A stretch of DNA of 64,000 nt from Methanococcoides burtonii DSM 6242 (lineage in GTDB: Archaea > Halobacteriota > Methanosarcinia > Methanosarcinales > Methanosarcinaceae). Positions 1 through 64,000 of the stretch are shown here, in pieces. The stretch is from assembly GCF_000013725.1 (NCBI RefSeq), contig NC_007955.1:62001-126000 (forward strand). The letters run 5' to 3'. The notes under the pieces were generated by a model. That model did no database searches, was not told where the DNA came from, and was given only the letters and a program-made list of their open reading frames with translations. Position 1 is the stretch's first letter; every line of letters begins with the position of its first letter. Made by a program: the position numbers and the translations under genes.

Positions 1-522
1 ACAAAATTCGTCATAGCCTAATTTTTTTGCCTCATTTACAAAGATAGCTCTTGAACGTTTATGATTTTGTTTGGGCATAATTATGTAAGCAAAAAATTTG
101 TAAAGAATCATATAATTGATAATTTTTTTAAATTTTATTGCTAAAAAAAGTAAAAATCTTGTTCTTATGTTGAATTTGATGATACCCCCACCCATTATCA
201 ATGAATTTATTTTTTCAGGATAGAGTACAGCAAATCGCAGGCATATCAGTGAACTAAAAGAAAAGCCTACAAAATGAGATGTTTTAATTTTGTAGTGATC
301 TAATGTATTATTTATAAAGATGCATACATTATCAAGGTTAAGTTCTTCATTTATTTTATTTTTGTGCATTTCCAGCACAAGCAGATTATAATGTTTTGAA
401 AAGAATTCTATTTGTTTCTTCCAGGTTCTTGCACTGCCTCCAAAACCATGAATAAAAGTAATCCACTCAACAGAATCACCCGTATAGTAAACTTCGGCAT
501 CAAACCTTTTTTCTTCTGCCAT
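1..522 (-). CDS. Alpha/beta hydrolase, C-terminus beyond left edge
   Basis: The minus strand is open from an ATG at 522 to the window edge (174 codons). The translation has an HGFGGSARTW oxyanion-loop motif near residue 25 and a GFSFSS nucleophile elbow near residue 85, the serine of an alpha/beta hydrolase. The acid and histidine of the triad would lie outside the window. The start overlaps the last 23 bases of the upstream radical SAM gene, so the two are probably translationally coupled in one operon. Substrate unknown; esterase or lipase-like by fold only. Confidence 0.75.
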   Translation of the reverse strand, partial: MAEEKRFDAEVYYTGDSVEWITFIHGFGGSARTWKKQIEFFSKHYNLLVLEMHKNKINEELNLDNVCIFINNTLDHYKIKTSHFVGFSFSSLICLRFAVLYPEKINSLIMGGGIIKFNIRTRFLLFLAIKFKKIINYMILYKFFAYIIMPKQNHKRSRAIFVNEAKKLGYDEFC

Positions 523-1786
523 CGGTTATTCCTTTCTTAAATGCAAGGTACTTCAAAAATTTAGGGAAGTTTTTTTGGTTATGCTCTGGCATTTTTTTGA
601 ATAGTTCATCGGCCTTTTCCCCCCATTCTTCAGCCCTTTCAAAACTTTTCTTTGCAAGATCCTCAGGTGATTCCGGATTGGACAAATGGGTCGATCTCGC
701 ATCCCCTTCATTAACCACATCAATAATTGCCTGAGGATTATCTATTAACGGACAGGGTCTTAATGGGTTTTGTGAAAATGGTTGTGCAGCCCTGAATGCA
801 GTGAAAAATTTAGACCTGAGAGCTTCAGCAAGTGATACTTCGTGTATGTTTGAATCTGAATAGTGACAAAATGCACAGGGTTCAACGTCCCCTTTAGCAT
901 TAATGTGAACAAAACCAATGCCTGCAGCAAGGCAACCAAACGCTAAGTGACCATTATTCCAAAAATCAATAATTACATAGTCGTGTTTTACGCAGTAATC
1001 CCTGATCTTTTCCTGGACATATGCTCTTTGTTCGGCAGTACATACCAAAGAAGTATCCGCAGTACTTCCCACTGGAATATATTGAAATAACCACCCAAAC
1101 CAGGCACCTTTTTCGCGCATATAATCAAGAAATTCATCACTAGCTATGGTTTTGTAGTTTTTAGAATGATAGCAAGCTGAAAAAGCAAATGCAATCTCTC
1201 TGGACTTCAAAATATCCATAGATCTGATCGCTTTATCATAAACACCCGCCCCTCTTCTAAAATCATTCTCTTCTTTCGTCCCTTCAATACTTATAAAAAC
1301 ATTTAAATTCCCTAATTTAGCCATTTCATCGGCAAATTCTTCATCGATCAAAGTGGCATTCGTAAATGCTCCGAATGTCATTTTGTCATGTTTTTTGCAT
1401 AATTTAAGGATATCTTCTTTCCTTAGTAGAGGTTCGCCACCTGTCATTAAGCAATCCATTATCCCTAAATTTTCAGCTTGATCTAATATATCATCAAACT
1501 TTTTATATGAAATATTATGGCCACTTTCGTAATCTTGGGACCAGCAACCCTTACACTTCAAATTGCAGTCACTGGTTGGATCAACAAGAAGAACTCTTGG
1601 AATAGAACTTTTATTTTTAAATCCATTATATAGCTCTTTTAAGGTAACGAAATTGCCCATGGTCAAATGAGTCGTTAGCCTTTTCGCTAAAAAGAATTGC
1701 TTACACCTATAGATGTAAGCTTTGTGATGCGGAAATGGAGGAATTTCTTCCTTTTTTCCATTTACCATTAAATGTTTCAGTTGCAC
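500..1786 (-). CDS. Radical SAM protein with C-terminal extra cysteines (SPASM-like)
   Basis: A 428-residue protein. The CxxxCxxC cluster motif is C74, C78 and C81 (DCNLKCKGCW), followed by TGGEP at 115-119, the standard 4Fe-4S/SAM-binding signature. Further cysteines at C285, C304, C307 (PCAFC) and C345 suggest an auxiliary cluster of the SPASM/Twitch type, typical of peptide- or protein-modifying members; this is inference. The called start is GTG at 1786, which overlaps a GGAGGA motif; ATG at 1768 (residue 7) is an alternative. It lies 11 bp after a membrane protein gene and overlaps the hydrolase start. Substrate unknown. Confidence 0.88.
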   Translation of the reverse strand: MQLKHLMVNGKKEEIPPFPHHKAYIYRCKQFFLAKRLTTHLTMGNFVTLKELYNGFKNKSSIPRVLLVDPTSDCNLKCKGCWSQDYESGHNISYKKFDDILDQAENLGIMDCLMTGGEPLLRKEDILKLCKKHDKMTFGAFTNATLIDEEFADEMAKLGNLNVFISIEGTKEENDFRRGAGVYDKAIRSMDILKSREIAFAFSACYHSKNYKTIASDEFLDYMREKGAWFGWLFQYIPVGSTADTSLVCTAEQRAYVQEKIRDYCVKHDYVIIDFWNNGHLAFGCLAAGIGFVHINAKGDVEPCAFCHYSDSNIHEVSLAEALRSKFFTAFRAAQPFSQNPLRPCPLIDNPQAIIDVVNEGDARSTHLSNPESPEDLAKKSFERAEEWGEKADELFKKMPEHNQKNFPKFLKYLAFKKGITDGRRKKV

Positions 1787-1797
1787 TCCTCCAATCC

Positions 1798-2532
1798 TTA
1801 CTTTTCAGTTACAGAGACTTTCTGAGGAATAACTCCATCAAAAACAAATTCACCATTTGAATTCGATGTTAAACTATTGATCTCAAGACCCGGAACAACC
1901 GTATAAATTCTAGGGAAGTAATCTTCCATTACACTTACGCTTTCGTCAGACATGTATTTAGTTGGAAGCGAAGCAGGTCCAAGCTTGAATGATTCCGGTT
2001 GTGCACTCAATTGGTTATTTGTAATGCTAATCTGTCCTTTGCTATAGATATTTAAGGTATTTGGTAACGGAATAGGGACATCATCTACAACATCTGAATA
2101 TAGATCAGCTTTAAGCCTTTTTATATCAGCCGTACTCGATCCTTCCATAGTCCCATCAGGTGAAACTTTTACTTGCAGATCATCAAACCACCAAAATGCA
2201 GGTGCGATCTCATTTAGCAGAGCTGTTGATTCCTCTGCAGTTAAAGTAAATTCTTTTCTTTCATATTCTGAGAATTCAAAATTATAATCATTAATTGATT
2301 CTTTTGGCGCATTTTTTTTATGTTCTTCTAATGCTTCACCAGTTAACCCATTATATTCTATTTCCATACCAGTTTTTTCCAAAGCACTCAGATAATCCTC
2401 GTGGGTATATTCAACCCCCAGATCTTTAGGACTGATCAATGAAAAACTTGCATATACTGAAAATGCGCTACCTATTATCAAGATAAAAACCACTGCAACT
2501 AAATACTTTAGTTTACCCTTTCCTTCACTCAT
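1798..2532 (-). CDS. Hypothetical membrane-anchored extracytoplasmic protein
   Basis: A 244-residue protein with one N-terminal hydrophobic segment (about residues 10-30) after a Lys-rich start, then a soluble domain rich in Asn, Ser and acidic residues. There is no lipobox cysteine, so it is probably a signal anchor or cleaved secretory protein. I do not recognise the family. It is the first gene of a minus-strand trio with the radical SAM protein and hydrolase, 11 bp apart, so it may be the substrate or carrier of the radical SAM system. A GGTGATAT ribosome binding site precedes the ATG. Confidence 0.7.
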   Translation of the reverse strand: MSEGKGKLKYLVAVVFILIIGSAFSVYASFSLISPKDLGVEYTHEDYLSALEKTGMEIEYNGLTGEALEEHKKNAPKESINDYNFEFSEYERKEFTLTAEESTALLNEIAPAFWWFDDLQVKVSPDGTMEGSSTADIKRLKADLYSDVVDDVPIPLPNTLNIYSKGQISITNNQLSAQPESFKLGPASLPTKYMSDESVSVMEDYFPRIYTVVPGLEINSLTSNSNGEFVFDGVIPQKVSVTEK

Positions 2533-2914
2533 TATATCACCTACCCATTATTCTACTTCAGTCATAACTATTTTATTTCTATGCTACTTAAGTTAGTGAC
2601 TCTACATTATAACTTAAGTATAATTGGAATCGTATTTATTTTCTACTATAATTTAAAAAAGTATAATAGTATACCGAATAATAGAATATGTCATTATATT
2701 GATTAAAACGTTCAATAATCCAAAAATAGATACGAAACCCTGCTTTTGGCCATAAATTTAACTTGAAATTACGAATTTTTATTTAGAATTGATCTTTTGT
2801 TAGTGAAGAATGAAATGTAAATATTGGAAACGAAATACAATAATATTTTTAAATTTGATTATTGTCCAAATATTGAGGATTTTTACAGAGCCAGAATTTT
2901 GTAAGGGAAGATCC

Positions 2915-2925
2915 ACTATATAAAT
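2915..2925 (+). promoter_or_regulatory. TATA element in the 2533-3007 intergenic stretch
   Basis: The 475 bp between the minus-strand trio and the MFS gene is very AT-rich and holds no convincing ORF. CTATATAAATT at 2915-2925 fits an archaeal TATA box about 90 bases before the MFS start. The divergent trio must also start in this stretch. No operator or structured RNA was recognised. Confidence 0.4.
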
Positions 2926-3007
2926 TTATCGTCAATGTGGAGTTGTCTACAAGTACAGAGCTGAAACATAGAATCTATAAATAAATGAAAATAGATACTA
3001 AATATAG

Positions 3008-4233
3008 ATGGATCAAAATGACTGTGAACAAAAAAAGCTGAGACTTTTTCCTTTACTTCTTATCAGCTTCATCGATGCCCTTGGCTTTGGTATAGTCATT
3101 CCATTTCTTGTCTTTCTAGTGGATCAATTTGGGGGAAATGCCATTGTTTACGGATTCATCGGTGCCATGTATCCGGCTTTCCAGCTAATAGGGGCTCCCA
3201 TACTGGGACGCTGGTCTGACATTCACGGAAGAAAGAAGATCTTGTTCATAACACAAGCAGGAACACTATTGTCCTGGATAATATTTCTGTTCGCAGTTTT
3301 CACTCCTTTGAAAACCCTTATTGAGGTGGATTCCGCAGTCCTTGGGACATTTATCATCACAATTCCACTTCTCATCCTTTTCATAGCAAGGAGCTTTGAC
3401 GGGCTTACAGGAGGAAATATAGCCGTAGCAAATGCCTACCTTGCCGACATAACTGAAGAAAAGGACCGAAACAAGAACTTTGGGAAAATGTCTATTTCCA
3501 CAAATCTTGGATTCATAATCGGCCCGGGCCTTGCAGGGCTGCTTAGCATAACAATCTATAAGGAACTGATTCCAGTACTTGCTGCTGCCCTCATATCCCT
3601 GGTAGGAACTATTGTAATACTGCTATATCTACCGGAATCAAGGCAATGTAAAATACGAACGACAAAGAAGATCAGTTTCAGAGAAGTGATAGGAATAAAG
3701 AACATACCATACATGTTGCTCTTATATTTCCTGATATTTTTTGGATTTAATATATTCTATACAGCATTTCCGCTTCATGCCATAAGATCCCTTCAATGGA
3801 CCGTTGCTGAAATGGGGATATATTTCTCAGTACTTGGGATACTGATGATAATAGTACAGGGACCCATACTTAGCCGAGCGGTGAAGAAGTATTCAGATGT
3901 TCACCTTGCCATAGCCGGAAGTGTTGTACTTGGTACAAATTTGTCCTACTTGCATCAGGGAACGTTGCCCTTACATATCTTGCAGCTGCATTCTTTGCAC
4001 TTGGTAACGGCATCATGTGGCCTTCGATCCTGTCCATAATCTCAAAAATTGCCGGAGAAAATAATCAGGGTGCAGTACAGGGATTTGCCAGCAGTTTTTC
4101 AAGCCTTGCCAGTATATTAGGACTGATCTTAGGAGGATTCTTCTACGAAATATTTGGTGGAAGGGCTTTCATAGTAGCTGCAGTGATCATTTACACCGTT
4201 GTTCCTGCTGTCCTTCAGAATGCTTTCCTTTGA
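3008..4233 (+). pseudogene. MFS transporter (DHA1 drug-efflux type), frameshifted
   Basis: The first 310 or so residues form a typical major facilitator N-half and loop, including GRWSDIHGRKK (the motif A loop 2-3, near residues 70-82). From about 3937-3943 (aca-aat-ttg) the conserved sequence continues in the frame one base back: ALTYLAAAFFALGNGIMWPS, then a membrane segment to the stop at 4233. Restoring one base in the AAATTT run gives a 408-residue protein, the normal MFS length. The frameshift removes the last three or so helices. It is either a recent pseudogene or a base-calling error. Confidence 0.85.
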
Positions 4234-4302
4234 AAAGAAAATACAGGACGAGACAGAAAGATAAACAAGGAAAGTTAAAATGATAAAGAAGGAACGAATG
4301 AA

Positions 4303-4785
4303 TCATTCCGCTTTAATCATCTTCAGCTCATCTAGTACTTCCATTGCATGCCCTTTAGCCTTGACCTTATCCCATACCTTCGCGAGATTCCCTTCAGGAT
4401 CGATTAGGAAGGTTGTCCTGACAGTACCCATATATTCCTTACCTGCCATCTTCTTCTGGTGCCACACATCATAGCTTTGCTGTAACTCAGTACCCTCATC
4501 TGAAAGAAGGGTAATTCCAAGTTCTTTCTTCTCAATGAACTTCTTGTGTGATGCCTGGCTGTCCTTACTGACACCAAGTATAAATGCACCTTCTTTCTCG
4601 AAATCATCTTTGAGCTTAGTAAATTCCATGGCCTCTATGCTGCATCCTGATGTGTTATCACGTGGGTAAAAATAAAGAACTACCCATTTTCCTTTAAGAT
4701 CATTTAAAGTTACATCATTGCCTTCAGAATCCGGTAGACAAAGATTAGGGGCTTTTTCCCCTGCAGAAAGTGATGTTTTAGCCAT
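4303..4785 (-). CDS. bcp: Peroxiredoxin, BCP/PrxQ type
   Basis: A 160-residue thioredoxin-fold peroxidase that reduces hydroperoxides. The peroxidatic motif is PRDNTSGC with C48. The resolving cysteine that PrxQ proteins often carry five residues later is replaced (CSIEAMEF), and the only other cysteine is C16, so this is probably a 1-Cys type. Complete length, GAGGTG ribosome binding site before the ATG. It is convergent with the MFS gene and transcribed as a single gene. Confidence 0.92.
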   Translation of the reverse strand: MAKTSLSAGEKAPNLCLPDSEGNDVTLNDLKGKWVVLYFYPRDNTSGCSIEAMEFTKLKDDFEKEGAFILGVSKDSQASHKKFIEKKELGITLLSDEGTELQQSYDVWHQKKMAGKEYMGTVRTTFLIDPEGNLAKVWDKVKAKGHAMEVLDELKMIKAE

Positions 4786-4870
4786 TTTTGCACCTCACAT
4801 TTATTTTAGACATCCCGCTACAAAAAACCATCTACGAATAAAATGATCCATCTATAAGATATGATTCACA

Positions 4871-6085
4871 TCAGCCCTTTCTTAAAGAATCCACAGGGTC
4901 AAGCTTTGAAGCTTTATTTGCAGGATAGACACCTGCGATCAGCCCTACACCAACTGCTATTCCAACGCCCAGAACAAAAAGGTACATGGGGAAAATATAA
5001 GGCAGACCAAGGATGGTCACTGCAGCATAAGAGCCGACCAAGCCCAGAAAAGTTCCCAAGATCCCCCCTATAAGCCCGAGTATTATTGATTCTGTGATAA
5101 AAAGGGAAAGTATATTTGACCTCGTAAAACCCAATGACCTTAACAGACCGATCTCTTTCGTCCTTTCGGTAACTGTCACAAGCATAATGTTCATGATCCC
5201 AATGGAACCGACTATCAATGAGATAAGTGCAACTGAGATAAAAAGAGAGGTAAGACCAGTTGAGAGCTCATCAAGCTGATCAAGAATGTCAGCCTGATTG
5301 AATATAGTATAAGGTTTTACATCCTCATTATCAAGCTCCCTTTCAGAAACTCCCAGGCTTCTGGCGATCTTCTTATCGATCTCATCAGAAACAGGACGTA
5401 CCGACTCAGCATCTTCAACTGTTATTGAAAATCCTCCATAATCCTCAATTCCCAGCATCTCGTTCATCGTATTTATGGGAATGAATATCCTTACATCGGA
5501 TTCAGCACCGGTCTGTATAAAAGTAGTATCGGGGCTATCAATGATACCAATTACTTTGAAACTGTGTTCTACAGGTGTACCATCCCTGCGTATGAACTCA
5601 ATATCGATAGAATTGCGATATGATATCTTCTGGTCGAATTTTTCGTATGCAACATCTGAACCCAATACAGCAGCATACTTATCCTGATCCGAAAAGAAAT
5701 TCCCAGCCTCCAACTGTATATTGCCGATCTTTTCATAATCGGCCGAGCTCCCTTGTATATCGATCTGTCTGATAGTACTGATATAAGTAACACCCGCCAA
5801 CTGCTGCCGGATAGGTGAAACACCTTCGACCTTTGGAGTGTTCCTTATAGCTTCAAGCTGATTGTCATAGAATAGATTGATGTCCTCATTATAGATGACA
5901 ATGAAGTTCGAGCCCTGAGACCCAAGCTCATCAACAAAGAACTGATTAAAACTTGCACCAAGAGATACATTTGCAACAACAGCAGCTATCCCTATGATTA
6001 TACCAAGAGTTGTTAATGCCGATCGCAGCTTGTAGCTACTGATACTACCGATTGATAGATGCAGAGCCTGTGAAAACTTCAGCAT
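4871..6085 (-). CDS. ABC transporter permease, MacB/FtsX type (copy 2)
   Basis: A 404-residue MacB-like permease: TM1 near residues 15-40, a large extracytoplasmic MacB-PCD domain (about 45-240), then three C-terminal TM helices with the FtsX-domain signature IMNIMLVTVTERTKEIGLLR near 295. It is the last gene of a four-gene operon (ATPase, exported protein, permease, permease). AAGGTGGT lies five bases before the ATG, and the gap to the upstream permease is 15 bp. It is a clear tandem paralogue of that gene with the same length and motifs; the two may form a heterodimer. Confidence 0.92.
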   Translation of the reverse strand: MLKFSQALHLSIGSISSYKLRSALTTLGIIIGIAAVVANVSLGASFNQFFVDELGSQGSNFIVIYNEDINLFYDNQLEAIRNTPKVEGVSPIRQQLAGVTYISTIRQIDIQGSSADYEKIGNIQLEAGNFFSDQDKYAAVLGSDVAYEKFDQKISYRNSIDIEFIRRDGTPVEHSFKVIGIIDSPDTTFIQTGAESDVRIFIPINTMNEMLGIEDYGGFSITVEDAESVRPVSDEIDKKIARSLGVSERELDNEDVKPYTIFNQADILDQLDELSTGLTSLFISVALISLIVGSIGIMNIMLVTVTERTKEIGLLRSLGFTRSNILSLFITESIILGLIGGILGTFLGLVGSYAAVTILGLPYIFPMYLFVLGVGIAVGVGLIAGVYPANKASKLDPVDSLRKG

Positions 6086-6100
6086 ACCGGACCACCTTTT

Positions 6101-7315
6101 TCATTCATAGGTCAATGATTCCCCCGGATCCATTTTAGCCGCTTTATTGGCAGGATACACACCTGCTGCGACCCCAACAAAAAGTGCGATCCCAAATCCC
6201 AGGAAGACAAGAGATATCGGGAAGACGAACGGCACATCTATGTACTGATTTACGAAGTAAGAAGCTATAAATCCCAGGATAACACCAAAGATACCACCTA
6301 AAAAACCAATAATGGCTGCCTCTACAACAAAAAGCGTTAGAATATCCCTGTAAGTGAATCCCAGAGACTTAAGGATACCAATCTCTTTTGTCCTTTCAGT
6401 GACCGTGACGAGCATGATATTAGTGATACCAATGGAACCAACAAGAAGGGCTATCAGTGCAATAACTGTCAATATCGAGGTTAGTGCAGTGGATATCTGA
6501 TTGAGCTGTTCAAGAATGTCCTGCTGGCTAAAGATCACATAGGGTTTAGTGTCCTCATTATCGATATCACGACTGGGCACACCAACAGATCTTGCAAGGT
6601 TCTCATCGACCTCATCGGTAACAGATTCCAGTACTTCAAGACTTTCAGCCTTTATGAAGAAACCACCAATATCGCTCACACCCTGCATCTCCTGCATCAC
6701 ACCAAGAGGAATGAACACCCTGACCCTTGGGTCTACCTCGGGAGAAATAAAAGTAGCATCAGGGTCCTGAACGATCCCCTTCACAGTGAACTTACGGGTG
6801 CTTACGCCACCCTCGATATTATTAATGGAAATATTGATGGAGTTCTTTACAGAAAGGTTCCTTTCAAATTTATCATATGCTATATCCGAACCTATCACAG
6901 CAACGAACTGGTCCTGATCGGTCAGGAACTGACCCTTCTCCATGACAATGTTTCCGACTTCCTCATATTCGGAACTGACACCATTTATTGTAGCACTCCG
7001 ACTCGAAGATTGGTACGTGAGAGTACCTATTTGTCCATTGACAGGAGACACCGCCTCAACGCCCTGAGTATTCCTTACAACTTCAAGCTGGTTATCAGTG
7101 AATACATTGTTCTTTTGCGTGAAAACAACAATGAAATTAGAGCCTACAGCTCCAATGTCATCTTCAAAGTTCTGGCTAAAACCCACACCCAATGAAATGT
7201 TCACAATGACAGCAGCCACACCTATGATAATACCAAGTGTGGTCAAGGCAGAGCGTATCTTAGCACTACGTATGCTTCCAAGTGCGATCTTCACAGCGTG
7301 TGAGAACTTTACCAT
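6101..7315 (-). CDS. ABC transporter permease, MacB/FtsX type (copy 1)
   Basis: A 404-residue paralogue of the downstream permease with the same plan: TM1, a MacB-PCD-like extracytoplasmic domain, then the FtsX domain with ITNIMLVTVTERTKEIGILK. The family carries lipoproteins, peptides or drugs by mechanotransmission rather than classical import. It starts 4 bp after the exported-protein gene ends, with GAGATC before the ATG. Two full-length permease genes beside one ATPase suggest a heterodimeric membrane part. Confidence 0.92.
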   Translation of the reverse strand: MVKFSHAVKIALGSIRSAKIRSALTTLGIIIGVAAVIVNISLGVGFSQNFEDDIGAVGSNFIVVFTQKNNVFTDNQLEVVRNTQGVEAVSPVNGQIGTLTYQSSSRSATINGVSSEYEEVGNIVMEKGQFLTDQDQFVAVIGSDIAYDKFERNLSVKNSINISINNIEGGVSTRKFTVKGIVQDPDATFISPEVDPRVRVFIPLGVMQEMQGVSDIGGFFIKAESLEVLESVTDEVDENLARSVGVPSRDIDNEDTKPYVIFSQQDILEQLNQISTALTSILTVIALIALLVGSIGITNIMLVTVTERTKEIGILKSLGFTYRDILTLFVVEAAIIGFLGGIFGVILGFIASYFVNQYIDVPFVFPISLVFLGFGIALFVGVAAGVYPANKAAKMDPGESLTYE

Positions 7316-7319
7316 GATC

Positions 7320-8567
7320 TCAGCTTTCCATTGATATCCTTAGACCTTTCTTGCGGTACAAGTAATAAGCAGCAACTACAATGAGAACTCCAGCCAACAG
7401 GACAATAAGTGTAGTGTGATCATTGTCCTCATCCACATGTTTCAATGTAAGGACACGTGTCACGACAACTTCATCGTGTTCATTCAGACCATTCCTGTAA
7501 TTCGTATTGATAGTAAGGTTCACCGGACCGGTCTTATCAGGGTCTTCTGCCTGTGCTTCGATCTCAATGGTAAAAAGTTCATCCGAGTCCATTGAGCCAA
7601 CAAAATATTCCTGCGGAAGGAAGTCCACACCATCTGCTTCAAGTTCTACAAGCACAGAAGATAGTGCATTTGGATGGATGTTCGCAACATCGAACTCCAG
7701 GTTCGCCTTTCCATTCTCCAGAACAAGGGGCATGGAGGGAATTACCTTCACAGACGCGGATTCCACAACAACAGGTACCATCCAGTTGTTATTAAAAGAG
7801 TGAGAGTTACCTATCATGACAAGATCAAGGAAATAAGTACCATCTTCTATGGAATCACTTACCTTGATATTATAAGTAACCTGCACGAAATCTCCCGGTC
7901 CAAGCACACCCTTGCCTTCATAAGGTTGACTTGTAACAGTGATCATATCAGTACCTGTTAGTGTTGCGGATTGTACCCTTGCAAAAGTATCGTAGTTCAC
8001 ATCATCAATAAGGATCGTACTCTGTTGAGCAGTATTTGTCAGGGTAAAGCTAACACTACCCTCATCACCGGGCATAAATACCTCAGGTGAAGCGATTATA
8101 TTCGAGAGTGCAACAGTACCTTTGCTATCAAAAGTGGTGGAGCCTACTTTGATATTAAAAGTGCTTTCTTGCCAGGAGGATTCATCACTTGAACGATACA
8201 ATATGTCAAAACTTCCTGTACCTGCCTTTGCGCCATCGTCCACATAAAGACGATATGCATGGATAGCAGCCCTGTCAGGAGGTAATATGCCGAAATTTTC
8301 CATGGCATTGCTTTCTGAATCCAGTGATAAAGGATAATCAGGTTCGATCTTTATTGTAACATCTTCAGCAGTCCCGGATGCAAAATTTTCAACTTTTATC
8401 CATACATCCACGTAAGCACCTATTTCTGCAGGATAAGGATCGTACCTCAAGAGGTCTGCCCTTAATGTACTGCTGGAAGAGGCTGCACCGGCAAGTATGG
8501 GAGCTAAAGCAACAAAAAATACCATTAACAATACCAGAATTCCGATTGGTCTTTTATAGTTTTTCAC
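7320..8567 (-). CDS. Exported S-layer/CARDB-like protein of ABC operon
   Basis: A 415-residue protein with a Sec signal (about 10-30 after a KNYKR start) ending AGA-ASS, two or three beta-sandwich repeats of COG1361/CARDB character (a DVWIKVEN-like segment near 50, VSFTLTNT near 165, ANLEFDVAN near 290), and a C-terminal TM helix with a YRKKG basic tail. I chose GTG at 8567 because GGTGGAG lies six bases upstream and the signal peptide begins there; an in-frame ATG at 8603 would overlap the ATPase gene and add a non-signal-like leader. Probably the extracytoplasmic partner of the ABC exporter. Confidence 0.85.
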   Translation of the reverse strand: MKNYKRPIGILVLLMVFFVALAPILAGAASSSSTLRADLLRYDPYPAEIGAYVDVWIKVENFASGTAEDVTIKIEPDYPLSLDSESNAMENFGILPPDRAAIHAYRLYVDDGAKAGTGSFDILYRSSDESSWQESTFNIKVGSTTFDSKGTVALSNIIASPEVFMPGDEGSVSFTLTNTAQQSTILIDDVNYDTFARVQSATLTGTDMITVTSQPYEGKGVLGPGDFVQVTYNIKVSDSIEDGTYFLDLVMIGNSHSFNNNWMVPVVVESASVKVIPSMPLVLENGKANLEFDVANIHPNALSSVLVELEADGVDFLPQEYFVGSMDSDELFTIEIEAQAEDPDKTGPVNLTINTNYRNGLNEHDEVVVTRVLTLKHVDEDNDHTTLIVLLAGVLIVVAAYYLYRKKGLRISMES

Positions 8568-8586
8568 AATATACTCCACCTTTCTA

Positions 8587-9309
8587 TCAATTAGTAACAT
8601 CAATACGGTCTTCGATATATCCGTCTTTCAGGTTTATCACCCTGTCAGCATATACTTTTGCAAGATTAGGATCATGTGTGATCATTATAACAGTACGCCC
8701 TTTTTTGTTGAGTTCGGTGAACAGGTCCATGATTTCTTTACCGGTTTTTGAATCAAGGTTTCCGGTAGGCTCATCCGCCAGTATCAGAGAGGGATCATTT
8801 ATCAGCGAACGTGCAACAGCCACTCTCTGAGATTGACCACCTGAAAGTTCAGTTGGACGGTAATTAATTCGGTCTTCCAACCCCACCAATTCCAGAAGCT
8901 CTTTTGCACGTTTTCGAGTATCAACACCTGGCCTGCTATTGGCATAGGTCGGAAGTTCTACATTCTCAAGTGCTGTCAGCCTCGGAACAAGATTGAAGCT
9001 CTGGAACACAAAACCAATTTCCAGCCCCCGGAGTCTTGCCAGTTCGTCATCAGAAATTGTGCTCACATCAGTTCCCATTAATGAAACGCTACCACATGTA
9101 GGCCGGTCCAGACAACCTATCAGGTTCATAAGTGTACTTTTACCTGAACCCGAAGGACCCATTATGGCTACAAATTCTCCTTTTTTAACAACCAGGTTCA
9201 CATTTTTAAGAACCGGGACCATCATATCACCTACCTGATAAGAACGACAAACGTCATTCGCTCTTACAACAGCAGGATCATCATTTTCCGGGTTCTCTAT
9301 AGTTTTCAA
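8587..9309 (-). CDS. ABC transporter ATP-binding protein, MacB/LolD type
   Basis: Motor subunit of the exporter. Walker A is GPSGSGKST, the signature is LSGGQSQRVAVAR, Walker B is LILADEPTGNLD with the following NLDS typical of LolD/MacB, and the switch histidine is in MITHD. I chose the TTG at 9309 because GAGGTGA (9314-9320) sits just upstream; an in-frame ATG at 9342 would add 11 residues that include this ribosome binding site. First gene of the operon with the exported protein and two permeases. Confidence 0.92.
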   Translation of the reverse strand: MKTIENPENDDPAVVRANDVCRSYQVGDMMVPVLKNVNLVVKKGEFVAIMGPSGSGKSTLMNLIGCLDRPTCGSVSLMGTDVSTISDDELARLRGLEIGFVFQSFNLVPRLTALENVELPTYANSRPGVDTRKRAKELLELVGLEDRINYRPTELSGGQSQRVAVARSLINDPSLILADEPTGNLDSKTGKEIMDLFTELNKKGRTVIMITHDPNLAKVYADRVINLKDGYIEDRIDVTN

Positions 9310-9564
9310 ACAGTCACCTCTAAAGGACCATAAATAGCTCAATGTTTTCTACGATTAATATAACATAACTAAAATATAAACAGGGATTACACACACCAAT
9401 AACTTAATAGAAATATTGAGTCTATGCATATTTAAGAGTTAGCATATATCGTGAAAATTACCCCCGGAGTAGTCATTTTAATGACATCTACAAAGCCGAA
9501 CCTTTATTAACCCAAAAGACCAACATTTAACAGCAAATTCCGTCAACAGTAATGGAGATCAACT

Positions 9565-9783
9565 ATGGGGATAATCGACAAGAATCAAAACATCATAAGC
9601 GAAATAATTGGATTCGTATTCTTACTTTCTGCTTTGAACAATCTATTTGGAATTGGCATACCCTACATTTCGAACAGCAACATAACATCTTTCCAGTCGT
9701 TCATCCTGATGATACTTGGTATCTACCTTATGGGATACAAAAGGATCCCAAGGGAGCTTGCACCCAGATTAAAAAAACAGTGA
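9565..9783 (+). CDS. Small two-TM membrane protein
   Basis: 72 residues with two hydrophobic segments (about 12-35 and 43-60) and a basic tail (YKRIPRELAPRLKKQ). GGAGATC lies four bases before the ATG. Single gene, divergent from the ABC operon. I do not recognise a family. Confidence 0.65.
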   Translation: MGIIDKNQNIISEIIGFVFLLSALNNLFGIGIPYISNSNITSFQSFILMILGIYLMGYKRIPRELAPRLKKQ

Positions 9784-9836
9784 ACGGTCCTTTGTTATCC
9801 TTTAGTCCAACGGACCTCTATTATAAATAAACAAAA

Positions 9837-9858
9837 GGCAGGGAACTTATTTCCTGCC
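9837..9858. terminator. Hairpin after the small membrane protein gene
   Basis: GGCAGG and CCTGCC arms enclose a short AT loop about 50 bases after the stop of the small membrane protein. A second perfect hairpin (9-bp arms TTTTAGCAA/TTGCTAAAA) lies at 9932-9960. Between them the minus strand has a short open stretch ending AVAYFFIGRK that looks like a gene scrap; no start or family is evident. Confidence 0.45.
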
Positions 9859-10075
9859 AATGAAAAAATAAGCTACTGCACCAAAGGTTCCGAAGAAAAG
9901 TGCAAGCATCGCCCCACCAAATAAATTGATGTTTTAGCAAAAGGTCACATGTTGCTAAAAATTAGTGCCATATTCTTTCTTTAAGGACCCTTACTTTTCT
10001 GCAAATTTCACACTACGCAATTTTTGAAAAAGAATATTAACTATCATATACAAATTATCAATACAGAATGGAGGG

Positions 10076-10180
10076 ATGAACTTGTCAAATAATAAGTTAG
10101 AACGTATTCATTCGGATAGTTCATCGACTTGTAAACTATGCCAGGTAGAAATGGAAAGTATCCATGAACGTTTAGAATGA
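10076..10180 (+). CDS. Possible small protein with CxxC
   Basis: 34 codons from ATG at 10076, or 32 from TTG at 10082 with GGAGGG five to seven bases upstream. The product has a single CKLC pair and is otherwise hydrophilic. The strong ribosome binding site is the main support. It ends just before the glutamate dehydrogenase remnant. It could be a genuine small metal- or thiol-binding protein, or a fragment. Confidence 0.35.
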   Translation: MNLSNNKLERIHSDSSSTCKLCQVEMESIHERLE

Positions 10181-10204
10181 AAATAGAATAAGTAGGCATT
10201 CTGG

Positions 10205-10975
10205 ACACACCCAGACACTCATTCTCAGTTCATTTCCCAGTACGTATGAACTCAGGAAAAACAAAGATATTCATTGGACACAGAGTTCAATACAACGATG
10301 CCCGTGGCCCCACCAAAGTGAAGAAGTATTCAACAGCTCTTTGGGGTGTCTATATCCTCGAAGCAGTTCTTACTAAACTATAGATCAGACATCAAGATCG
10401 CAGTACGGGGATTTGGAAATGTAGGCAAGAATGCAGCCCGTCTTCTTTATGAAAAGGGATACAAAGTTTGTGCGATCAGTGATTCAAACAGTGGAATATT
10501 CTGTGGAAAATGACTTGAGATCCCAGCTGTTGTCGAACACAAAGCCAAGACAAGTCGCTTGGTGGATTATCCTGATGCAATCGAAATAACCAACAAATAA
10601 TTGATCACTTCGGATTGTACCGTACTTATTCCAGCAGCACTTTCAGGTCAGATCGATCTTGAAAACGAAACAGCATTAAAGCAAAAATAATCCTTGAACT
10701 TGCAAATGCACCCACCTCGATCGAAGCAAGCCAGATCCTGCTCGGGCGTTCCATACTGGTATGTTGTTGTTAGTTATTTTGAATGGATACAGAACCTCAA
10801 TCAGGATTACTGGGAAGAAGAGAAAATAATCGAAAAGTTGAGACACAAGATGATGACAGCTTTTGAAAAAGTATATCCAATATATTGCGAAGAAAAAGGC
10901 AGTATGAGAAGAACAGCACTACAACTTGCCATTAAAAGGATACTGGAAGCTGAAAGATTGCGCGGCACTCTTTAA
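10205..10975 (+). pseudogene. gdhA: Glutamate dehydrogenase remnant
   Basis: Scattered over several frames are GDH landmarks in the right order: FPVRMNSGKTKIF and VQYNDARGPTK (N-terminal domain), GVYILEAVLTKL, the dinucleotide-binding IAVRGFGNVGKNAARLLYEK, CTVLIPAALSGQI, LELANAPTS and LLGRSIL, then a C-terminal block from SYFEWIQNLNQDYW to the stop at 10975. Large parts are deleted (the catalytic GGGKGG region and most of the linker to the Rossmann domain), with internal stops and frameshifts. Clearly dead; an intact GDH is about 415 residues. Confidence 0.9.
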
Positions 10976-11046
10976 TGATTGCACAAGTATTAAATAATTG
11001 CAATTATGATGATGAGTATAATTATATATAGATTCCAAATAATAGA

Positions 11047-11085
11047 ATAAATAAATAAATAAATAAACAAATAAACAAATAAAAT
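11047..11085. repeat. Short (AAAT/AAAC) tandem repeat
   Basis: About nine tetranucleotide units of AAAT/AAAC lie just before the histidine kinase start. Such tracts change length easily and sit in its leader or promoter. No TATA box is separable from the repeat. Confidence 0.7.
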
Positions 11086-11102
11086 TAAAACTGGGAACAA
11101 AA

Positions 11103-13394
11103 TTGAACTATTTCGAAAATATGCCCATCCGAAAACGACTGATCATTTACATCGTTATTGGAACATTTCTTGTGCTCATAGCATCAAGTTCACTTATTAT
11201 ATCAGCTTCAACAGCTCAACACGAAGAGTATGCATATTTAAATTCTGTAGAGACAGCAAAAAAATATGCCAATCAGTTCAACAGTGATATGATAAGAAGC
11301 CATAGCATTGGGAAAACAATCGCTTATTCAATGACAGTTGATACGGAGCGAGACAGAGATAAAGCAAATATGGTCCTTCGGGAAATTCTTGTTCAGAACC
11401 CGGAACTTATTGGAACATATGCCTGTTTTGAACCCAATGCATTCGATGGGAAAGATATAGAATATGCCAACACTTCTGCTCATGATTCCACAGGCAGATT
11501 TATCCCATACTGGAACAAATTAAATGGTTCCTTAACATTAGATCCTTTGCAGGACTACGAAGAATTTGATTATTACGCATTACCAAAATCATTAAAGACC
11601 GATGTGATCACTGAACCTTACTGGTACGATGATCAAATAATCATTAGCTACTCAACACCCATATTCTCTGATGACGAGTTCATAGGGATAAGTGGAGTTG
11701 ATGTATCACTGAACTATCTTGACAATATCGTTAGCGACATCACCATATTTGATTCGGGTTATGCTTTTCTTAGCAGCAACAAAGGGGTGATATTGACACA
11801 CCCTACCGAGAAGGTTTGGATAGGTAACAACTCCCTGTGCGAATTCGATGGCAATGTCTATGAAATGTCAAAAGATATCGAAGACGGTAAAAGTGGACAC
11901 ATCGAGACAATTGATTCTACTACTGGAAAAGAAGTGGTCATTTATTATGAACCATTGACAGAAGGAAACTATTCATTCGTACTTGTAGTCCCTAAAAATG
12001 AAATGCTTGCGGGAGTTGTTTCTTTAAGGAATGAACTTGCATTATTCTCAGCGCTCGCAATTATGTTTATGGGAATTGTCGCGTTCCTAACCGCCAATAC
12101 GATAAACAGAAGGATCGAAGATATTGTAGATGACTTCGAACAAATATCAGATTCTGCATTGAATGGGAACCTAAAAGTCAGAGCAAATACAAAGATAGGG
12201 ATCGATCTCAAAAGGATCCCAATTGGCCTGAACGAACTCCTTCGCAATCTTGAAAAGTCACACGAACTTAATGAAGAGATGAACAACATCATAGAACATA
12301 GCCCGGTAACTGTGTTCAAGTGGAAAAATGAAAAAGGCTGGCCTGTGGAGCTTGTTTCTGAGAATATAACTCAATTCGGCTACAATGCTGATGATTTTCT
12401 CTCAAAACAAATGGATTATGCAGACATAATCCATCCTGATGATGTAGGCCGTGTAGAAGACAGACTTGGAGAAAGTCTGAAAAGGCATGTTCCAAATTTC
12501 ATCAGCCAATACAGGATAATATCTAAATCAGGAGAGATATTCTGGGTCGAGGAACAGACTCTTTCCCATGCCGATCAAAACGGTGATACAAAATACCTGC
12601 ACGGAATAATCGTTAACATAACTAAAAGGAAAAAAGCAGAAGACATGGTAATTCAGGCTAAACTGGATGCTGAAGCCACAAACAGAACAAAAAGTGAATT
12701 CCTTGCTAACATGAGCCACGAGCTAAGGACACCCTTGAACTCTATCATCGGTTTTTCGGAACTTCTTCTAGAAAAGACCATCGGAGACATTAATAATAAA
12801 CAAGAAAGATACATCAGTAATATCCTGACTGGTGGTCAGCACCTGTTAAGCCTTATCAATGAGATTCTCGACATCTCAAAAGTAGAGTCCGGAAAGATGG
12901 AACTACATTATGACGAGTTTGCGATAAGTAGCATGATATCAGATATAGTGATACTATTGAACCCACTTGCAATAACTAATAGGATTGAAATAATCACAGA
13001 TATCGATAAAAGGCTTTCATTGATCAATGCAGACAAAATCAAAATAAAGCAGATACTATACAACTTATTAAGTAACGCTATTAAATTCACTAATGAGAAT
13101 GGTACCATTTCCATAGAAGCGATCTTTGATGACAAACTTATGCAAATATGCATAAAGGATAATGGAATTGGAATCGAAAAGGAAAACATCGAAAAACTTT
13201 TTCAACCATTCCAGCAGATAGATTCCGCGGCTTCAAGAAAATACCAGGGCACCGGACTGGGACTTGCTCTTGTCAAGAACTTTGTTGAAATGCACGGAGG
13301 AAATATATGGGTAGATAGTGAAATGGGCAAAGGAAGTGCATTCACATTCACCATTCCAATAAATGGGATAGAAGGACGGAATAATGAACAGTAA
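11103..13394 (+). CDS. Membrane sensor histidine kinase (dCache-HAMP-PAS-HisKA-HATPase)
   Basis: 763 residues. TM1 is at about 12-34, then an extracytoplasmic double-Cache domain to about 300 ([27 protein letters not shown]), TM2 at about 308-328, HAMP to about 382, PAS about 395-510, HisKA with phospho-acceptor H539 in [18 protein letters not shown], and HATPase_c with N box [10 protein letters not shown]1 DNGIGI and G2 [10 protein letters not shown]. It should phosphorylate a response regulator, but none is encoded nearby, so it is an orphan kinase. Start is TTG at 11103; ATG at 11121 is an alternative. Confidence 0.93.
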
Positions 13395-13490
13395 TGATAA
13401 TTTGTATTGTATTCATTGCAAATAAATGAGCATATACCTGAAACAAGACAACTTGTTGACCATTAGCCGTACATACTACAATTATCAAAA

Positions 13491-13643
13491 GTGTTTAAGG
13501 ACCTTGCAACCGGAATGATGGTCTTCATCATTCCACTGTATGTTGCGAACATAGATCATTTTATCCTTCAAGACATGCCTATAGTACTCTCAGGAATAAT
13601 CGTCTGGATGGCTTTGAGGAAAATGGAAAAAACGAAGTCATAA
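13491..13643 (+). CDS. Possible small two-segment membrane protein or gene remnant
   Basis: 50 codons from GTG at 13491 with two hydrophobic stretches (GMMVFIIPLYVA, MPIVLSGIIVWMAL) and a basic end (RKMEKTKS). No ribosome binding site is visible. After its stop the same frame stays open to about 13880 with no start codon (reading DIKIFENIIDF...TPLKYHQLKG), so the 13400-13830 stretch may hold decayed gene pieces. No family recognised. Confidence 0.3.
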   Translation: MFKDLATGMMVFIIPLYVANIDHFILQDMPIVLSGIIVWMALRKMEKTKS

Positions 13644-13832
13644 CAAGTCGATATTCGTTTTCAAATTGACTTTGAAATTTATCTGCAACTTTACATAAAA
13701 GAGAACAATATCAAGTTCGATGATATCAAGATCTTCGAGAATATCATCGACTTTAACCAGACACCCTTGAAATATCATCAATTGAAGGGCATCTTTACAA
13801 CTGTCCCATACCCTGTGAACATCAGGGAGATA

Positions 13833-14459
13833 TTATTTCTTTGCTACAACGGTAATCCAATTGTCCTCAGGAACCTCATCAATCTCAACAGCTAAAAACC
13901 CTGCACTATTGAGGGCTTTCCTATATTCTTCAGCAGAATAGATGTTCATTCCTTTTGCAGTATTATAAGGAGTATTACGCTCAGCAAAAAGTTCATGGTC
14001 GTACATTTCATTGACGATCAGAAGCGTACCACCTTTTTTGAGAACACGCTTGATCTCCCTTAGACCTTCCTCAAGGTCCGGCCAGAAATAGCAGGTTTCA
14101 AATGCGGTCACAAGATCAAATTTATCATACGGGAACGGTAGTTCTGAGACCGAGGACTCCATGATGGTCACACGTCCAATGCCTATTTCCTTACTGTTGT
14201 ATTCAGTAGCAAGATCCACCATATCCTGTGAATGATCGACACCATAGATCTTGCCCTTTTCTGCAAGTTCTGCAAGGATGCTGACAGCACGACCGCCGCC
14301 ACATCCAACATCAAGTATGCTGGAGTCAGGTTCAACACTAACATGATTGAGTCCCCATCCCCATAGCTTAAAATGATGTTCGTTCATTTTCAGACCAATC
14401 TCCTTGCCTTCTTCCCCTGTTGGCCTGGAATGTATCCTGACCGTTTCCTTAACATTCAT
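13833..14459 (-). CDS. Class I SAM-dependent methyltransferase
   Basis: 208 residues with motif I ILDVGCGGGRAVSIL, the acidic YGVDHSQ that binds the ribose, and a post-motif FDLVTAFETCYFW. It resembles the UbiE/COQ5-like methyltransferase group (Methyltransf_11). ATG at 14459 is preferred because GGAGTG lies six bases upstream; an in-frame start at 14510 would add 17 residues including that site. Substrate unknown. It follows sfsA on the same strand, 59 bp downstream. Confidence 0.85.
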   Translation of the reverse strand: MNVKETVRIHSRPTGEEGKEIGLKMNEHHFKLWGWGLNHVSVEPDSSILDVGCGGGRAVSILAELAEKGKIYGVDHSQDMVDLATEYNSKEIGIGRVTIMESSVSELPFPYDKFDLVTAFETCYFWPDLEEGLREIKRVLKKGGTLLIVNEMYDHELFAERNTPYNTAKGMNIYSAEEYRKALNSAGFLAVEIDEVPEDNWITVVAKK

Positions 14460-14518
14460 TTTTAACACTCCTAAAGTAACATTATTAACCGGAATTATAT
14501 TTGTAAACACATCAATTA

Positions 14519-15262
14519 TTAAATGGAATTGTATTCTTCAGTGCATAAAGGAACCATTCCCTTATAGAATAGTTCCCTTCCCTCATAACCAAATACTAAA
14601 GGACATACTTGCACCCCTGCATTTACAGCATCCTTGAACACTTCTGCAAAATCAGGATCAATACTCGCATTCGCTTTAAAACATAAAGCATCTTTTCGGA
14701 GAATGATGATCAGTATAAGTGCCTCAGATCCACTTTCCAATGCCTTCTTCAACTCCCCCACATGCCTTTTCCCTCTTGTAGTGGGAGCATCAGGAAAAGT
14801 GGCAGTATTACCATAGATAAGTGTACACCCTTTTACTTCCACCCATAGTTCAGTATCACTTTTCTTCAACAAAAAATCCAGACGACTATCTCCAAACTTC
14901 TGTTCAGGTATGACCTCAAGTACATTCTCAAAACAAGAACACACCTTATTTGCTATTGCCCATTCGGCGATTCTGCGATGAAATATGGAATTTATCAATA
15001 TCCACCCATCATCAGCCTTTGCAGCAATTACATCCCACCCTGTTTTACGTTTGGGGTTGGTAGCTTTTCTCAAAAGAAGCCTGTTCCCGGGATAAAGTAG
15101 ATCCTCAAGTCTGCCAGGATCATGAATATGAACTTTCTCCTGAAAGGGTCCAGAAGATGTAGATTCATCCATTTCCACGATGCCAAGAAACCTGTTAGGT
15201 CTTGACAGAAGTGTAGCTTCAATATCCCATGGGATCTCCATTACCAGATCATTGCGAACCAT
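14519..15262 (-). CDS. sfsA: Sugar fermentation stimulation protein homolog SfsA
   Basis: 247 residues with the SfsA layout: an N-terminal OB-like part containing HIHDPGRLEDLLYPGN and a C-terminal nuclease-like domain with DFLL and ELWVEVKGCTL, the acidic D-ExK arrangement of PD-(D/E)XK nucleases, then FPDAPTTRGKRHVGEL. The family is conserved in archaea, with proposed nucleic-acid binding but no settled function. ATG at 15262 is used, with AAGGTG upstream. Confidence 0.93.
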   Translation of the reverse strand: MVRNDLVMEIPWDIEATLLSRPNRFLGIVEMDESTSSGPFQEKVHIHDPGRLEDLLYPGNRLLLRKATNPKRKTGWDVIAAKADDGWILINSIFHRRIAEWAIANKVCSCFENVLEVIPEQKFGDSRLDFLLKKSDTELWVEVKGCTLIYGNTATFPDAPTTRGKRHVGELKKALESGSEALILIIILRKDALCFKANASIDPDFAEVFKDAVNAGVQVCPLVFGYEGRELFYKGMVPLCTEEYNSI

Positions 15263-15292
15263 CAAAGGACACCTTAAATGATAAGAAAAAAG

Positions 15293-15628
15293 TTATCGAT
15301 CATCAGCCACGACACCACCAACAACACCACCAATGATACCAAAGATCGCAGTATAGATTATGATGCCAATTGTAATAATAATACCCGAACCTGCTAAAAT
15401 TGTACCAATTACTGGTATTTCAGACATTAAGGCAACAAAAACACCTGAGAGCAGAACTCCAGGTACAGCAAATAACAAGGTCATAAGCAATCCAACCTTG
15501 ACACCGCCAATACTACCTTCTTTTGCCACATATCCTCCAAAAAACGGCGAGAGTGCATTTAAGACCGGTACCATGTAAAGAACTAAAGTACAGATAGATC
15601 TTATAAGAGCTCCTTTAATAATGTTCAT
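15293..15628 (-). CDS. Small Gly-rich membrane protein (DUF5518-like)
   Basis: 111 residues, mostly hydrophobic, with three or four membrane segments rich in Gly and Ile and a short charged end (VADDR). It resembles DUF5518-type archaeal membrane proteins by composition and length; this is from memory, not a search. It precedes sfsA on the same strand. Confidence 0.65.
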   Translation of the reverse strand: MNIIKGALIRSICTLVLYMVPVLNALSPFFGGYVAKEGSIGGVKVGLLMTLLFAVPGVLLSGVFVALMSEIPVIGTILAGSGIIITIGIIIYTAIFGIIGGVVGGVVADDR

Positions 15629-15807
15629 TCAGACACCTTGTTCTATTATTAAGATTAATGGAATTGTAGCTACCTATATTGACATCATATTTACATTGTA
15701 GCCCTATTCTAAAAAAAGGAAAATACAACAAGATTGAACTGTGTACATAGCCGTTTTGTATAATATATAAAGTTTACAGCGTTAACGTATATATATAATG
15801 GGCATTG

Positions 15808-16609
15808 GTATTTAAGTAGAGTTTATATAGTATCAGGGCCTATGTTTGTGCATGAACTGTCCCAGGTGCAAGAGCTCAAATCATAAAAAGAACGGTAAAA
15901 TCGATGGACGCCAACGCTACAAATGCCATGATTGTGGGTATAGCTATTCAGTAGAGATTAAATCAACTGCTAGTCCCATGTCTGTTAAACGGCAGGCTTT
16001 ACAACTCTATCTCGAAGGATTAGGATTTCGTTCAATTGGACGTTTTTTAGGAGTTAGCCACGTTTCTGTCCAAAAATGGATAAAGAAGTTTGGTCGTGAA
16101 TTAGAGGATCTAAAGAGCGAAAATGAAATATCGATTGTTGAATTAGATGAAATGCACACTTATATTGGGAACAAAAAAAATATTGTTGGATCTGGATTGC
16201 TGTTGATAGAGATGGAAAAAGGTTCATCGACTGCTCTTTTGGTAGCAGGGGAACGGAAACAGGACTAAAACTCTGGAAAAAATTAAAGGGGAAGGAGATT
16301 GGAGAAGTGATGACTGATCACTGGAGGGCATATGCAGAGTTTGTTCCAGAGAAAATTCACACTCAATCCAAAGCTGAAACATATACTGTTGAAGGATATA
16401 ACAGCATATTCAGGCACTTTCTGGCAAGATTGAGAAGAAAGTCAAAGTGTTATACTAAGAGTCTTGAAATGTTGAAGTACTCTGTTCTTCTTTTGATGAA
16501 GTACAGAAATAAAGAATTAGCGATGTTTAATTAACAATGCCATATAATGAAATCGTAGCCTGAAATCACTAAGAAGTACTATGCTTTTAGCCAAACTCTA
16601 TTTGGATAC
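15808..16609 (+). mobile_element. IS1-family-like insertion sequence
   Basis: About 800 bp bounded by imperfect 17-bp inverted repeats: GTATTTAAGTAGAGTTT at 15808-15824, and at 16593-16609 the complement of GTATCCAAATAGAGTTT (14 of 17 match). It encloses one IS1-like transposase. I could not see a target duplication. The right end is followed by AT-rich DNA and then the GC-rich hairpin at 16652. Confidence 0.75.
15852..16534 (+). CDS. IS1-like transposase in two frames joined at an A8 run
   Basis: The N-terminal part is InsA-like: a zinc ribbon (CPRC...CHDC), then a helix-turn-helix (GFRSIGRFLGVSHVSVQKWIK). ELDEMHTYIGNKK carries the first catalytic Asp. At AACAAAAAAAATATTG (A8 at 16173-16180) the reading continues in the -1 frame: YCWIWIAVDRDGKR, then VMTDHWRAY with the second Asp, then EGYNSIFRHFLARLRRKSK. 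Together about 227 residues, normal for IS1. The shift is either programmed -1 slippage, as IS1 elements use, or a lost base. ATG at 15852 is chosen over TTG at 15846. Confidence 0.8.
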
Positions 16610-16651
16610 ACTTTTTAGGAAAAACGAATGTACCACCACCACCACTTTGAA

Positions 16652-16680
16652 CCCGATGCTGGGCTCAGCTCAGTGTCGGG
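16652..16680. repeat. GC-rich 13-bp-stem hairpin
   Basis: CCCGATGCTGGGC and GCTCAGTGTCGGG pair across a TCA loop, 13 pairs with three G-U wobbles if RNA, in an otherwise AT-rich 350-bp stretch between the IS1 element and tsr3. A CCACCACCACCAC tract precedes it and GTCCCCC follows. There is no U-run, so it is not a classical terminator. It could be a REP-like or IS-derived hairpin. Nothing else was recognised in 16610-16965. Confidence 0.6.
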
Positions 16681-16965
16681 GTCCCCCATTGTTTAGAGAT
16701 ATAATTGTCATGAAAGGACAAATGTGATGTGTTTTTACTGAAATGTACTATTGACTTACACGAATACATTTCATAAAAATATAGAATCAATTAATAAGAG
16801 ATGAAATACATATCAAACACTACTGCTTTATGAAATTGAAAGAATTAATCGAATTATTTGTTGTATATACAACAGATACATATACGTTAATTAAATTCAC
16901 ATCACACCTTCTAAACGACCTGAGCTGCCCAAAGAATATAAGCTTAAAAAACTAATCTATTGTCC

Positions 16966-17487
16966 ATGAAGAAGCAGATAGATAAAGATTATCACCTTCA
17001 CATTTTCCATGCTAAACAGTGTGATCCGAAAAAATGTACCGGGAAAAAGATGGCGCGTTTTGAACTTGCCCGCATCTTCGACAAAGTACAGAAAATCCCT
17101 CGCGGCTCTATTTTACTAGACCCTATGGCAAAGCAGGCATTGTCCCCTGCAGACAAGCACGAACAGAACATCACCGTACTGGATTGCTCCTGGGAGACAG
17201 TAGAAGAAGTATTCCCACATCTTATGAGATTACATCTGCAACATCGTGCCCTTCCCTACCTCGTAGCTACTAATCCAGTCAATTTCGGAAGACCTTTCAA
17301 GCTCACATCAGTGGAAGCATTTGCAGCAGCACTTTACATCCTGGGTAACAAAAAGCAGGCTGAAAAGATACTGTCAAAGTTCAACTGGGGACATGTGTTC
17401 CTTGATATGAACAAAGAGCCACTTGAAGATTATTCAAAAGCTAAGGACAGTAATGAGATCATAAAGATACAAAGCGAATACATGTGA
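16966..17487 (+). CDS. tsr3: Tsr3/DUF367 rRNA aminocarboxypropyltransferase
   Basis: 173 residues. The archaeal/eukaryal Tsr3 family transfers the 3-amino-3-carboxypropyl group of SAM to a small-subunit rRNA uridine during ribosome maturation. Seen: the N-terminal RLI-like segment [15 protein letters not shown], then [43 protein letters not shown] and [13 protein letters not shown]. There is no ribosome binding site; ATG at 16966 is preferred over TTG at 16960. A TTAAAAAA tract lies about 25 bases upstream, compatible with a leaderless mRNA. Confidence 0.93.
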
Positions 17488-17633
17488 AAACACAGAAAAT
17501 GATTGCTTTCATTAGCAATTAGCCTTTTTTTACCGAGATAATAATCCTTTAATAGTATAGTGAAGATATTTTCTATAGGATGGTGTGTTACTTAGCATCA
17601 TTTTTTGACCGACATAGACTGTGGAGGGATATA

Positions 17634-17855
17634 ATGGCAGATATGGAGATAGACACCCGAGGGGAAACCTGCCCCGTACCTCTTGTAGAATGTCGAAAGG
17701 CATTGAGAAAGGCATCAGAGGGTGATGAAGTAACTATTCTTGGAACACATCCGGCTTCAAAGAAAGAAATTCCTATGGCTTGCAAGGCACTTGGACTGGA
17801 AGTCATCGATATAGAAGAAGACGGTAAAGAGTGGAAGATAAAAATACGAAAATGA
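17634..17855 (+). CDS. TusA/SirA-family sulfur carrier protein
   Basis: 73 residues with the hallmark CPxP motif (C13, ETCPVPLVEC). TusA-like proteins carry persulfide sulfur for tRNA thiolation, cofactor sulfur or cytoplasmic sulfur transfer. GGAGGG lies five bases before the ATG; a start at 17580 would add an unlikely leader. A DsrE-like gene follows at once, a common pairing in sulfur-relay loci, and then rubredoxin genes. Confidence 0.92.
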   Translation: MADMEIDTRGETCPVPLVECRKALRKASEGDEVTILGTHPASKKEIPMACKALGLEVIDIEEDGKEWKIKIRK

Positions 17856-17907
17856 AGGAGGAGTATACTCGACCGATAAAGCTGTCATAATAGTCCATAG
17901 TGGGGAT

Positions 17908-18288
17908 ATGGATAAACTTTACAGTGCCCTTATTGTGGGAAATGGAGCACTGGCGATGGGAATGGATGTTTCCATGTACTTTACTTTCTGGGGACTTCAA
18001 AGATTGAAGAAGGGCGGGCTTGAAAAAGGTCCATTGTCCAAGATGCATATGCTGGGACTTGGAAAATGGATGATCAAGAAACGGATGAAACAAGCCAATG
18101 TTGCATCCCTTGAAAGGCTGATGAACGACTACAAGGAACTTGGAGGAAAGATCCTGGCCTGTGAGATGACAATGGAGATCATGGGAGTAAAGGCAGATGA
18201 GCTTCGCAGCGAATGGATAGATGAATATGGCGCAGTTGGCACTTACATAAACGAAGCAAGAGATGCACAGATAACACTTTTCATTTAA
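17908..18288 (+). CDS. DsrE/F-like protein; conserved N-terminus lacks a start codon
   Basis: A DsrE-fold protein (GNGALAMGMDVSMYFTFWGLQ, then CEMTMEIMGVKADEL near the C-terminus) of the type paired with TusA for persulfide transfer; the C-terminal region carries one cysteine. The first possible start is ATG 17908, but the same frame upstream encodes the conserved first strand (KAVIIVHSGD), and AAGGAGGA at 17855-17862 points to a start near 17866-17872, where the codons are TAC, TCG and ACC. The start codon appears mutated or non-canonical, or there is a local base error. Coordinates are the conservative ATG. Confidence 0.75.
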   Translation: MDKLYSALIVGNGALAMGMDVSMYFTFWGLQRLKKGGLEKGPLSKMHMLGLGKWMIKKRMKQANVASLERLMNDYKELGGKILACEMTMEIMGVKADELRSEWIDEYGAVGTYINEARDAQITLFI

Positions 18289-18313
18289 ATAAATTTAAGG
18301 AATGGGAGATCAA

Positions 18314-18475
18314 ATGACAGAATATCGATGTAACGTATGTAATGTTTTTGAATACGATGATGCGGAAGGAAATACTGAACTGGGAATTGTCCCGGGAACA
18401 AAACCGGAAGATTTCCCTGATGACTGGAAATGTCCTATCTGTGGTGCAGACAAGACCCACCAAATGCCAGTATGA
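18314..18475 (+). CDS. Rubredoxin
   Basis: 53 residues binding one Fe by four cysteines: CNVC near residue 6 and CPICG near residue 41, with the standard [21 protein letters not shown] stretch between. A GGGAG site precedes the ATG. It is nearly identical to the N-terminal domain of the next gene 30 bp downstream, so the pair arose by tandem duplication. Likely an electron carrier for the glutamate synthase-like enzyme or for oxidative-stress reductases. Confidence 0.95.
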
Positions 18476-18504
18476 TAGATTGAAAATAATTAAAGGAATG
18501 TGCC

Positions 18505-20001
18505 GTGAAAATGACGGAATACCGCTGCAATGTCTGTAATGTCTTTGAGTACGATGATACAAGGGGGGACTCGAACACAGAAATGAAACCGGGAACTAAA
18601 CCGGAAGATTTTCCTGATGACTGGAGATGTCCGATTTGTGGTGCTGACAAGAACCACCAGATGCCAGCCGAGAAGAAAGAAGTTGAACATGTGACATCAA
18701 AAGAGATCGTTACATGTGTTAAATGTGGCACCAAGAGTAAAATAACTGTTTCTGCCCTTGAGGATGCGGATGTTAAAAGCTATCTTGGAGAATGGAAGCG
18801 AACAAAGGATGAGTTCGAGACATTCATGGAGGATATCCACAAGATATCGATCACAGGGGAATCGATAATTGAACCCATGAGAACAAAGCAGGATGTGATA
18901 TCCTGGAATGATATACTCATAAAAAGTGCACAACTTGCCAAAATGCCTCTGAACGAAGATGTGACAGTGAACACCACTACCACTATCGGACCACATGCGA
19001 AATATCCCCTTGTCATTGAAACACCTGTATTCATCACACACATGTCCTTCGGTGCTCTCTCAAAAGAAGTGAAACAGGCACTTTCAAAGGGAAGCGCAGC
19101 TGTAAGAACAGCAATGTGCTCAGGGGAAGGCGGGATCCTGAAAGAGAATATGGAAACTGCATACAAGTATATTTTCGAGTATGTTCCGAACAAATACAGT
19201 GTGACGGAAGAGAACCTTAAGAAAGTAGATGCTATCGAAATAAAAATAGGCCAATCTGCCAAACCCGGAATGGGAGGACATCTACCTGCCGAAAAAGTAA
19301 CTTCCGAACTGGCGGAGATCAGAGGATTTCCCGAAAGTACTGACATTGTAAGCCCCGCTAACTTTGACGACATCAGGAACAAGGATGATCTGAAGAAGAA
19401 AGTGGAATGGCTAAGGGAAACTTCCGGCGGCAAACCTATCGGAATTAAGATCGCAGCCGGGAACATTGAAGCTGACCTTGAAGTTGCTATTTATGCAAAA
19501 CCCGATTTCATCACCATTGATGGCAGGCCAGGAGCGACTGCAGCGGCATTGAAGTTTGTCAAGAACTCTACATCCATCCCAACTATTTTCGCACTCTGGC
19601 GTGCAAGGAGATACCTGGATGAGAAAGGGATCAAGGATATCTCATTGATCATAACCGGCGGTTTCAGGATCTCACCTGATTATGCAAAGGCCCTTGCATT
19701 GGGAGCAGATGCCATAGCAATTGGCACAGCCGCACTTATGGCATGTGCATGCCAGCAATACCGGCTGTGTGATACGGGGAAATGCCCGGTAGGAGTAACA
19801 ACGCAGGACCCGGAACTTCGATCAAGGCTCAAGATCGACATTTCTGCGAAAAAACTGGAAAATTTCCTGAAGGTCTCTACAAAGGAACTTGAAGCATTCG
19901 CAAGACTGACAGGAAATGATGATGTTCATAAACTTGGTGTAAAAGACCTTTGTACGACAAATTCGGAGATATCGGGCCATACCGAAATAGAACACGTCTA
20001 A
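18505..20001 (+). CDS. Rubredoxin-glutamate synthase (FMN domain) fusion
   Basis: 498 residues: rubredoxin domain (about 1-55, two CxxC pairs), a linker with an extra CVKCG half-ribbon near 73, then a GltB2-type FMN/3Fe-4S barrel: HMSFGALSKE, GEGGILKEN, GQSAKPGMGGHLP, ITIDGRPGATAAA, IGTAALMACACQQYRLCDTGKCPVGVTTQDP. The last block contains the cluster cysteines. This should be the glutamate-forming part of an archaeal GOGAT, with rubredoxin as built-in electron donor. GTG 18505 fits AAGGAA six bases upstream; ATG at 18511 is the alternative. No glutaminase domain gene is adjacent. Confidence 0.93.
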   Translation: MKMTEYRCNVCNVFEYDDTRGDSNTEMKPGTKPEDFPDDWRCPICGADKNHQMPAEKKEVEHVTSKEIVTCVKCGTKSKITVSALEDADVKSYLGEWKRTKDEFETFMEDIHKISITGESIIEPMRTKQDVISWNDILIKSAQLAKMPLNEDVTVNTTTTIGPHAKYPLVIETPVFITHMSFGALSKEVKQALSKGSAAVRTAMCSGEGGILKENMETAYKYIFEYVPNKYSVTEENLKKVDAIEIKIGQSAKPGMGGHLPAEKVTSELAEIRGFPESTDIVSPANFDDIRNKDDLKKKVEWLRETSGGKPIGIKIAAGNIEADLEVAIYAKPDFITIDGRPGATAAALKFVKNSTSIPTIFALWRARRYLDEKGIKDISLIITGGFRISPDYAKALALGADAIAIGTAALMACACQQYRLCDTGKCPVGVTTQDPELRSRLKIDISAKKLENFLKVSTKELEAFARLTGNDDVHKLGVKDLCTTNSEISGHTEIEHV

Positions 20002-20021
20002 AGAGGAGTTTAAAGACCGTT

Positions 20022-20280
20022 ATGGGAGGGAGCCATATCCGATCAGAAAGAGACACATTGGGGGAAATTGAGGTTCCTGAAGACGTATATTACGGACCTC
20101 AGACAGTACGGACAATTAATAATTTCAAAATAAGCAGACAGAGGCTACCATCTTCTTTTATCAGAGCACAGGCAGCCATCAAACTGGCTTCAGCACGTGC
20201 CAATCTTGAAGCCGGTAAACTTGAACCGGAGATAGCTAAAGCAATAATATCAGCAGCTTCCGAAGTAAGAGAAGGAAATC
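20022..20280 (+). pseudogene. fumC: 5' fragment of class II fumarase/aspartase
   Basis: The first 86 or so residues of the fumarase/aspartate ammonia-lyase family are intact: SERDTLGEIEVPEDVYYGPQT, then FIRAQAAIKLASARANLEAG and EIAKAIISAASEVREGN. At about 20280 the homology ends and switches, with a frame change, to succinate dehydrogenase/fumarate reductase subunit B. The missing 370 or so residues include all catalytic motifs, so the gene is dead. GGAG lies 13 bases before the ATG. Confidence 0.88.
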
Positions 20281-20948
20281 TACGCACAGGAAAAGCTTGA
20301 TACAAGTCTGACATTCCGATATGCATGCAGAGGTGCTGTCTGTGGTAGCTGCGGTATGCTGATCAATCGAATTCCAAGGCTTGCCTGTAAAATGCAGATA
20401 TCTGAGATGAGAAAGGAGCCAACAAATGAAGAGAATCTGGAAGTTCTTATCACTAACAAAAGAACGGAGCTAGACAATAGTGTCATCCTGATAGAACCAT
20501 TGCCTACCCTGAGAGTTATAAGAGACCTTGTGGTAGATATGGAACCTTTCTATTCACTGGTTGAAGATATAAAACCCTGGCTTGAGATGAAGGAAAATGT
20601 ACCGGAAAAAGAGAATCTTATAGACAGGGATACTCAGGTAAAGATAGAGCAATATACCAATTGTATCCTATGTGCACTCTGCCATGGCTCATGTCCGGTC
20701 GCAGCTAAGGATAAACAGTATTATGGTCCTGCTGCACTCGCAAAAGCATGGAGGTTCTATCTTGATCCAAGGGAGAAAGAGGAAAGTAAACAGGAATGCA
20801 TTGCCATAGTTGACTCAGAATCAGGAGTGGGGGGTGTGATACCGAATACAAATGTGTTGCTGTTTGTCCAAAAAAGGTCGCACCGACCCTTGCAATAAAT
20901 GAACTACGAGACAGGATCAAGGATAAAAGGGATGATGTGATAGAATAA
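20281..20948 (+). pseudogene. Fumarate reductase/succinate dehydrogenase Fe-S subunit remnant
   Basis: It begins in mid-protein with YAQEKLDTSLTF, then the 2Fe-2S motif CRGAVCGSCGML, INRIPRLACK, the 4Fe-4S motif CILCALCHGSCPV and KAWRFYLDPRE. At about 20831 (gtggggggtg) one T is missing; the C-terminus then continues in another frame as CDTEYKCVAVCPKKVAPTLA up to a TAA at 20946-20948. It resembles methanogen TfrB/SdhB. The start and N-terminal 40 or so residues are deleted where it abuts the fumC fragment. Confidence 0.88.
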
Positions 20949-21207
20949 AAAGATGTGAACCCTTTTGACTCCATGAATGGAACATAAAGGACAACAAGGT
21001 ATAAATAGATATTAAATTCAATATACCAAGAGGCTTCAAGATATATGTATATATATGCATATATACATTAATGTTGAGACACAAACCTTTTTATGATATA
21101 AAGATTTTCAACTACTATTATTTCCTTGATACCATTATAATATACTGCAACATAATTGTAACAGCAGTCACAAATACGTATTCACAATAATCATACTGGA
21201 GTTTTCA

Positions 21208-23439
21208 ATGCATCTTATCATAGCGGAAAAGCATATTGCAGCCAAAAGGATAGCAAAGATACTGGCCCCGAAGGAACCAAAACAGGTACGTGTCAGTGGA
21301 ATGGATACGTTCGAATATAAAAACCCTGACGCAGAGGACAGAATAATCGTAATGGGACTTAGCGGACATATCGTACAGCTCGATTTTCCAAAAGCCTATA
21401 ACAACTGGCAGAAGATCGATGCAAATGAACTTATCGATGCTGAGGTAATTACTACACCTACCCATGTGAAGATAGTGGCAGCCCTCAGGAAACTAGGAAA
21501 GGAAGCTACGCATGTTACCATTGCTACTGACTACGACCGTGAAGGAGAGCTTATTGGTGTCGAAGCACTGAACATTATAAGGAAAGTGAACCCTGATGTT
21601 GAGTTCGATCGTGTTTTTTATAGTGCCATAACCAAGACGGAGATAGAGGGAGCTTTTGCGAACCCTGCTTCAATTGATTTCGATCTTGCGGATGCAGGTC
21701 ATTCCAGACAGGTCATCGATCTTGTGTGGGGAGCTTCCCTTACAAGATACCTTTCTATTTCAGCAGGCAGGCTGGGAAAGCTTTTCCTGTCAGTGGGAAG
21801 AGTGCAGTCACCAACACTTGCATTGATAGTAGATAAGGAAAAGGAAAGGCAAGCATTTGTCTCGAAGCCATACTGGGAAGTCAACGCGACCCTTAAGGAT
21901 AACGATGATGCACTGGTCAATGTACAGCACAAGAACTCCAAGTTCTGGGAAAAGGAAGAAGCTGATGCTGTAATGGAAGTTATAGGAGATAAGGCATCCG
22001 TATCATCCGTGGATAGCTCGAAGAAGACGGATAAGGTACCAACTCCTTTCAATACCACAGAATTCATCGGTGCTGCAAGTTCCATCGGTTTTACAGCATC
22101 CAATGCCATGAGGATAGCAGAATCCCTTTACACCAATGGTTTTATTTCATATCCAAGGACGGATAATACCGTTTATCCTGCATCCATCGACCTGAGGGCA
22201 CAGATAGAGATATTCAGCAAAGGTCCTTTTAGGGAATATGCCCAAAAGTTGCTTGCGAAAGATGAACTTGTGCCTACACGTGGCAAAAAAGAGACCACGG
22301 ACCACCCCCCTATCTATCCTGCATCCCTTGCAAAGAAGAGTGAACTTAATGAACAGGATTGGAAGCTTTACGAGCTTGTGGTCAGAAGATTCTTCGCAAC
22401 CTTTGCAGATGAGGCCGAATGGGAGACCATGAAGGTAAGGTTCGATATCTCTGGTGAGGAATTCAAGGCAAATGGTGCAAGACTTGTGCACCAGGGATGG
22501 AGATGGTATTACCCATACAATGCTCCACAGGACAGGCTTCTTCCGGCACTTTCTGAAGGAGATATACTGGATGTGACCGGCAAGGAAATGCTTGACAAGG
22601 AAACTCAGCCACCTGGAAGGTATGGACAGGGACGTCTGATAAAGCTCATGGAAGACCTTGGTTTAGGTACAAAGGCCACACGCCATGAGATCATCAGTAA
22701 GCTATATTCAAGGGCATACGTCCACGGAAATCCGCTTCAGCCTACCAAGACATCTTTTGCAGTTATCGAGGCCCTTGAAAAGTATGCACCGACCATTACC
22801 AAGCATGACATGACCAGTCAGCTTGAAGAGGATATGGATAGTATCGCTGAAGGGAAGGTTAAGGAAGACAATGTTCTGAAAGAATCAAGAACAATGCTGC
22901 ATGAAGTATTTACAGAGCTTGCCAATAACAGCGAAAATATCTCAGAATCCCTGCGTGCAGGCCTCCGCGAAGATAAAGTAATAGGAGAGTGTTCCGAATG
23001 CGGTTCGAAGCTCATGGTCAGAAGGTCGAAAAGAGGATCCCGTTTTATCGGTTGTAATGGATATCCGGATTGTAATTTTTCACTTCCACTTCCAAAGAGC
23101 GGACAGATCATCGTTACTGAAAAAACATGTGAAGAACATGGAATTAATCATGTGAAGATAATCAATCCGGGAAAACGTCCATGGGAATTAGGATGTCCAC
23201 AATGCAATTTTATCGAATGGAAGAAAACTCAGGAAGAAGAAAAGGCCAAGCAGCCAAAGGTGCCTATTCCTGATAAGATCACGGATGTTCCCGGTATCGG
23301 AAAGGTCACTGCAGAAAAACTTAAGAATGCAGAGATCAATACTATTGATGAGTTAAGGCAAGCGAATGCAATTGAGCTTTCAAAGGCCACAAGCTTGCCT
23401 GCAGGCAAGATAATGAAATGGCAGGAACTTGTTACATAA
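21208..23439 (+). CDS. topA: DNA topoisomerase I (type IA)
   Basis: 743 residues that relax negative supercoils. The TOPRIM domain is at 1-150 (IIAEKHIAAKRIAKIL, TDYDREGELIG), the catalytic tyrosine is Y315 in FISYPRTDNT, then the gate and central domains, a C4 zinc finger (CSECG...CNGYPDC near 593-620), and a C-terminal helix-hairpin-helix (TDVPGIGKVTAEKLKNAEI, about 695-715). Complete length for archaeal TopA. TGGAG lies before the ATG. The 260-bp upstream stretch holds a near-palindromic TATATGTATATATATGCATA tract and no gene. Confidence 0.97.
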   Translation: MHLIIAEKHIAAKRIAKILAPKEPKQVRVSGMDTFEYKNPDAEDRIIVMGLSGHIVQLDFPKAYNNWQKIDANELIDAEVITTPTHVKIVAALRKLGKEATHVTIATDYDREGELIGVEALNIIRKVNPDVEFDRVFYSAITKTEIEGAFANPASIDFDLADAGHSRQVIDLVWGASLTRYLSISAGRLGKLFLSVGRVQSPTLALIVDKEKERQAFVSKPYWEVNATLKDNDDALVNVQHKNSKFWEKEEADAVMEVIGDKASVSSVDSSKKTDKVPTPFNTTEFIGAASSIGFTASNAMRIAESLYTNGFISYPRTDNTVYPASIDLRAQIEIFSKGPFREYAQKLLAKDELVPTRGKKETTDHPPIYPASLAKKSELNEQDWKLYELVVRRFFATFADEAEWETMKVRFDISGEEFKANGARLVHQGWRWYYPYNAPQDRLLPALSEGDILDVTGKEMLDKETQPPGRYGQGRLIKLMEDLGLGTKATRHEIISKLYSRAYVHGNPLQPTKTSFAVIEALEKYAPTITKHDMTSQLEEDMDSIAEGKVKEDNVLKESRTMLHEVFTELANNSENISESLRAGLREDKVIGECSECGSKLMVRRSKRGSRFIGCNGYPDCNFSLPLPKSGQIIVTEKTCEEHGINHVKIINPGKRPWELGCPQCNFIEWKKTQEEEKAKQPKVPIPDKITDVPGIGKVTAEKLKNAEINTIDELRQANAIELSKATSLPAGKIMKWQELVT

Positions 23440-23462
23440 AACTATAAAAGAGGGGGATATAC

Positions 23463-24698
23463 TTGAAACTCGGATTCAAAGGTGGATGCAGGGAAGTCGG
23501 ACGTTCCGCACTTCTTGTTAATGATGAGATACTTGTAGATTATGGGCTCAAACCGGGAGAGGAGCCACTCTACCCGGTGGATTATGTACACCCTAAAGCT
23601 GTTCTTATTTCGCATGGACATCTTGACCACTGCGGTGCCGTTCCTAATCTGATGGATATGGATCCTGAGCTATTCATGACACCCCCAACAGCTGATCTTG
23701 CACAAGTGCTTGCAAAAGACACTCTGAAGATTGCAGAGAGGGAAGGAACGTCCATACCATTTGACGAACGGGAGATCCAGCAGATGGTTTTGAACACCAG
23801 GACTTTCGATACGGGCGTGGAGTTCCATACACATGGATATACAGCACAGTTCTACAATGCAGGTCATATTCCAGGCTCATCTGCGATCTATCTTGAAAAG
23901 GATGGAAAAAGCATTGTATATACTGGCGATATCAGTACTCAAGAGACATATCTGGTCCCATCAGCAGATGAATTGCCAGAAGCAGATGCACTCATTACTG
24001 AAAGCACATATTTTGGAGAGGACCACCCTACGAGAAAGGAAACGGAAAGGGAATTCATCGATTCACTCAGGGATACCATCGACCTTGGCGGCAATGTTAT
24101 TATTCCTGCCTTTGCCATTGGCAGGACACAGGAAGTCCTAATGATGTTAAGCGATAACGGCATTCCTGCTTATGTGGACGGCATGGGAGTAAGGATCTAC
24201 AAGCTTCTTATGAATCATCCGGAATATTTGAAGGATCCGGAAAAACTCAAGCATGCTTTTGATAATGCTACAATTGTCAAGGGGCGTAAGAGAGAAAATA
24301 TACCACTTAACGGTACAGTTATCGTTACGACCGCCGGAATGCTCAATGGAGGGCCTGTACTTCATTATATTAACCGACTGTACACGGACCCGAAATCCAA
24401 GATAATGCTGACCGGATATCAAGTCGAAGGCACCAATGGAAGAATGGCGCTCGACACCGGCAATATCGATAATGATGGTATTATCCAGAACATACGCATG
24501 AAGATCGAGCAATATGATTTCTCTGCACATTCCGGTGACAAAGAGCTTAAAGCCATGGTAAGTGAGTTCTGCGATAAGGGCGGAGAAAAGGTATTTGCGA
24601 TGCATGGTGAAAACACCGAGCAGTTCGCACAATGGGTTACAGATGAGATCGGTGTTGAGGCTTACGCGCCTGCCAATGGCGAAGACATCACCATTTAA
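23463..24698 (+). CDS. Beta-CASP metallo-beta-lactamase RNase (aCPSF2-like)
   Basis: 411 residues. The metallo-beta-lactamase motif is SHGHLDHCG, followed by the beta-CASP motifs ITESTYFGEDH, FAIGRTQEVL, VIVTTAGMLNGGP and the final FAMHGE. No N-terminal KH domains, so not aCPSF1; the length and GGCREVGRSA start fit the archaeal aCPSF2/short RNase J group, which processes or degrades RNA 5'-3'. The subgroup is inference. TTG start with GAGGGGG upstream, 23 bp after topA, probably co-transcribed. Confidence 0.9.
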   Translation: MKLGFKGGCREVGRSALLVNDEILVDYGLKPGEEPLYPVDYVHPKAVLISHGHLDHCGAVPNLMDMDPELFMTPPTADLAQVLAKDTLKIAEREGTSIPFDEREIQQMVLNTRTFDTGVEFHTHGYTAQFYNAGHIPGSSAIYLEKDGKSIVYTGDISTQETYLVPSADELPEADALITESTYFGEDHPTRKETEREFIDSLRDTIDLGGNVIIPAFAIGRTQEVLMMLSDNGIPAYVDGMGVRIYKLLMNHPEYLKDPEKLKHAFDNATIVKGRKRENIPLNGTVIVTTAGMLNGGPVLHYINRLYTDPKSKIMLTGYQVEGTNGRMALDTGNIDNDGIIQNIRMKIEQYDFSAHSGDKELKAMVSEFCDKGGEKVFAMHGENTEQFAQWVTDEIGVEAYAPANGEDITI

Positions 24699-24706
24699 TT
24701 TTATTA

Positions 24707-24726
24707 TGCCACTTTTGAAAGTGGCA
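24707..24726 (+). terminator. Hairpin terminator after the beta-CASP RNase gene
   Basis: TGCCACTTT and AAAGTGGCA form a near-perfect hairpin eight bases after the stop, followed by TTGTTTAAAGTTTT. The rest of the 425-bp stretch before mobA holds only the small minus-strand ORF listed next. Confidence 0.7.
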
Positions 24727-24805
24727 ATCCTTGTTTAAAGTTTTATGACATTTTCCAAAAAATAAGAGAATTTTGTAAAAAAAGAAAGGAGAAAAGGAAA
24801 CCGTA

Positions 24806-24931
24806 TTATTTGACAGGGATTCGGATAAATGCCTGTCCGGAACTTGAAAAGAAGCCATTTTCTTCAGTTTCATTCATAGGCATTGTAGCAGATTCATCTT
24901 TATCTTTCTTTGAGCTCTCTGTATTCCTCAT
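24806..24931 (-). CDS. Small hydrophilic protein (41 aa)
   Basis: 41 codons from ATG with a strong GAGGGG site five bases upstream. The N-terminal half is highly charged (SSKKDKDES) and acidic (NETEEN); the end is GFFSSSGQAFIRIPVK. No family recognised. The ribosome binding site and isolated position between convergent or tail-to-tail units suggest a real small gene. Confidence 0.5.
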   Translation of the reverse strand: MRNTESSKKDKDESATMPMNETEENGFFSSSGQAFIRIPVK

Positions 24932-25124
24932 GATATCCCCTCTATTTTAAGCAGATAGACTGCAATCCGAGAATCAGACCATAATCCTCATCATAATAAT
25001 AATTATGGGAAGTCTTGTATATAAACTTTACGAATGTGCTTTAAAAACGACACCATTGAACAACATCTAAAATAAAAGGATGAGCAATATAATGAAAAAT
25101 GGACAGAAAATATAAACTAAATAA

Positions 25125-25733
25125 TCAGCAAAGATCGAATCGGTTCAGATCTTCAAGAGTATTAATATTAATAAGGCTCTTAAGCTGAGGATCGAATACC
25201 TTTAGCAACTCAATGTCAACCTGTAAAACATCATCCAACTCAAAGACAGGTGCCAGTATAAATTTTTTGTTCGACCGTATGGAACTTTCAATTAGAGGTA
25301 ACATAGGTTCAACGCGATACACACTACACAAAGACTCCATTGAACCGTCATTGTGTATAGGGACCGCAGCATCGTGCCCTCCTGCACTACGGAACATGAA
25401 CTTCACGACCTCCTTGTCAATGAAAGGCATATCACAAGCTGTTACAAAGATGTATTCGCCTTTCGCTCTTTTAAATCCTTCAAGCATACCAGCAAGTGGA
25501 CCTACGTCCTGATAGGTATCGAAAACCATCTATTTCCCACATGCATAGTCTGCAAGCTCCTGTGCCTGCCCCTCATCCCTTACAGAAACTATGATATCAT
25601 CTACGACATCCTCAAGCATGCCAATTGTATGCTCAAGTAAAGACCTGCTGTCACTACACCGTAGAAGCGACTTCTCCACATTTCCAAGACGCCTGCCACG
25701 CCCACCTGCAAGAATAAGTGCTGATAAGCTCAT
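25125..25733 (-). CDS. mobA: MobA-like molybdopterin nucleotidyltransferase with in-frame amber codon
   Basis: Read through one TAG, this is a 202-residue MobA-type guanylyltransferase that adds GMP to molybdopterin. Seen: the nucleotide-binding ALILAGGRGRRLGNVEKSLL at the N-terminus, GPLAGMLEGF, then VTACDMPFID, the metal-binding DMPF motif. Codon 68 is TAG (25530-25532) between ADYACGK and MVFDTYQDVG, with no frame change and full homology on both sides. In this lineage TAG can encode pyrrolysine, so the gene may yield a full-length Pyl protein, two fragments, or be a recent nonsense mutant. The second part begins with its own ATG but lacks the P-loop-like motif. Confidence 0.85.
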
Positions 25734-25792
25734 CAGGTTCTAATTTAGAATATTAGTACATATAAGTAAGCCTGGAAGCAAAAGGCATTAAT

Positions 25793-26362
25793 TTGAAAAG
25801 TGCCATATTTAATTTTATGATAACTAATCCAGAATCAGAGAATATCGAAGTGTTCGCAAAGATGATATTGGCAGCAGCAAGGACAGCTCCAAAAGCAAAG
25901 GGAAAGGACAGCATTGTTACCGGACTTCTGGAACCAACTGACATAAAGATACTTGCGAACTCCATGGATGCAATGGCAGAAAAGAAAGGAGAAGGCTTTG
26001 GTTTCTTCAACCGAAATTCTCAAAATGTAAGGGATGCGGATGCAGTCATCCTTATTGGCCTCAAAACATCAGAACCAACCGGGTTAAATTGTGGAGCATG
26101 TGGCTTTCCCACATGCAAGGAAATGATAGGACAGACACTGGTCAAAGCCGATTTTAGCGGACCAAAATGTGCCTTTAAGTACATTGATCTCGGAATTGCA
26201 CTGGGAAGTGCAGCAGCAAAAGCAAAGGACCTTTGCATCGACAACCGGATAATGTACACCATCGGAGCAGGTGCATTGGCAGCCGGATTGTTTGATGCTG
26301 ATATTGCATGCGGGATGCCACTGAGCATAAAAGGAAAGAACATATTCTTTGACAGAAAATGA
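25793..26362 (+). CDS. DUF2148 ferredoxin-like iron-sulfur protein
   Basis: 189 residues. Seen: AARTAPKAKGKDSIVTGLL, then a cysteine-rich CGACGFPTC motif (near 105-113) followed by GPKCAFKYIDLGIALGSAA and a Gly/Ala-rich C-terminus with CGMPLSIKGKNIFFDR. This matches the DUF2148 family of uncharacterised archaeal and bacterial Fe-S proteins. TTG at 25793 lies about 30 bases after TACATATAAG; ATG at 25817 is the alternative. Divergent from mobA. Confidence 0.88.
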   Translation: MKSAIFNFMITNPESENIEVFAKMILAAARTAPKAKGKDSIVTGLLEPTDIKILANSMDAMAEKKGEGFGFFNRNSQNVRDADAVILIGLKTSEPTGLNCGACGFPTCKEMIGQTLVKADFSGPKCAFKYIDLGIALGSAAAKAKDLCIDNRIMYTIGAGALAAGLFDADIACGMPLSIKGKNIFFDRK

Positions 26363-26413
26363 ACTCACATAAAGAGAAGGTCAGGAAAGACCCCGGCTCC
26401 ACTCACTTCTGCA

Positions 26414-27301
26414 TCATTCGCCCTTGATAACTCGAACGACCTCATCCAGATCCTTCTCAATATTATACTTTCGCTTAAAATGAGTAAGCACATTGAAAGC
26501 ATCACGCCTTAGCAAATCTTCTGCATTAAGATGATCAAGGGTCACATACTGTGGCCAGTCGATGAACTCAACACCTTCCTCACTTACGAAGATGTTGTAC
26601 TCACTAAGGTCTGAATGGATGATGCCAAGTGAATGGACCTTGGCCATTTGAGAAAGGATCTCCTCAAGTACCCAATTCGGCTCAGTGAGCTTTGTTTTGA
26701 CAAGTAAACTGCCCTTTGCAGGAGCCATTACAATAGCATGCCTGTTATAATCAAGAGGCTTAGGAATTGATATCTCGGAGTACAGCTGCTCCATGATGTC
26801 GAACTCTCGCTTTGCTGAAAGCCTTGCAGCATATATCCAGGAGAAATGCTCACGGTAAGCAAGGTGCTCACGACCCCTTTTAACGCTCTTGAAACTGGTA
26901 CGACCTTCCCTGTGGAACTTAATAATGACAGTAGCAGGATCCCCAATAGCAAGTTCGGGTTCCCTGATAGCCTCATGTACGACAGACTCTTTGCCCACAC
27001 CCACTTCATCGCCAATTGCACTGACAGATCCCCTCTTGACAAAAGTGTTCAAAGCGAGTGCATCATAACCGTCAAAATATATCTGATAGCCTTCGTAGGG
27101 AGTTTTCGTACCCACGACCATATTGGACCTGAAAAGCTGAAGGAGCTTATATTCAAGCTGACTATATGAAAATCTAGTATATTTTCGGACCTCCTCAACA
27201 GGAACCCACTCATAGTGTTTCATACCTATTTCGATACCCATCAGTATACGAAGGTCTTTACTGTCCAGTTGCCTGAATAGTTTAACTACATCATCTATCA
27301 T
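26414..27301 (-). CDS. rio2: RIO2 atypical serine kinase/ATPase
   Basis: 295 residues. An N-terminal winged helix (1-85), then the RIO kinase fold: a P-loop IGDEVGVGKESVV, K128 in VIIKFH, catalytic D231 and N236 in GIIHSDLSEYNIF, and metal-binding D248 in EFIDWPQY. RIO2 acts in late small-subunit ribosome maturation. Complete. It leads a minus-strand run but is separated from DUF2111 by 58 bp. Confidence 0.96.
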   Translation of the reverse strand: MIDDVVKLFRQLDSKDLRILMGIEIGMKHYEWVPVEEVRKYTRFSYSQLEYKLLQLFRSNMVVGTKTPYEGYQIYFDGYDALALNTFVKRGSVSAIGDEVGVGKESVVHEAIREPELAIGDPATVIIKFHREGRTSFKSVKRGREHLAYREHFSWIYAARLSAKREFDIMEQLYSEISIPKPLDYNRHAIVMAPAKGSLLVKTKLTEPNWVLEEILSQMAKVHSLGIIHSDLSEYNIFVSEEGVEFIDWPQYVTLDHLNAEDLLRRDAFNVLTHFKRKYNIEKDLDEVVRVIKGE

Positions 27302-27359
27302 CGACTGTTATTCCCCCGAATCTTAAAGATAGTTTTTGGTTGTACAAACAACAACGCAA

Positions 27360-27752
27360 TTAAGAAAGACGTTTCCTTGATTCCTCCACTTCATCCACAA
27401 TATCAGGATATTCGCGGAACACAGACAGAATATCAAGTGCGGCGACAAGGTCTACTACTCCAAGTGCCCCCACAACCTCCCCACCAGAAGTTCTGATAGG
27501 AGCTACAACCACAGCTTTTCCTTTGTAGACACCCTCAGTCGGTATTTTTCTTATGATCTTGTTTGTCAGTATAACCTCTTCAAGAACAGGACCAGTATAA
27601 TTATCATCCATAACAACTCCCCGTTCCATACGAAGCCCCCTGAGGTTCTTACTTCGGATAGTAATCGGAATTCCAAGCACACCATGCAATGCCTCTGCTA
27701 TTGGTTTAAGATCTTCGGATGTTGAATCACTACATATTTTCAAACAGATCAT
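27360..27752 (-). CDS. DUF2111 protein of methanogens
   Basis: 130 residues, alpha/beta, with GVLGIPITIRSKNLRGLRMERG, YTGPVLEEVIL and VAPIRTSGGEVVGALGVVD. It matches the methanogen-restricted DUF2111 family (function unknown; a PAS/GAF-like fold is plausible). AAGGTGGGA lies six bases before the ATG at 27752, so the longer reading from 27878, which would overlap trxB, is rejected. It follows trxB by 61 bp. Confidence 0.88.
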   Translation of the reverse strand: MICLKICSDSTSEDLKPIAEALHGVLGIPITIRSKNLRGLRMERGVVMDDNYTGPVLEEVILTNKIIRKIPTEGVYKGKAVVVAPIRTSGGEVVGALGVVDLVAALDILSVFREYPDIVDEVEESRKRLS

Positions 27753-27813
27753 ATTTAATCCCACCTTTAGATAATTAGATATAAAAAATACTATAAAATG
27801 AACATGACGAGAG

Positions 27814-28734
27814 TTATTTCCCACTTCGCTCGAGACTGGAAACATAATTATAAGCTTCGAACGCTGCAATTGCACCATCGCTTGCAGCCGTTACAACCTG
27901 TCGCAAAATAGCATTGCGACAATCACCAACTGCAAAAACGCCTTTTTCGGAACATTCCATCCTTTCATTCGTTATAATGAAACCATATTTGTCTTTATCC
28001 ACATCAACAAATCCGGTACTAGGCTTCACACCTACATATACAAAGACACCATCAATAGGAACCCTACAAACCTCTGCGGCATTAATATCACGTATAACTG
28101 CCTCTCTCACTACAGAATCCCCGACAATTTCCTCAAGAGTAGTACCCCATAAGAACTCAATGTTAGATCTGGCAAATGCCCGGTCCTGAAGTATTTTCGA
28201 AGCTCGAAGTTCATCCCTCCTATGAACAACACAAACAGATGCAGCCATATCAGAAAGAATAAGAGCATCCGTAATTGCAGACTCGCCACCGCCCACTACT
28301 ATCACATTGCGACCTGAAAAAAAAGGACCATCGCAAGTAGCACAATAGGAAACACCTTTTCCACGGAACTCCTCCTCCCCCGGAATTCCAAGATGCTTAG
28401 GTTCTGCACCGGTTGCAATAATAACGCTGCTCGCTTCAATATCACCTTCTGAAGTGTGAACGATTTTCATATCACCCTCCGACCGAACCTCAAGAACATC
28501 CCTATCCTCGACAACAACTCCGGCTGCCTTTGCATGTTCAGCAAATTTATCCATAAGCTCCATACCACCGATGGATGGGAAGCCCGGATAGTTCTCCACA
28601 TCACCCGTAGTTGAGATCTGCCCGCTAACAAATCCTTTTTCAAGAACAAGTGTATTGAGACCATATCTCACAGCATATATTCCGGCGGAAAGACCACCAG
28701 GCCCCCCACCAATTATTATTAAATCATATACCAT
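27814..28734 (-). CDS. trxB: Thioredoxin-disulfide reductase
   Basis: 306 residues. FAD-binding GGGPGGLSAGIYA at 9-21, the redox-active CATC (C131, C134), a second nucleotide-binding GGGESAITDALIL, and the C-terminal FAD contact GVFAVGDCRN. The family reduces thioredoxin with NAD(P)H, or with F420H2 in some methanogens. The missing HRRxxxR pattern is only partly kept (HRRDELRAS), so the donor cannot be fixed from sequence. It lies 12 bp after a small thioredoxin, an obvious partner. Confidence 0.95.
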   Translation of the reverse strand: MVYDLIIIGGGPGGLSAGIYAVRYGLNTLVLEKGFVSGQISTTGDVENYPGFPSIGGMELMDKFAEHAKAAGVVVEDRDVLEVRSEGDMKIVHTSEGDIEASSVIIATGAEPKHLGIPGEEEFRGKGVSYCATCDGPFFSGRNVIVVGGGESAITDALILSDMAASVCVVHRRDELRASKILQDRAFARSNIEFLWGTTLEEIVGDSVVREAVIRDINAAEVCRVPIDGVFVYVGVKPSTGFVDVDKDKYGFIITNERMECSEKGVFAVGDCRNAILRQVVTAASDGAIAAFEAYNYVSSLERSGK

Positions 28735-28746
28735 TAAAATACCTCA

Positions 28747-28989
28747 TCAAGAAAGCATAGAAACAGCTTTTTCCTTGTTAGGGACACCAACAAATGCCAC
28801 TTTCCCATCTATGATAGTAGTAGGAACTGACATTATAGAATACTCCTCTGCAAGTTTTTCACCCTCAGGAGTATCAAAATCAACTTCATCATAGTCAAAA
28901 TCATGCCCCTCTTTTAAGCTCTGCCAGAGTTTCTTTGCAGCAGGACAGACATGACACCACGAAGCATGAACAAGTATAACCTTTGTCAT
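28747..28989 (-). CDS. Small thioredoxin/glutaredoxin-like protein
   Basis: 80 residues with CHVC (C12, C15) after a short first strand, and the cis-proline turn SVPTTI. Short MJ0307/Mt0807-type archaeal thioredoxins look like this. AAGGTGG precedes the ATG at 28989. First gene of a trx-trxB-DUF2111 unit; likely substrate of the adjacent reductase. Confidence 0.93.
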   Translation of the reverse strand: MTKVILVHASWCHVCPAAKKLWQSLKEGHDFDYDEVDFDTPEGEKLAEEYSIMSVPTTIIDGKVAFVGVPNKEKAVSMLS

Positions 28990-29096
28990 CAATTACCACC
29001 TTTTGTTAATATTGATATATTATATAGGAAACTCATCCAATAAATACAATACTAAAAAATAAAGGTGAAATACCCGATAATCGAATACGCGTATCC

Positions 29097-30047
29097 TTAC
29101 TGAACATTCAACCAGGCCTGATCAAGCTGCCCACTGTAACGTGTTCCACCAAATTCAAAAACAACGGTAGGCTCTTCGATCGCGACCCACCCAGGAACAT
29201 TTGGAGTAACCTTCCATGTCCGTTTTACAGATTCACCGGGATTAATATTACCAAACGAAAGAGTGGCCTTTTTCACATTAACACCAGTAGGGAAAGTTGC
29301 AATTATTACAAAATTCTCATAAGGCTGCTGATAGAAGTTCTTCACCCAAACATCGACCCCAACGCTCTGACCAGATGGACACTGGGCAGGCGGCATTATT
29401 TTAATGAACTGAGTTAGAGTTCTATTTTCAACAGGTACTGCATTCGAGATATCCACACTCGGACCTGAGTTGCCACCAGACTTATTGTTTTTATTTATGA
29501 TAAGACCCGCTACAAGAATGCAAATAGACACACACCCGATTAGTGGTGCGTTCTCCACCAGAGGATCAAGATGTGTTGGGGATACAGTCACATTTATAAG
29601 AGCTGTATCAGATTGAGAGATAGGAGTGTCAAAATTCACTTTTGTTATAATCCATTGGCTACCAGACTTTTGAGTCCTGAAATATATCTGTTTTTGAACA
29701 GAACCTACAACCTGATCATTTTCAAAAATACTAACAGTGCAATCAGCGACCACATAAGCAACATCTTCTTCGACAGTTATATCTTTCAAAGTTATCTGCT
29801 GGATAGAACCTGCCGGGATATCCCTGTTCTTAAACATCCCTTCTAAAGATACAGGTACCTTGAAATCATTACCCACATAATAAGAAAATGCAGTATCAAA
29901 TTCGCCCTCATTAAACGAGTTGAGAAAATTCAGGACAGTATCATTAATTGCTTCCTGCGAATCCGTACCCAAACAACCACTAGTACAGACCAGAAAGATA
30001 AGAAATATGCATGTACATGACAACCCTTTTTCAATCAACGTCACCAT
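29097..30047 (-). CDS. Lipoprotein with NTF2-like and beta-sandwich domains
   Basis: 316 residues. The lipobox CTSGC follows a hydrophobic leader (about 10-25). An NTF2/DUF4878-like domain comes next (NFLNSFNEGEFDTAFSYYV, then WIITKVNFD), an internal TM segment lies near 165-183 (ENAPLIGCVSICILVAGLI), and the C-terminal half is an Ig-like domain (VGVDVWVKNFYQQPYENFVI, TWKVTPNVPGW). The internal TM makes it look like a fusion of two surface modules. Function unknown; next to the archaellin but divergent in style. Confidence 0.75.
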   Translation of the reverse strand: MVTLIEKGLSCTCIFLIFLVCTSGCLGTDSQEAINDTVLNFLNSFNEGEFDTAFSYYVGNDFKVPVSLEGMFKNRDIPAGSIQQITLKDITVEEDVAYVVADCTVSIFENDQVVGSVQKQIYFRTQKSGSQWIITKVNFDTPISQSDTALINVTVSPTHLDPLVENAPLIGCVSICILVAGLIINKNNKSGGNSGPSVDISNAVPVENRTLTQFIKIMPPAQCPSGQSVGVDVWVKNFYQQPYENFVIIATFPTGVNVKKATLSFGNINPGESVKRTWKVTPNVPGWVAIEEPTVVFEFGGTRYSGQLDQAWLNVQ

Positions 30048-30158
30048 ATGACAATAGCTCCTTCATTAAAATGATAATAACAATCAATGTCAATGCAAAA
30101 CGATTAAGATAAAACAATTGTTTAAAAAAAATAAAAGGATAAGGTGAATAAATTCACC

Positions 30159-30938
30159 TTATGGCCAGAGTGCAATTGATTTTCTTACACCAAATGAAGG
30201 TGAGGTAAATCCTGCGGATGTTGTTGAACCAGCTTCCGGCGTAAGGATTAAGTTTACAGTGGACCTTGGGGAAACAGTGATACCTGAATCCTTAAGACCG
30301 GAAAGTGCCACTTCATCAAGAGTTGTATGGCTGCCTGCGCTTGCTGTGGTTGATACGGTGGAGATATAGATGTTTACAAGATCTCCCTGGTTCATGATAG
30401 GCTCTGCCTGTGAGAATGATTCATCCTCATCCCTGATCTGTTCGACTGTGAAGAAGAACCTTGAATTGTTACCCATATCCGTAGTATTCTCTGTGGCTAA
30501 AACAATCATATTTGCAGCAGAGCTTGCAGTTGAGCTGAAATTAGTCATTGCATCACCATATGCCTTCGAATTGCCCGCATAGACAAGATCATTAATAGAA
30601 TCACCATCAGTAACTGTAATGACAACCTGATTAAGATCAATTTCGGAGCTACCGATATTGAGTGCTACTTTTACTTTAAGAAGGTCAACTGTTTCAGAGG
30701 TAGTACCTGAGCCGCTGGCACGCACACCTTCAATACCCTTGATCAACAAGTTAGATGATACTTCTTGGGCTGCCTGCTTACCAGTTGATTGCGCTCTTTC
30801 CTGAAGTACACCAGAAGTCTGGATCAATACTGCTGCAGCGACTGCAGCAACCAATACCATTGCAATGAAGATAATAAGTGTGCCGATTCCTGCCTGAGCA
30901 CGATCATTATTCATCATCAGATGTTTATTTGCTTTCAT
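30159..30938 (-). CDS. flaB: Archaellin (flagellin B type)
   Basis: 259 residues with the archaeal class III signal peptide: a basic N-terminus, cleavage near residues 14-16 (NDRAQAGIGTL) and the hydrophobic assembly helix IIFIAMVLVAAVAAAVLIQT. The mature part is Ser/Thr-rich with N-glycosylation sequons (NFS, NTT, NNS). AGGAGATG precedes the ATG. No flaC-J genes follow in this window, so it stands alone here; the secretion machinery must be elsewhere. Confidence 0.95.
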   Translation of the reverse strand: MKANKHLMMNNDRAQAGIGTLIIFIAMVLVAAVAAAVLIQTSGVLQERAQSTGKQAAQEVSSNLLIKGIEGVRASGSGTTSETVDLLKVKVALNIGSSEIDLNQVVITVTDGDSINDLVYAGNSKAYGDAMTNFSSTASSAANMIVLATENTTDMGNNSRFFFTVEQIRDEDESFSQAEPIMNQGDLVNIYISTVSTTASAGSHTTLDEVALSGLKDSGITVSPRSTVNLILTPEAGSTTSAGFTSPSFGVRKSIALWP

Positions 30939-31216
30939 TCATTCATCTCCTACTTTTAAAGTTTATCAGATAATTGGAATAAATTCATCTTAGGTAGATA
31001 GAGTAGTTTCTCTTGGATCAATGTGGGAATCGTGAACTGCGAAAGTGTTCGAGAACCTTTTTCAGTAACACGAATTGCCAGACCTCAACTTTGAGATCAT
31101 ATTAACCACAATGAAACGATGGATGAAACACATAATATGATAATTGTTCAACATTTCAAACAAATAATATTATATATCATTTCCATCATATACTCATCAT
31201 AATTAGTATGATAGTT

Positions 31217-31229
31217 TTTATATAAATAC
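31217..31229 (+). promoter_or_regulatory. TATA box in the 30939-31331 intergenic stretch
   Basis: TTTATATAAATAC about 110 bases before the membrane protein start. The 393-bp divergent stretch between flaB and this gene also holds AT-rich TATA-like tracts near 31170-31180 that could serve flaB. No gene or clear operator seen. Confidence 0.4.
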
Positions 31230-31331
31230 TCCACGGTTGGAAAATCCAAACGAAAAACATCATTGGAAAAAGGAATGTAAATATTTCCCATAGGGAAAGT
31301 TTCAGACATCAAACGAACGAGATGAACAAAA

Positions 31332-32120
31332 ATGAGTATCTTGCTCTTACTAAATAGTACAATTTGTTTTGCAATAGCAGTGATCTCTTTGACTTTTGCA
31401 TGGGTACTTGCAAAAAATGAGAATCTGGAAAAACAGAACTCAAAGCCTACCCTTTATGCATTGATTACATTCTGGCTGCTTGTATCTTTTACATATTACC
31501 CCACAGCATTACGAATGATAGCAGCCTATCTTGATAATGCACAAGTTGACATAGCGATGTATTACATAGCATCAATTCCTTTTGCTTTTGTCTCCGTGCC
31601 AGTGGCATACTTCATTATCTATGTAATAACAGGAAATAAACAGGCAAGTAGCTACGTAAGCATCATATTCGCAATGTTCGGAGCATCATATCTGATGTTC
31701 CTTTTGACTAACAGAGTAGTAGAACCATTAGTAACCTACTGGTCATCAATTATCAATATAAACAGCAACATTGCGATCAACATTTATCTGATTGGCCTGT
31801 TTGTCATCCCTACCGCCATGATACTTGGAATTCTATTGTTAATACTTCTACGGAAGATATCGAAAAAAATACGATACCGTACTGTACTGTTACTAGTATC
31901 AATCTCTTTCGTCATCGATTTCATGCTAACGGACATGATCACCACATTTGATATGCTGCAGTTTGTTGCAAGGATCTTTGTCCTTATAGGAACAGTTCTT
32001 GCATACATTTCATATTTCCCACCCCCAGCATTACAAGAAAGACTCGGCATTTACCAGCATAATTTTGAGTCGTGTGATGAAGCGGAATACATGGATCTTG
32101 AGGAAGACATCGATGTCTGA
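31332..32120 (+). CDS. Multi-TM membrane protein, unknown
   Basis: 262 residues with about seven hydrophobic helices and an acidic C-terminal tail (DEAEYMDLEEDIDV). The pattern of seven helices then a cytoplasmic tail recalls sensor-type 7TM domains but lacks any output domain. Its stop overlaps the next gene by 8 bp (ATGTCTGA), so the two are translationally coupled and may work together. Family not recognised. Confidence 0.75.
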   Translation: MSILLLLNSTICFAIAVISLTFAWVLAKNENLEKQNSKPTLYALITFWLLVSFTYYPTALRMIAAYLDNAQVDIAMYYIASIPFAFVSVPVAYFIIYVITGNKQASSYVSIIFAMFGASYLMFLLTNRVVEPLVTYWSSIININSNIAINIYLIGLFVIPTAMILGILLLILLRKISKKIRYRTVLLLVSISFVIDFMLTDMITTFDMLQFVARIFVLIGTVLAYISYFPPPALQERLGIYQHNFESCDEAEYMDLEEDIDV

Positions 32121-32475
32121 CACAATCAATGTTGAGTATGAGAAAAAGGTGGCCGAATTCTACCAGTCATTGGGAATAAACCAGGGACCAGGGGATATTC
32201 AATATCGTCTGATATTACTAGTTCTCAAAAAGAATGAAGGCAAAATAACGGAATTTGCCGAAATAAGAGAATACACAGACCAATTTGCAGATAGAGGAAG
32301 CATTGGAAGTAAGATGAAGACGGTATTCCAGTTAGAAGGACTTGCAAAGAAAATACAACGCGGCGGATATATCATAACAGAAAGGGGATTAATAGCCGCT
32401 AATTTTTTGAACTATACATCTGCATTCTACAAAAAGACAAAGAGCATGCAGGCAATGCTTGATCGTCTTCCATAA
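32113..32475 (+). CDS. Small winged-helix-like protein coupled to membrane protein
   Basis: 120 residues, soluble, with alternating helices (EFAEIREYTDQFADRGSIGSKMKTV) and a possible wing (KKIQRGGYIITERGLIAANFL). It may be a DNA-binding partner of the overlapping 7-helix membrane protein, a one-component split sensor; inference. The ATG at 32113 lies within the preceding gene; longer upstream starts would overlap it more and are rejected. Confidence 0.65.
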   Translation: MSDTINVEYEKKVAEFYQSLGINQGPGDIQYRLILLVLKKNEGKITEFAEIREYTDQFADRGSIGSKMKTVFQLEGLAKKIQRGGYIITERGLIAANFLNYTSAFYKKTKSMQAMLDRLP

Positions 32476-32486
32476 TGGCGAAAGAT

Positions 32487-32531
32487 GTATATATAATAAA
32501 TATTATGTACATGTATATACTTTAATGTACA
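32487..32531 (+). promoter_or_regulatory. trp promoter with two TGTACA boxes
   Basis: An AT-rich TATA region (about 32487-32500, tatatataataaatat) is followed by TGTACA at 32506-32511 and again at 32526-32531, exactly 20 bp apart. TGTACA is the TRP-box consensus bound by TrpY in Methanothermobacter. The boxes would overlap the transcription start just upstream of trpC (ATG 32544), as expected for tryptophan-dependent repression. No trpY is in the window. Confidence 0.65.
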
Positions 32532-32543
32532 TACGTGGTTATT

Positions 32544-33359
32544 ATGCACTCTGCAATACATGAAATTATCAATTCTACGGAAAAGCGGGTTAAAGCGCTT
32601 TACGAAGCGGAAGATCATCCAATTTTGAAGGGAGATACACAGGGGATAGAGAAGATAATCGAAGCTATTCATTCAAAAAAGGATAGTGGAAAGGTTCCGA
32701 TCATTGCCGAGGTCAAACCTGCATCCCCGTCTATGAAAATAATGGACATTTCACCGGAAGAAGCGGGAAAAATTGCCATGGATATGGAAAATGCAGGAGC
32801 TATTGCCATATCGGTCCTTACAGAACCAGAGTTCTTTGAAGGTTCCATTGATAATCTTAAAGCTGTCAGAGAAGCTATTTCACTACCCGTCCTGAGAAAA
32901 GATTTCATTATTGATAAGGTGCAGTTCGATGAGGTAAGAAGTGATCTTATATTATTGATAGCAGGACTTCTCGGCGAGAAACTGGAAGAACTCATCGAAT
33001 ATGCACGATCAAAGGAATTCGAACCTCTTGTGGAAGTACACAATAAGGAAGAACTTACATATGTTCTTGAGAATAGTTCAGCAAAGATAGTAGGTATCAA
33101 TAATCGCGACCTTACAACCCTTGAGGTGGATATTGCTACCACAGAGGAACTTATACCGATAATAAAAAAGTACGACAGGAGAACAGGTGAAGAGCACCTT
33201 GTGATCAGTGAGAGTGGCGTACACACACCTGAAGACGCAAGAAGGATGATGAGAGCCGGTGCTGATGCGATACTTATCGGAACTTCCATTGTCAAAGATG
33301 AAGATATTTATAGAAAGACCAAAGAACTGGTCGATGCACTTGATAACACTATAGAATGA
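32544..33359 (+). CDS. trpC: Indole-3-glycerol-phosphate synthase
   Basis: 271 residues, a TIM barrel that closes CdRP to indole-3-glycerol phosphate. Seen: [10 protein letters not shown] (catalytic Lys), [23 protein letters not shown] (second Lys), [13 protein letters not shown], and SESGV with [12 protein letters not shown] (phosphate site). First gene of trpC-trpB-trpA. ATG at 32544 is used; a GTG at 32535 is possible. No ribosome binding site, so perhaps a short or absent leader. Confidence 0.95.
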
Positions 33360-33376
33360 TAATAGGGAGGTATGAT

Positions 33377-34558
33377 ATGAGCAATACAAAATATGGAAAG
33401 TACGGTGGACAGTTCGTCCCCGAGATACTGATGCCTGCTCTCGAAGAACTTGAGCAGGGATATGAGAAGTACAGGAACGATCCACAATTTATGGAGGAGC
33501 TTGATTATTATCTGAAAGATTTTGCAGGTCGGGAAACACCTCTTTATCACGCCAGGAACCTCAGCAAAAAATACGGTACAAAGATTTATCTAAAAAGGGA
33601 AGATCTTGTGCATGGTGGCGCTCACAAACTAAACAACACGATCGGCCAGGCGTTGCTTGCAAAGTATATGGGAAAGTCAAGACTTGTAGCAGAGACCGGG
33701 GCAGGCCAGCATGGTACTGCTACTGCCATGGCAGGGACTAATCTGGGATTCGAGACCCATGTATATATGGGCGCCAAGGATATGGAAAGACAGCGCATGA
33801 ACGTGTATCGAATGGAGATCATGGGTACAGAAGTACATCCGGTCGAGTCCGGCTCAAGAACACTTAAAGATGCTATCAACGAAGCACTGCGCGATTGGGT
33901 CTCAAATGTAGAGAATACACATTATCTGATAGGTTCAGTAGTTGGACCACATCCATATCCAATGATGGTAAGAGATTTTCAGAGCGTGATCGGAAATGAG
34001 GTAAAGCAACAGATAATAAAAAAGGAGGGTCGTTATCCGGATTCAATAGTTGCCTGTGCAGGTGGTGGCAGTAATGCCATGGGGATATTCCACCCGTTCA
34101 TTGAAGAGGATGTGAAACTTATAGCGGTAGAAGCAGGCGGAAAAGGTATGGAATATACCAAAGATGCGGCACTTCATTCGGCATCACTTTCCGTTGGAGA
34201 AGATGGCGTTCTCCAGGGTGCTCGTACCCGCATACTTCAGGATGAGTATGGCCAGATCCTCGAATCAAGTTCTATTTCAGCAGGACTGGATTATTCAGGA
34301 GTAGGTCCGGAACTTGCCCATCTTGCGGATATTGGAAGAATTCTGCCCCGTGTTGTCAATGATGACTTGGCATTGGAAGCGTTTCACGAACTAAGCCGTG
34401 TGGAAGGCATCATCCCTGCACTTGAATCATCTCATGCAGTAGCACATGTTATGGAAGCAGCAGAGTCAGGAGAACTTGGCGAGCTTGTGGTCATCAATCT
34501 ATCCGGAAGAGGAGACAAGGACCTTGAAACCGTTATTGGGCTCGAAAGGAGGAAGTGA
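33377..34558 (+). CDS. trpB: Tryptophan synthase beta chain
   Basis: 393 residues, makes tryptophan from indole and serine. PLP lysine K84 in [11 protein letters not shown], phosphate cup [31 protein letters not shown]. Full length. GGGAGG is just before the ATG at 33377, 17 bp after trpC, so the longer reading from 33356 is rejected. A classical TrpB1 with trpA one base downstream, so an alpha2beta2 complex is expected. Confidence 0.97.
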
Positions 34559-34559
34559 T

Positions 34560-35339
34560 ATGAGATTAGCTGATAAATTCAATGAAATAAAGAACAGGAA
34601 TGAGACAGCACTTCTTGCTTATGTTTGTGCAGGAGATCCCGATATTGATTCGACCCCACGAATTGTTGATTCGCTGATAAAGGGTGGTGCAGATATTATT
34701 GAGCTGGGATTGCCATTCTCCGATCCGGTGGCAGACGGACCCACCATACAGGCAGCATCAGAAAGAGCACTTACAGCAGGAATGAACCCGGACAGGTATT
34801 TTGAACTTGTGGCAAACCTTGATGTGCAGGTACCACTTGTTTGTATGACATATTATAATCTGATATACAAACGCGGAATTGAAAAATTTGTAAAGGATTG
34901 TATAAGTTCGGGCATTAGCGGATTGATCATCCCGGATCTACCGGCAGAGGAAAGCGCCGACCTTGCAAACTGCTGCTCACAAGAAGGAGTAGACCTGATA
35001 TTTTTGGTAGCTCCGATCACTACGGATGAGAGAATAGAGATGATATTGTCTAAGACTTCCGGCTTTGTGTACATTGTCTCAAGATCAGGCGTTACAGGAA
35101 CAAGGTCCGACGTCACAGCTGCGACCTCCGACATAATTTCAAGAGTCAGAACAGACATCCCGAAGGCTGTTGGTTTCGGAATTTCCAATGCAGAACAAGC
35201 TGCAAAGATCATAGATGCAGGTGCGGACGGAGTTATAGTAGGTTCTGCTTTTGTAGATATTATCGCATCAGGAAATGATGTCGAAAAAAGACTGGAAGAC
35301 CTTACAGCTGAGATCAAGTCAGTCTGTAGAAGGGACTGA
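34560..35339 (+). CDS. trpA: Tryptophan synthase alpha chain
   Basis: 259 residues, a TIM barrel that cleaves indole-3-glycerol phosphate to indole. Catalytic E48 (IIELGLPFSDP) and D59 (VADGPTIQ) match the E. coli Glu49/Asp60 pair; the phosphate site is GFGISN with VIVGSAFV. GGAGGAAGT precedes the ATG, which lies one base after the trpB stop. Last gene of the operon. trpE, G, D and F are not here, so the pathway is split. Confidence 0.97.
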   Translation: MRLADKFNEIKNRNETALLAYVCAGDPDIDSTPRIVDSLIKGGADIIELGLPFSDPVADGPTIQAASERALTAGMNPDRYFELVANLDVQVPLVCMTYYNLIYKRGIEKFVKDCISSGISGLIIPDLPAEESADLANCCSQEGVDLIFLVAPITTDERIEMILSKTSGFVYIVSRSGVTGTRSDVTAATSDIISRVRTDIPKAVGFGISNAEQAAKIIDAGADGVIVGSAFVDIIASGNDVEKRLEDLTAEIKSVCRRD

Positions 35340-35357
35340 AGAACATAAATTAAACTT

Positions 35358-35377
35358 AGAGGGAGTTAGATCCCTCT
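35358..35377. terminator. Hairpin between convergent trpA and ftsY
   Basis: AGAGGGA and TCCCTCT form a 7-bp stem around GTTAGA, followed by TTAATTATT. It lies 19 bases after trpA and just past the end of ftsY on the other strand, so it may stop transcription from both sides. Confidence 0.7.
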
Positions 35378-35381
35378 TTAA

Positions 35382-36482
35382 TTATTCGAACAACTGATCT
35401 ACGAACCATTCAGGATCGAACTTTTTAAGGTCGTCATACCCCTGCCCCATCCCAAGGAACAGAATTGGTTTACCTGTTATGTAGGCAATGGATATTGCTG
35501 CACCGCCTTTGGAATCAGCATCTGTTTTCGTTAAAATTGAGCCATGAATTGGAACAGCAGTATTGAATTGCTGAGCACGTTCTACGGCGTCATTACCTGC
35601 AACTGCCTCATCCACAAAGATGATGAGATCAGGAGAGCTTACACGGCAGACCTTCTCAAGCTGTGCCATGAGATTCACATTAGTGTGCATCCTACCGGCA
35701 GTATCGGAAAGTACGACATCCACATTGTGTGCCTTTGCATGCTGTACAGCATCATAGACAACTGCTGCAGGGTCACCACCTTCCTGATGCTTGATCAGTT
35801 TTACGCCGATCCTCTCTGCATGAATAGCAATTTGATCGATAGCTCCTGCCCTGAAAGTGTCACCAGCTGCAATAACAACAGAATATTTCATGTCTTTCAG
35901 GCGTTTTGCCATTTTAGAGATGGTTGTGGTCTTTCCAGTTCCGTTAATGCCTATGAAAACAATATGGACCGGCTTTTCCGCATCCCTGATGTAGTCGTCA
36001 AGATCAAAAACGTTTGCAGACATGACTTTGTAGATAGCACTTCTCAATGCATTCTCCACAAGCTCACCAGTATTCTTCCCAAGCTTCTTGCGACTTCCCA
36101 CAAGTTCTTCTTTTACAGACTCGACTATCGCCTCTGCGACATTGATAGCAATATCACTCTCAAGCAAAGCCATTTCAAGCTCCCAAAGAGAATCTTCGAT
36201 ATCACTTCCATCGAGTATGACCTCTCTTTCAAAAACAAGGGCTTTAGCCTTTTGAGCAAAACCGATCTTTTGTTTTAAAGAGGGAGAAGCTTCTGTTTTG
36301 TCAAGCTGATCTTCAAAAGAAGAAACGTTTTCCGAAACCTCTGGAGTTGATACTGGCTTTTCTGCCGGTTCGATCTCAACGATCTCTTCGACAGGCTCTT
36401 TCAACTCAACAGCCTTCTCATCAATCGTCTTACCGATCGATTGTTTGAAACTACCAAGTTTTTCCTTGAGCTTATTAAACAC
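35382..36482 (-). CDS. ftsY: Signal recognition particle receptor FtsY
   Basis: 366 residues. An acidic, Glu/Val-rich N-terminal A region (1-85), then the NG domain: GINGTGKTT (G1, around 175), DTFRAGAIDQ, LSDTAGRMHTN (G3), LTKTDADSKGGA (G4) and GKPILFLGMGQGYDDL. The SRP GTPase docks ribosome-nascent chain-SRP complexes to the translocon. Last gene of the L39e-to-FtsY operon; srp54 is 25 kb away. Confidence 0.97.
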   Translation of the reverse strand: MFNKLKEKLGSFKQSIGKTIDEKAVELKEPVEEIVEIEPAEKPVSTPEVSENVSSFEDQLDKTEASPSLKQKIGFAQKAKALVFEREVILDGSDIEDSLWELEMALLESDIAINVAEAIVESVKEELVGSRKKLGKNTGELVENALRSAIYKVMSANVFDLDDYIRDAEKPVHIVFIGINGTGKTTTISKMAKRLKDMKYSVVIAAGDTFRAGAIDQIAIHAERIGVKLIKHQEGGDPAAVVYDAVQHAKAHNVDVVLSDTAGRMHTNVNLMAQLEKVCRVSSPDLIIFVDEAVAGNDAVERAQQFNTAVPIHGSILTKTDADSKGGAAISIAYITGKPILFLGMGQGYDDLKKFDPEWFVDQLFE

Positions 36483-36541
36483 TAAAACTCATCCTTAAAA
36501 ATGATAAAAATAAAAAAGGAATCAGAACATAATGAACAAGA

Positions 36542-36958
36542 TCACTGCGGAGGTCTGTTTCCAACTGCTGATTCAATTGAAGCCAGACGCTGCCCTATCT
36601 GAGTAAGGGTTCCATTCAAGCGTTCAACAACCTTGCCGAGCTCTTCCTTGCGCTGAGTGAGCGTTTCAATGGCTTCAGTCGGAGTTTTCTCCACACTGAT
36701 GCCTGCTCCGACACTTACAACGATTTTATCGACATCTGCAATATTCGCATGTATCAATGCCCCTGCTCCCAGAGGAATCATCGTATTAATAGCACCGGAA
36801 GCGGACTTAAGCTCCTCCAGAGTTAAGATGGCACGTGTGCAATCCTCAATAGACATCTGCACCATACCAAGCTGCTGATTAACTGATTCAGCATTCTGCT
36901 GTAACTCACGATGTTGAGCTGCGAGATTTCGTGCGTCCTGTTCACTCGTTTCTGACAT
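36542..36958 (-). CDS. pfdA: Prefoldin alpha subunit
   Basis: 138 residues: two long coiled-coil helices (about 5-45 and 95-130) around a small beta region with LGAGALIHANIADVDKIVVSVGAG, the typical prefoldin alpha layout. The hexameric chaperone hands unfolded proteins to the thermosome. ATG 36958 has a GAGG site at a normal distance; ATG 36967 overlaps the L18ae stop (ATGA) and is the alternative. Confidence 0.95.
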   Translation of the reverse strand: MSETSEQDARNLAAQHRELQQNAESVNQQLGMVQMSIEDCTRAILTLEELKSASGAINTMIPLGAGALIHANIADVDKIVVSVGAGISVEKTPTEAIETLTQRKEELGKVVERLNGTLTQIGQRLASIESAVGNRPPQ

Positions 36959-36963
36959 AGATC

Positions 36964-37140
36964 TCATGCCTCTGTGACACTCTCGATCTTAATTAATGCC
37001 CTAACGATCCTATGTTTACTACCAAAAGTGGACAATGTCTTATCACGAGCATTCTTTTCATTTTGGCTCTCGACGTTCTTGGTAAACTTCTCCCAAGAAT
37101 GTCCTGCTTTGAATGTGCCTTTGACAACATAATTCTGCAT
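36964..37140 (-). CDS. rpl18a: 50S ribosomal protein L18ae (LX)
   Basis: 58 residues starting [19 protein letters not shown] and ending [14 protein letters not shown], the archaeal LX/L18ae/L20e protein. Its TGA overlaps the prefoldin start region. Missed easily because it is so short, but it sits at its usual place between aIF6 and prefoldin alpha. Confidence 0.95.
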
Positions 37141-37181
37141 ATGAAATCACCTGTTATATTAATTAATTTAAAGACCAATGA

Positions 37182-37835
37182 TCAAGCAAAGAATAGTGCG
37201 TCCTCAACCCTTCCGAGTTCGTGACCCGTAGTATTGGAACCTGCAACATATCCTTTTGAATTGGCAAGCAAACCTGAGCCTACTGCCTGTGAACCGTAAT
37301 TAGTGGTACCCAATTCGATAGGAAGAGCGAACACATCCTCAAGAACGGAAAGTTCATCCGGTGTCACCATTGGGTGGACCAGTAAACCTCTGTTCGTGAC
37401 AACGCCTGCCATTCCAACAGTTCCCAGACCTGCAATAGTGCCTCTGTGAACATCCACCCCAAGAACCCTTGAGATTACTTCTATCGAACTATCGGTCATT
37501 TCCGGATGTACAAGTGCTGCCGTATCATTTGCCAATATCACATTCCCAACGGCTGTAAGCATATCAGGAAGCACTTCGACTGGGACCTCAACGTCTTTGA
37601 GATCACTGACATTGGCATCCCTTGATATCAGGAAACCATTTGAATTGCCTTTGGAAAGTGAACCTACCACAATACTGCCATTTATCAATGTAGAGATTAC
37701 CTTTACATCAAGCTGTTCTGCAAGCAAGTCGATAGCCTTTCCGGCAGTACCGATAGGAACGATAGCCACATCTTCCGTACATGTGGCAAATACCCCCAAT
37801 ACAGGGTTATCATAAATGTTCACTGTTTTGATCAT
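37182..37835 (-). CDS. eif6: Translation initiation factor aIF6
   Basis: 217 residues with the pentein-like fivefold repeat of IF6: [44 protein letters not shown]-type segment (here [15 protein letters not shown]) and [13 protein letters not shown]. It binds the 50S subunit and blocks joining to 30S. Complete; 39 bp downstream of L31e and 41 bp before L18ae. Confidence 0.97.
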
Positions 37836-37874
37836 TATTGTCCTATGCTATACGATATAAGATCCATCTTAAGA

Positions 37875-38141
37875 TCAAGCAAGTTCTGCCTGAACTTCTC
37901 CATCTTCGAACTTTGCAGCTCGAATACGAATGGACGATGGTGGTTTCTGAGAACCTCGTTCCCAGATTCTGTGGTTGATAGTAGCATCTATCTTGATCTG
38001 TGAAGGATCTGCTTTCATGTGCCTTACAAGATATTTTCTTATAAGAGACATAGCTCTGCCGGTACGCTTCCACCTTGGAGCAAGCTTTGCTTCACGAAGT
38101 GGAATAGTGTAGATCTGTTCCTTTACCGCGTCTTCTGCCAT
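37875..38141 (-). CDS. rpl31e: 50S ribosomal protein L31e
   Basis: 88 residues: [20 protein letters not shown], then [19 protein letters not shown] and [14 protein letters not shown], all typical of L31e. AAGGTGAT lies just before ATG 38141, which is preferred over GTG or ATG starts at 38150 and 38147 that would overlap that site. It begins 10 bp after L39e. Confidence 0.95.
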
Positions 38142-38151
38142 TGTCATCACC

Positions 38152-38307
38152 TTATTTCACGTCTAAACTGTTCCTTCTCCAGTGCCTTCTCTTTGGGTGG
38201 CTAACAACCTTTCTGTTAGTCTTGATGATCACCCAGGTTGGTACGCGCTGATTCTGATTATGCGCTTTTGCCAGCCTTATCTTCTGTCCTTTTGTATTGT
38301 GGCTCAC
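38152..38307 (-). CDS. rpl39e: 50S ribosomal protein L39e
   Basis: 51 residues, highly basic: [43 protein letters not shown] start with GGTGA five bases upstream. First gene of the L39e-L31e-aIF6-L18ae-pfdA-ftsY operon. A TTTATA element about 50 bases upstream is a plausible promoter. Confidence 0.95.
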
Positions 38308-38425
38308 TTATCTCACCTGTGATTTGATTAATTGTAACGCCAATCATAAAGATTTGCGTCTATAAATCGATTATCCTATAAATCATTAATCTATGGGCAA
38401 TAAGATTCCCCATCTGATATCATCT

Positions 38426-38447
38426 TTATGTTCAAAAAAGAACATAA
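38426..38447 (-). terminator. Hairpin with A6/T6 loop after the PP-loop gene
   Basis: TTATGTTC and GAACATAA arms (8 bp, perfect) enclose AAAAAA, directly after the stop of the minus-strand PP-loop gene. Probable terminator of the S19e-PDCD5-PP-loop operon. Confidence 0.55.
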
Positions 38448-38449
38448 TA

Positions 38450-39043
38450 TCAAATACGCTTTAAAACTCTTGATTGCAAATGTTGCGGAAATATATCGAT
38501 AACTTTTTCATTTCCATATTGTTGCCTTATCAGTTCACGTAACTCAGTTTCATAATCTGCTTTGGCAATACTGTCACTTTGACCTTCATCGATCACCAGA
38601 TGCTTTTCCACAAGCATGTTGACCGCACTTCTACCATATCCCTGAAGAGGACAGATATATTTCACACCAAACCGATCCTCAATACTTCGAATTTCTGGAT
38701 CTGTAAGCCTTGGTACACGATCATCACGCCTCACACCATCAGCGATCACTGACACAGTATCTTCCTTTGCGAGTGCCTCGATCACATTCTTGTGTATGAA
38801 GTTGATCGCGTTCTTCGGATAACCGTCCTCAATAATGGTATTCAATGCAGTTTCCAGAATAGTTAGATCAAGCTCCAGTACTCTGTGGGAGAAGCCCAAT
38901 TCATCCGCCGTTACTTTTGCAATATTCCCAACCGGAAGTATCGAAAATGTGCATGTCACAAGCTCGATATCGAAAAAGGGGTCAAGCAGAATAGCCGACA
39001 ATGAACTGTCCTTACCTCCACTGAAAAGTACATGAGCTTTCAT
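38450..39043 (-). CDS. PP-loop ATPase of the COG2117 type
   Basis: 197 residues with the ATP-pyrophosphatase loop LFSGGKDSSLSAI at the N-terminus, then VIADGVRRDDRVPRL and ICPLQGYGRSAVNML. COG2117 PP-loop proteins are predicted tRNA- or nucleotide-modifying enzymes, function unproven. It overlaps the PDCD5 gene end by a few bases and is the last gene after S19e and PDCD5, a conserved archaeal order that suggests a ribosome or tRNA role. ATG 39043 is used; GTG 39049 is possible. Confidence 0.85.
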   Translation of the reverse strand: MKAHVLFSGGKDSSLSAILLDPFFDIELVTCTFSILPVGNIAKVTADELGFSHRVLELDLTILETALNTIIEDGYPKNAINFIHKNVIEALAKEDTVSVIADGVRRDDRVPRLTDPEIRSIEDRFGVKYICPLQGYGRSAVNMLVEKHLVIDEGQSDSIAKADYETELRELIRQQYGNEKVIDIFPQHLQSRVLKRI

Positions 39044-39045
39044 AT

Positions 39046-39390
39046 TCACATACGAGTTATGGAAGTCTGGCGTTTCTGTGGCTGCATCTGTGTAAGAAGA
39101 ACTTTAAGCTTCTCATCATCTATCTTTGTCTGAAGACGACCATTTTGTGCAAGCATCACAAGCTGGGATTCAAGCTGTTCAACCAATTCCTTGCGAGAGA
39201 GCCTTAATCGAGTCAATCTCTCACGTGCCTCAGGTGTCATGACCTGCCGAAGAACTGCCTTAACCTGCTCGTCCCTTTCAGCTTGTGCCTGCTCCTGCTG
39301 ATATGCAGCCTGAGCATCATTCTGTGGAGATGATTGCTGTTGCTGGAGCTCGGCGAGCCTTTTTTGTCTGATAGCTTCAAGATCATCCAC
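39046..39390 (-). CDS. PDCD5/TFAR19-family DNA-binding protein
   Basis: 114 residues: MDDLEAIRQKRLAELQQQQ, a Gln-rich linker, then LRQVMTPEARERLTRLRLSR and a helix to QTSITRM. This is the archaeal PDCD5 homologue, a small helical nucleic-acid-binding protein that travels with S19e. Complete. Confidence 0.95.
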   Translation of the reverse strand: MDDLEAIRQKRLAELQQQQSSPQNDAQAAYQQEQAQAERDEQVKAVLRQVMTPEARERLTRLRLSRKELVEQLESQLVMLAQNGRLQTKIDDEKLKVLLTQMQPQKRQTSITRM

Positions 39391-39490
39391 TGTAGATCAC
39401 ATCCATTTATTATACATCAAAGATAACCGCTGGGTCATTGACAGGCAACTTAGGAGTGACATGGATGGGAGCAAACTCCCAATAACCATA

Positions 39491-39940
39491 TCAGTATTTT
39501 GCAAGTTCCGGAATGGTCTCAACAAGCTCGTTCTTGACTTCAGTGGAGAGATTGTCAAGCAAAGACTGGCCGGCAGGAGCAATAACTCTACCGCTTTTCA
39601 GCTTGCGTACAAAGCCTGCAGTTTCGAGTTGCTGGAATGCTTCCCTAACAACAGAACCACTGCCCTTTGCTTTCCTGGATGGGTTTGCACCTCTATTTTT
39701 CTTACCACCATAGACAGACCTTAGTCTCTCAACGCCAACAGGGCCCTGCATATAAATGGTCCTCATAATGGCTGCACAGCGGATGTACCACCAGTCTTTG
39801 TCAACTGGGGAGTGCTCCTTGTGAACACCGGTCTTAACGAAAGCTGCCCATTCGGGTGGCTTGATCTGATCATTCTCTTTTAGGTTCTCTGCCAGCTTTG
39901 CAATAATATCTGATGCAGGAACGTCATATGCTGTAGTCAT
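39491..39940 (-). CDS. rps19e: 30S ribosomal protein S19e
   Basis: 149 residues: [68 protein letters not shown], then the C-terminal helix. AAGGAGG precedes the ATG. First gene of the S19e-PDCD5-PP-loop operon; 100 bp to PDCD5. Confidence 0.97.
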
Positions 39941-40154
39941 TGTATCCTCCTTGGAATGAAATGTATCGATTTAATTTTGATGTAATTTTGATTATTTGCA
40001 AACTTGTTGCCACAAGTTATGCTCTATCACAATATATGATGGAAATAGGGTGTAATTTATTGATTAGTATATACGTTTTTCGGCAGTAACTCGTATCCAC
40101 ATCCCATAAGATGAAATATTGGGAATTACAACCCATTATTTGACGTTATTTATA

Positions 40155-41426
40155 TCATTTTTCGAAAGTTTGCTCTCTTCCCGGACCTACGGACACATAT
40201 TTGATAGGGACACCCATCATCCCTTCCAGTTTCTCCACATAATCATGGGCAGCCCGAGCAATATCCTCGTAGCGTTTTACGCCCGTAAGATCGTCTGACC
40301 AACCTTCGAGCTCATCATAGATAGGTTTACACATGCTCAAAAGGGAAGTATCTTCCGGTGGATAATCCAGCCTTTCCCCATTGAGATCATATGCCACACA
40401 AACCTTAACAACATCAAGATCTGAAAGCACATCCAATTTGGTCAATGCAACGCTGGTATATCCATTCAGGTTTATCGCTTTCTTGAGCAACGGAAGGTCG
40501 AACCATCCGCATCTGCGGGACCTGCCTGTAGTGGTACCGAACTCGTGACCCACATCATGAAGATGCGCTCCCGCCTCATCATGAAGTTCAGTAGGTAACG
40601 GCCCTTCGCCCACCCTTGTAATGTAAGCTTTCACAATTCCCAGAACCTCATCTACCTTTGTCGGGCCGACACCAAGATTTGCACATGCAGATCCTGCAAT
40701 AGTGCTGGAAGAAGTAACGAACTTCTGAGTTCCGTGAATAACATCAAGGAAAGTACCCTGTGCGCCCTCAGCCAGTACATTCTTGCCTTCAGAGATAGCT
40801 TTATTTATCTCATAGGAAACATCAGTGACATAAGGAGCAAGCCTCTGACCAAGCTTCACATACTTGTCCATCAGTTCACTATCAGTAACGATTGAAGGAT
40901 CGCCACCAAGTTCTCTGATAGCAGCCTCTTTGGATGCAGCCATTTCAGTAAGCCTGTTCATGAGTATTTCAGAATCCACAAGATCCGACATCCTGACCTC
41001 ATCCCTTGCGATCTTATCAACATAAGCAAAGCCAATACCCTTTTTAGTAGTACCGATCTTCTCTTTACGTAATGATTCACGAAGGCTGTCCAATTCAACA
41101 TGATAAGGCATAATAATGCTCGTCTTAGCATCTATACCCAATTTATCAGAAGACACTTCAACACCTGTCTTTTCAAGCATATCGATCTCTTCTGCCAAAA
41201 CCTCTGGATTAAGGACAGTGCCCGGGCCGATCAGAACCCTTGAATCAAGCAGGAAACCAGAGGGTATCAGATGAAGCTTATAGACATCATCCCCAACGAC
41301 CACAGTGTGGCCTGCATTATCCCCGCCCTGAAACCTGACAACAAGATCGTAGTCTTTTGATAACAGATCAACGATCTTTCCTTTTCCTTCATCACCGAAC
41401 TGTGACCCTGTCAGAATCGTAAACAT
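40155..41426 (-). CDS. purA: Adenylosuccinate synthetase
   Basis: 423 residues. GTP/IMP-binding GSQFGDEGKGKIVD at 8-21, NAGHTV, IGPGTVLNPE, GIGFAYVDKIARDE, AEGAQGTFLD, TGRSRRCGW and TKLDVLSDLD. It makes adenylosuccinate from IMP and Asp for AMP synthesis. Full length, single gene, divergent from the glycan cluster. Confidence 0.97.
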   Translation of the reverse strand: MFTILTGSQFGDEGKGKIVDLLSKDYDLVVRFQGGDNAGHTVVVGDDVYKLHLIPSGFLLDSRVLIGPGTVLNPEVLAEEIDMLEKTGVEVSSDKLGIDAKTSIIMPYHVELDSLRESLRKEKIGTTKKGIGFAYVDKIARDEVRMSDLVDSEILMNRLTEMAASKEAAIRELGGDPSIVTDSELMDKYVKLGQRLAPYVTDVSYEINKAISEGKNVLAEGAQGTFLDVIHGTQKFVTSSSTIAGSACANLGVGPTKVDEVLGIVKAYITRVGEGPLPTELHDEAGAHLHDVGHEFGTTTGRSRRCGWFDLPLLKKAINLNGYTSVALTKLDVLSDLDVVKVCVAYDLNGERLDYPPEDTSLLSMCKPIYDELEGWSDDLTGVKRYEDIARAAHDYVEKLEGMMGVPIKYVSVGPGREQTFEK

Positions 41427-41568
41427 AGTGGGTGCAATTGCAGTTTAGCTTTAATAAGGTTTTGATTGATAATCTGCCAATAAATATAATTTACAACAAA
41501 AATACTATATTAACATAGATCATACACAATAAATCTAACAAAACTGGATATCATATTAGGTGGTAACA

Positions 41569-42234
41569 TTGGTAAAAAGTACAAATATTCATTCATCTGC
41601 AAAGATATATGGAACAAGTTTCATAGGTGACAATTCAGTTGTTCTTGAGAACGTGATCCTTGGATACCCAGAACATTCTTTGCTCACAACACTACTAGAA
41701 AAGAGAATGATAACTGAAGAAGCAGAATACACAGGTTGTACAATTGGCGCGAACTCGTTCATCAGACCAAACACAACGATCTTCAGCAACGTGAGAACAG
41801 GTGATAATTTCAGGACAGGACACAACTGTATGATACGTGAGAACACCACAATTGGAGATAACGTACTTATCGGCACCAATGTAATAATCGATGGTAATGT
41901 GAAAATAGGGAACAACGTCAGCATACAAGGAAATGTCTACATACCAACACATGTGATAATCGAAGACAATGTATTCATTGGCCCCTGTGCCGTTCTTGCC
42001 AATGATAAATACCCCATCAGAAAAGATTATTGTCCCGAAGGACCAGTAATAAGAAAAGGTGCATCCATAGGTGCAAATGCCACTATACTTCCGGGAGTAG
42101 AGATAGGAGAAGGAGCGATGGTCGCAGGCGGAGCATTGGTCACAAAGAATATACCGGCATGGAAATTAGCCATCGGTTGCCCTGCTGAAATAAAAAACCT
42201 GTCCGAAGAACTGCAAACGTTGAACAGAATCTAA
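41569..42234 (+). CDS. Hexapeptide-repeat acyltransferase (sugar N-acetyltransferase type)
   Basis: 221 residues built of left-handed beta-helix hexapeptides ([20 protein letters not shown] and onward), ending in IGCPAEI. With the aminotransferase and dehydrogenase that follow, it fits a WbpD-like N-acetyltransferase for a diacetamido sugar; the first 60 residues ([10 protein letters not shown]...) are longer than usual. TTG 41569 is chosen because AGGTGG lies five bases upstream; GTG 41560 would overlap it. Confidence 0.85.
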
Positions 42235-42254
42235 TTAGATCAATGAGGTTAAGA

Positions 42255-43331
42255 ATGATCCCAATAGCAAAACCAGATATCGGTGAAGAAGAAATTGAAG
42301 CCGTTTGTAAAGTACTCCGCTCAGGAATGATAGCAGAAGGAAAACGTGTTGCAGAATTCGAAGAAGAATTTGCAAGCTACATCGGAACGGAACATGCAGT
42401 TGCAGTCAATTCCGGCACAGCAGCTCTTCACGCTGCACTCCTTGCACATGGAATAGGAAATGGGGATGAAGTAATAACAACTTCATTCAGCTTTATTGCC
42501 ACCGCAAACTCGATAATGTACACCGGCGCAAAACCTGTATTTGTGGACATTGTCCCAGACACGTTCAATATCGATCCCACGCTTGTCGAAGAAAAGATCA
42601 CTGATAACACAAAGGCAATAATGCCAGTCCACCTCTACGGACATCCTGCAGAGATGAAGGCCATTACCGATATTGCAAAGGACCATGACCTGATACTCAT
42701 CGAAGACGCATGCCAGGCACATGGAGCTGCCTATGGCGGGAAGAAGGTCGGTTCATTTGGAACAGGAGCATTCAGCTTCTACCCAACCAAGAACATGACG
42801 ACCAGCGAAGGCGGAATGATGACTACCAACGATGAAGAGGTCGCCAAAAAAGCAAAAATGATACGTGCCCATGGATCACAGCAGCGTTACCTCCACGAAA
42901 TGATCGGATATAATCTAAGAATGACAGACATCGGAGCTGCCATAGGATTAACACAACTTAAAAAACTGCCATCATACAATTCCCTAAGGCAACGAAATGC
43001 ATCCTTGCTCTCAAAAGGACTAAGAAATACAGACGGAATTACCATACCTGTTGTGAAAGAGGGATGTGAGCACATGTTCCACCAATACACCATCCGTCTA
43101 AACAACAGGGATGAAATGCTAACAAAGCTAGGGCAGGCAGGAATAGGCACTGGAGTATATTATCCGATACCCATACACATGCAACCGATCTACAAAGATG
43201 CAGGTTATACAGACAAACTTCCAGAATGTGAGAAAGCATCAAAAGAAGTGCTCTCCCTGCCAGTGCATCCAGGAGTTTCAGAAGATGAAATTCAACAGAT
43301 AATCGATGCAGTCATAAAGGGAGTTGAATGA
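42255..43331 (+). CDS. DegT/DnrJ/EryC1-family sugar aminotransferase
   Basis: 358 residues, PLP fold type I. AVNSGTAALHAAL (phosphate cup), IEDACQAHGA, the PLP lysine in SFYPTKNMTTSEGG, and HQYTIRLNNRDEM. Such enzymes aminate keto-sugar nucleotides. ATG 42255 has GAGGT six bases upstream; ATG 42243 is the alternative. It overlaps the downstream dehydrogenase by 4 bp (ATGA), consistent with a UDP-diacetamido-uronate pathway (WbpE-like). Confidence 0.93.
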   Translation: MIPIAKPDIGEEEIEAVCKVLRSGMIAEGKRVAEFEEEFASYIGTEHAVAVNSGTAALHAALLAHGIGNGDEVITTSFSFIATANSIMYTGAKPVFVDIVPDTFNIDPTLVEEKITDNTKAIMPVHLYGHPAEMKAITDIAKDHDLILIEDACQAHGAAYGGKKVGSFGTGAFSFYPTKNMTTSEGGMMTTNDEEVAKKAKMIRAHGSQQRYLHEMIGYNLRMTDIGAAIGLTQLKKLPSYNSLRQRNASLLSKGLRNTDGITIPVVKEGCEHMFHQYTIRLNNRDEMLTKLGQAGIGTGVYYPIPIHMQPIYKDAGYTDKLPECEKASKEVLSLPVHPGVSEDEIQQIIDAVIKGVE

Positions 43332-44269
43332 TCATGATCCGCGTAGGTGTCATTGGCGTAGGTGCAATGGGACAACATCATGTCAGGATATACAGTGAAA
43401 TGGAAGAAGTTGAACTTGTAGGCATTTCAGATGTTGACCAAAAAAGAGTTCAGGAACTGGCAGACCAATATGGAGTCAAGGCGTTTACAGATCATAACAA
43501 ACTCTTAGATGAAGGCCTGGATGCCGTAAGTATCGTTGTACCTACAACCCTTCATAAAAAAGTTACTCTCGATGCTATAAATTCAAATACCAACGTACTT
43601 GTGGAAAAGCCAATTGCAGACACGCTTGAAAATGCTGACATAATGATAGAAGCAGCGGAGAAAGCAGGCCTTACACTGATGGTAGGTCATATAGAGAGAT
43701 TCAATCCAGCTACTTCAAAAATGAAAGAAATAATCGAAAGCGGACTTCTCGGAAGAATCGTTTCCATATCTACAAGAAGAGTAGGACCGTATAATCCGAG
43801 AATACGGGATGTGGGCATCATCCTCGATCTTGGTGTACATGACATTGATGCGATCTCCTACATGTATGCAAGCAACGTATCAGAAGTCTATGCGATCGCA
43901 GGAAAAGACGTGCATTCACAGGAAGACCATGCATCCATAATGCTTCGTTTTGAAGATAATAGAGCAGGAGTTGCTAACACTAACTGGCTGACCCCGCATA
44001 AAGTAAGGAAAATGGAAGTAATTGGCGTGGATGGTGTCGGATATCTGGATTATATCGACCAGACCGTGACAATACATGATGCAAACTGGGTAAGGGATGC
44101 AAAGGTCGAAAAAGGTGAACCCCTGGCAAAAGAACTTGAGCATTTCATTGAATGCACCAGAACAGGTAAAAGACCTATTGTATCGGGTATTGAAGGCAAA
44201 CATGCATTGAATGTTGCCCTCGCTGCCATAGAGTCATATAATACGAATAAGCTCGTCAAGATCAAATGA
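43328..44269 (+). CDS. Gfo/Idh/MocA-family sugar dehydrogenase
   Basis: 313 residues. Rossmann VGVIGVGAMGQHHVRIY, catalytic EKPIADT, then GHIERFNPA and DLGVHDIDAISYM. The order acetyltransferase-aminotransferase-dehydrogenase matches the WbpD/WbpE/WbpB module, used in Methanococcus for diacetamido sugars of archaellin N-glycans. GGGAG is five bases before ATG 43328; ATG 43334 is possible. Confidence 0.93.
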   Translation: MIMIRVGVIGVGAMGQHHVRIYSEMEEVELVGISDVDQKRVQELADQYGVKAFTDHNKLLDEGLDAVSIVVPTTLHKKVTLDAINSNTNVLVEKPIADTLENADIMIEAAEKAGLTLMVGHIERFNPATSKMKEIIESGLLGRIVSISTRRVGPYNPRIRDVGIILDLGVHDIDAISYMYASNVSEVYAIAGKDVHSQEDHASIMLRFEDNRAGVANTNWLTPHKVRKMEVIGVDGVGYLDYIDQTVTIHDANWVRDAKVEKGEPLAKELEHFIECTRTGKRPIVSGIEGKHALNVALAAIESYNTNKLVKIK

Positions 44270-44283
44270 AGAAATATATTATC

Positions 44284-44781
44284 TCATTGTGTCTTTTTTC
44301 CTTTTTTTCTGAAAAAAACACTTTTAAGGATAACTACCCAGAAAACGATCTGAGCCAGAGCTATACCTATCCCATCTGCTACAAGGTCATTAAAGCTTGA
44401 AGCTCTGCCCGGAACATACATTTGATGTATCTCATCCGTAATTCCATAAGTTATCCCGATAAGGATCGCAAAAATAGGTGCATATTTTTTGAGCTTTAGA
44501 TTATCGGAATGACGGAATGTGACATGGAGAAGGATCCCCAATCCAAAATAAAGTACCATATGTGCGACTTTATCGAAATTATCAATGGAATAATGTGCAA
44601 TATCCACCAGATAAGGAATATTGCTGTTTTTCACACTATCTAAAAGTAGATCATAAAAAGGAATTGAAGAAGATGAAGGTAACTCAATACTAGACTGTGC
44701 TGAAAGATAGAATATAAAACCAGCATATAGTAGGGAAAATGCAACTAAAATACGAAATACTACTTTCTGTGTATCGGCCAT
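44284..44781 (-). CDS. VanZ-like membrane protein
   Basis: 165 residues with four TM helices; FDKVAHMVLYFGLGILLH, ITYGITDEIHQMYVPGRASSFNDLVADGIG is the VanZ signature (D, E, H and the PGR turn). Function of the family is unclear outside glycopeptide resistance; it often lies near surface-polysaccharide genes, as here. Convergent with the dehydrogenase gene, 14 bp apart. Confidence 0.92.
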   Translation of the reverse strand: MADTQKVVFRILVAFSLLYAGFIFYLSAQSSIELPSSSSIPFYDLLLDSVKNSNIPYLVDIAHYSIDNFDKVAHMVLYFGLGILLHVTFRHSDNLKLKKYAPIFAILIGITYGITDEIHQMYVPGRASSFNDLVADGIGIALAQIVFWVVILKSVFFRKKGKKTQ

Positions 44782-44974
44782 TTTCTATACATTTAAAAGC
44801 AAATAATATAAAGATGCTTGTCAATAAATGAATTTTTACCGTTATCGATTACATCCATACCACAAAAATATATAAATAGAGAGGTAATATAAGGGAAGTA
44901 ATACCAATATTTAAACGATCGAATATTATAATTAATACTAACATTCCGGGTAAATAAAAATAACAGGTACAAAA

Positions 44975-45955
44975 ATGATTAATTTTACATCTCTTTCAAC
45001 AATACAAAATTTGGCAGTTATAAGCAATTTATTGTTGCCACTAATCCTTGTTACTATCTCAATGCCATATTTCATCAAGAAATTTACAGAAAGCGGACTG
45101 CTTGGAAGAGATTACTACAAAAAGGGAATTGTCAAAATTCCAGAAAGAGGCGGCATTGTTATTTTGCTAATGGCCCTTCTTGCGATCTCGTTCACATCTC
45201 TGTTCTTCAAGTACTCGACTACAAATTATGTAGTCCTCATTGTCATTTCCCTCTTTGGAATATTTGGAATACTCGATGATATGATAGATATCGGAAGGGT
45301 ATCTAAGCTGTTCTTGATGTATTATTGCTCCTACCCACTTATCCAATATGCGACACATACAGCACTTGTACTTCCAAGTTTCGGACACATCGAGCTTGGA
45401 ATACTTTATTTGCAGTTCATTGTTCCAACATATGTGCTTGTGGCATCGAACCTTGTGAATATGCACTCGGGATACAATGGACTTGCATCCGGGCTTTCTG
45501 CAATAGTTCTCTCATCCCTCATAATAAAATCCATACTACTGGGCGATGTTGAGAATATTTATACAATAATTGCCATTACAGGAGCATTGCTTGGATATTT
45601 CCTTTATGACAGGTACCCATCACATATATTCTGGGGTAATGTAGGCTCACTAACAATAGGAGCAACAATCGGTGCATTCATAGTGATACAAGGATTCATC
45701 ATAAGTGGGTTCATAATGTTTATTCCCCATACCGTGAACTTCCTGCTCTACGTTTATTGGAGAGTTCGAAAATTCCCAGTAGCAAAATTCGGTTGTGACC
45801 GCGGAGATGGAATACTTGAGGTGCCAAATCCATATACATTAAAATGGGTGCTTCCATACTATTATAACCTTACAGAAAAACAGGCAACCTATGCAATGTA
45901 TGCACTAACAGGATTTTTCTGTTTGATAGGAATACTCCTCCCGGGAAGAATTTAA
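44975..45955 (+). CDS. GT4/MraY-type phosphoglycosyltransferase (AglH/ALG7-like)
   Basis: 326 residues with about ten TM helices. Conserved loops: KIPERGGIV, GILDDMIDIG (Asp pair), ASNLVNMHSGYNGLASG and WGNVGSLTIGA, as in DPAGT/MraY enzymes that move sugar-1-P from UDP-GlcNAc to a polyprenyl (here dolichyl) phosphate. It would start the lipid-linked N-glycan, and fits with the sugar genes upstream. Single gene with its own 190-bp upstream stretch. Confidence 0.92.
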   Translation: MINFTSLSTIQNLAVISNLLLPLILVTISMPYFIKKFTESGLLGRDYYKKGIVKIPERGGIVILLMALLAISFTSLFFKYSTTNYVVLIVISLFGIFGILDDMIDIGRVSKLFLMYYCSYPLIQYATHTALVLPSFGHIELGILYLQFIVPTYVLVASNLVNMHSGYNGLASGLSAIVLSSLIIKSILLGDVENIYTIIAITGALLGYFLYDRYPSHIFWGNVGSLTIGATIGAFIVIQGFIISGFIMFIPHTVNFLLYVYWRVRKFPVAKFGCDRGDGILEVPNPYTLKWVLPYYYNLTEKQATYAMYALTGFFCLIGILLPGRI

Positions 45956-45980
45956 AGGATATGGAACAGGATCACTAATT

Positions 45981-47237
45981 TCAATTGATCCTGCTACGCC
46001 CTATTGCTATAACAAATATAGAAAGAATAGTTATTGCCAATGTGTTCTGAGCAAGTTCCCTCTCATCAGATATATCGTCCAGAGTAGTTGATGGCCTATT
46101 TGAACCGGCCTCAATTTCAGAAATCTCAGCCTCAGACAAAATCATCGTTCCATCAGAAAGAACGGCACTATCTGGCCCCAGTGCAACAGCTTCCGCAGTA
46201 ATTGTAAACGGTGAAAAACCAGACGTTTTTGATTCGAAATAGACATATTCCACATCTTCATACATCACTTTTGTTTCAAGACCTGACCAGCTATTTTCGG
46301 AGTAATGATTCAATCTGATAGCCGAACTATCAACACCATACATATCCATCCAAGAGTTATTTACCCTAAAATAAATCGTAGGAGAATCTATGTTTCCAGG
46401 TGTTGCAAAACCAGCCTTACCAACCCAAATATTTAGATTCTTGTAAACAAGCCCATTTGGACCAACGTCCACCAAAGCAGAAGTGTCTTTCAACACTTCA
46501 ATAGTTGTCGAAATATCACCCGAATTTTTCAGACCGGTAAAATTAACAGATACAATCGGGTTTCCAGGATCATCAAAACCAAATGAGATAACCTGCCCCA
46601 GGATAACGTTTCTTTCAGTGATCTCTTTAAGTTCGATGTTCTCGTATTCTTCCCCTGTGGCACCACTACCACTGCTACCTCCACCCCCACCAGCAGTATC
46701 AACAATTTCTCCAACTTCCGTAACAGAGTCACCATTTATTGAAACTATACCATTTATGACTGCTATTGGAACCGCAGCACCAATAGAATTGCTGACAACT
46801 ACATTGCTCAATTGCAAAGAGGAAGAACCTGATGATTTCGTCTCAAAGACTATTGTAGCAAATGTCCCAGACTTAATCACCTCATTTTTACCAAAAAGGG
46901 CACCATATACGTTCATAATATTCCCTTCCAAATTATCGATTGTACCCCCAGAGAACAGTGTAGAAACACCATTTGTGAAAATGTCACCTTCCGAGATAGA
47001 GATCACAGAAAGGATATCACCGTCAAAATCAAGGTCAAATTGGGCACCGGAAACTGGAACATCAGGATCAACATATATGATCACAGTTACGTTAGAACCG
47101 ATTGAAATCAACTGATCAGGAGGAGATATACTTACAACAGCCTCTGCTGAGACCGGGGCAACTAGCACACTGGCAAACACTACCAGCATAAAAAAGAGGC
47201 AATAATACCCCAATCTTGGTCTTAGAATTTCATGCAT
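45981..47237 (-). CDS. Cohesin-domain surface protein with PGF-pre-PGF domain
   Basis: 418 residues. A signal peptide (1-31, ending VAPVSA), a cohesin-like beta sandwich (SISPPDQLISIGSNVTVIIY to VVSNSIGAAV), a Gly/Ser linker, then a PGF-pre-PGF domain (NVTGL/NFTGLKNSGD, FFRVNNSWMDMYGVD-type segment, SKTSGFSPFTITAE), and a C-terminal TM segment. Sequons suggest glycosylation. The true PGF motif is absent at the end, so anchoring is by the TM segment. ATG 47237 has GGTG upstream and starts the signal peptide; ATG 47270 is rejected. The 47238-47534 stretch to the TPR gene is gene-free. Confidence 0.88.
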   Translation of the reverse strand: MHEILRPRLGYYCLFFMLVVFASVLVAPVSAEAVVSISPPDQLISIGSNVTVIIYVDPDVPVSGAQFDLDFDGDILSVISISEGDIFTNGVSTLFSGGTIDNLEGNIMNVYGALFGKNEVIKSGTFATIVFETKSSGSSSLQLSNVVVSNSIGAAVPIAVINGIVSINGDSVTEVGEIVDTAGGGGGSSGSGATGEEYENIELKEITERNVILGQVISFGFDDPGNPIVSVNFTGLKNSGDISTTIEVLKDTSALVDVGPNGLVYKNLNIWVGKAGFATPGNIDSPTIYFRVNNSWMDMYGVDSSAIRLNHYSENSWSGLETKVMYEDVEYVYFESKTSGFSPFTITAEAVALGPDSAVLSDGTMILSEAEISEIEAGSNRPSTTLDDISDERELAQNTLAITILSIFVIAIGRSRIN

Positions 47238-47534
47238 TTTTAAGCACCACAAAAAAGGAAAAAATATCAATTATATAAATATAATAAAAGATATCTCGGA
47301 TATCATATTTAGTTTTTGGGATAAAAGAATAGGAGAGATATTTGAGCAAAAGGGGTGGTTGGTGGTACAAAATATGTGTCTTTTTGTGGTTCAAAAAGTA
47401 GGACTCAAGTATCTCTCCTAACAACAAATTAAAAATAGGCAGTATAATACATAAGTGTTTCTATAAATCGCCCGGTTATTTGAAAAATGAGTATAAATTG
47501 TATAAAATAGATGATCCATCGCTCTCATAATGGC

Positions 47535-48476
47535 TCAATCTGTCTTTCGTGGGAAAAACTGTTTACAAATCGAATCAAGAAGAACTTTTTTGCCGACTTT
47601 ACCTTTTTTGCGACATGTTCCCCCGGAATTGAACTTACAGGTTTGACAACAATAGATACGGTTTGCAAGCTTGTCACGAACGATCTTTTCATTAAGATCG
47701 GTCTCACCCAGCCCACGATGATATTTGTAGTCGTTCCACCCGGAATAATATAATTGGCTTGCTAATGTCGCTATCGCCGGCGGGTCCCATTCCCCATAAG
47801 GATCAGCTACATCCGAAGCTTTAGGAGTAGCATGCGGCAGGACTGCCGAAGGAGTGCCCTTTAGAAGGTCGAGTATTTCCTCCTTTAATTCCAGAAAAAT
47901 CTCTTCATCCGGCTTTTTTGCAAGTGCCCTGTTGATGTATGTCTTTGCGCCTTCCAGATTACCAAGTAGCTTAAGGCATACTGCAATATTGTAATATAGG
48001 GGGGAAGGTTTTGCCACCACACCCAGACTTATAATAATCTCATAATATTTGATAGCTTCCCGAAACTCACCTTTCTGTTGCAACAACAGGCCCATATTGT
48101 TCAATGCACGGATATTCTTAGGTTGTATTTGCAGAGCCATCTTGAAATAATGTTCTTTCCGTTCAACATCCATTTCAGATCTGCCGGAGGAAATGTACCT
48201 CTCGACAGCACTATTTATATCATCTTTTGCCATGAAATATCCTCTGATCTCTCTTTTTTTCTGCACGTACCATCCCACTACCAGTGGGATCCAGCATAGA
48301 TTTGCCACAATGATCTCAAAGGCAGTAAAAGTTTGGGTCGTTGGGCTGAATCCATATATGCGCAAGAGTAAAAGACCAAAAGGCACGATCACAATTATTG
48401 CCAGACTTGCAACCATGACCGGGTGATGCATATATCTATTAAAAGCTCCAACCCAGGTGCCTTCCTTTTTCCTCAA
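47535..48476 (-). CDS. TPR membrane protein with C-terminal Cys cluster (N-terminus frameshifted)
   Basis: 313 residues from TTG 48476: two TM helices (about 18-38 and 50-70), tetratricopeptide repeats (about 95-210, e.g. [20 protein letters not shown]), and a C-terminal cysteine block [13 protein letters not shown]...C that could bind metal. The reading continues upstream in a shifted frame at a T7 run ([20 protein letters not shown]), so this ORF is the 3' part of a larger membrane protein. The TTG is an artefact of the shift. Function unknown. Confidence 0.6.
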
Positions 48477-48820
48477 AAAAACATCCCGGAAATATTTGCA
48501 CCCACCTGGTCACTAAGCACATAGAAGTAAGGAATATAGAAGCCCTCAACACCATATACGTAAACACCTGCAAGACGGCTGACGAGATCGATCATCCAGG
48601 GGACTGCTAACCCAAATAGCTTGCCTACCCGTATGCTTCCGCCATTGTACTCGCACCACCAAGAAAGCGTTGGCGAATTGAATAGATACCTTCCAGTATG
48701 CTTTCACCTTCACCTGACAAAGTTCTGACCAGCCATTGCCCGATAGGATTGGTCTGGTAACCCTGCATATCAAGGAAAATACCTGCAAACAGACCCAGGA
48801 CATACCCCCGAATAGTATAC
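48477..48820 (-). pseudogene. Upstream frameshifted part of the TPR membrane protein
   Basis: In two frames the minus strand encodes [40 protein letters not shown], then (after a shift near 48700) [36 protein letters not shown] and [20 protein letters not shown] up to the T7 run. A hydrophobic, tryptophan-rich membrane part that runs on into the TPR protein. At least two indels; no start found. Nothing else is recognised in 48821-49062 except AT-rich promoter-like DNA. Confidence 0.7.
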
Positions 48821-49062
48821 CTTTAGTTTTTACAAAAGTAAGGGAACAAATCTCCCCCCTGAGATCAAATTATATTAATTTTCAGCCATATTCCTACCTT
48901 TTCTATTAGTATTTAAACAACAATAGCCCTACCTGTAAAGATATAAGAACTAAGATACAGGCAAATAAACCAGATTCTCCATCCATGCAGCAATGCAGGA
49001 TCAACGAAATAAAGCGATTTGGTGTATTTTGCCAATATATTTATATAATAAAGAAACGAACT

Positions 49063-49114
49063 CACAATTGTGACTTCACGATAGTGAACCGTTGCAACAT
49101 CTCAAATCTGAGAT
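49063..49114. promoter_or_regulatory. Three palindromes upstream of winged-helix gene
   Basis: CACAATTGTG (49063-49072, perfect), TTCAC-GATA-GTGAA (49075-49088) and ATCTCA-AATC-TGAGAT (49099-49114) lie one after another between a TATATTTATATAATA-like TATA element (about 49035-49050) and the start at 49150. Positions downstream of the TATA box suit operators for an autoregulated repressor. Binding is inference. Confidence 0.5.
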
Positions 49115-49228
49115 ATTAATATAAGTAACTATACAAAGGAGAAATAATAATGAGGGATCGATTTTGTTGAAAACTACAAGGATAGCGTACAGATAAAGAG
49201 AAACATCGAAGAGCCAAACGATAAATAT

Positions 49229-49546
49229 TTGAGGAAGGCGATCGAAGGGCTGCCCCCTTCAGCAAAACTTGTCTTCAAAGTACTGGAATACGGCGGTCTT
49301 CTGACACAGAAAGAGATTGCGGAACAAAGTTATCTTCCACCACGTACTATCAGATATGCATTGGGTCGGTTGAAAGATGAAGATTTTCTACAAGAGAGGT
49401 TTTACTTCAAAGATGCAAGGCAAAGCCTGTATGGTTTGAAGAATATACCTGATATGTATGAAGAAACAAATATTCCCGTAAACTCCGAGATTAATTCTAC
49501 CATAGTGGGTATACCTTCAGAAAAGTACGAATTATCAGCTGTATGA
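49229..49546 (+). CDS. Winged-helix transcription regulator, probable 5' frameshift
   Basis: A winged-helix domain: PPSAKLVFKVLEYGGLLTQK, EIAEQSYLPPRTIRYALGRL (recognition helix), KDEDFLQERFYFKD (wing). MarR/TrmB-like, probably an archaeal repressor. The listed start is TTG 49229, but homologous-looking reading runs upstream without a start, while ATG 49150 behind AGGAG gives MRDRF and then, if one T of TTTT at about 49162 is removed, VENYKDSVQIKRNIEEPNDK. So the gene probably starts at 49150 and carries a +1 insertion. C-terminal tail disordered. Confidence 0.7.
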   Translation: MRKAIEGLPPSAKLVFKVLEYGGLLTQKEIAEQSYLPPRTIRYALGRLKDEDFLQERFYFKDARQSLYGLKNIPDMYEETNIPVNSEINSTIVGIPSEKYELSAV

Positions 49547-49604
49547 TAGAGAGATAGGATATCAATGACCTATTAAACATATGGCACAGGAAGAAAGTCG
49601 GACT

Positions 49605-49656
49605 GGAAATGTTTCGCAGAGGTTCTGTGAGAGCATTTCCAGAAACGTTCTGGAAA
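49605..49656 (+). other. Two mutually exclusive hairpins after the regulator gene
   Basis: GGAAATG (49605-49611) pairs with CATTTCC (49634-49640), with an inner CAGA-GGT-TCTG stem. The right arm overlaps the left arm of a second perfect 9-bp hairpin, TTTCCAGAA-ACG-TTCTGGAAA (49636-49656). Only one can form at a time. A terminator-like AAGGGAAG-TAAG-CTCCCCTTTTTT follows at 49718-49737. Antiterminator-like geometry, function unknown. Confidence 0.45.
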
Positions 49657-49741
49657 TTATTTTATACCCAATTATCAAGGTTTATTTACCAGATGTCAAG
49701 CTTTATGAAAAAACAAGGGAAGTAAGCTCCCCTTTTTTAAA

Positions 49742-50146
49742 TTAATTTCTTCTTTCAGACAAGTAGACTGCAACTAACAATCCCGAAATTGCAAGAATTG
49801 ATCCGAATCCGGGCGTACCTTTATCTTGCTCTTCTGCAGGAGCGTCTTCCCCTTCAACAGAAGCTGGTTTTTCATCAACTGATTCCCCAGTTTGCCCTGA
49901 TTCAGGTGATTCTATTTCAGACACAAGTTATTCTGGTTCTGTAACCTCAGAATCAATTTCATCCTGATCCACGATTGTTGCTGAACCAGTGCCCTCACCA
50001 GAATTACCTGATGACGTTTGGGAAGTCAAAGTTGTTGCAGTGTCATTGACCCACGTTGCATTTATGTTCCCATCTATGTCAACTGTCTTGGTACTAGTAG
50101 TGTATAGTGCCCCTTCATATTCGATATAAGTAAGAGAAGGTATTTC
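49742..50146 (-). pseudogene. PGF-CTERM surface-protein C-terminal remnant
   Basis: The end encodes a Glu/Ser/Pro-rich stalk, then GTPGFGSILAISGLLVAVYL and a basic SERRN: a PGF-CTERM signal processed by archaeosortase ArtA. The same frame upstream is open (YIEYEGALYTTSTKTVDIDG, NATWVNDTATTLTSQTSSG) but is cut by an in-frame TAA at about 49931-49933, and the frame closes at 50150 without a start. So this is the tail of a surface protein, not a working gene. Confidence 0.75.
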
Positions 50147-50326
50147 ATATTATATTATCATCATGCGCAGCATAATTATAAGAATGTGATGCATAATTAA
50201 CCAGATATTATAGTGATACAAAACCATAGAAAAGATGGCTTTTGAAGTGATAAGGACACACCACTAATATATATAGACATAATTATATAATATGTAAGTG
50301 AATATATGAAATGGAGGGATCAAGCA

Positions 50327-50821
50327 TTGAACAGTAATGACGAAAAGGAAATATTATTATTATACCTTCAAAGAATGTATTGGGTAGAAACCGAAATGGA
50401 ACAACCTCTTGAATGGGAAGCGAAGATCGAACTACAGGGAGAATTCAGGGATGCGCTTGAGATCCTATCCAGTGATTCTGACAGACATGCAATGATATTA
50501 GAAAAATGGATGAAAGTGCTTGATATTGAGCTACCAAAGGAAGCACCTCGCGGAATTTCAAAAAAGATATTTGACTTTAAAGGTGAAAGCTACTATGAAA
50601 TTTTCAGCGAGATAATGAAATATGAAATATTTGCAAGGGATGCATATGAAACTATAGCAAATACAGATGAGAATTTGCTAAAAGAGATATTTCCTGAAGA
50701 AGATACCCGGAAACAATTCCTGCAATCTATGAATTATCTTGTTACTGAAGAGGAAAGACATAGGACCATCTGTGCAGAGAAAGTCGGTGGATACTCAACA
50801 ATTATATCGTCACCCCGCTAA
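50327..50821 (+). CDS. Ferritin-like (rubrerythrin-type) helical protein
   Basis: 164 residues, all-helical, with ferritin-like spacing of acidic/His residues: LYLQRMYWVETEME, SDSDRHAMILEKWM, FARDAYETIAN and VTEEERHRTICAEK (ExxxH type). This suggests a four-helix di-iron bundle, though not every ligand is certain. TTG 50327 has GGAGGG upstream; ATG 50306 would overlap that site. Single gene. Confidence 0.75.
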   Translation: MNSNDEKEILLLYLQRMYWVETEMEQPLEWEAKIELQGEFRDALEILSSDSDRHAMILEKWMKVLDIELPKEAPRGISKKIFDFKGESYYEIFSEIMKYEIFARDAYETIANTDENLLKEIFPEEDTRKQFLQSMNYLVTEEERHRTICAEKVGGYSTIISSPR

Positions 50822-50939
50822 AACGGTATAATTGATATACCTATTAAAGCAATTGCACTTAAACTTATACTAAAAATCAAATCAAAAATTGGATATTCAT
50901 AATAACCTTATAGTCTGATAAAAATCAAAAAAAAGATAT

Positions 50940-51009
50940 ACACCAGTCGGGAATCGAACCCGAGTTCGAGCGTTGGCAACGCCCGGTGATAACCGCTACA
51001 CTACTGGTG
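50940..51009 (-). tRNA. tRNA-Gly (GCC)
   Basis: On the minus strand CACCAGT pairs with ACTGGTG. The anticodon loop TTGCCAA in stem GGGCG/CGCTC gives GCC, and the T arm is CTCGGGTTCGATTCCCG-like. CCA is not encoded. First of three clustered tRNA genes on this strand. Confidence 0.95.
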
Positions 51010-51020
51010 TGAATTGATTC

Positions 51021-51095
51021 TGGTGCCCAGACCCGGATTCGAACCGGGGACAACTGCCTCTTCAGGGCAGCGCTCTCCCACTGAGCTACCTGGGC
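51021..51095 (-). tRNA. tRNA-Phe (GAA)
   Basis: Minus strand: acceptor GCCCAGG with CTGGGC, D arm AGCTCAGTGGGAGAGC, anticodon loop CTGAAGA in stem CTGCC/GGCAG (GAA), T arm CCCCGGTTCGAATCCGGG. The 3' CCA is encoded (TGG at 51021-51023 on the plus strand). No intron. Confidence 0.95.
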
Positions 51096-51157
51096 TTTGA
51101 GAGCATCCAATACTGGTCTTCTTATTATTAAAACCTATTGAATGATACTAATATTTG

Positions 51158-51234
<77 letters not shown>

Positions 51235-51407
51235 ATATTGCTTATAGTTGTCCAGTACATTTGTAACCTGAACAACGCTTCTGTTACGTTTTTGCTTCAA
51301 ACTATGTTGCTTGAAGCAAACTCTTATAACAGAGTTAAGCTATAAAAACTTTGTCACTAGCACCTATTTTTAACCTAATTTAAAGCCAATGTACAAACAA
51401 CGCCCCA

Positions 51408-52181
51408 TCAATAATTATCGGCATCTATAGACGTGATAGAAGGAGTCAGACCACAAATGGGACATTCCGGATTCTTACGCACAGTTATTTCATCAAACCT
51501 CATTCCGAGGGCATCGTAGTAGATCATGCGTCCGATAAGCGGTGCTCCGAGGCGCACAAGGTGTTTGACAACCTCTGTAGCCTGCATGGTACCGACAACC
51601 CCAGGAAGAATCCCCATGACACCAGCATCCTTTGCAGCATCATTAGAAGGTGAACATGCGAATATACAGCGATAACAGGGCCCCTCATGCGGTAATATTG
51701 TCATCACCTGGCCTTCGAACATGAAAATGCTTCCGTGAAAAAGAGGTTTGTTCTGCAACACACAGGCATCGTTCAACAAATATCGTGTAGCAAAATTATC
51801 AGAACAATCAACCACAACATCATAGTCCTTAATTAAACCCTCTACATTATCAGGTCCAACACGCATATCATATGCAAGAACATTGATACCAGGATCCAGC
51901 CTTTCAACATATTGCCTTGCAGACCAAACTTTTTGCTTGCCGAGATTTCCCGCATGAATTACCTGCCTTTGAAGATTGCTCATCTCCACAACATCATCAT
52001 CCACGATACCAAGCGTACCAACTCCGGCAGCAGCAAGATACTGTATAACAGGAGAACCAAGTCCACCCGCACCAACACACAAGACACGAGATGACAGAAG
52101 CCTCTTCTGCCCCTCCTCACCCATCTGCTTCATGACAATGTGCTTTGCATAGCGTTCTTTTTGATCTGCTGAAAGGTCCAT
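51408..52181 (-). CDS. ThiF/MoeB-family adenylyltransferase
   Basis: 257 residues, E1-like. ATP-binding VGAGGLGSPVIQYLAAAG at about 36-53, DDDVVEMSNLQRQ, DCSDNFATRYLLND, and zinc pairs CYRC and CPIC. It adenylates the C-terminal glycine of a ThiS/MoaD/SAMP-type ubiquitin-like protein for sulfur transfer or protein tagging. ATG 52181 is preferred; a TTATATTATC element about 25 bases upstream suggests a leaderless mRNA. TTG 52196 is the alternative. Confidence 0.95.
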   Translation of the reverse strand: MDLSADQKERYAKHIVMKQMGEEGQKRLLSSRVLCVGAGGLGSPVIQYLAAAGVGTLGIVDDDVVEMSNLQRQVIHAGNLGKQKVWSARQYVERLDPGINVLAYDMRVGPDNVEGLIKDYDVVVDCSDNFATRYLLNDACVLQNKPLFHGSIFMFEGQVMTILPHEGPCYRCIFACSPSNDAAKDAGVMGILPGVVGTMQATEVVKHLVRLGAPLIGRMIYYDALGMRFDEITVRKNPECPICGLTPSITSIDADNY

Positions 52182-52256
52182 ATCCAGTATATACAAGCAA
52201 GATAATATAAATAGAGCAGAGATTACGGCAACGTATTTATCATGGTTTATAATTGT

Positions 52257-53399
52257 AGAGAATTGCGATTAACTGCTGATTTTTTTCAAAGCAAATATTT
52301 CCAGCTAAAATTTTGAGCTTTTCTCTCTATTTCCAGCAGTTTGCTAGTATCTATTTATATACTTTCCAACTTTTTTGAATAGCTACCGCTATTCATCCTA
52401 ATGATTTTCTTCTTATTGTCCTCAATTGATAGAGATTATAGCTGAATGCTGTAATCGCCATTTTGACATTTACTCTTGCCAACGTTGTTACTCTTACAAA
52501 TCCTGACGTAAACACATTTTTGATAACAGCATAAGGTCTTTCTCCCTTTGCTCTTTTCCTGCTTATTCTTTTGTTTCTCATCTTATCCCTAATACCAATA
52601 GGGTGCCCTCGTACTCCCCTTTGCATAGTTGCATCATATCCTTTTGAAATTGCACCAAAGTAACCTCTATCTCTGTAAACAACTTCGCCTTCTTCAGAAA
52701 GATCCACCTGACTATCATGAACTGAGGCAGTAGTTGTCCTATATCTCCTTATCAGATCATATTCGGTATCTTCAATGGTATGTAGTTTATATCCAAAATG
52801 TGACTTAGATGCCTTTTTTGTCCATGTACCGTCCTTACATCTTCTGGTCTTTGCTTCATTTCCACGAGGAGTATCAAGATTTGCATGTCCTGGATCAGCA
52901 TGTATAAATGTTGCATCCTGAATCATACCTTGCTTGATCTTCAGACCTTTCTTATTAAGTTGTCTTTGCATTTCATTCCAGATTTCATCTTCTTTTCCTG
53001 CCTGGGAAATTCGTTCTCTAAATGCCCAAACAGTAGTATGATCTGGAATTTTTGCAGGAAAGCCCAAGAATTTCCTAAAGGAAATTCTATCAGTAGCTTG
53101 TCTTTCAAGTTCAGGGTCAGATAGGCCATGCCATTGTTGCAATACTAACATTTTGAGCATGACGATTTCATCAACGTTTGGTCTGCCACCGAACTCTGTT
53201 TTATTGATATACATCTCTGCTATAATTGGACGAAATGGTTTCCAATCGATGAGAGATTCAATTTCAGAGAGCTTGTCACCGAGATTTTCAAGACGTTTGT
53301 ACTCTTCTTTAAAAGCAAAGTTTGTTAAGGACATAATACAAAATTATTGTAATAGGTTATAAATATTGCTTCTGTTTGAGGGGTTTATCGGAATTCTCT
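52257..53399 (-). mobile_element. IS5-family insertion sequence
   Basis: Inverted ends AGAGAATTGCGATTAAC (52257-52273) and the complement of AGAGAATTCCGATAAAC (53383-53399) match at 15 of 17 positions and enclose one transposase. A second copy of the right end lies at 53479-53495 in a tandem duplication. No target duplication could be recognised. The element lies between a ThiF-family gene and the mrp promoter. Confidence 0.85.
52393..53334 (-). CDS. IS5-family transposase
   Basis: 313 residues, DDE type: N-terminal DUF772-like (FGGRPNVDEIVMLKMLVLQQ, WHGLSDPELE), first Asp in IQDATFIHADPGH, second in VVYRDRGYFGA, and Glu in RKRAKGERPYAVIKN. Apparently intact, so the element may still move. 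ATG within the tandem repeat. Confidence 0.93.
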   Translation of the reverse strand: MSLTNFAFKEEYKRLENLGDKLSEIESLIDWKPFRPIIAEMYINKTEFGGRPNVDEIVMLKMLVLQQWHGLSDPELERQATDRISFRKFLGFPAKIPDHTTVWAFRERISQAGKEDEIWNEMQRQLNKKGLKIKQGMIQDATFIHADPGHANLDTPRGNEAKTRRCKDGTWTKKASKSHFGYKLHTIEDTEYDLIRRYRTTTASVHDSQVDLSEEGEVVYRDRGYFGAISKGYDATMQRGVRGHPIGIRDKMRNKRISRKRAKGERPYAVIKNVFTSGFVRVTTLARVNVKMAITAFSYNLYQLRTIRRKSLG

Positions 53400-53495
53400 C
53401 TTCTTTAAAAGCAAAGTTCGTTAAGGACATAATACAAAATTATTGTAATATGTTATAAATATTGCTTCTGTTTGAGGGGTTTATCGGAATTCTCT
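53302..53495. repeat. 96-bp tandem duplication of the IS5 right end
   Basis: Two 96-98 bp units (53302-53399 and 53398-53495) differ at two bases only. Each holds the first codons of the transposase, its promoter-like AT tract and the terminal repeat. This duplicates one end of the IS and leaves the outer copy 14 bp from the mrp TATA box. Confidence 0.92.
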
Positions 53496-53509
53496 GTAAT
53501 TAAAAACAG

Positions 53510-53518
53510 TTATATATA
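53510..53518 (+). promoter_or_regulatory. TATA box of the mrp operon
   Basis: TTATATATA lies 24 bases before the mrpA ATG at 53542, so the transcript would begin almost at the start codon, even though GAGAGGAG precedes it. The IS5 end stops 14 bp upstream, so any upstream activator elements have been replaced by IS sequence. Confidence 0.55.
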
Positions 53519-53541
53519 GGAACTTTGCTTAGAGAGGAGAC

Positions 53542-55908
53542 ATGGATTCATTTAATGCGATAACGGTAGCCATATTCCTGCCGTTCATATTTGCAGGGTT
53601 AGTACCCGTCATGGAAAAGCTGTTAAAGCAACGTGTAGGCTGGTTTGCGGCAGCCACAGCACTTGCCAGTTTTGCCCTCATAGGCATGGCAGCAACTGAA
53701 GTAATAGAAGGACAAATCATCCAGGGATCGATATCCTGGATACCTTCAGCAGGAGTAAACTTTACTATATATGCAGACGGGCTTGCAACGATGATCGGAT
53801 TTATCGCATCCGGTATAGGCGTCCTGATAATGTCCTACTCCAATGGATACATGTCCAGAACAGAAGACCTTACACGATACTACCAGTATCTCTTACTGTT
53901 TATGGGTTCCATGATAGGAATGGTCTTTTCCGGAAACACAATCCAGCTGTTCATCTTCTGGGAACTTACCAGCATTACATCTTTCATGCTCATCGGATAC
54001 TGGAGACACAAACCCGAATCTATATACGGTGCCACCAAATCCTTATTGCTCACAGCCTCCGGCGGACTTGCAATGCTTGCAGGTTTCCTTCTACTCGGAA
54101 ACATCACCGGTTCATTTGAACTGGCAGCCATATTAAATGATCCGCAAGTGATAAACGCCATCAAAGAACACGAGCTTTTCCTTATAACGCTGATACTCAT
54201 ATTAATTGGTGCAGCAGCCAAGTCTGCACAGGGACCGTTCTACATCTGGCTACCCAATGCAATGGAAGCCCCCACGCCTGTCAGTGCATTCCTTCATTCT
54301 GCAACGATGGTAAAAGCAGGCATATACCTTGTCGCAAGGATACACCCGATATTCTCAGGAACTGAAGCATGGTTTATCCTTGTAAGCGGCACAGGTATCA
54401 TCACAATGCTCGTTGCCGGATTTCTGGCATTCAGGCAGACAGATATCAAAGGTATCCTCGCATACTCGACTATCAGTCAGCTTGCATACATGATGACAAT
54501 GTACGGATACACCACACACCACGAACCTGGCATTGGTGTCGCAGCAGCTACATTCCACCTCCTCAATCACGCCGCTTTCAAAGCCTGCCTCTTCCTTGTC
54601 GCAGGAATAGTGGCACACGAAGCAGCCACAAGAGACATAAGAAAGCTTGGAGGTCTGCGGCGTGAGATGCCCATAACATTCATAATAGCGTGTATTGCCG
54701 GCCTTGCCATGGCGGGGATACCGCCACTTAACGGTTTCCTCAGCAAGGAAATGTTCTACGAGTCTTCCATCGAGATGGGAGCCTCCATAGGCGGCATATT
54801 CACATTTCTCATCCCCGCATTTGCTGTGCTGGGAGGAGTTTTCACATTCGCCTACTCGATAAAGCTCATTGACGGGATTTTCCTGGGAGAACGTGACAAA
54901 AACGCTATCCCACACCACATACATGAACCACCAATGACAATGCTGATCCCACCGGCATTTCTGGCGTTCCTCGTAATACTGTTCGGAGTCATCCCATCAT
55001 TACCCACACATTACATCATCGAACCGGCAGTATCAGGCATCCTTCTGGAAACTGCACATCTGCACGTAAAGCTGTGGCATGGGTTCACCGCATCTCTGAT
55101 GATGACTATCGTGACATTCATACTGGGTATCCTGATATACACAAAATACGACAGGATAGCAGCATGGCAGGATAACTTCAACATGAAGAACCCCCGGATA
55201 AGCATCAATTACTATTATGACCGTGCAGTTGATTCCGCGAAAGGCAATGCATTCAGATTCTCCTCGAGAAGCCAGACAGGAAATATAAAACTATACATGA
55301 GCGCCATGCTCCTGCTGATGATAGCACTGATAGCGATCCCGGCTGCGATACTTGCAACCAATATAATGCCATCACAACTGAACTTCGACATACCACCCTA
55401 TGAAGCAATACTATTATTGCTCCTCATTGTAGCGGCACTCTCAGCAGCAATTCTACCAACATATCTGCCATCTATCATTGCGCTCTCAGCGCTTGGCTAT
55501 GGCGTCAGCCTGCTGTTCATATATCTGAAAGCGCCGGACCTTGCCTTGACACAGATATTAGTAGAAACCCTATCCACCATAATATTCCTGCTGGCAATAA
55601 CCAAAATACCCCAGAAATATAAGGAAAAGATATCCATATCGGTATTCACAAGAGACATACTTATTGCAATAACCGTCGCTGCAAGTGTATTTGTAGTACT
55701 ACTCAATGCAACACAAGGCATAGTTGATCCTTTTGCATCACTGTCCCACTATTTCATAGATAACAGCTTCCTCCTTGCAGGCGGTCACAATATAGTCAAT
55801 GTCATAATCGTGGACTTCAGAGGTTACGATACCCTGGGAGAGATATCCGTATTGTGCCTTGCAGCACTGGGTGTCTATAACCTTATACACAGCAGGAGTG
55901 AGGAATAA
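53542..55908 (+). CDS. mrpA: Mrp antiporter subunit A
   Basis: 788 residues, NDH-5-like proton-conducting core (about 65-450: GSMIGMVFSGN, FWELTSITSFMLIGYW, AKSAQGPFYIWLPNAMEAPT, FLHSATMVKAG), then the MrpA C-terminal DUF4040 region (YLKAPDLALTQILVETLS) and a fused MrpB-like end (GGHNIVNVIIVDFRGYDTLG). With B-G it forms a Na+/H+ antiporter that also supports acetate or methylotrophic growth in Methanosarcina. Stop overlaps mrpB. Confidence 0.96.
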   Translation: MDSFNAITVAIFLPFIFAGLVPVMEKLLKQRVGWFAAATALASFALIGMAATEVIEGQIIQGSISWIPSAGVNFTIYADGLATMIGFIASGIGVLIMSYSNGYMSRTEDLTRYYQYLLLFMGSMIGMVFSGNTIQLFIFWELTSITSFMLIGYWRHKPESIYGATKSLLLTASGGLAMLAGFLLLGNITGSFELAAILNDPQVINAIKEHELFLITLILILIGAAAKSAQGPFYIWLPNAMEAPTPVSAFLHSATMVKAGIYLVARIHPIFSGTEAWFILVSGTGIITMLVAGFLAFRQTDIKGILAYSTISQLAYMMTMYGYTTHHEPGIGVAAATFHLLNHAAFKACLFLVAGIVAHEAATRDIRKLGGLRREMPITFIIACIAGLAMAGIPPLNGFLSKEMFYESSIEMGASIGGIFTFLIPAFAVLGGVFTFAYSIKLIDGIFLGERDKNAIPHHIHEPPMTMLIPPAFLAFLVILFGVIPSLPTHYIIEPAVSGILLETAHLHVKLWHGFTASLMMTIVTFILGILIYTKYDRIAAWQDNFNMKNPRISINYYYDRAVDSAKGNAFRFSSRSQTGNIKLYMSAMLLLMIALIAIPAAILATNIMPSQLNFDIPPYEAILLLLLIVAALSAAILPTYLPSIIALSALGYGVSLLFIYLKAPDLALTQILVETLSTIIFLLAITKIPQKYKEKISISVFTRDILIAITVAASVFVVLLNATQGIVDPFASLSHYFIDNSFLLAGGHNIVNVIIVDFRGYDTLGEISVLCLAALGVYNLIHSRSEE

Positions 55909-56327
55909 TGACGACTATAATAACAAAGACCATCACAAAGATATGCATCCCACTTGTGATCCTGTTCTCCATCTCCCTGCTCCTGGCAGGCCATAACAAT
56001 CCAGGCGGAGGATTCATCGGCGGCGTTATGTTCGCTTCAGTGATCGCACTTGCATATGTCGTCTTCGGATTGAAAGACATAAAGACATTCTTCAACCCGG
56101 ATTGGGCTAAATGGTTTGGTTTCGGCCTGACCCTTGCCTCCTTTACAGCATTTTCAGCCATGATGTTCGGGCACAATTTCTTCAGAAGTGCCGTGGAATT
56201 CGTGCACCTCCCCCTTTTCGGAGAGATCGAGCTTGTATCTGCCGGTCTTTTTGACATCGGCGTCTATTTTGTAGTGATAGGTTCACTGCTATTCATATTC
56301 AAAAACGTAGGTGACGATAATGAATAA
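55908..56327 (+). CDS. mrpB: Mrp antiporter subunit B
   Basis: 139 residues, four TM helices, with GHNNPGGGFIGGVMFASVIA, the MnhB signature. Start overlaps the mrpA stop (TAATG) and its end overlaps mrpC. A membrane scaffold subunit of the antiporter. Confidence 0.95.
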   Translation: MTTIITKTITKICIPLVILFSISLLLAGHNNPGGGFIGGVMFASVIALAYVVFGLKDIKTFFNPDWAKWFGFGLTLASFTAFSAMMFGHNFFRSAVEFVHLPLFGEIELVSAGLFDIGVYFVVIGSLLFIFKNVGDDNE

Positions 56328-56742
56328 TTTTATACTTACCCTCACCATATCCATACTATTTGGGATTGGAACATTCCTGATACTCAGGAGAGACATGATA
56401 AAGGTCATCATCGGGCTGTCAGTACTTTCCCATGCAGTGAACCTGCTGATAGTATCAGCTGGTGTGTTCGAGAATGGAAAAGTACCCATCATAACCGGCT
56501 CAGGACACGGCGGAGAAGTAACAGGCACTATCTACAACGACAATATTGCAGAGGGGATATTAGCCCCCATAGTTTCCGCAGGAACACATGTCGAATTTGT
56601 AGACCCGCTCGTACAGGCACTCGTACTTACAGCCATTGTCATCAGCCTTGCAACGACTGCATTCATACTCATCCTCGCATACAGGATATACGAGGAATAC
56701 GGAACTACCGACATACGTGAGCTGAGGAGGTTGTGGGGATGA
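56320..56742 (+). CDS. mrpC: Mrp antiporter subunit C
   Basis: 140 residues, NuoK-like: GIGTFLILRRDMIKVIIGLS, then VDPLVQALVLTAIVISLATTA with the conserved LTAIVI segment. AGGTGA lies five bases before ATG 56320, preferred over GTG 56311. Four-base-class overlaps on both sides show tight coupling. A GHGGEVTG-rich loop between helices is a little longer than usual. Confidence 0.95.
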   Translation: MNNFILTLTISILFGIGTFLILRRDMIKVIIGLSVLSHAVNLLIVSAGVFENGKVPIITGSGHGGEVTGTIYNDNIAEGILAPIVSAGTHVEFVDPLVQALVLTAIVISLATTAFILILAYRIYEEYGTTDIRELRRLWG

Positions 56743-58280
56743 ACATATCAATGACACACCTGCCCATCCTCCTGGTAGCAGTGCCGATACTGATGTCCGC
56801 ACTTATGATATTCCTGCGTTCGAATGCAAATGTGCAGAAATGGCTCAATGTATCGGTATCGCTTGCCATGATGCTGATAAGCATCATACTGCTCCTGCAA
56901 GTCTGGAACGGAGGAATTCAGGTCTATGAAGTAGGAGAATGGGGCAAATATGGAATTGTGCTTGTAGCAGACCTGTTAAGCTCAGGAATGGTCGTGTTAA
57001 GCTCGATAGTATCATTCCTTGCATTGCTCTATTCACTTGATTACATTGAAGGCAGGTCACTGAACTCAACCTACCACTCCCTGTTCAACCTTCTTGTGGC
57101 TGGTCTGAACGGAACCTTCCTCACAGGCGATATCTTCAACATGTTCGTATTCTTTGAGATACTGCTATTAGCCTCCTGCGGACTTGTCATCGCCAACGAA
57201 AAAGGTGGTGTGACAAAGAGTTCCGACAAAATGGAAGCCACTTTCAAGTATCTTATACTGAACATGATAGGCTCCTTTGTCATGCTAATTGCAGTCGCTT
57301 CCCTTTATGCCACAGTGGGAACTCTTAACATGGCAGACCTGTCGGTCAAGATCAGTACCATGAGCGCTGCCGGAACACTTCCATGGCATATATACGCCAT
57401 TGCACTGCTATTCATAGTTGTCTTCGGAAATAAGGCAGCCATCTTCCCAATGCATTATTGGCTCCCCGATGTACACCCCACAGCACCTTCGCCAATCAGT
57501 GCCATGCTTAGCGGTGTTATGATAAAGGTAGGAGCCTATGGGATCCTGAGAATATTCTTCCTTATATTCAGGGATGCATTGTTCCTGCTTCAACCCATAA
57601 TAATCCTGCTCGCACTTGTGACCATCATAATCGGAGCGGTTTCCGCAGTAGGACAAAATGATGTTAAAAAACTGCTTGCATATTCAAGTGTAAGCCAGAT
57701 AGGGTATGTGTTCCTTGGAATTGGTATCGGTTCAGTCTATGCGCTGGCAGCAGCACTTGTATATATGGCAAACCATGCCATTGCAAAGTCCATGTTATTC
57801 CTGACATCCGGAGGCATAATCCACCATGCGGGCACAAGGGACATGCGACATATGGGAGGAATGAACAAGACTTCCCCCATTATGAGCATAGCATTCCTCA
57901 TAGGTGCAATGTCCATTGCAGGTCTTCCCCCAATGGGAGGATTTGTGGCAAAGTTTATTCTCTTTGATGCCGGACTTCGTGCAGAATACTACATACCCGT
58001 TGCCATCGCACTGTTCTTTGCAGTGTTCACCCTGTTCTATATGTTCAGGGCATGGTTGTTGATGTTCTGGGGAGAGACCAGAGACGTTGAAGAATATGGC
58101 GAATATTCCTCACACAAACCATCGCTGATGATAGCCCTTCCGATAGTGAGTCTCGCAGCTCTCGTATTTATCTTCGGAGTCTATGCAGAACCGCTCATAG
58201 CTCTTGCACAGGCGATCGCGGAACAACTTATCGATCCGCAACCATACATCGATGCAGTTATGACGAGAGTGGTCAGATGA
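56739..58280 (+). CDS. mrpD: Mrp antiporter subunit D
   Basis: 513 residues, NuoN/L-like antiporter module: FFEILLLASCGLVI, FGNKAAIFPMHYWLPDVHPT, GVMIKVGAYGILR, LAYSSVSQIGYVFLG and ANHAIAKSMLFL, with the conserved Lys/His residues of the proton channel. ATG 56739 has GGAGG eight bases upstream; GTG 56733 is the alternative. It overlaps mrpE. Confidence 0.95.
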   Translation: MNISMTHLPILLVAVPILMSALMIFLRSNANVQKWLNVSVSLAMMLISIILLLQVWNGGIQVYEVGEWGKYGIVLVADLLSSGMVVLSSIVSFLALLYSLDYIEGRSLNSTYHSLFNLLVAGLNGTFLTGDIFNMFVFFEILLLASCGLVIANEKGGVTKSSDKMEATFKYLILNMIGSFVMLIAVASLYATVGTLNMADLSVKISTMSAAGTLPWHIYAIALLFIVVFGNKAAIFPMHYWLPDVHPTAPSPISAMLSGVMIKVGAYGILRIFFLIFRDALFLLQPIIILLALVTIIIGAVSAVGQNDVKKLLAYSSVSQIGYVFLGIGIGSVYALAAALVYMANHAIAKSMLFLTSGGIIHHAGTRDMRHMGGMNKTSPIMSIAFLIGAMSIAGLPPMGGFVAKFILFDAGLRAEYYIPVAIALFFAVFTLFYMFRAWLLMFWGETRDVEEYGEYSSHKPSLMIALPIVSLAALVFIFGVYAEPLIALAQAIAEQLIDPQPYIDAVMTRVVR

Positions 58281-58771
58281 AACGATATATACTTTACTCG
58301 ATGTTCTTCGGGCTTATCTGGTGTTTTGTCCACGGAACGGTGAACTTAAACAACTTCCTCATAGGGGCATTACTTGGCCCTATCGTGATCAGACCTTTCA
58401 GGCCACTCTATGGATTTGAGAACAAGATCTCATACAAGAAAGTAATAAGGAAGATACCGAAGTTAATAAAGTTCTTCTACGTCCTTTTCATAGAGATTAT
58501 CAAAGCCAATATAATGATGGCCAAGATAATCCTTCAGCCAAAGATGGATATAAAACCGGGGATAATTGCTGTCCCAATTCGTACAAAGACAAATACGGGA
58601 ATAACTGCCATCGCCAATACGATCACACTTACCCCGGGAACACTGACAATTGATGTTTCAGACAACAAAGAAGTGCTTTATGTGCACGCCATCGATGCAT
58701 CTGATCCACAGGGACTTTGTGATTCTATCAGAGATGATCTTGAAGAATATGTACTGGAGGCATTCGAATGA
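58277..58771 (+). CDS. mrpE: Mrp antiporter subunit E
   Basis: 164 residues: two or three N-terminal TM helices (SMFFGLIWCFVHGTVNLNNF, IEIIKANIMMAK) and a soluble C-terminal part (NTITLTPGTLTIDVSDNKE, LYVHAID). Typical MnhE. Start overlaps mrpD stop (ATGA). Confidence 0.95.
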   Translation: MKRYILYSMFFGLIWCFVHGTVNLNNFLIGALLGPIVIRPFRPLYGFENKISYKKVIRKIPKLIKFFYVLFIEIIKANIMMAKIILQPKMDIKPGIIAVPIRTKTNTGITAIANTITLTPGTLTIDVSDNKEVLYVHAIDASDPQGLCDSIRDDLEEYVLEAFE

Positions 58772-59034
58772 ATTCACTGATATTTGATATTTCGATCACA
58801 TTCATGGTCATTGCCATAATACCATGCATATACAGAGTGATCAAAGGCCCGACGATCCCTGACCGTGTTATCGCAGTTGATGCAATGACGACCGTAATAA
58901 TTGTTATACTGGGCATCTACTCATACATGCAAGAATCTGCGTTCTTCATGGACGTAGCTCTGGTCCTTGCAATAATTTCCTTTGTAGGAACAGTGACCAT
59001 TTCCAAATATCTTGATGAGGGGGCTGTATTTTGA
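58768..59034 (+). CDS. mrpF: Mrp antiporter subunit F
   Basis: 88 residues, three TM helices, with YRVIKGPTIPDRVIAVDAMT, the MnhF signature. Overlaps mrpE and mrpG by 4 bp each. Confidence 0.95.
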   Translation: MNSLIFDISITFMVIAIIPCIYRVIKGPTIPDRVIAVDAMTTVIIVILGIYSYMQESAFFMDVALVLAIISFVGTVTISKYLDEGAVF

Positions 59035-59378
59035 TAGAGATAGGACTTATTCAGGATATCATCAGCACATTTCTACTTTTGGTAGGAGCATTCTTCGTAT
59101 TCCTTGGGATGGTAGGATTGATCCGCTTGCCTGATGTATATAATCGTTTACATGCTACCACCAAGATAGGCACACTCGGTGCATTTGGAGTAATGTTAAG
59201 TATTGTGGCAAAGTTAGGACTTGAGCCCATAGGAGTAAAAGCCATAACAGTTGGCTTTTTCATTCTGCTCACAGCACCAGTTGCCGCACATATGATAGGT
59301 AGAGCCGCTCACAGGCACGGAGTAGGCCTTTGTAAAGAGTCCGTCATTGACGAATACGGCAAAGAATACAATAAATGA
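59031..59378 (+). CDS. mrpG: Mrp antiporter subunit G
   Basis: 115 residues, three TM helices, LGMVGLIRLPDVYNRLHATT and GTLGAFGVM, the PhaG/MnhG signature. The start is a TTG that overlaps the mrpF stop, with GAGGGGG about seven bases upstream. Last gene of the complete seven-gene operon. Confidence 0.95.
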   Translation: MIEIGLIQDIISTFLLLVGAFFVFLGMVGLIRLPDVYNRLHATTKIGTLGAFGVMLSIVAKLGLEPIGVKAITVGFFILLTAPVAAHMIGRAAHRHGVGLCKESVIDEYGKEYNK

Positions 59379-59414
59379 TGGAAATATAGAAACGAAAAGG
59401 TCCATCAATTAATT

Positions 59415-60467
59415 ATGAGTAACAAAACACTGGTCATTCGGGCTGACAGCCACAATTTCGAAGAAGAATTGACAAGGGCTGCAGACATCATCAAAGAAGG
59501 TGGCATCGTTGCATTCCCCACAGAAACGGTCTACGGTCTTGGAGCAAATGCCTTGGATCCTGATGCCGTGAAGAAGATCTTTAAAGCAAAAGGAAGACCA
59601 GCAGATAATCCACTCATAGTCCATGTTGCCAGCAAAGACCAGTGCAACGACCTGGCAAAGAATATATCACAAACTGCGTTCAAGCTCATGGATGAATTCT
59701 GGCCAGGACCACTCACCCTCATCCTCAAAGCAAAGAAAGTAGTGCCTGAAATTACCACCGGCGGACTTGACACAGTTGGTTTGAGAATGCCTGCCAATGA
59801 GATTGCACTTGAATTCATCAGAAGGTCAGGTACACCATTGGCGGCACCTAGTGCCAACACTTCCGGACGACCAAGTCCCACAAGTGCTGAACACGTCACA
59901 CAAGACCTTGAAGGAAAAATAGATGCAATAATAGACGGAGGGATGGTCGAAATCGGGTTGGAATCAACGGTAGTGGATATTACCGGAGATATACCAGCGA
60001 TCCTGCGTCCAGGAAAAGTCAGTGCAGAAGATATCAGAGAATGTGCAGGGAACGTAGAAATTGGATATACCGACAAGACCCTTGAAGGAAACGAGACTGC
60101 GAGATCACCGGGAATGAAGTACACACATTATTCACCTGAGACAAAAGTAATACTCATAGAAGGTAGCTCGGCGAGTGTTGAAAATACAATGGTGAATCTA
60201 ATAACGAATTGCCACAAAAAAGGGAAAAGAGTGGGACTTCTTGCAACTGAAGAGATATTGGATTCCATAAACTCTGATGTGACATATTCACTTGGCAAAA
60301 AAGATGAACCTAACCAAGCAGCCCGTAGTATATTTATGGGTCTGCGACATCTTGATAATAAAGAAATTGATATTATCCTTGTCGATGGGACATTAAAAAC
60401 AGACGGAATAGGAGCTGCCATATTTAATCGACTACGTAAAGCGGCAGACGAGATAATAAAAATATGA
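59415..60467 (+). CDS. sua5: L-threonylcarbamoyladenylate synthase Sua5
   Basis: 350 residues. An N-terminal YrdC domain (FPTETVYGLGANALD, KGRPADNPLIVH, WPGPLTLIL, APSANTSGRPSPTSAEHV, PGKVSAEDI) and the C-terminal Sua5 domain after the SPGMKYTHYSPETKV linker. It makes TC-AMP from Thr, bicarbonate and ATP for t6A37 of tRNA. 36 bp after mrpG. Confidence 0.96.
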   Translation: MSNKTLVIRADSHNFEEELTRAADIIKEGGIVAFPTETVYGLGANALDPDAVKKIFKAKGRPADNPLIVHVASKDQCNDLAKNISQTAFKLMDEFWPGPLTLILKAKKVVPEITTGGLDTVGLRMPANEIALEFIRRSGTPLAAPSANTSGRPSPTSAEHVTQDLEGKIDAIIDGGMVEIGLESTVVDITGDIPAILRPGKVSAEDIRECAGNVEIGYTDKTLEGNETARSPGMKYTHYSPETKVILIEGSSASVENTMVNLITNCHKKGKRVGLLATEEILDSINSDVTYSLGKKDEPNQAARSIFMGLRHLDNKEIDIILVDGTLKTDGIGAAIFNRLRKAADEIIKI

Positions 60468-60474
60468 TAGGGAA

Positions 60475-60720
60475 GTGTCTCCACTGAAAACAGAAAAGAA
60501 GGAATACAATATTGCAAAGCAGGAATACTATGCAATTACAAAAAGAAACAAAAAGATAGCTACGGCGGACATGCTGGTTCTCGGCACAGGACTTTTGCTC
60601 AAATTCTTTAATCAAGCCGAGATAGGGAAACACTTCATGTGGCTCGGATTCATTATTATGGTCTATGTATTCGGTACGAATATGATGGCACGTAATGAGC
60701 TTAGAAAACAACAGCCATGA
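60475..60720 (+). CDS. Small membrane protein, unknown
   Basis: 81 residues from GTG 60475: a charged N-terminus (KTEKKEYNIAKQEYYAITKR), then two hydrophobic segments (about 33-45 and 55-70) and a basic end. Seven bases after sua5, probably co-transcribed. The start is uncertain; no good ribosome binding site. Family not recognised. Confidence 0.6.
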   Translation: MSPLKTEKKEYNIAKQEYYAITKRNKKIATADMLVLGTGLLLKFFNQAEIGKHFMWLGFIIMVYVFGTNMMARNELRKQQP

Positions 60721-60746
60721 TCATTATTTAATAATAAAATAGGAAC

Positions 60747-60768
60747 TTCGGAGGCACATCCCTCCGAA
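60747..60768. terminator. Hairpin between convergent units
   Basis: TTCGGAGG and CCTCCGAA form a perfect 8-bp stem around CACATC, between the small membrane protein (plus) and srp54 (minus), each about 25 bases away. Probably a shared terminator. Confidence 0.7.
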
Positions 60769-60789
60769 CTTACTTAATTACTACAACAC

Positions 60790-62109
60790 TTACATTCCCA
60801 TCTTTTTCATCATTTTCTGTATGTTGAACTTACCACCACGAAGCCCCTTCATGGCGTTTTGCATCATCTTATAATATTTTAGAAGTTCCCGCACAGCATC
60901 CGGACTGCTACCCGAACCCAAGGAGATCCTCTTGATACGTGAACTACCGAGAAGTCTTGGATTGAGGAGTTCCTCTTCAGTCATTGAGTCCATGAGAACA
61001 CGATAACCTTTCATTTTATCCTCGGTGACCTTGTAAGCATCATCTGAAAGCTTAGCACCCATACCACCAAGAGGGAGCATTTGCATGATCTGTTTCATAG
61101 GACCCATCTTGTTCATTGCCTCAAGCTGTGAATACATGTCCTTGAGAGTGAAACGGCCCCGCATCATGGCCTCCATGTCAATATCCTCTTCAGAAAGAGT
61201 TTCTTCTGCCTTTTCGATCAGTGATTTGATATCACCCATACCAAGAAGACGGGAAATGAACCGATCCGGTTCGAACTTCTCGAGGTCGTCCGGGGTTTCA
61301 CCCACACCAATGAAAGCAATGGCGGAATTCGTCTCGGAGACAGCGGACAATGCCCCACCACCTTTTGCAGTACCATCTAGTTTGGAGATGACAACTCCGG
61401 AAATACCCACAGAATCATTGAAAGCCCTTGCTTGCTCGCTTGCCTGCTGACCAATGGCACCATCAAGGACCAGTAATTTGTAATCCGGTTGTGCAATCTC
61501 ATGGATCTGTTCCATCTCATCGATGAGGTCAGCTTCCAGAGAGTGACGACCTGCCGTGTCCACGATAAGGACATCGTTCTTCCCAAGTTCTGCCAATCCT
61601 CTTTCCACGATCCCCACGGCATCGGGATTACCTACCTCGCCGTAGAATGGAACGTTCAATTTGTCACAAAGGGTCTTCAATTGTTGATATGCACCTGGAC
61701 GGAACGTGTCCGCACAAATGACAGCAGGCTTAAGTCCTTTTCTCTGGAAATAGCGGGATAGTTTGGAAGTCGTAGTGGTCTTACCGCTGCCCTGCAGACC
61801 AATCATCATTATCGTCTGAGGTTTCAGAGGAATATCAGCGCTTCTGCCTACGATACTGATGAGTTCCTGATAAACGATCTTGATGACATGCTCACGTGGG
61901 TTCATTCCAGGCGGAACTTCTTCCTTCAAGGCACGTTCCTTGATGTGACTGGACATCTGCATTACAAGCTTGACATTGACATCCGCCTGCAACAATGCTC
62001 TTTGAATATCCTTTACGACCTCAGTGACCGTTTTTTCATCGATGCGCCCAGCGCCGACCAGTTTCTTTAAAGCGTCCTGAAGAGAACTGCCGAGTTTATC
62101 CATTACCAT
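60790..62109 (-). CDS. srp54: Signal recognition particle 54 kDa protein
   Basis: 439 residues: N domain, G domain ([16 protein letters not shown] near 103-118, [37 protein letters not shown]) and a Met-rich M domain ([31 protein letters not shown]). It binds signal sequences and 7S RNA and partners with FtsY. ATG 62109 or 62103. No terminator-like leader seen; the 7S RNA gene is not in the window. Confidence 0.97.
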
Positions 62110-62312
62110 ATAATAATCATCCTGTGAAATTTATATAAAATAAAGTATGATATAATGTGTGATTTCCTGAATCAAAGAGGTGAGCTTTATTTAATAACCT
62201 TTTGAAAACAATAGTAATTAAAACAGAAAATATTTAAACTTATAGAACCAGAACAAAGATATAAAACCAAATTAATAATAGATAAGATAATAGATAAAAA
62301 TAGTAGATTGAA

Positions 62313-62387
62313 TAGCGGGGGATGGATTCGAACCATCGGTCTACGGGTTATGAGCCCGTCGGGATCTCCTGGCTACCCCACCCCGCT
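62313..62387 (-). tRNA. Initiator tRNA-Met (CAT)
   Basis: Minus strand: acceptor AGCGGGG with CCCCGCT gives the A1:U72 pair of initiators; anticodon stem ACGGG/CCCGT has the GGG:CCC triple that marks initiator tRNA; loop CTCATAA gives CAT. T arm is GATGGTTCGAATCCATC. CCA is not encoded. No intron. Confidence 0.93.
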
Positions 62388-62584
62388 AAGAGTGAGTTAT
62401 TCATGCACAGTGTGAGTCAATCACGCTTGCAACCCTACTACTGCGCACTGGCATATAAAGTTTGCGTACAACCTGCCTCCTGAAACTACTTTTGCCCTAC
62501 GCCAGAGGAGAAGAAGAGGATAATGAACTATCCCATGCCATAAATCTTTAAATATATCGCAACTAATAGGGAATCGGTGAACAG

Positions 62585-62998
62585 ATGCCACACAAATGTA
62601 CCCGATGTGAAAAAATATTCGAAGACGGAGCCGAAGTAATTCTAAGCGGCTGCCCTAACTGTGGCTGGAACAAGTTCCTTTATGTGAAGGACATGGAACC
62701 TGAAAAAGAGGTCCAAGTACAGCCAGAGACAGTGGACAGCGTCGATGACGACATCCCGGCAGAACAGTTCATCAGGGAAATAGATGACATCATCGGTATT
62801 GAACATAAGGAAAGAGAAACAGTTGAAGAAGAAGGAGAACGTGTTGAGTCCGTAAGAATACTCGGACCTGGGTCCTATGAACTGAACCTGAACTCACTCT
62901 TTGAAAGGGAAGAGATAGTCATGGCCATCAAGCAGGATGGAACATACGCAGTCGATCTCTCATCTGCATTCAGGAAGAAAAAGAAAAAACACAATTGA
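62585..62998 (+). CDS. Zn-ribbon protein (COG3364/DUF2072 type)
   Basis: 137 residues. A zinc ribbon CTRC...CPNCGW at 5-27, an acidic linker (DSVDDDIPAEQF), then a conserved end ESVRILGPGSYELNLNSLF with EEIVMAIKQDGTYAVDLSSAF and a KKKKK tail. Archaeal COG3364 proteins have this layout; their role is unproven. GGTGA precedes the ATG. Transcribed divergently from the initiator tRNA. Confidence 0.88.
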   Translation: MPHKCTRCEKIFEDGAEVILSGCPNCGWNKFLYVKDMEPEKEVQVQPETVDSVDDDIPAEQFIREIDDIIGIEHKERETVEEEGERVESVRILGPGSYELNLNSLFEREEIVMAIKQDGTYAVDLSSAFRKKKKKHN

Positions 62999-63073
62999 AA
63001 CAGCAATTGCATTAATCAATCATTGATACAACCATTTCATTTCAAGTGGGTATTATTGAAGTCTGGAGAGTGG

Positions 63074-63835
63074 ATGACAAAAACCTATGAAAGAAAATGG
63101 GAGATCGACCTCCTAAGAGGAATAGCCATCACATTGATGGTCTTTTTCCATCTGCTCTATGATCTTTATTATTTCGGTTACTATGACAATGATATACGAA
63201 CAGGTGAGGTTTTTCTAATAGGAAGAGCAGCAGCATTTTTATTTATATTCGTAGCAGGGATCTCACTCACGTTAAGCTTCTCAAAACAACTTGAGATGGA
63301 GCAGACCAAGCCTAAATTTATAAAATATGTAAAAAGAGGATCTAAGATATTTTTATGGGGGATGGCAATAACTGCCGGAAGCTATATTTTTTTGAGAGAA
63401 GGCATTATCATATTCGGAGCGCTCCATTTCATAGGAGTAGCCATAATACTTTCATATCCATTTCTAAAGCAACGGTCTGCAAGTCTGGTAGCAGCTTTTT
63501 TAACAATTATCGCCGGAATACCATTACGAACAATTACAATCGAACAACCGTGGTTGTTATGGATAGGCATCCAGCCAACAGGATTTAGATCATACGATTA
63601 TTTCCCACTAATTCCATGGTTCGGAGTCATGCTAATGGGTATTTTCACAGGAAATGTGCTTTATCCGCAATACAAAAGAAAGTTTATCCTTTCGGACATT
63701 TCAGAACTTACTCACATAAAGGTATTAACATATATGGGAAAACGATCACTGCGAATCTATCTGCTCCACCAACCAATATTGATAGCTATCTTTTATATTA
63801 CAGGATTTGCAGACCTAAGCCAGTTCATTCCATGA
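63074..63835 (+). CDS. DUF1624/HGSNAT-like membrane protein
   Basis: 253 residues with about seven TM helices, beginning WEIDLLRGIAITLMVFFHLL, the acyltransferase-3/DUF1624 signature with the catalytic-type His, and GALHFIGVAIIL. Related to heparan-alpha-glucosaminide N-acetyltransferase and YeiB-like proteins; probably transfers acyl groups to surface glycans. GGAG is five bases before ATG 63074; the longer reading from 63023 is rejected. Confidence 0.88.
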   Translation: MTKTYERKWEIDLLRGIAITLMVFFHLLYDLYYFGYYDNDIRTGEVFLIGRAAAFLFIFVAGISLTLSFSKQLEMEQTKPKFIKYVKRGSKIFLWGMAITAGSYIFLREGIIIFGALHFIGVAIILSYPFLKQRSASLVAAFLTIIAGIPLRTITIEQPWLLWIGIQPTGFRSYDYFPLIPWFGVMLMGIFTGNVLYPQYKRKFILSDISELTHIKVLTYMGKRSLRIYLLHQPILIAIFYITGFADLSQFIP

Positions 63836-63848
63836 AATATTATGATAA

Positions 63849-64000
63849 TCAGAAGAAATCCGAAAGTCGGGTCTGCCTTTCATCCAGCTTGTCCAATTTT
63901 GTGACACCTACTCCCAACAAGCGTAATTTATTTTTTCCATTGAATTCCTGAAGCAACCCTTTTGCTGTTTTTCTGATAGTGACAAGGTCATCGGAATGTG
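63849..64000 (-). CDS. dinB: Y-family DNA polymerase IV, C-terminal end only
   Basis: The last 49 codons of a gene that starts outside the window: TIRKTAKGLLQEF, KLRLLGVGVTKLDKL, then the stop after RQTRLSDFF. The little-finger strand LRLLGVGV and the C-terminal QTRLSDFF (a QxxLxxFF PCNA-interacting box) identify a Dpo4/DinB-type translesion polymerase. Its end faces the DUF1624 gene. Confidence 0.88.
   Translation of the reverse strand, partial: HSDDLVTIRKTAKGLLQEFNGKNKLRLLGVGVTKLDKLDERQTRLSDFF

Follow-up and report, generated by a model that had tools for sequence, protein, structure and literature searches.

Pyrrolysine proteins within and beyond methylamine metabolism

The closest described counterpart of the gene analyzed here is Thg1, the tRNA-His guanylyltransferase of Methanosarcina acetivorans, in which an amber codon confined to that one species is read as pyrrolysine (Pyl) and is dispensable for activity (Heinemann et al. 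2009, as related in PMC2933860). By the time of that 2010 review, Pyl had been physically confirmed in just one natural archaeal protein other than the methylamine methyltransferases, namely Thg1 (PMC2933860). In the latter group, comprising MtmB, MtbB and MttB, Pyl is catalytic and the amber codon is conserved. Neutral drift has further been put forward as the origin of UAG codons in genes of T. potens and M. acetivorans (PMC3639795), and an earlier screen whose coverage included M. burtonii tabulated methyltransferases (PMC1242214).

Here we describe an in-frame amber codon in a mobA homologue of the cold-adapted methanogen Methanococcoides burtonii. As with Thg1, the codon occurs in one species, the protein is not a methyltransferase, and the orthologues carry ordinary residues at the site. 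The two cases differ in that Pyl was physically observed in Thg1, whereas in MobA it is predicted, and in that MobA is the only copy in its genome, should be indispensable for core energy metabolism, and has a companion in a second such gene, ahbC. With MtmB, MtbB and MttB, MobA would share the identical pylTSBCD system for decoding UAG in the same genome, but the position in mobA is variable and its amber is found in a single species. The mobA case resembles Thg1, not the methylamine methyltransferases, and adds the prediction that core cofactors depend on Pyl on any substrate. The cases of PMC3639795 are similar in that amber drift was proposed in otherwise ordinary genes; the method used there needs homologues that also contain UAG, and a single-species case such as mobA is therefore invisible to it. 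Both earlier screens (PMC1242214, PMC3639795) would probably have missed the mobA amber. In a literature search that covered subscription papers in part, Pyl was described for neither MobA nor AhbC, and an earlier prediction is possible.

An in-frame amber codon in an otherwise intact mobA

The window, the whole stretch of 64,000 nucleotides that was analyzed, corresponds to bases 62001-126000 of the single-contig 2,575,032-bp genome of M. burtonii, to which other Methanococcoides genomes are closest, including those of M. seepicolus and M. vulcani. An earlier note on this DNA had described codon 68 as a TAG within an otherwise intact 202-residue MobA-like gene, and we could confirm both coordinates and frame: the 202-codon frame on the minus strand (25733-25125) is intact, ends in TGA and contains one in-frame TAG (Table 1), with no other lesion in its 609 bases. 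Reading with Table 11 breaks the gene into ORFs of 67 aa and 134 aa; in the read-through frame, the surroundings of codon 68 are CGK-Pyl-MVFDTYQDVGPLAG. The locus is syntenic and orthologous in a sister genome (G008), where the neighbours are identical and mobA is uninterrupted. No Shine-Dalgarno match was found at the mobA start, and the position of the TATA-like sequence TTATATGTA suggests a near-leaderless transcript.

Table 1. Coordinates of the mobA features (window positions) and of the two further amber-containing genes.
Feature	Location	Strand	Remarks
mobA, molybdenum cofactor guanylyltransferase homologue	25125..25733	-	202 residues with TAG read as Pyl
In-frame TAG, codon 68	25530..25532	-	column 2nd of 193 in variability
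ATG codon (Met69), adjoining TAG on its 3' side	25527..25529	-	possible, weak reinitiation site
N-terminal part, codons 1-67, with LAGGRGRRLG nucleotide-binding loop	25533..25733	-	extent of amber-terminated product
C-terminal part, codons 69-202 and TGA, with GPLAGM and ACDMPF	25125..25529	-	purifying selection, terminal branch omega ~0.14
TATA-like sequence TTATATGTA	25757..25765	-	24-32 nt upstream of mobA ATG
ahbC	genome 1188049-1189251 (L062:3049-4251)		TAG L062:3265-3267
GNAT acetyltransferase	genome 808032-808580 (L068:18032-18580)		TAG L068:18317-18319, inside continuous PF13302

Two further observations concern other loci. About 2.6 kb at window positions 1-2598 recur in inverted orientation, with 98% identity, at genome positions 147865-150462, and both copies hold a 434-aa radical-SAM-like frame; a recent duplication or a mobile element is likely. 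In addition, a MinD/ParA-like ATPase frame (IASGKGGTGKT; L041:1108-1260, minus strand) seems to run on in another frame, making a frameshift possible.

Next, we evaluated the identity of the protein. MobA sequence had been claimed on both sides of the TAG in one frame, which is borne out by a gapless alignment and by two family models that extend across the amber. In a Pfam search, PF12804 (NTP_transf_3) spans residues 5-146 with an E value of 1e-31, and the best NCBIfam model, TIGR02665 (MobA), covers residues 4-196 with a score of 95.8 bits. As this score is below the equivalog cut-off of 151.85, we term the protein a MobA homologue and infer its function. The NTP_transf_3 fold and the MobA motifs are present along the whole protein, and 52 of 53 near-invariant family columns are kept; the sole departure, P134S, falls in the conserved EPL motif and is unique to the MobA of M. 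burtonii. An AlphaFold model (mean pLDDT 92.9), for which the window protein plus 27 relatives served as input, had solved MobA structures among its top Foldseek hits; the closest solved structures are those of MobA from Archaeoglobus fulgidus (3ngw, TM 0.83) and E. coli (1e5k). These two enzymes have the same fold and the active-site motifs LAGGxGxRLG, GPLAGM and CDMP at ~22-29% identity, and no amber codon is known in either. The predicted role of the homologue is GTP-dependent guanylyl transfer to molybdopterin. Contrary to the placement of the amber in the middle of a loop, residue 68 in the model opens a strand (68-71) that follows a loop at residues 61-67.

Because UAG and AUG adjoin, ribosomes might stop at codon 68 and restart at Met69, such that fragments 1-67 and 69-202 together would form a split MobA. 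The anti-SD pairing upstream of ATG69 (-3.9 kcal/mol) is in the range of real starts, but 28% of random ATGs show pairing as strong, which corresponds to chance level. Moreover, all ten Methanococcoides sequences have Met69, and the others among them have no TAG; it is therefore older than the TAG and was not born as a start. According to the model, the break would cut a single Rossmann-like domain, and no AUG adjoins the TAGs of ahbC and the GNAT gene described below. We consider termination followed by reinitiation very improbable.

Decoding capacity, site tolerance and constraint on a single-copy gene

The earlier note had suggested a search for pylT/pylS/pylBCD elsewhere in the genome, and the full set was found: pylT (tRNA-Pyl, anticodon CUA), pylS, pylB, pylC and pylD are clustered at genome positions 2186375-2190747, with PylS, PylB, PylC and PylD each scoring above the family cut-off. 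Two mtmB genes contain one TAG each, as expected, and together with the complete pyl set these ambers show that the genome decodes UAG. As a terminator, TAG is scarce: of the 397 long ORFs in a 465-kb sample, it closes 11. Once transferred to E. coli, the M. burtonii PylS decodes amber codons with very high activity (PMC13335545), and M. acetivorans reads UAG in an introduced reporter as Pyl at 20-30% with no special context or element (PMC2933860). Downstream of the mobA TAG, we detected no PYLIS-like or special RNA structure beyond chance (z -0.2).

We then compared codon 68 among relatives, as the earlier note had proposed for Methanosarcinaceae orthologues. The TAG is specific to M. burtonii, with no close relative having one at this position. 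Three sister species have GAA (Glu), rather than the CAG or AAG from which the TAG had been thought to arise, and other Methanococcoides have CAA, AAG or AGA. Across 30 orthologues the column contains K, T, E, I, D, Q, P, R, A, N and V, ranking 2nd of 193 by entropy, which agrees well with the claim that the site tolerates any residue; orthologues in which site 68 is E, K, Q or R are conserved and presumably active. An amber in one lineage, facing varied residues in the orthologues, is the pattern of a neutral Pyl site, and not that of a catalytic one, for which the amber is conserved at a functional position.

A fresh nonsense mutation or a sequencing error would likewise place a TAG in the M. 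burtonii genome alone. UAG would then only terminate, the sequenced strain would have lost mobA function recently, and its MobA would be missing or replaced. P134S, lying in a conserved motif, is compatible with such a loss. Against it, the strain is equipped with a working system for decoding amber, the 609 bases hold no further lesion, and the TAG fell on one of the most tolerant codons: of the 28 other M. burtonii mobA codons one step from TAG, none is at a column as variable, so that the chance of a random nonsense mutation landing on the most tolerant such codon is ~1 in 29.

To quantify constraint, a codon model was run on ten Methanococcoides mobA sequences. Over the whole gene, omega on the M. 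burtonii branch is 0.20 versus 0.12 elsewhere, a difference that is not significant, and omega=1 is rejected (p ~0.02). After the TAG, omega is 0.14, again with omega=1 rejected (p ~0.02) and with no difference from the background, indicating purifying selection. The N-terminal part shows a higher omega (0.56 vs 0.16, not significant) and, taken together with P134S, this could hint at relaxed constraint on mobA. As the TAG is found in one genome and is perhaps younger than the branch, the test averages over pre-TAG time and is therefore supportive, not decisive.

Within the genome, only the window gene matches the MobA family. As a possible backup MobA we evaluated the two short NTP_transf_3 proteins ranking next and rejected them, both scoring as CobY-like, and the second intact mobA that the earlier note had named as a point to check is thus not present in the genome. 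Two formylmethanofuran dehydrogenase B genes (fwdB/fmdB) are intact, as are mobB and moaA. MobA adds GMP to molybdopterin, yielding the guanine-dinucleotide cofactor of formylmethanofuran dehydrogenase, which works in methyl-group oxidation. With mobA as sole copy and the dehydrogenase as its user, a dead mobA should therefore abolish the oxidative branch of methylotrophic methanogenesis, a step that we base on known pathways. The absence of another MobA and the persistence of two intact dehydrogenases with the rest of the pathway both speak against a nonsense mutation or an error. Within the family, MobA and FwdB are both present in every sampled genome that is at least 99% complete, and two genera (g9 and g10) are without both. 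This joint absence agrees with Methanimicrococcus, for which joint loss of fwd/fmd and moaABC/mobAB has been reported (PMC9723798).

Further interrupted genes and the possible reach of pyrrolysine

A second single-copy cofactor gene with a species-specific in-frame TAG, ahbC, surfaced in the moaA search. AhbC is 12,18-didecarboxysiroheme deacetylase, an enzyme of heme b synthesis, and the protein scores 759.8 bits against TIGR04546 (cut-off 650). The read-through context of its amber is NELTT-Pyl-QGK. In each of the 18 genomes tested we found a single close orthologue (77-97% identity), and the TAG occurs in M. burtonii only; relatives have Glu or Asp at the site, including a GAG codon in M. 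seepicolus that is one step from TAG. For the part of ahbC that follows the TAG, the M. burtonii branch has an omega of 0.036, and a 2 delta lnL of 58 units rejects omega=1. The genome has no other close AhbC, and heme b synthase AhbD is intact. The gene stands in line behind two ORFs that, judged by eye from sequence, resemble uroporphyrinogen methyltransferase and uroporphyrinogen synthase.

Interrupted genes were sought by comparison between frames in the 465-kb sample, equal to 18% of the genome. Internal TAGs spanned by a Pfam domain were found in mobA, ahbC and a GNAT acetyltransferase gene, the last being a candidate third non-methylamine Pyl protein. Among the TAA interruptions scanned in this sample, no assignable non-transposon case is spanned by a domain, and the candidate TAA/TGA interruptions are tandem genes, transposases, and stretches to which no family could be assigned; in those scanned, no domain other than those of transposons crosses the stop. 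Part of the TAA/TGA control was scanned and the rest assessed by eye, and the stretches with ahbC and mtmB had been picked for their TAGs; this control is therefore indicative only. One transposase-like gene is present in two copies (L066:2661-3794; L069 near 1318) with an identical internal TAA, and this interrupted copy seems to have spread.

Outside the family, a distant mobA in a MAG (G041:C162:12076-12660) also has an internal TAG, for which the sister codon is CAG. We rejected convergent Pyl use as its explanation because no pylS was detected in this MAG (94% complete) and the site is a different one; the TAG is probably a nonsense mutation or an assembly error. For M. burtonii, the MAG counts in favour of a nonsense mutation, as it shows that mobA TAGs, be they nonsense mutations or assembly errors, occur without Pyl. 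On the other side, ahbC repeats the pattern under strong selection, such that two single-copy cofactor genes would need to have been struck. Weighing these points together with those above, we regard a nonsense mutation or sequencing error in mobA as unlikely.

The amber could alternatively be regulatory, with readthrough gauging Pyl supply, and hence the methylamine state, and cofactor output deliberately tied to methylamine growth. MobA output would follow the supply of Pyl-tRNA if the UAG is read, and the dehydrogenase acts in methyl-group oxidation. However, the TAG is conserved in no relative, no special RNA structure follows it, and the recurrence of such TAGs in ahbC and the GNAT gene is more in keeping with drift than with a designed switch. 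Of the explanations considered here, we hold a regulatory amber to be the least credible.

Very probably, then, codon 68 of mobA drifted to TAG at a tolerant site, and amber readthrough with Pyl would yield a functional full-length MobA. This is in line with the proposal of Pyl insertion at a neutral site in the earlier note, which gains support from the pyl genes, the single mobA, the variable codon 68 and the TAG in ahbC. On the M. burtonii branch, a codon at which almost any residue is accepted would have drifted to TAG, after which Pyl-tRNA would read the mobA UAG by ordinary amber suppression and insert pyrrolysine. The expected products are active full-length MobA plus some of the 67-residue truncated form, and Pyl in MobA would be tolerated without a catalytic role. 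Beyond readthrough and MobA activity, we infer a dependence on the pyl genes, as the Mo/W cofactor (through mobA) and heme b (through ahbC) would hang on them on every growth substrate.

By extension, we lean slightly towards the view that Pyl has become entrenched: through neutral drift in at least mobA and ahbC, the pyl system, known for its role in methylamine use, would have become essential on every substrate, methanol included. M. acetivorans tolerates the loss of pylT on methanol; for M. burtonii, the prediction is that pylS/pylT are needed for growth on methanol. If true, such genes are hidden by standard annotation as split ORFs or pseudogenes, and Pyl in the sole copy of an energy-metabolism gene, and in heme synthesis as well, would represent a dispensable code expansion made indispensable by drift. 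The core metabolism of M. burtonii, beyond methylamine use, would then rely on an expanded genetic code.
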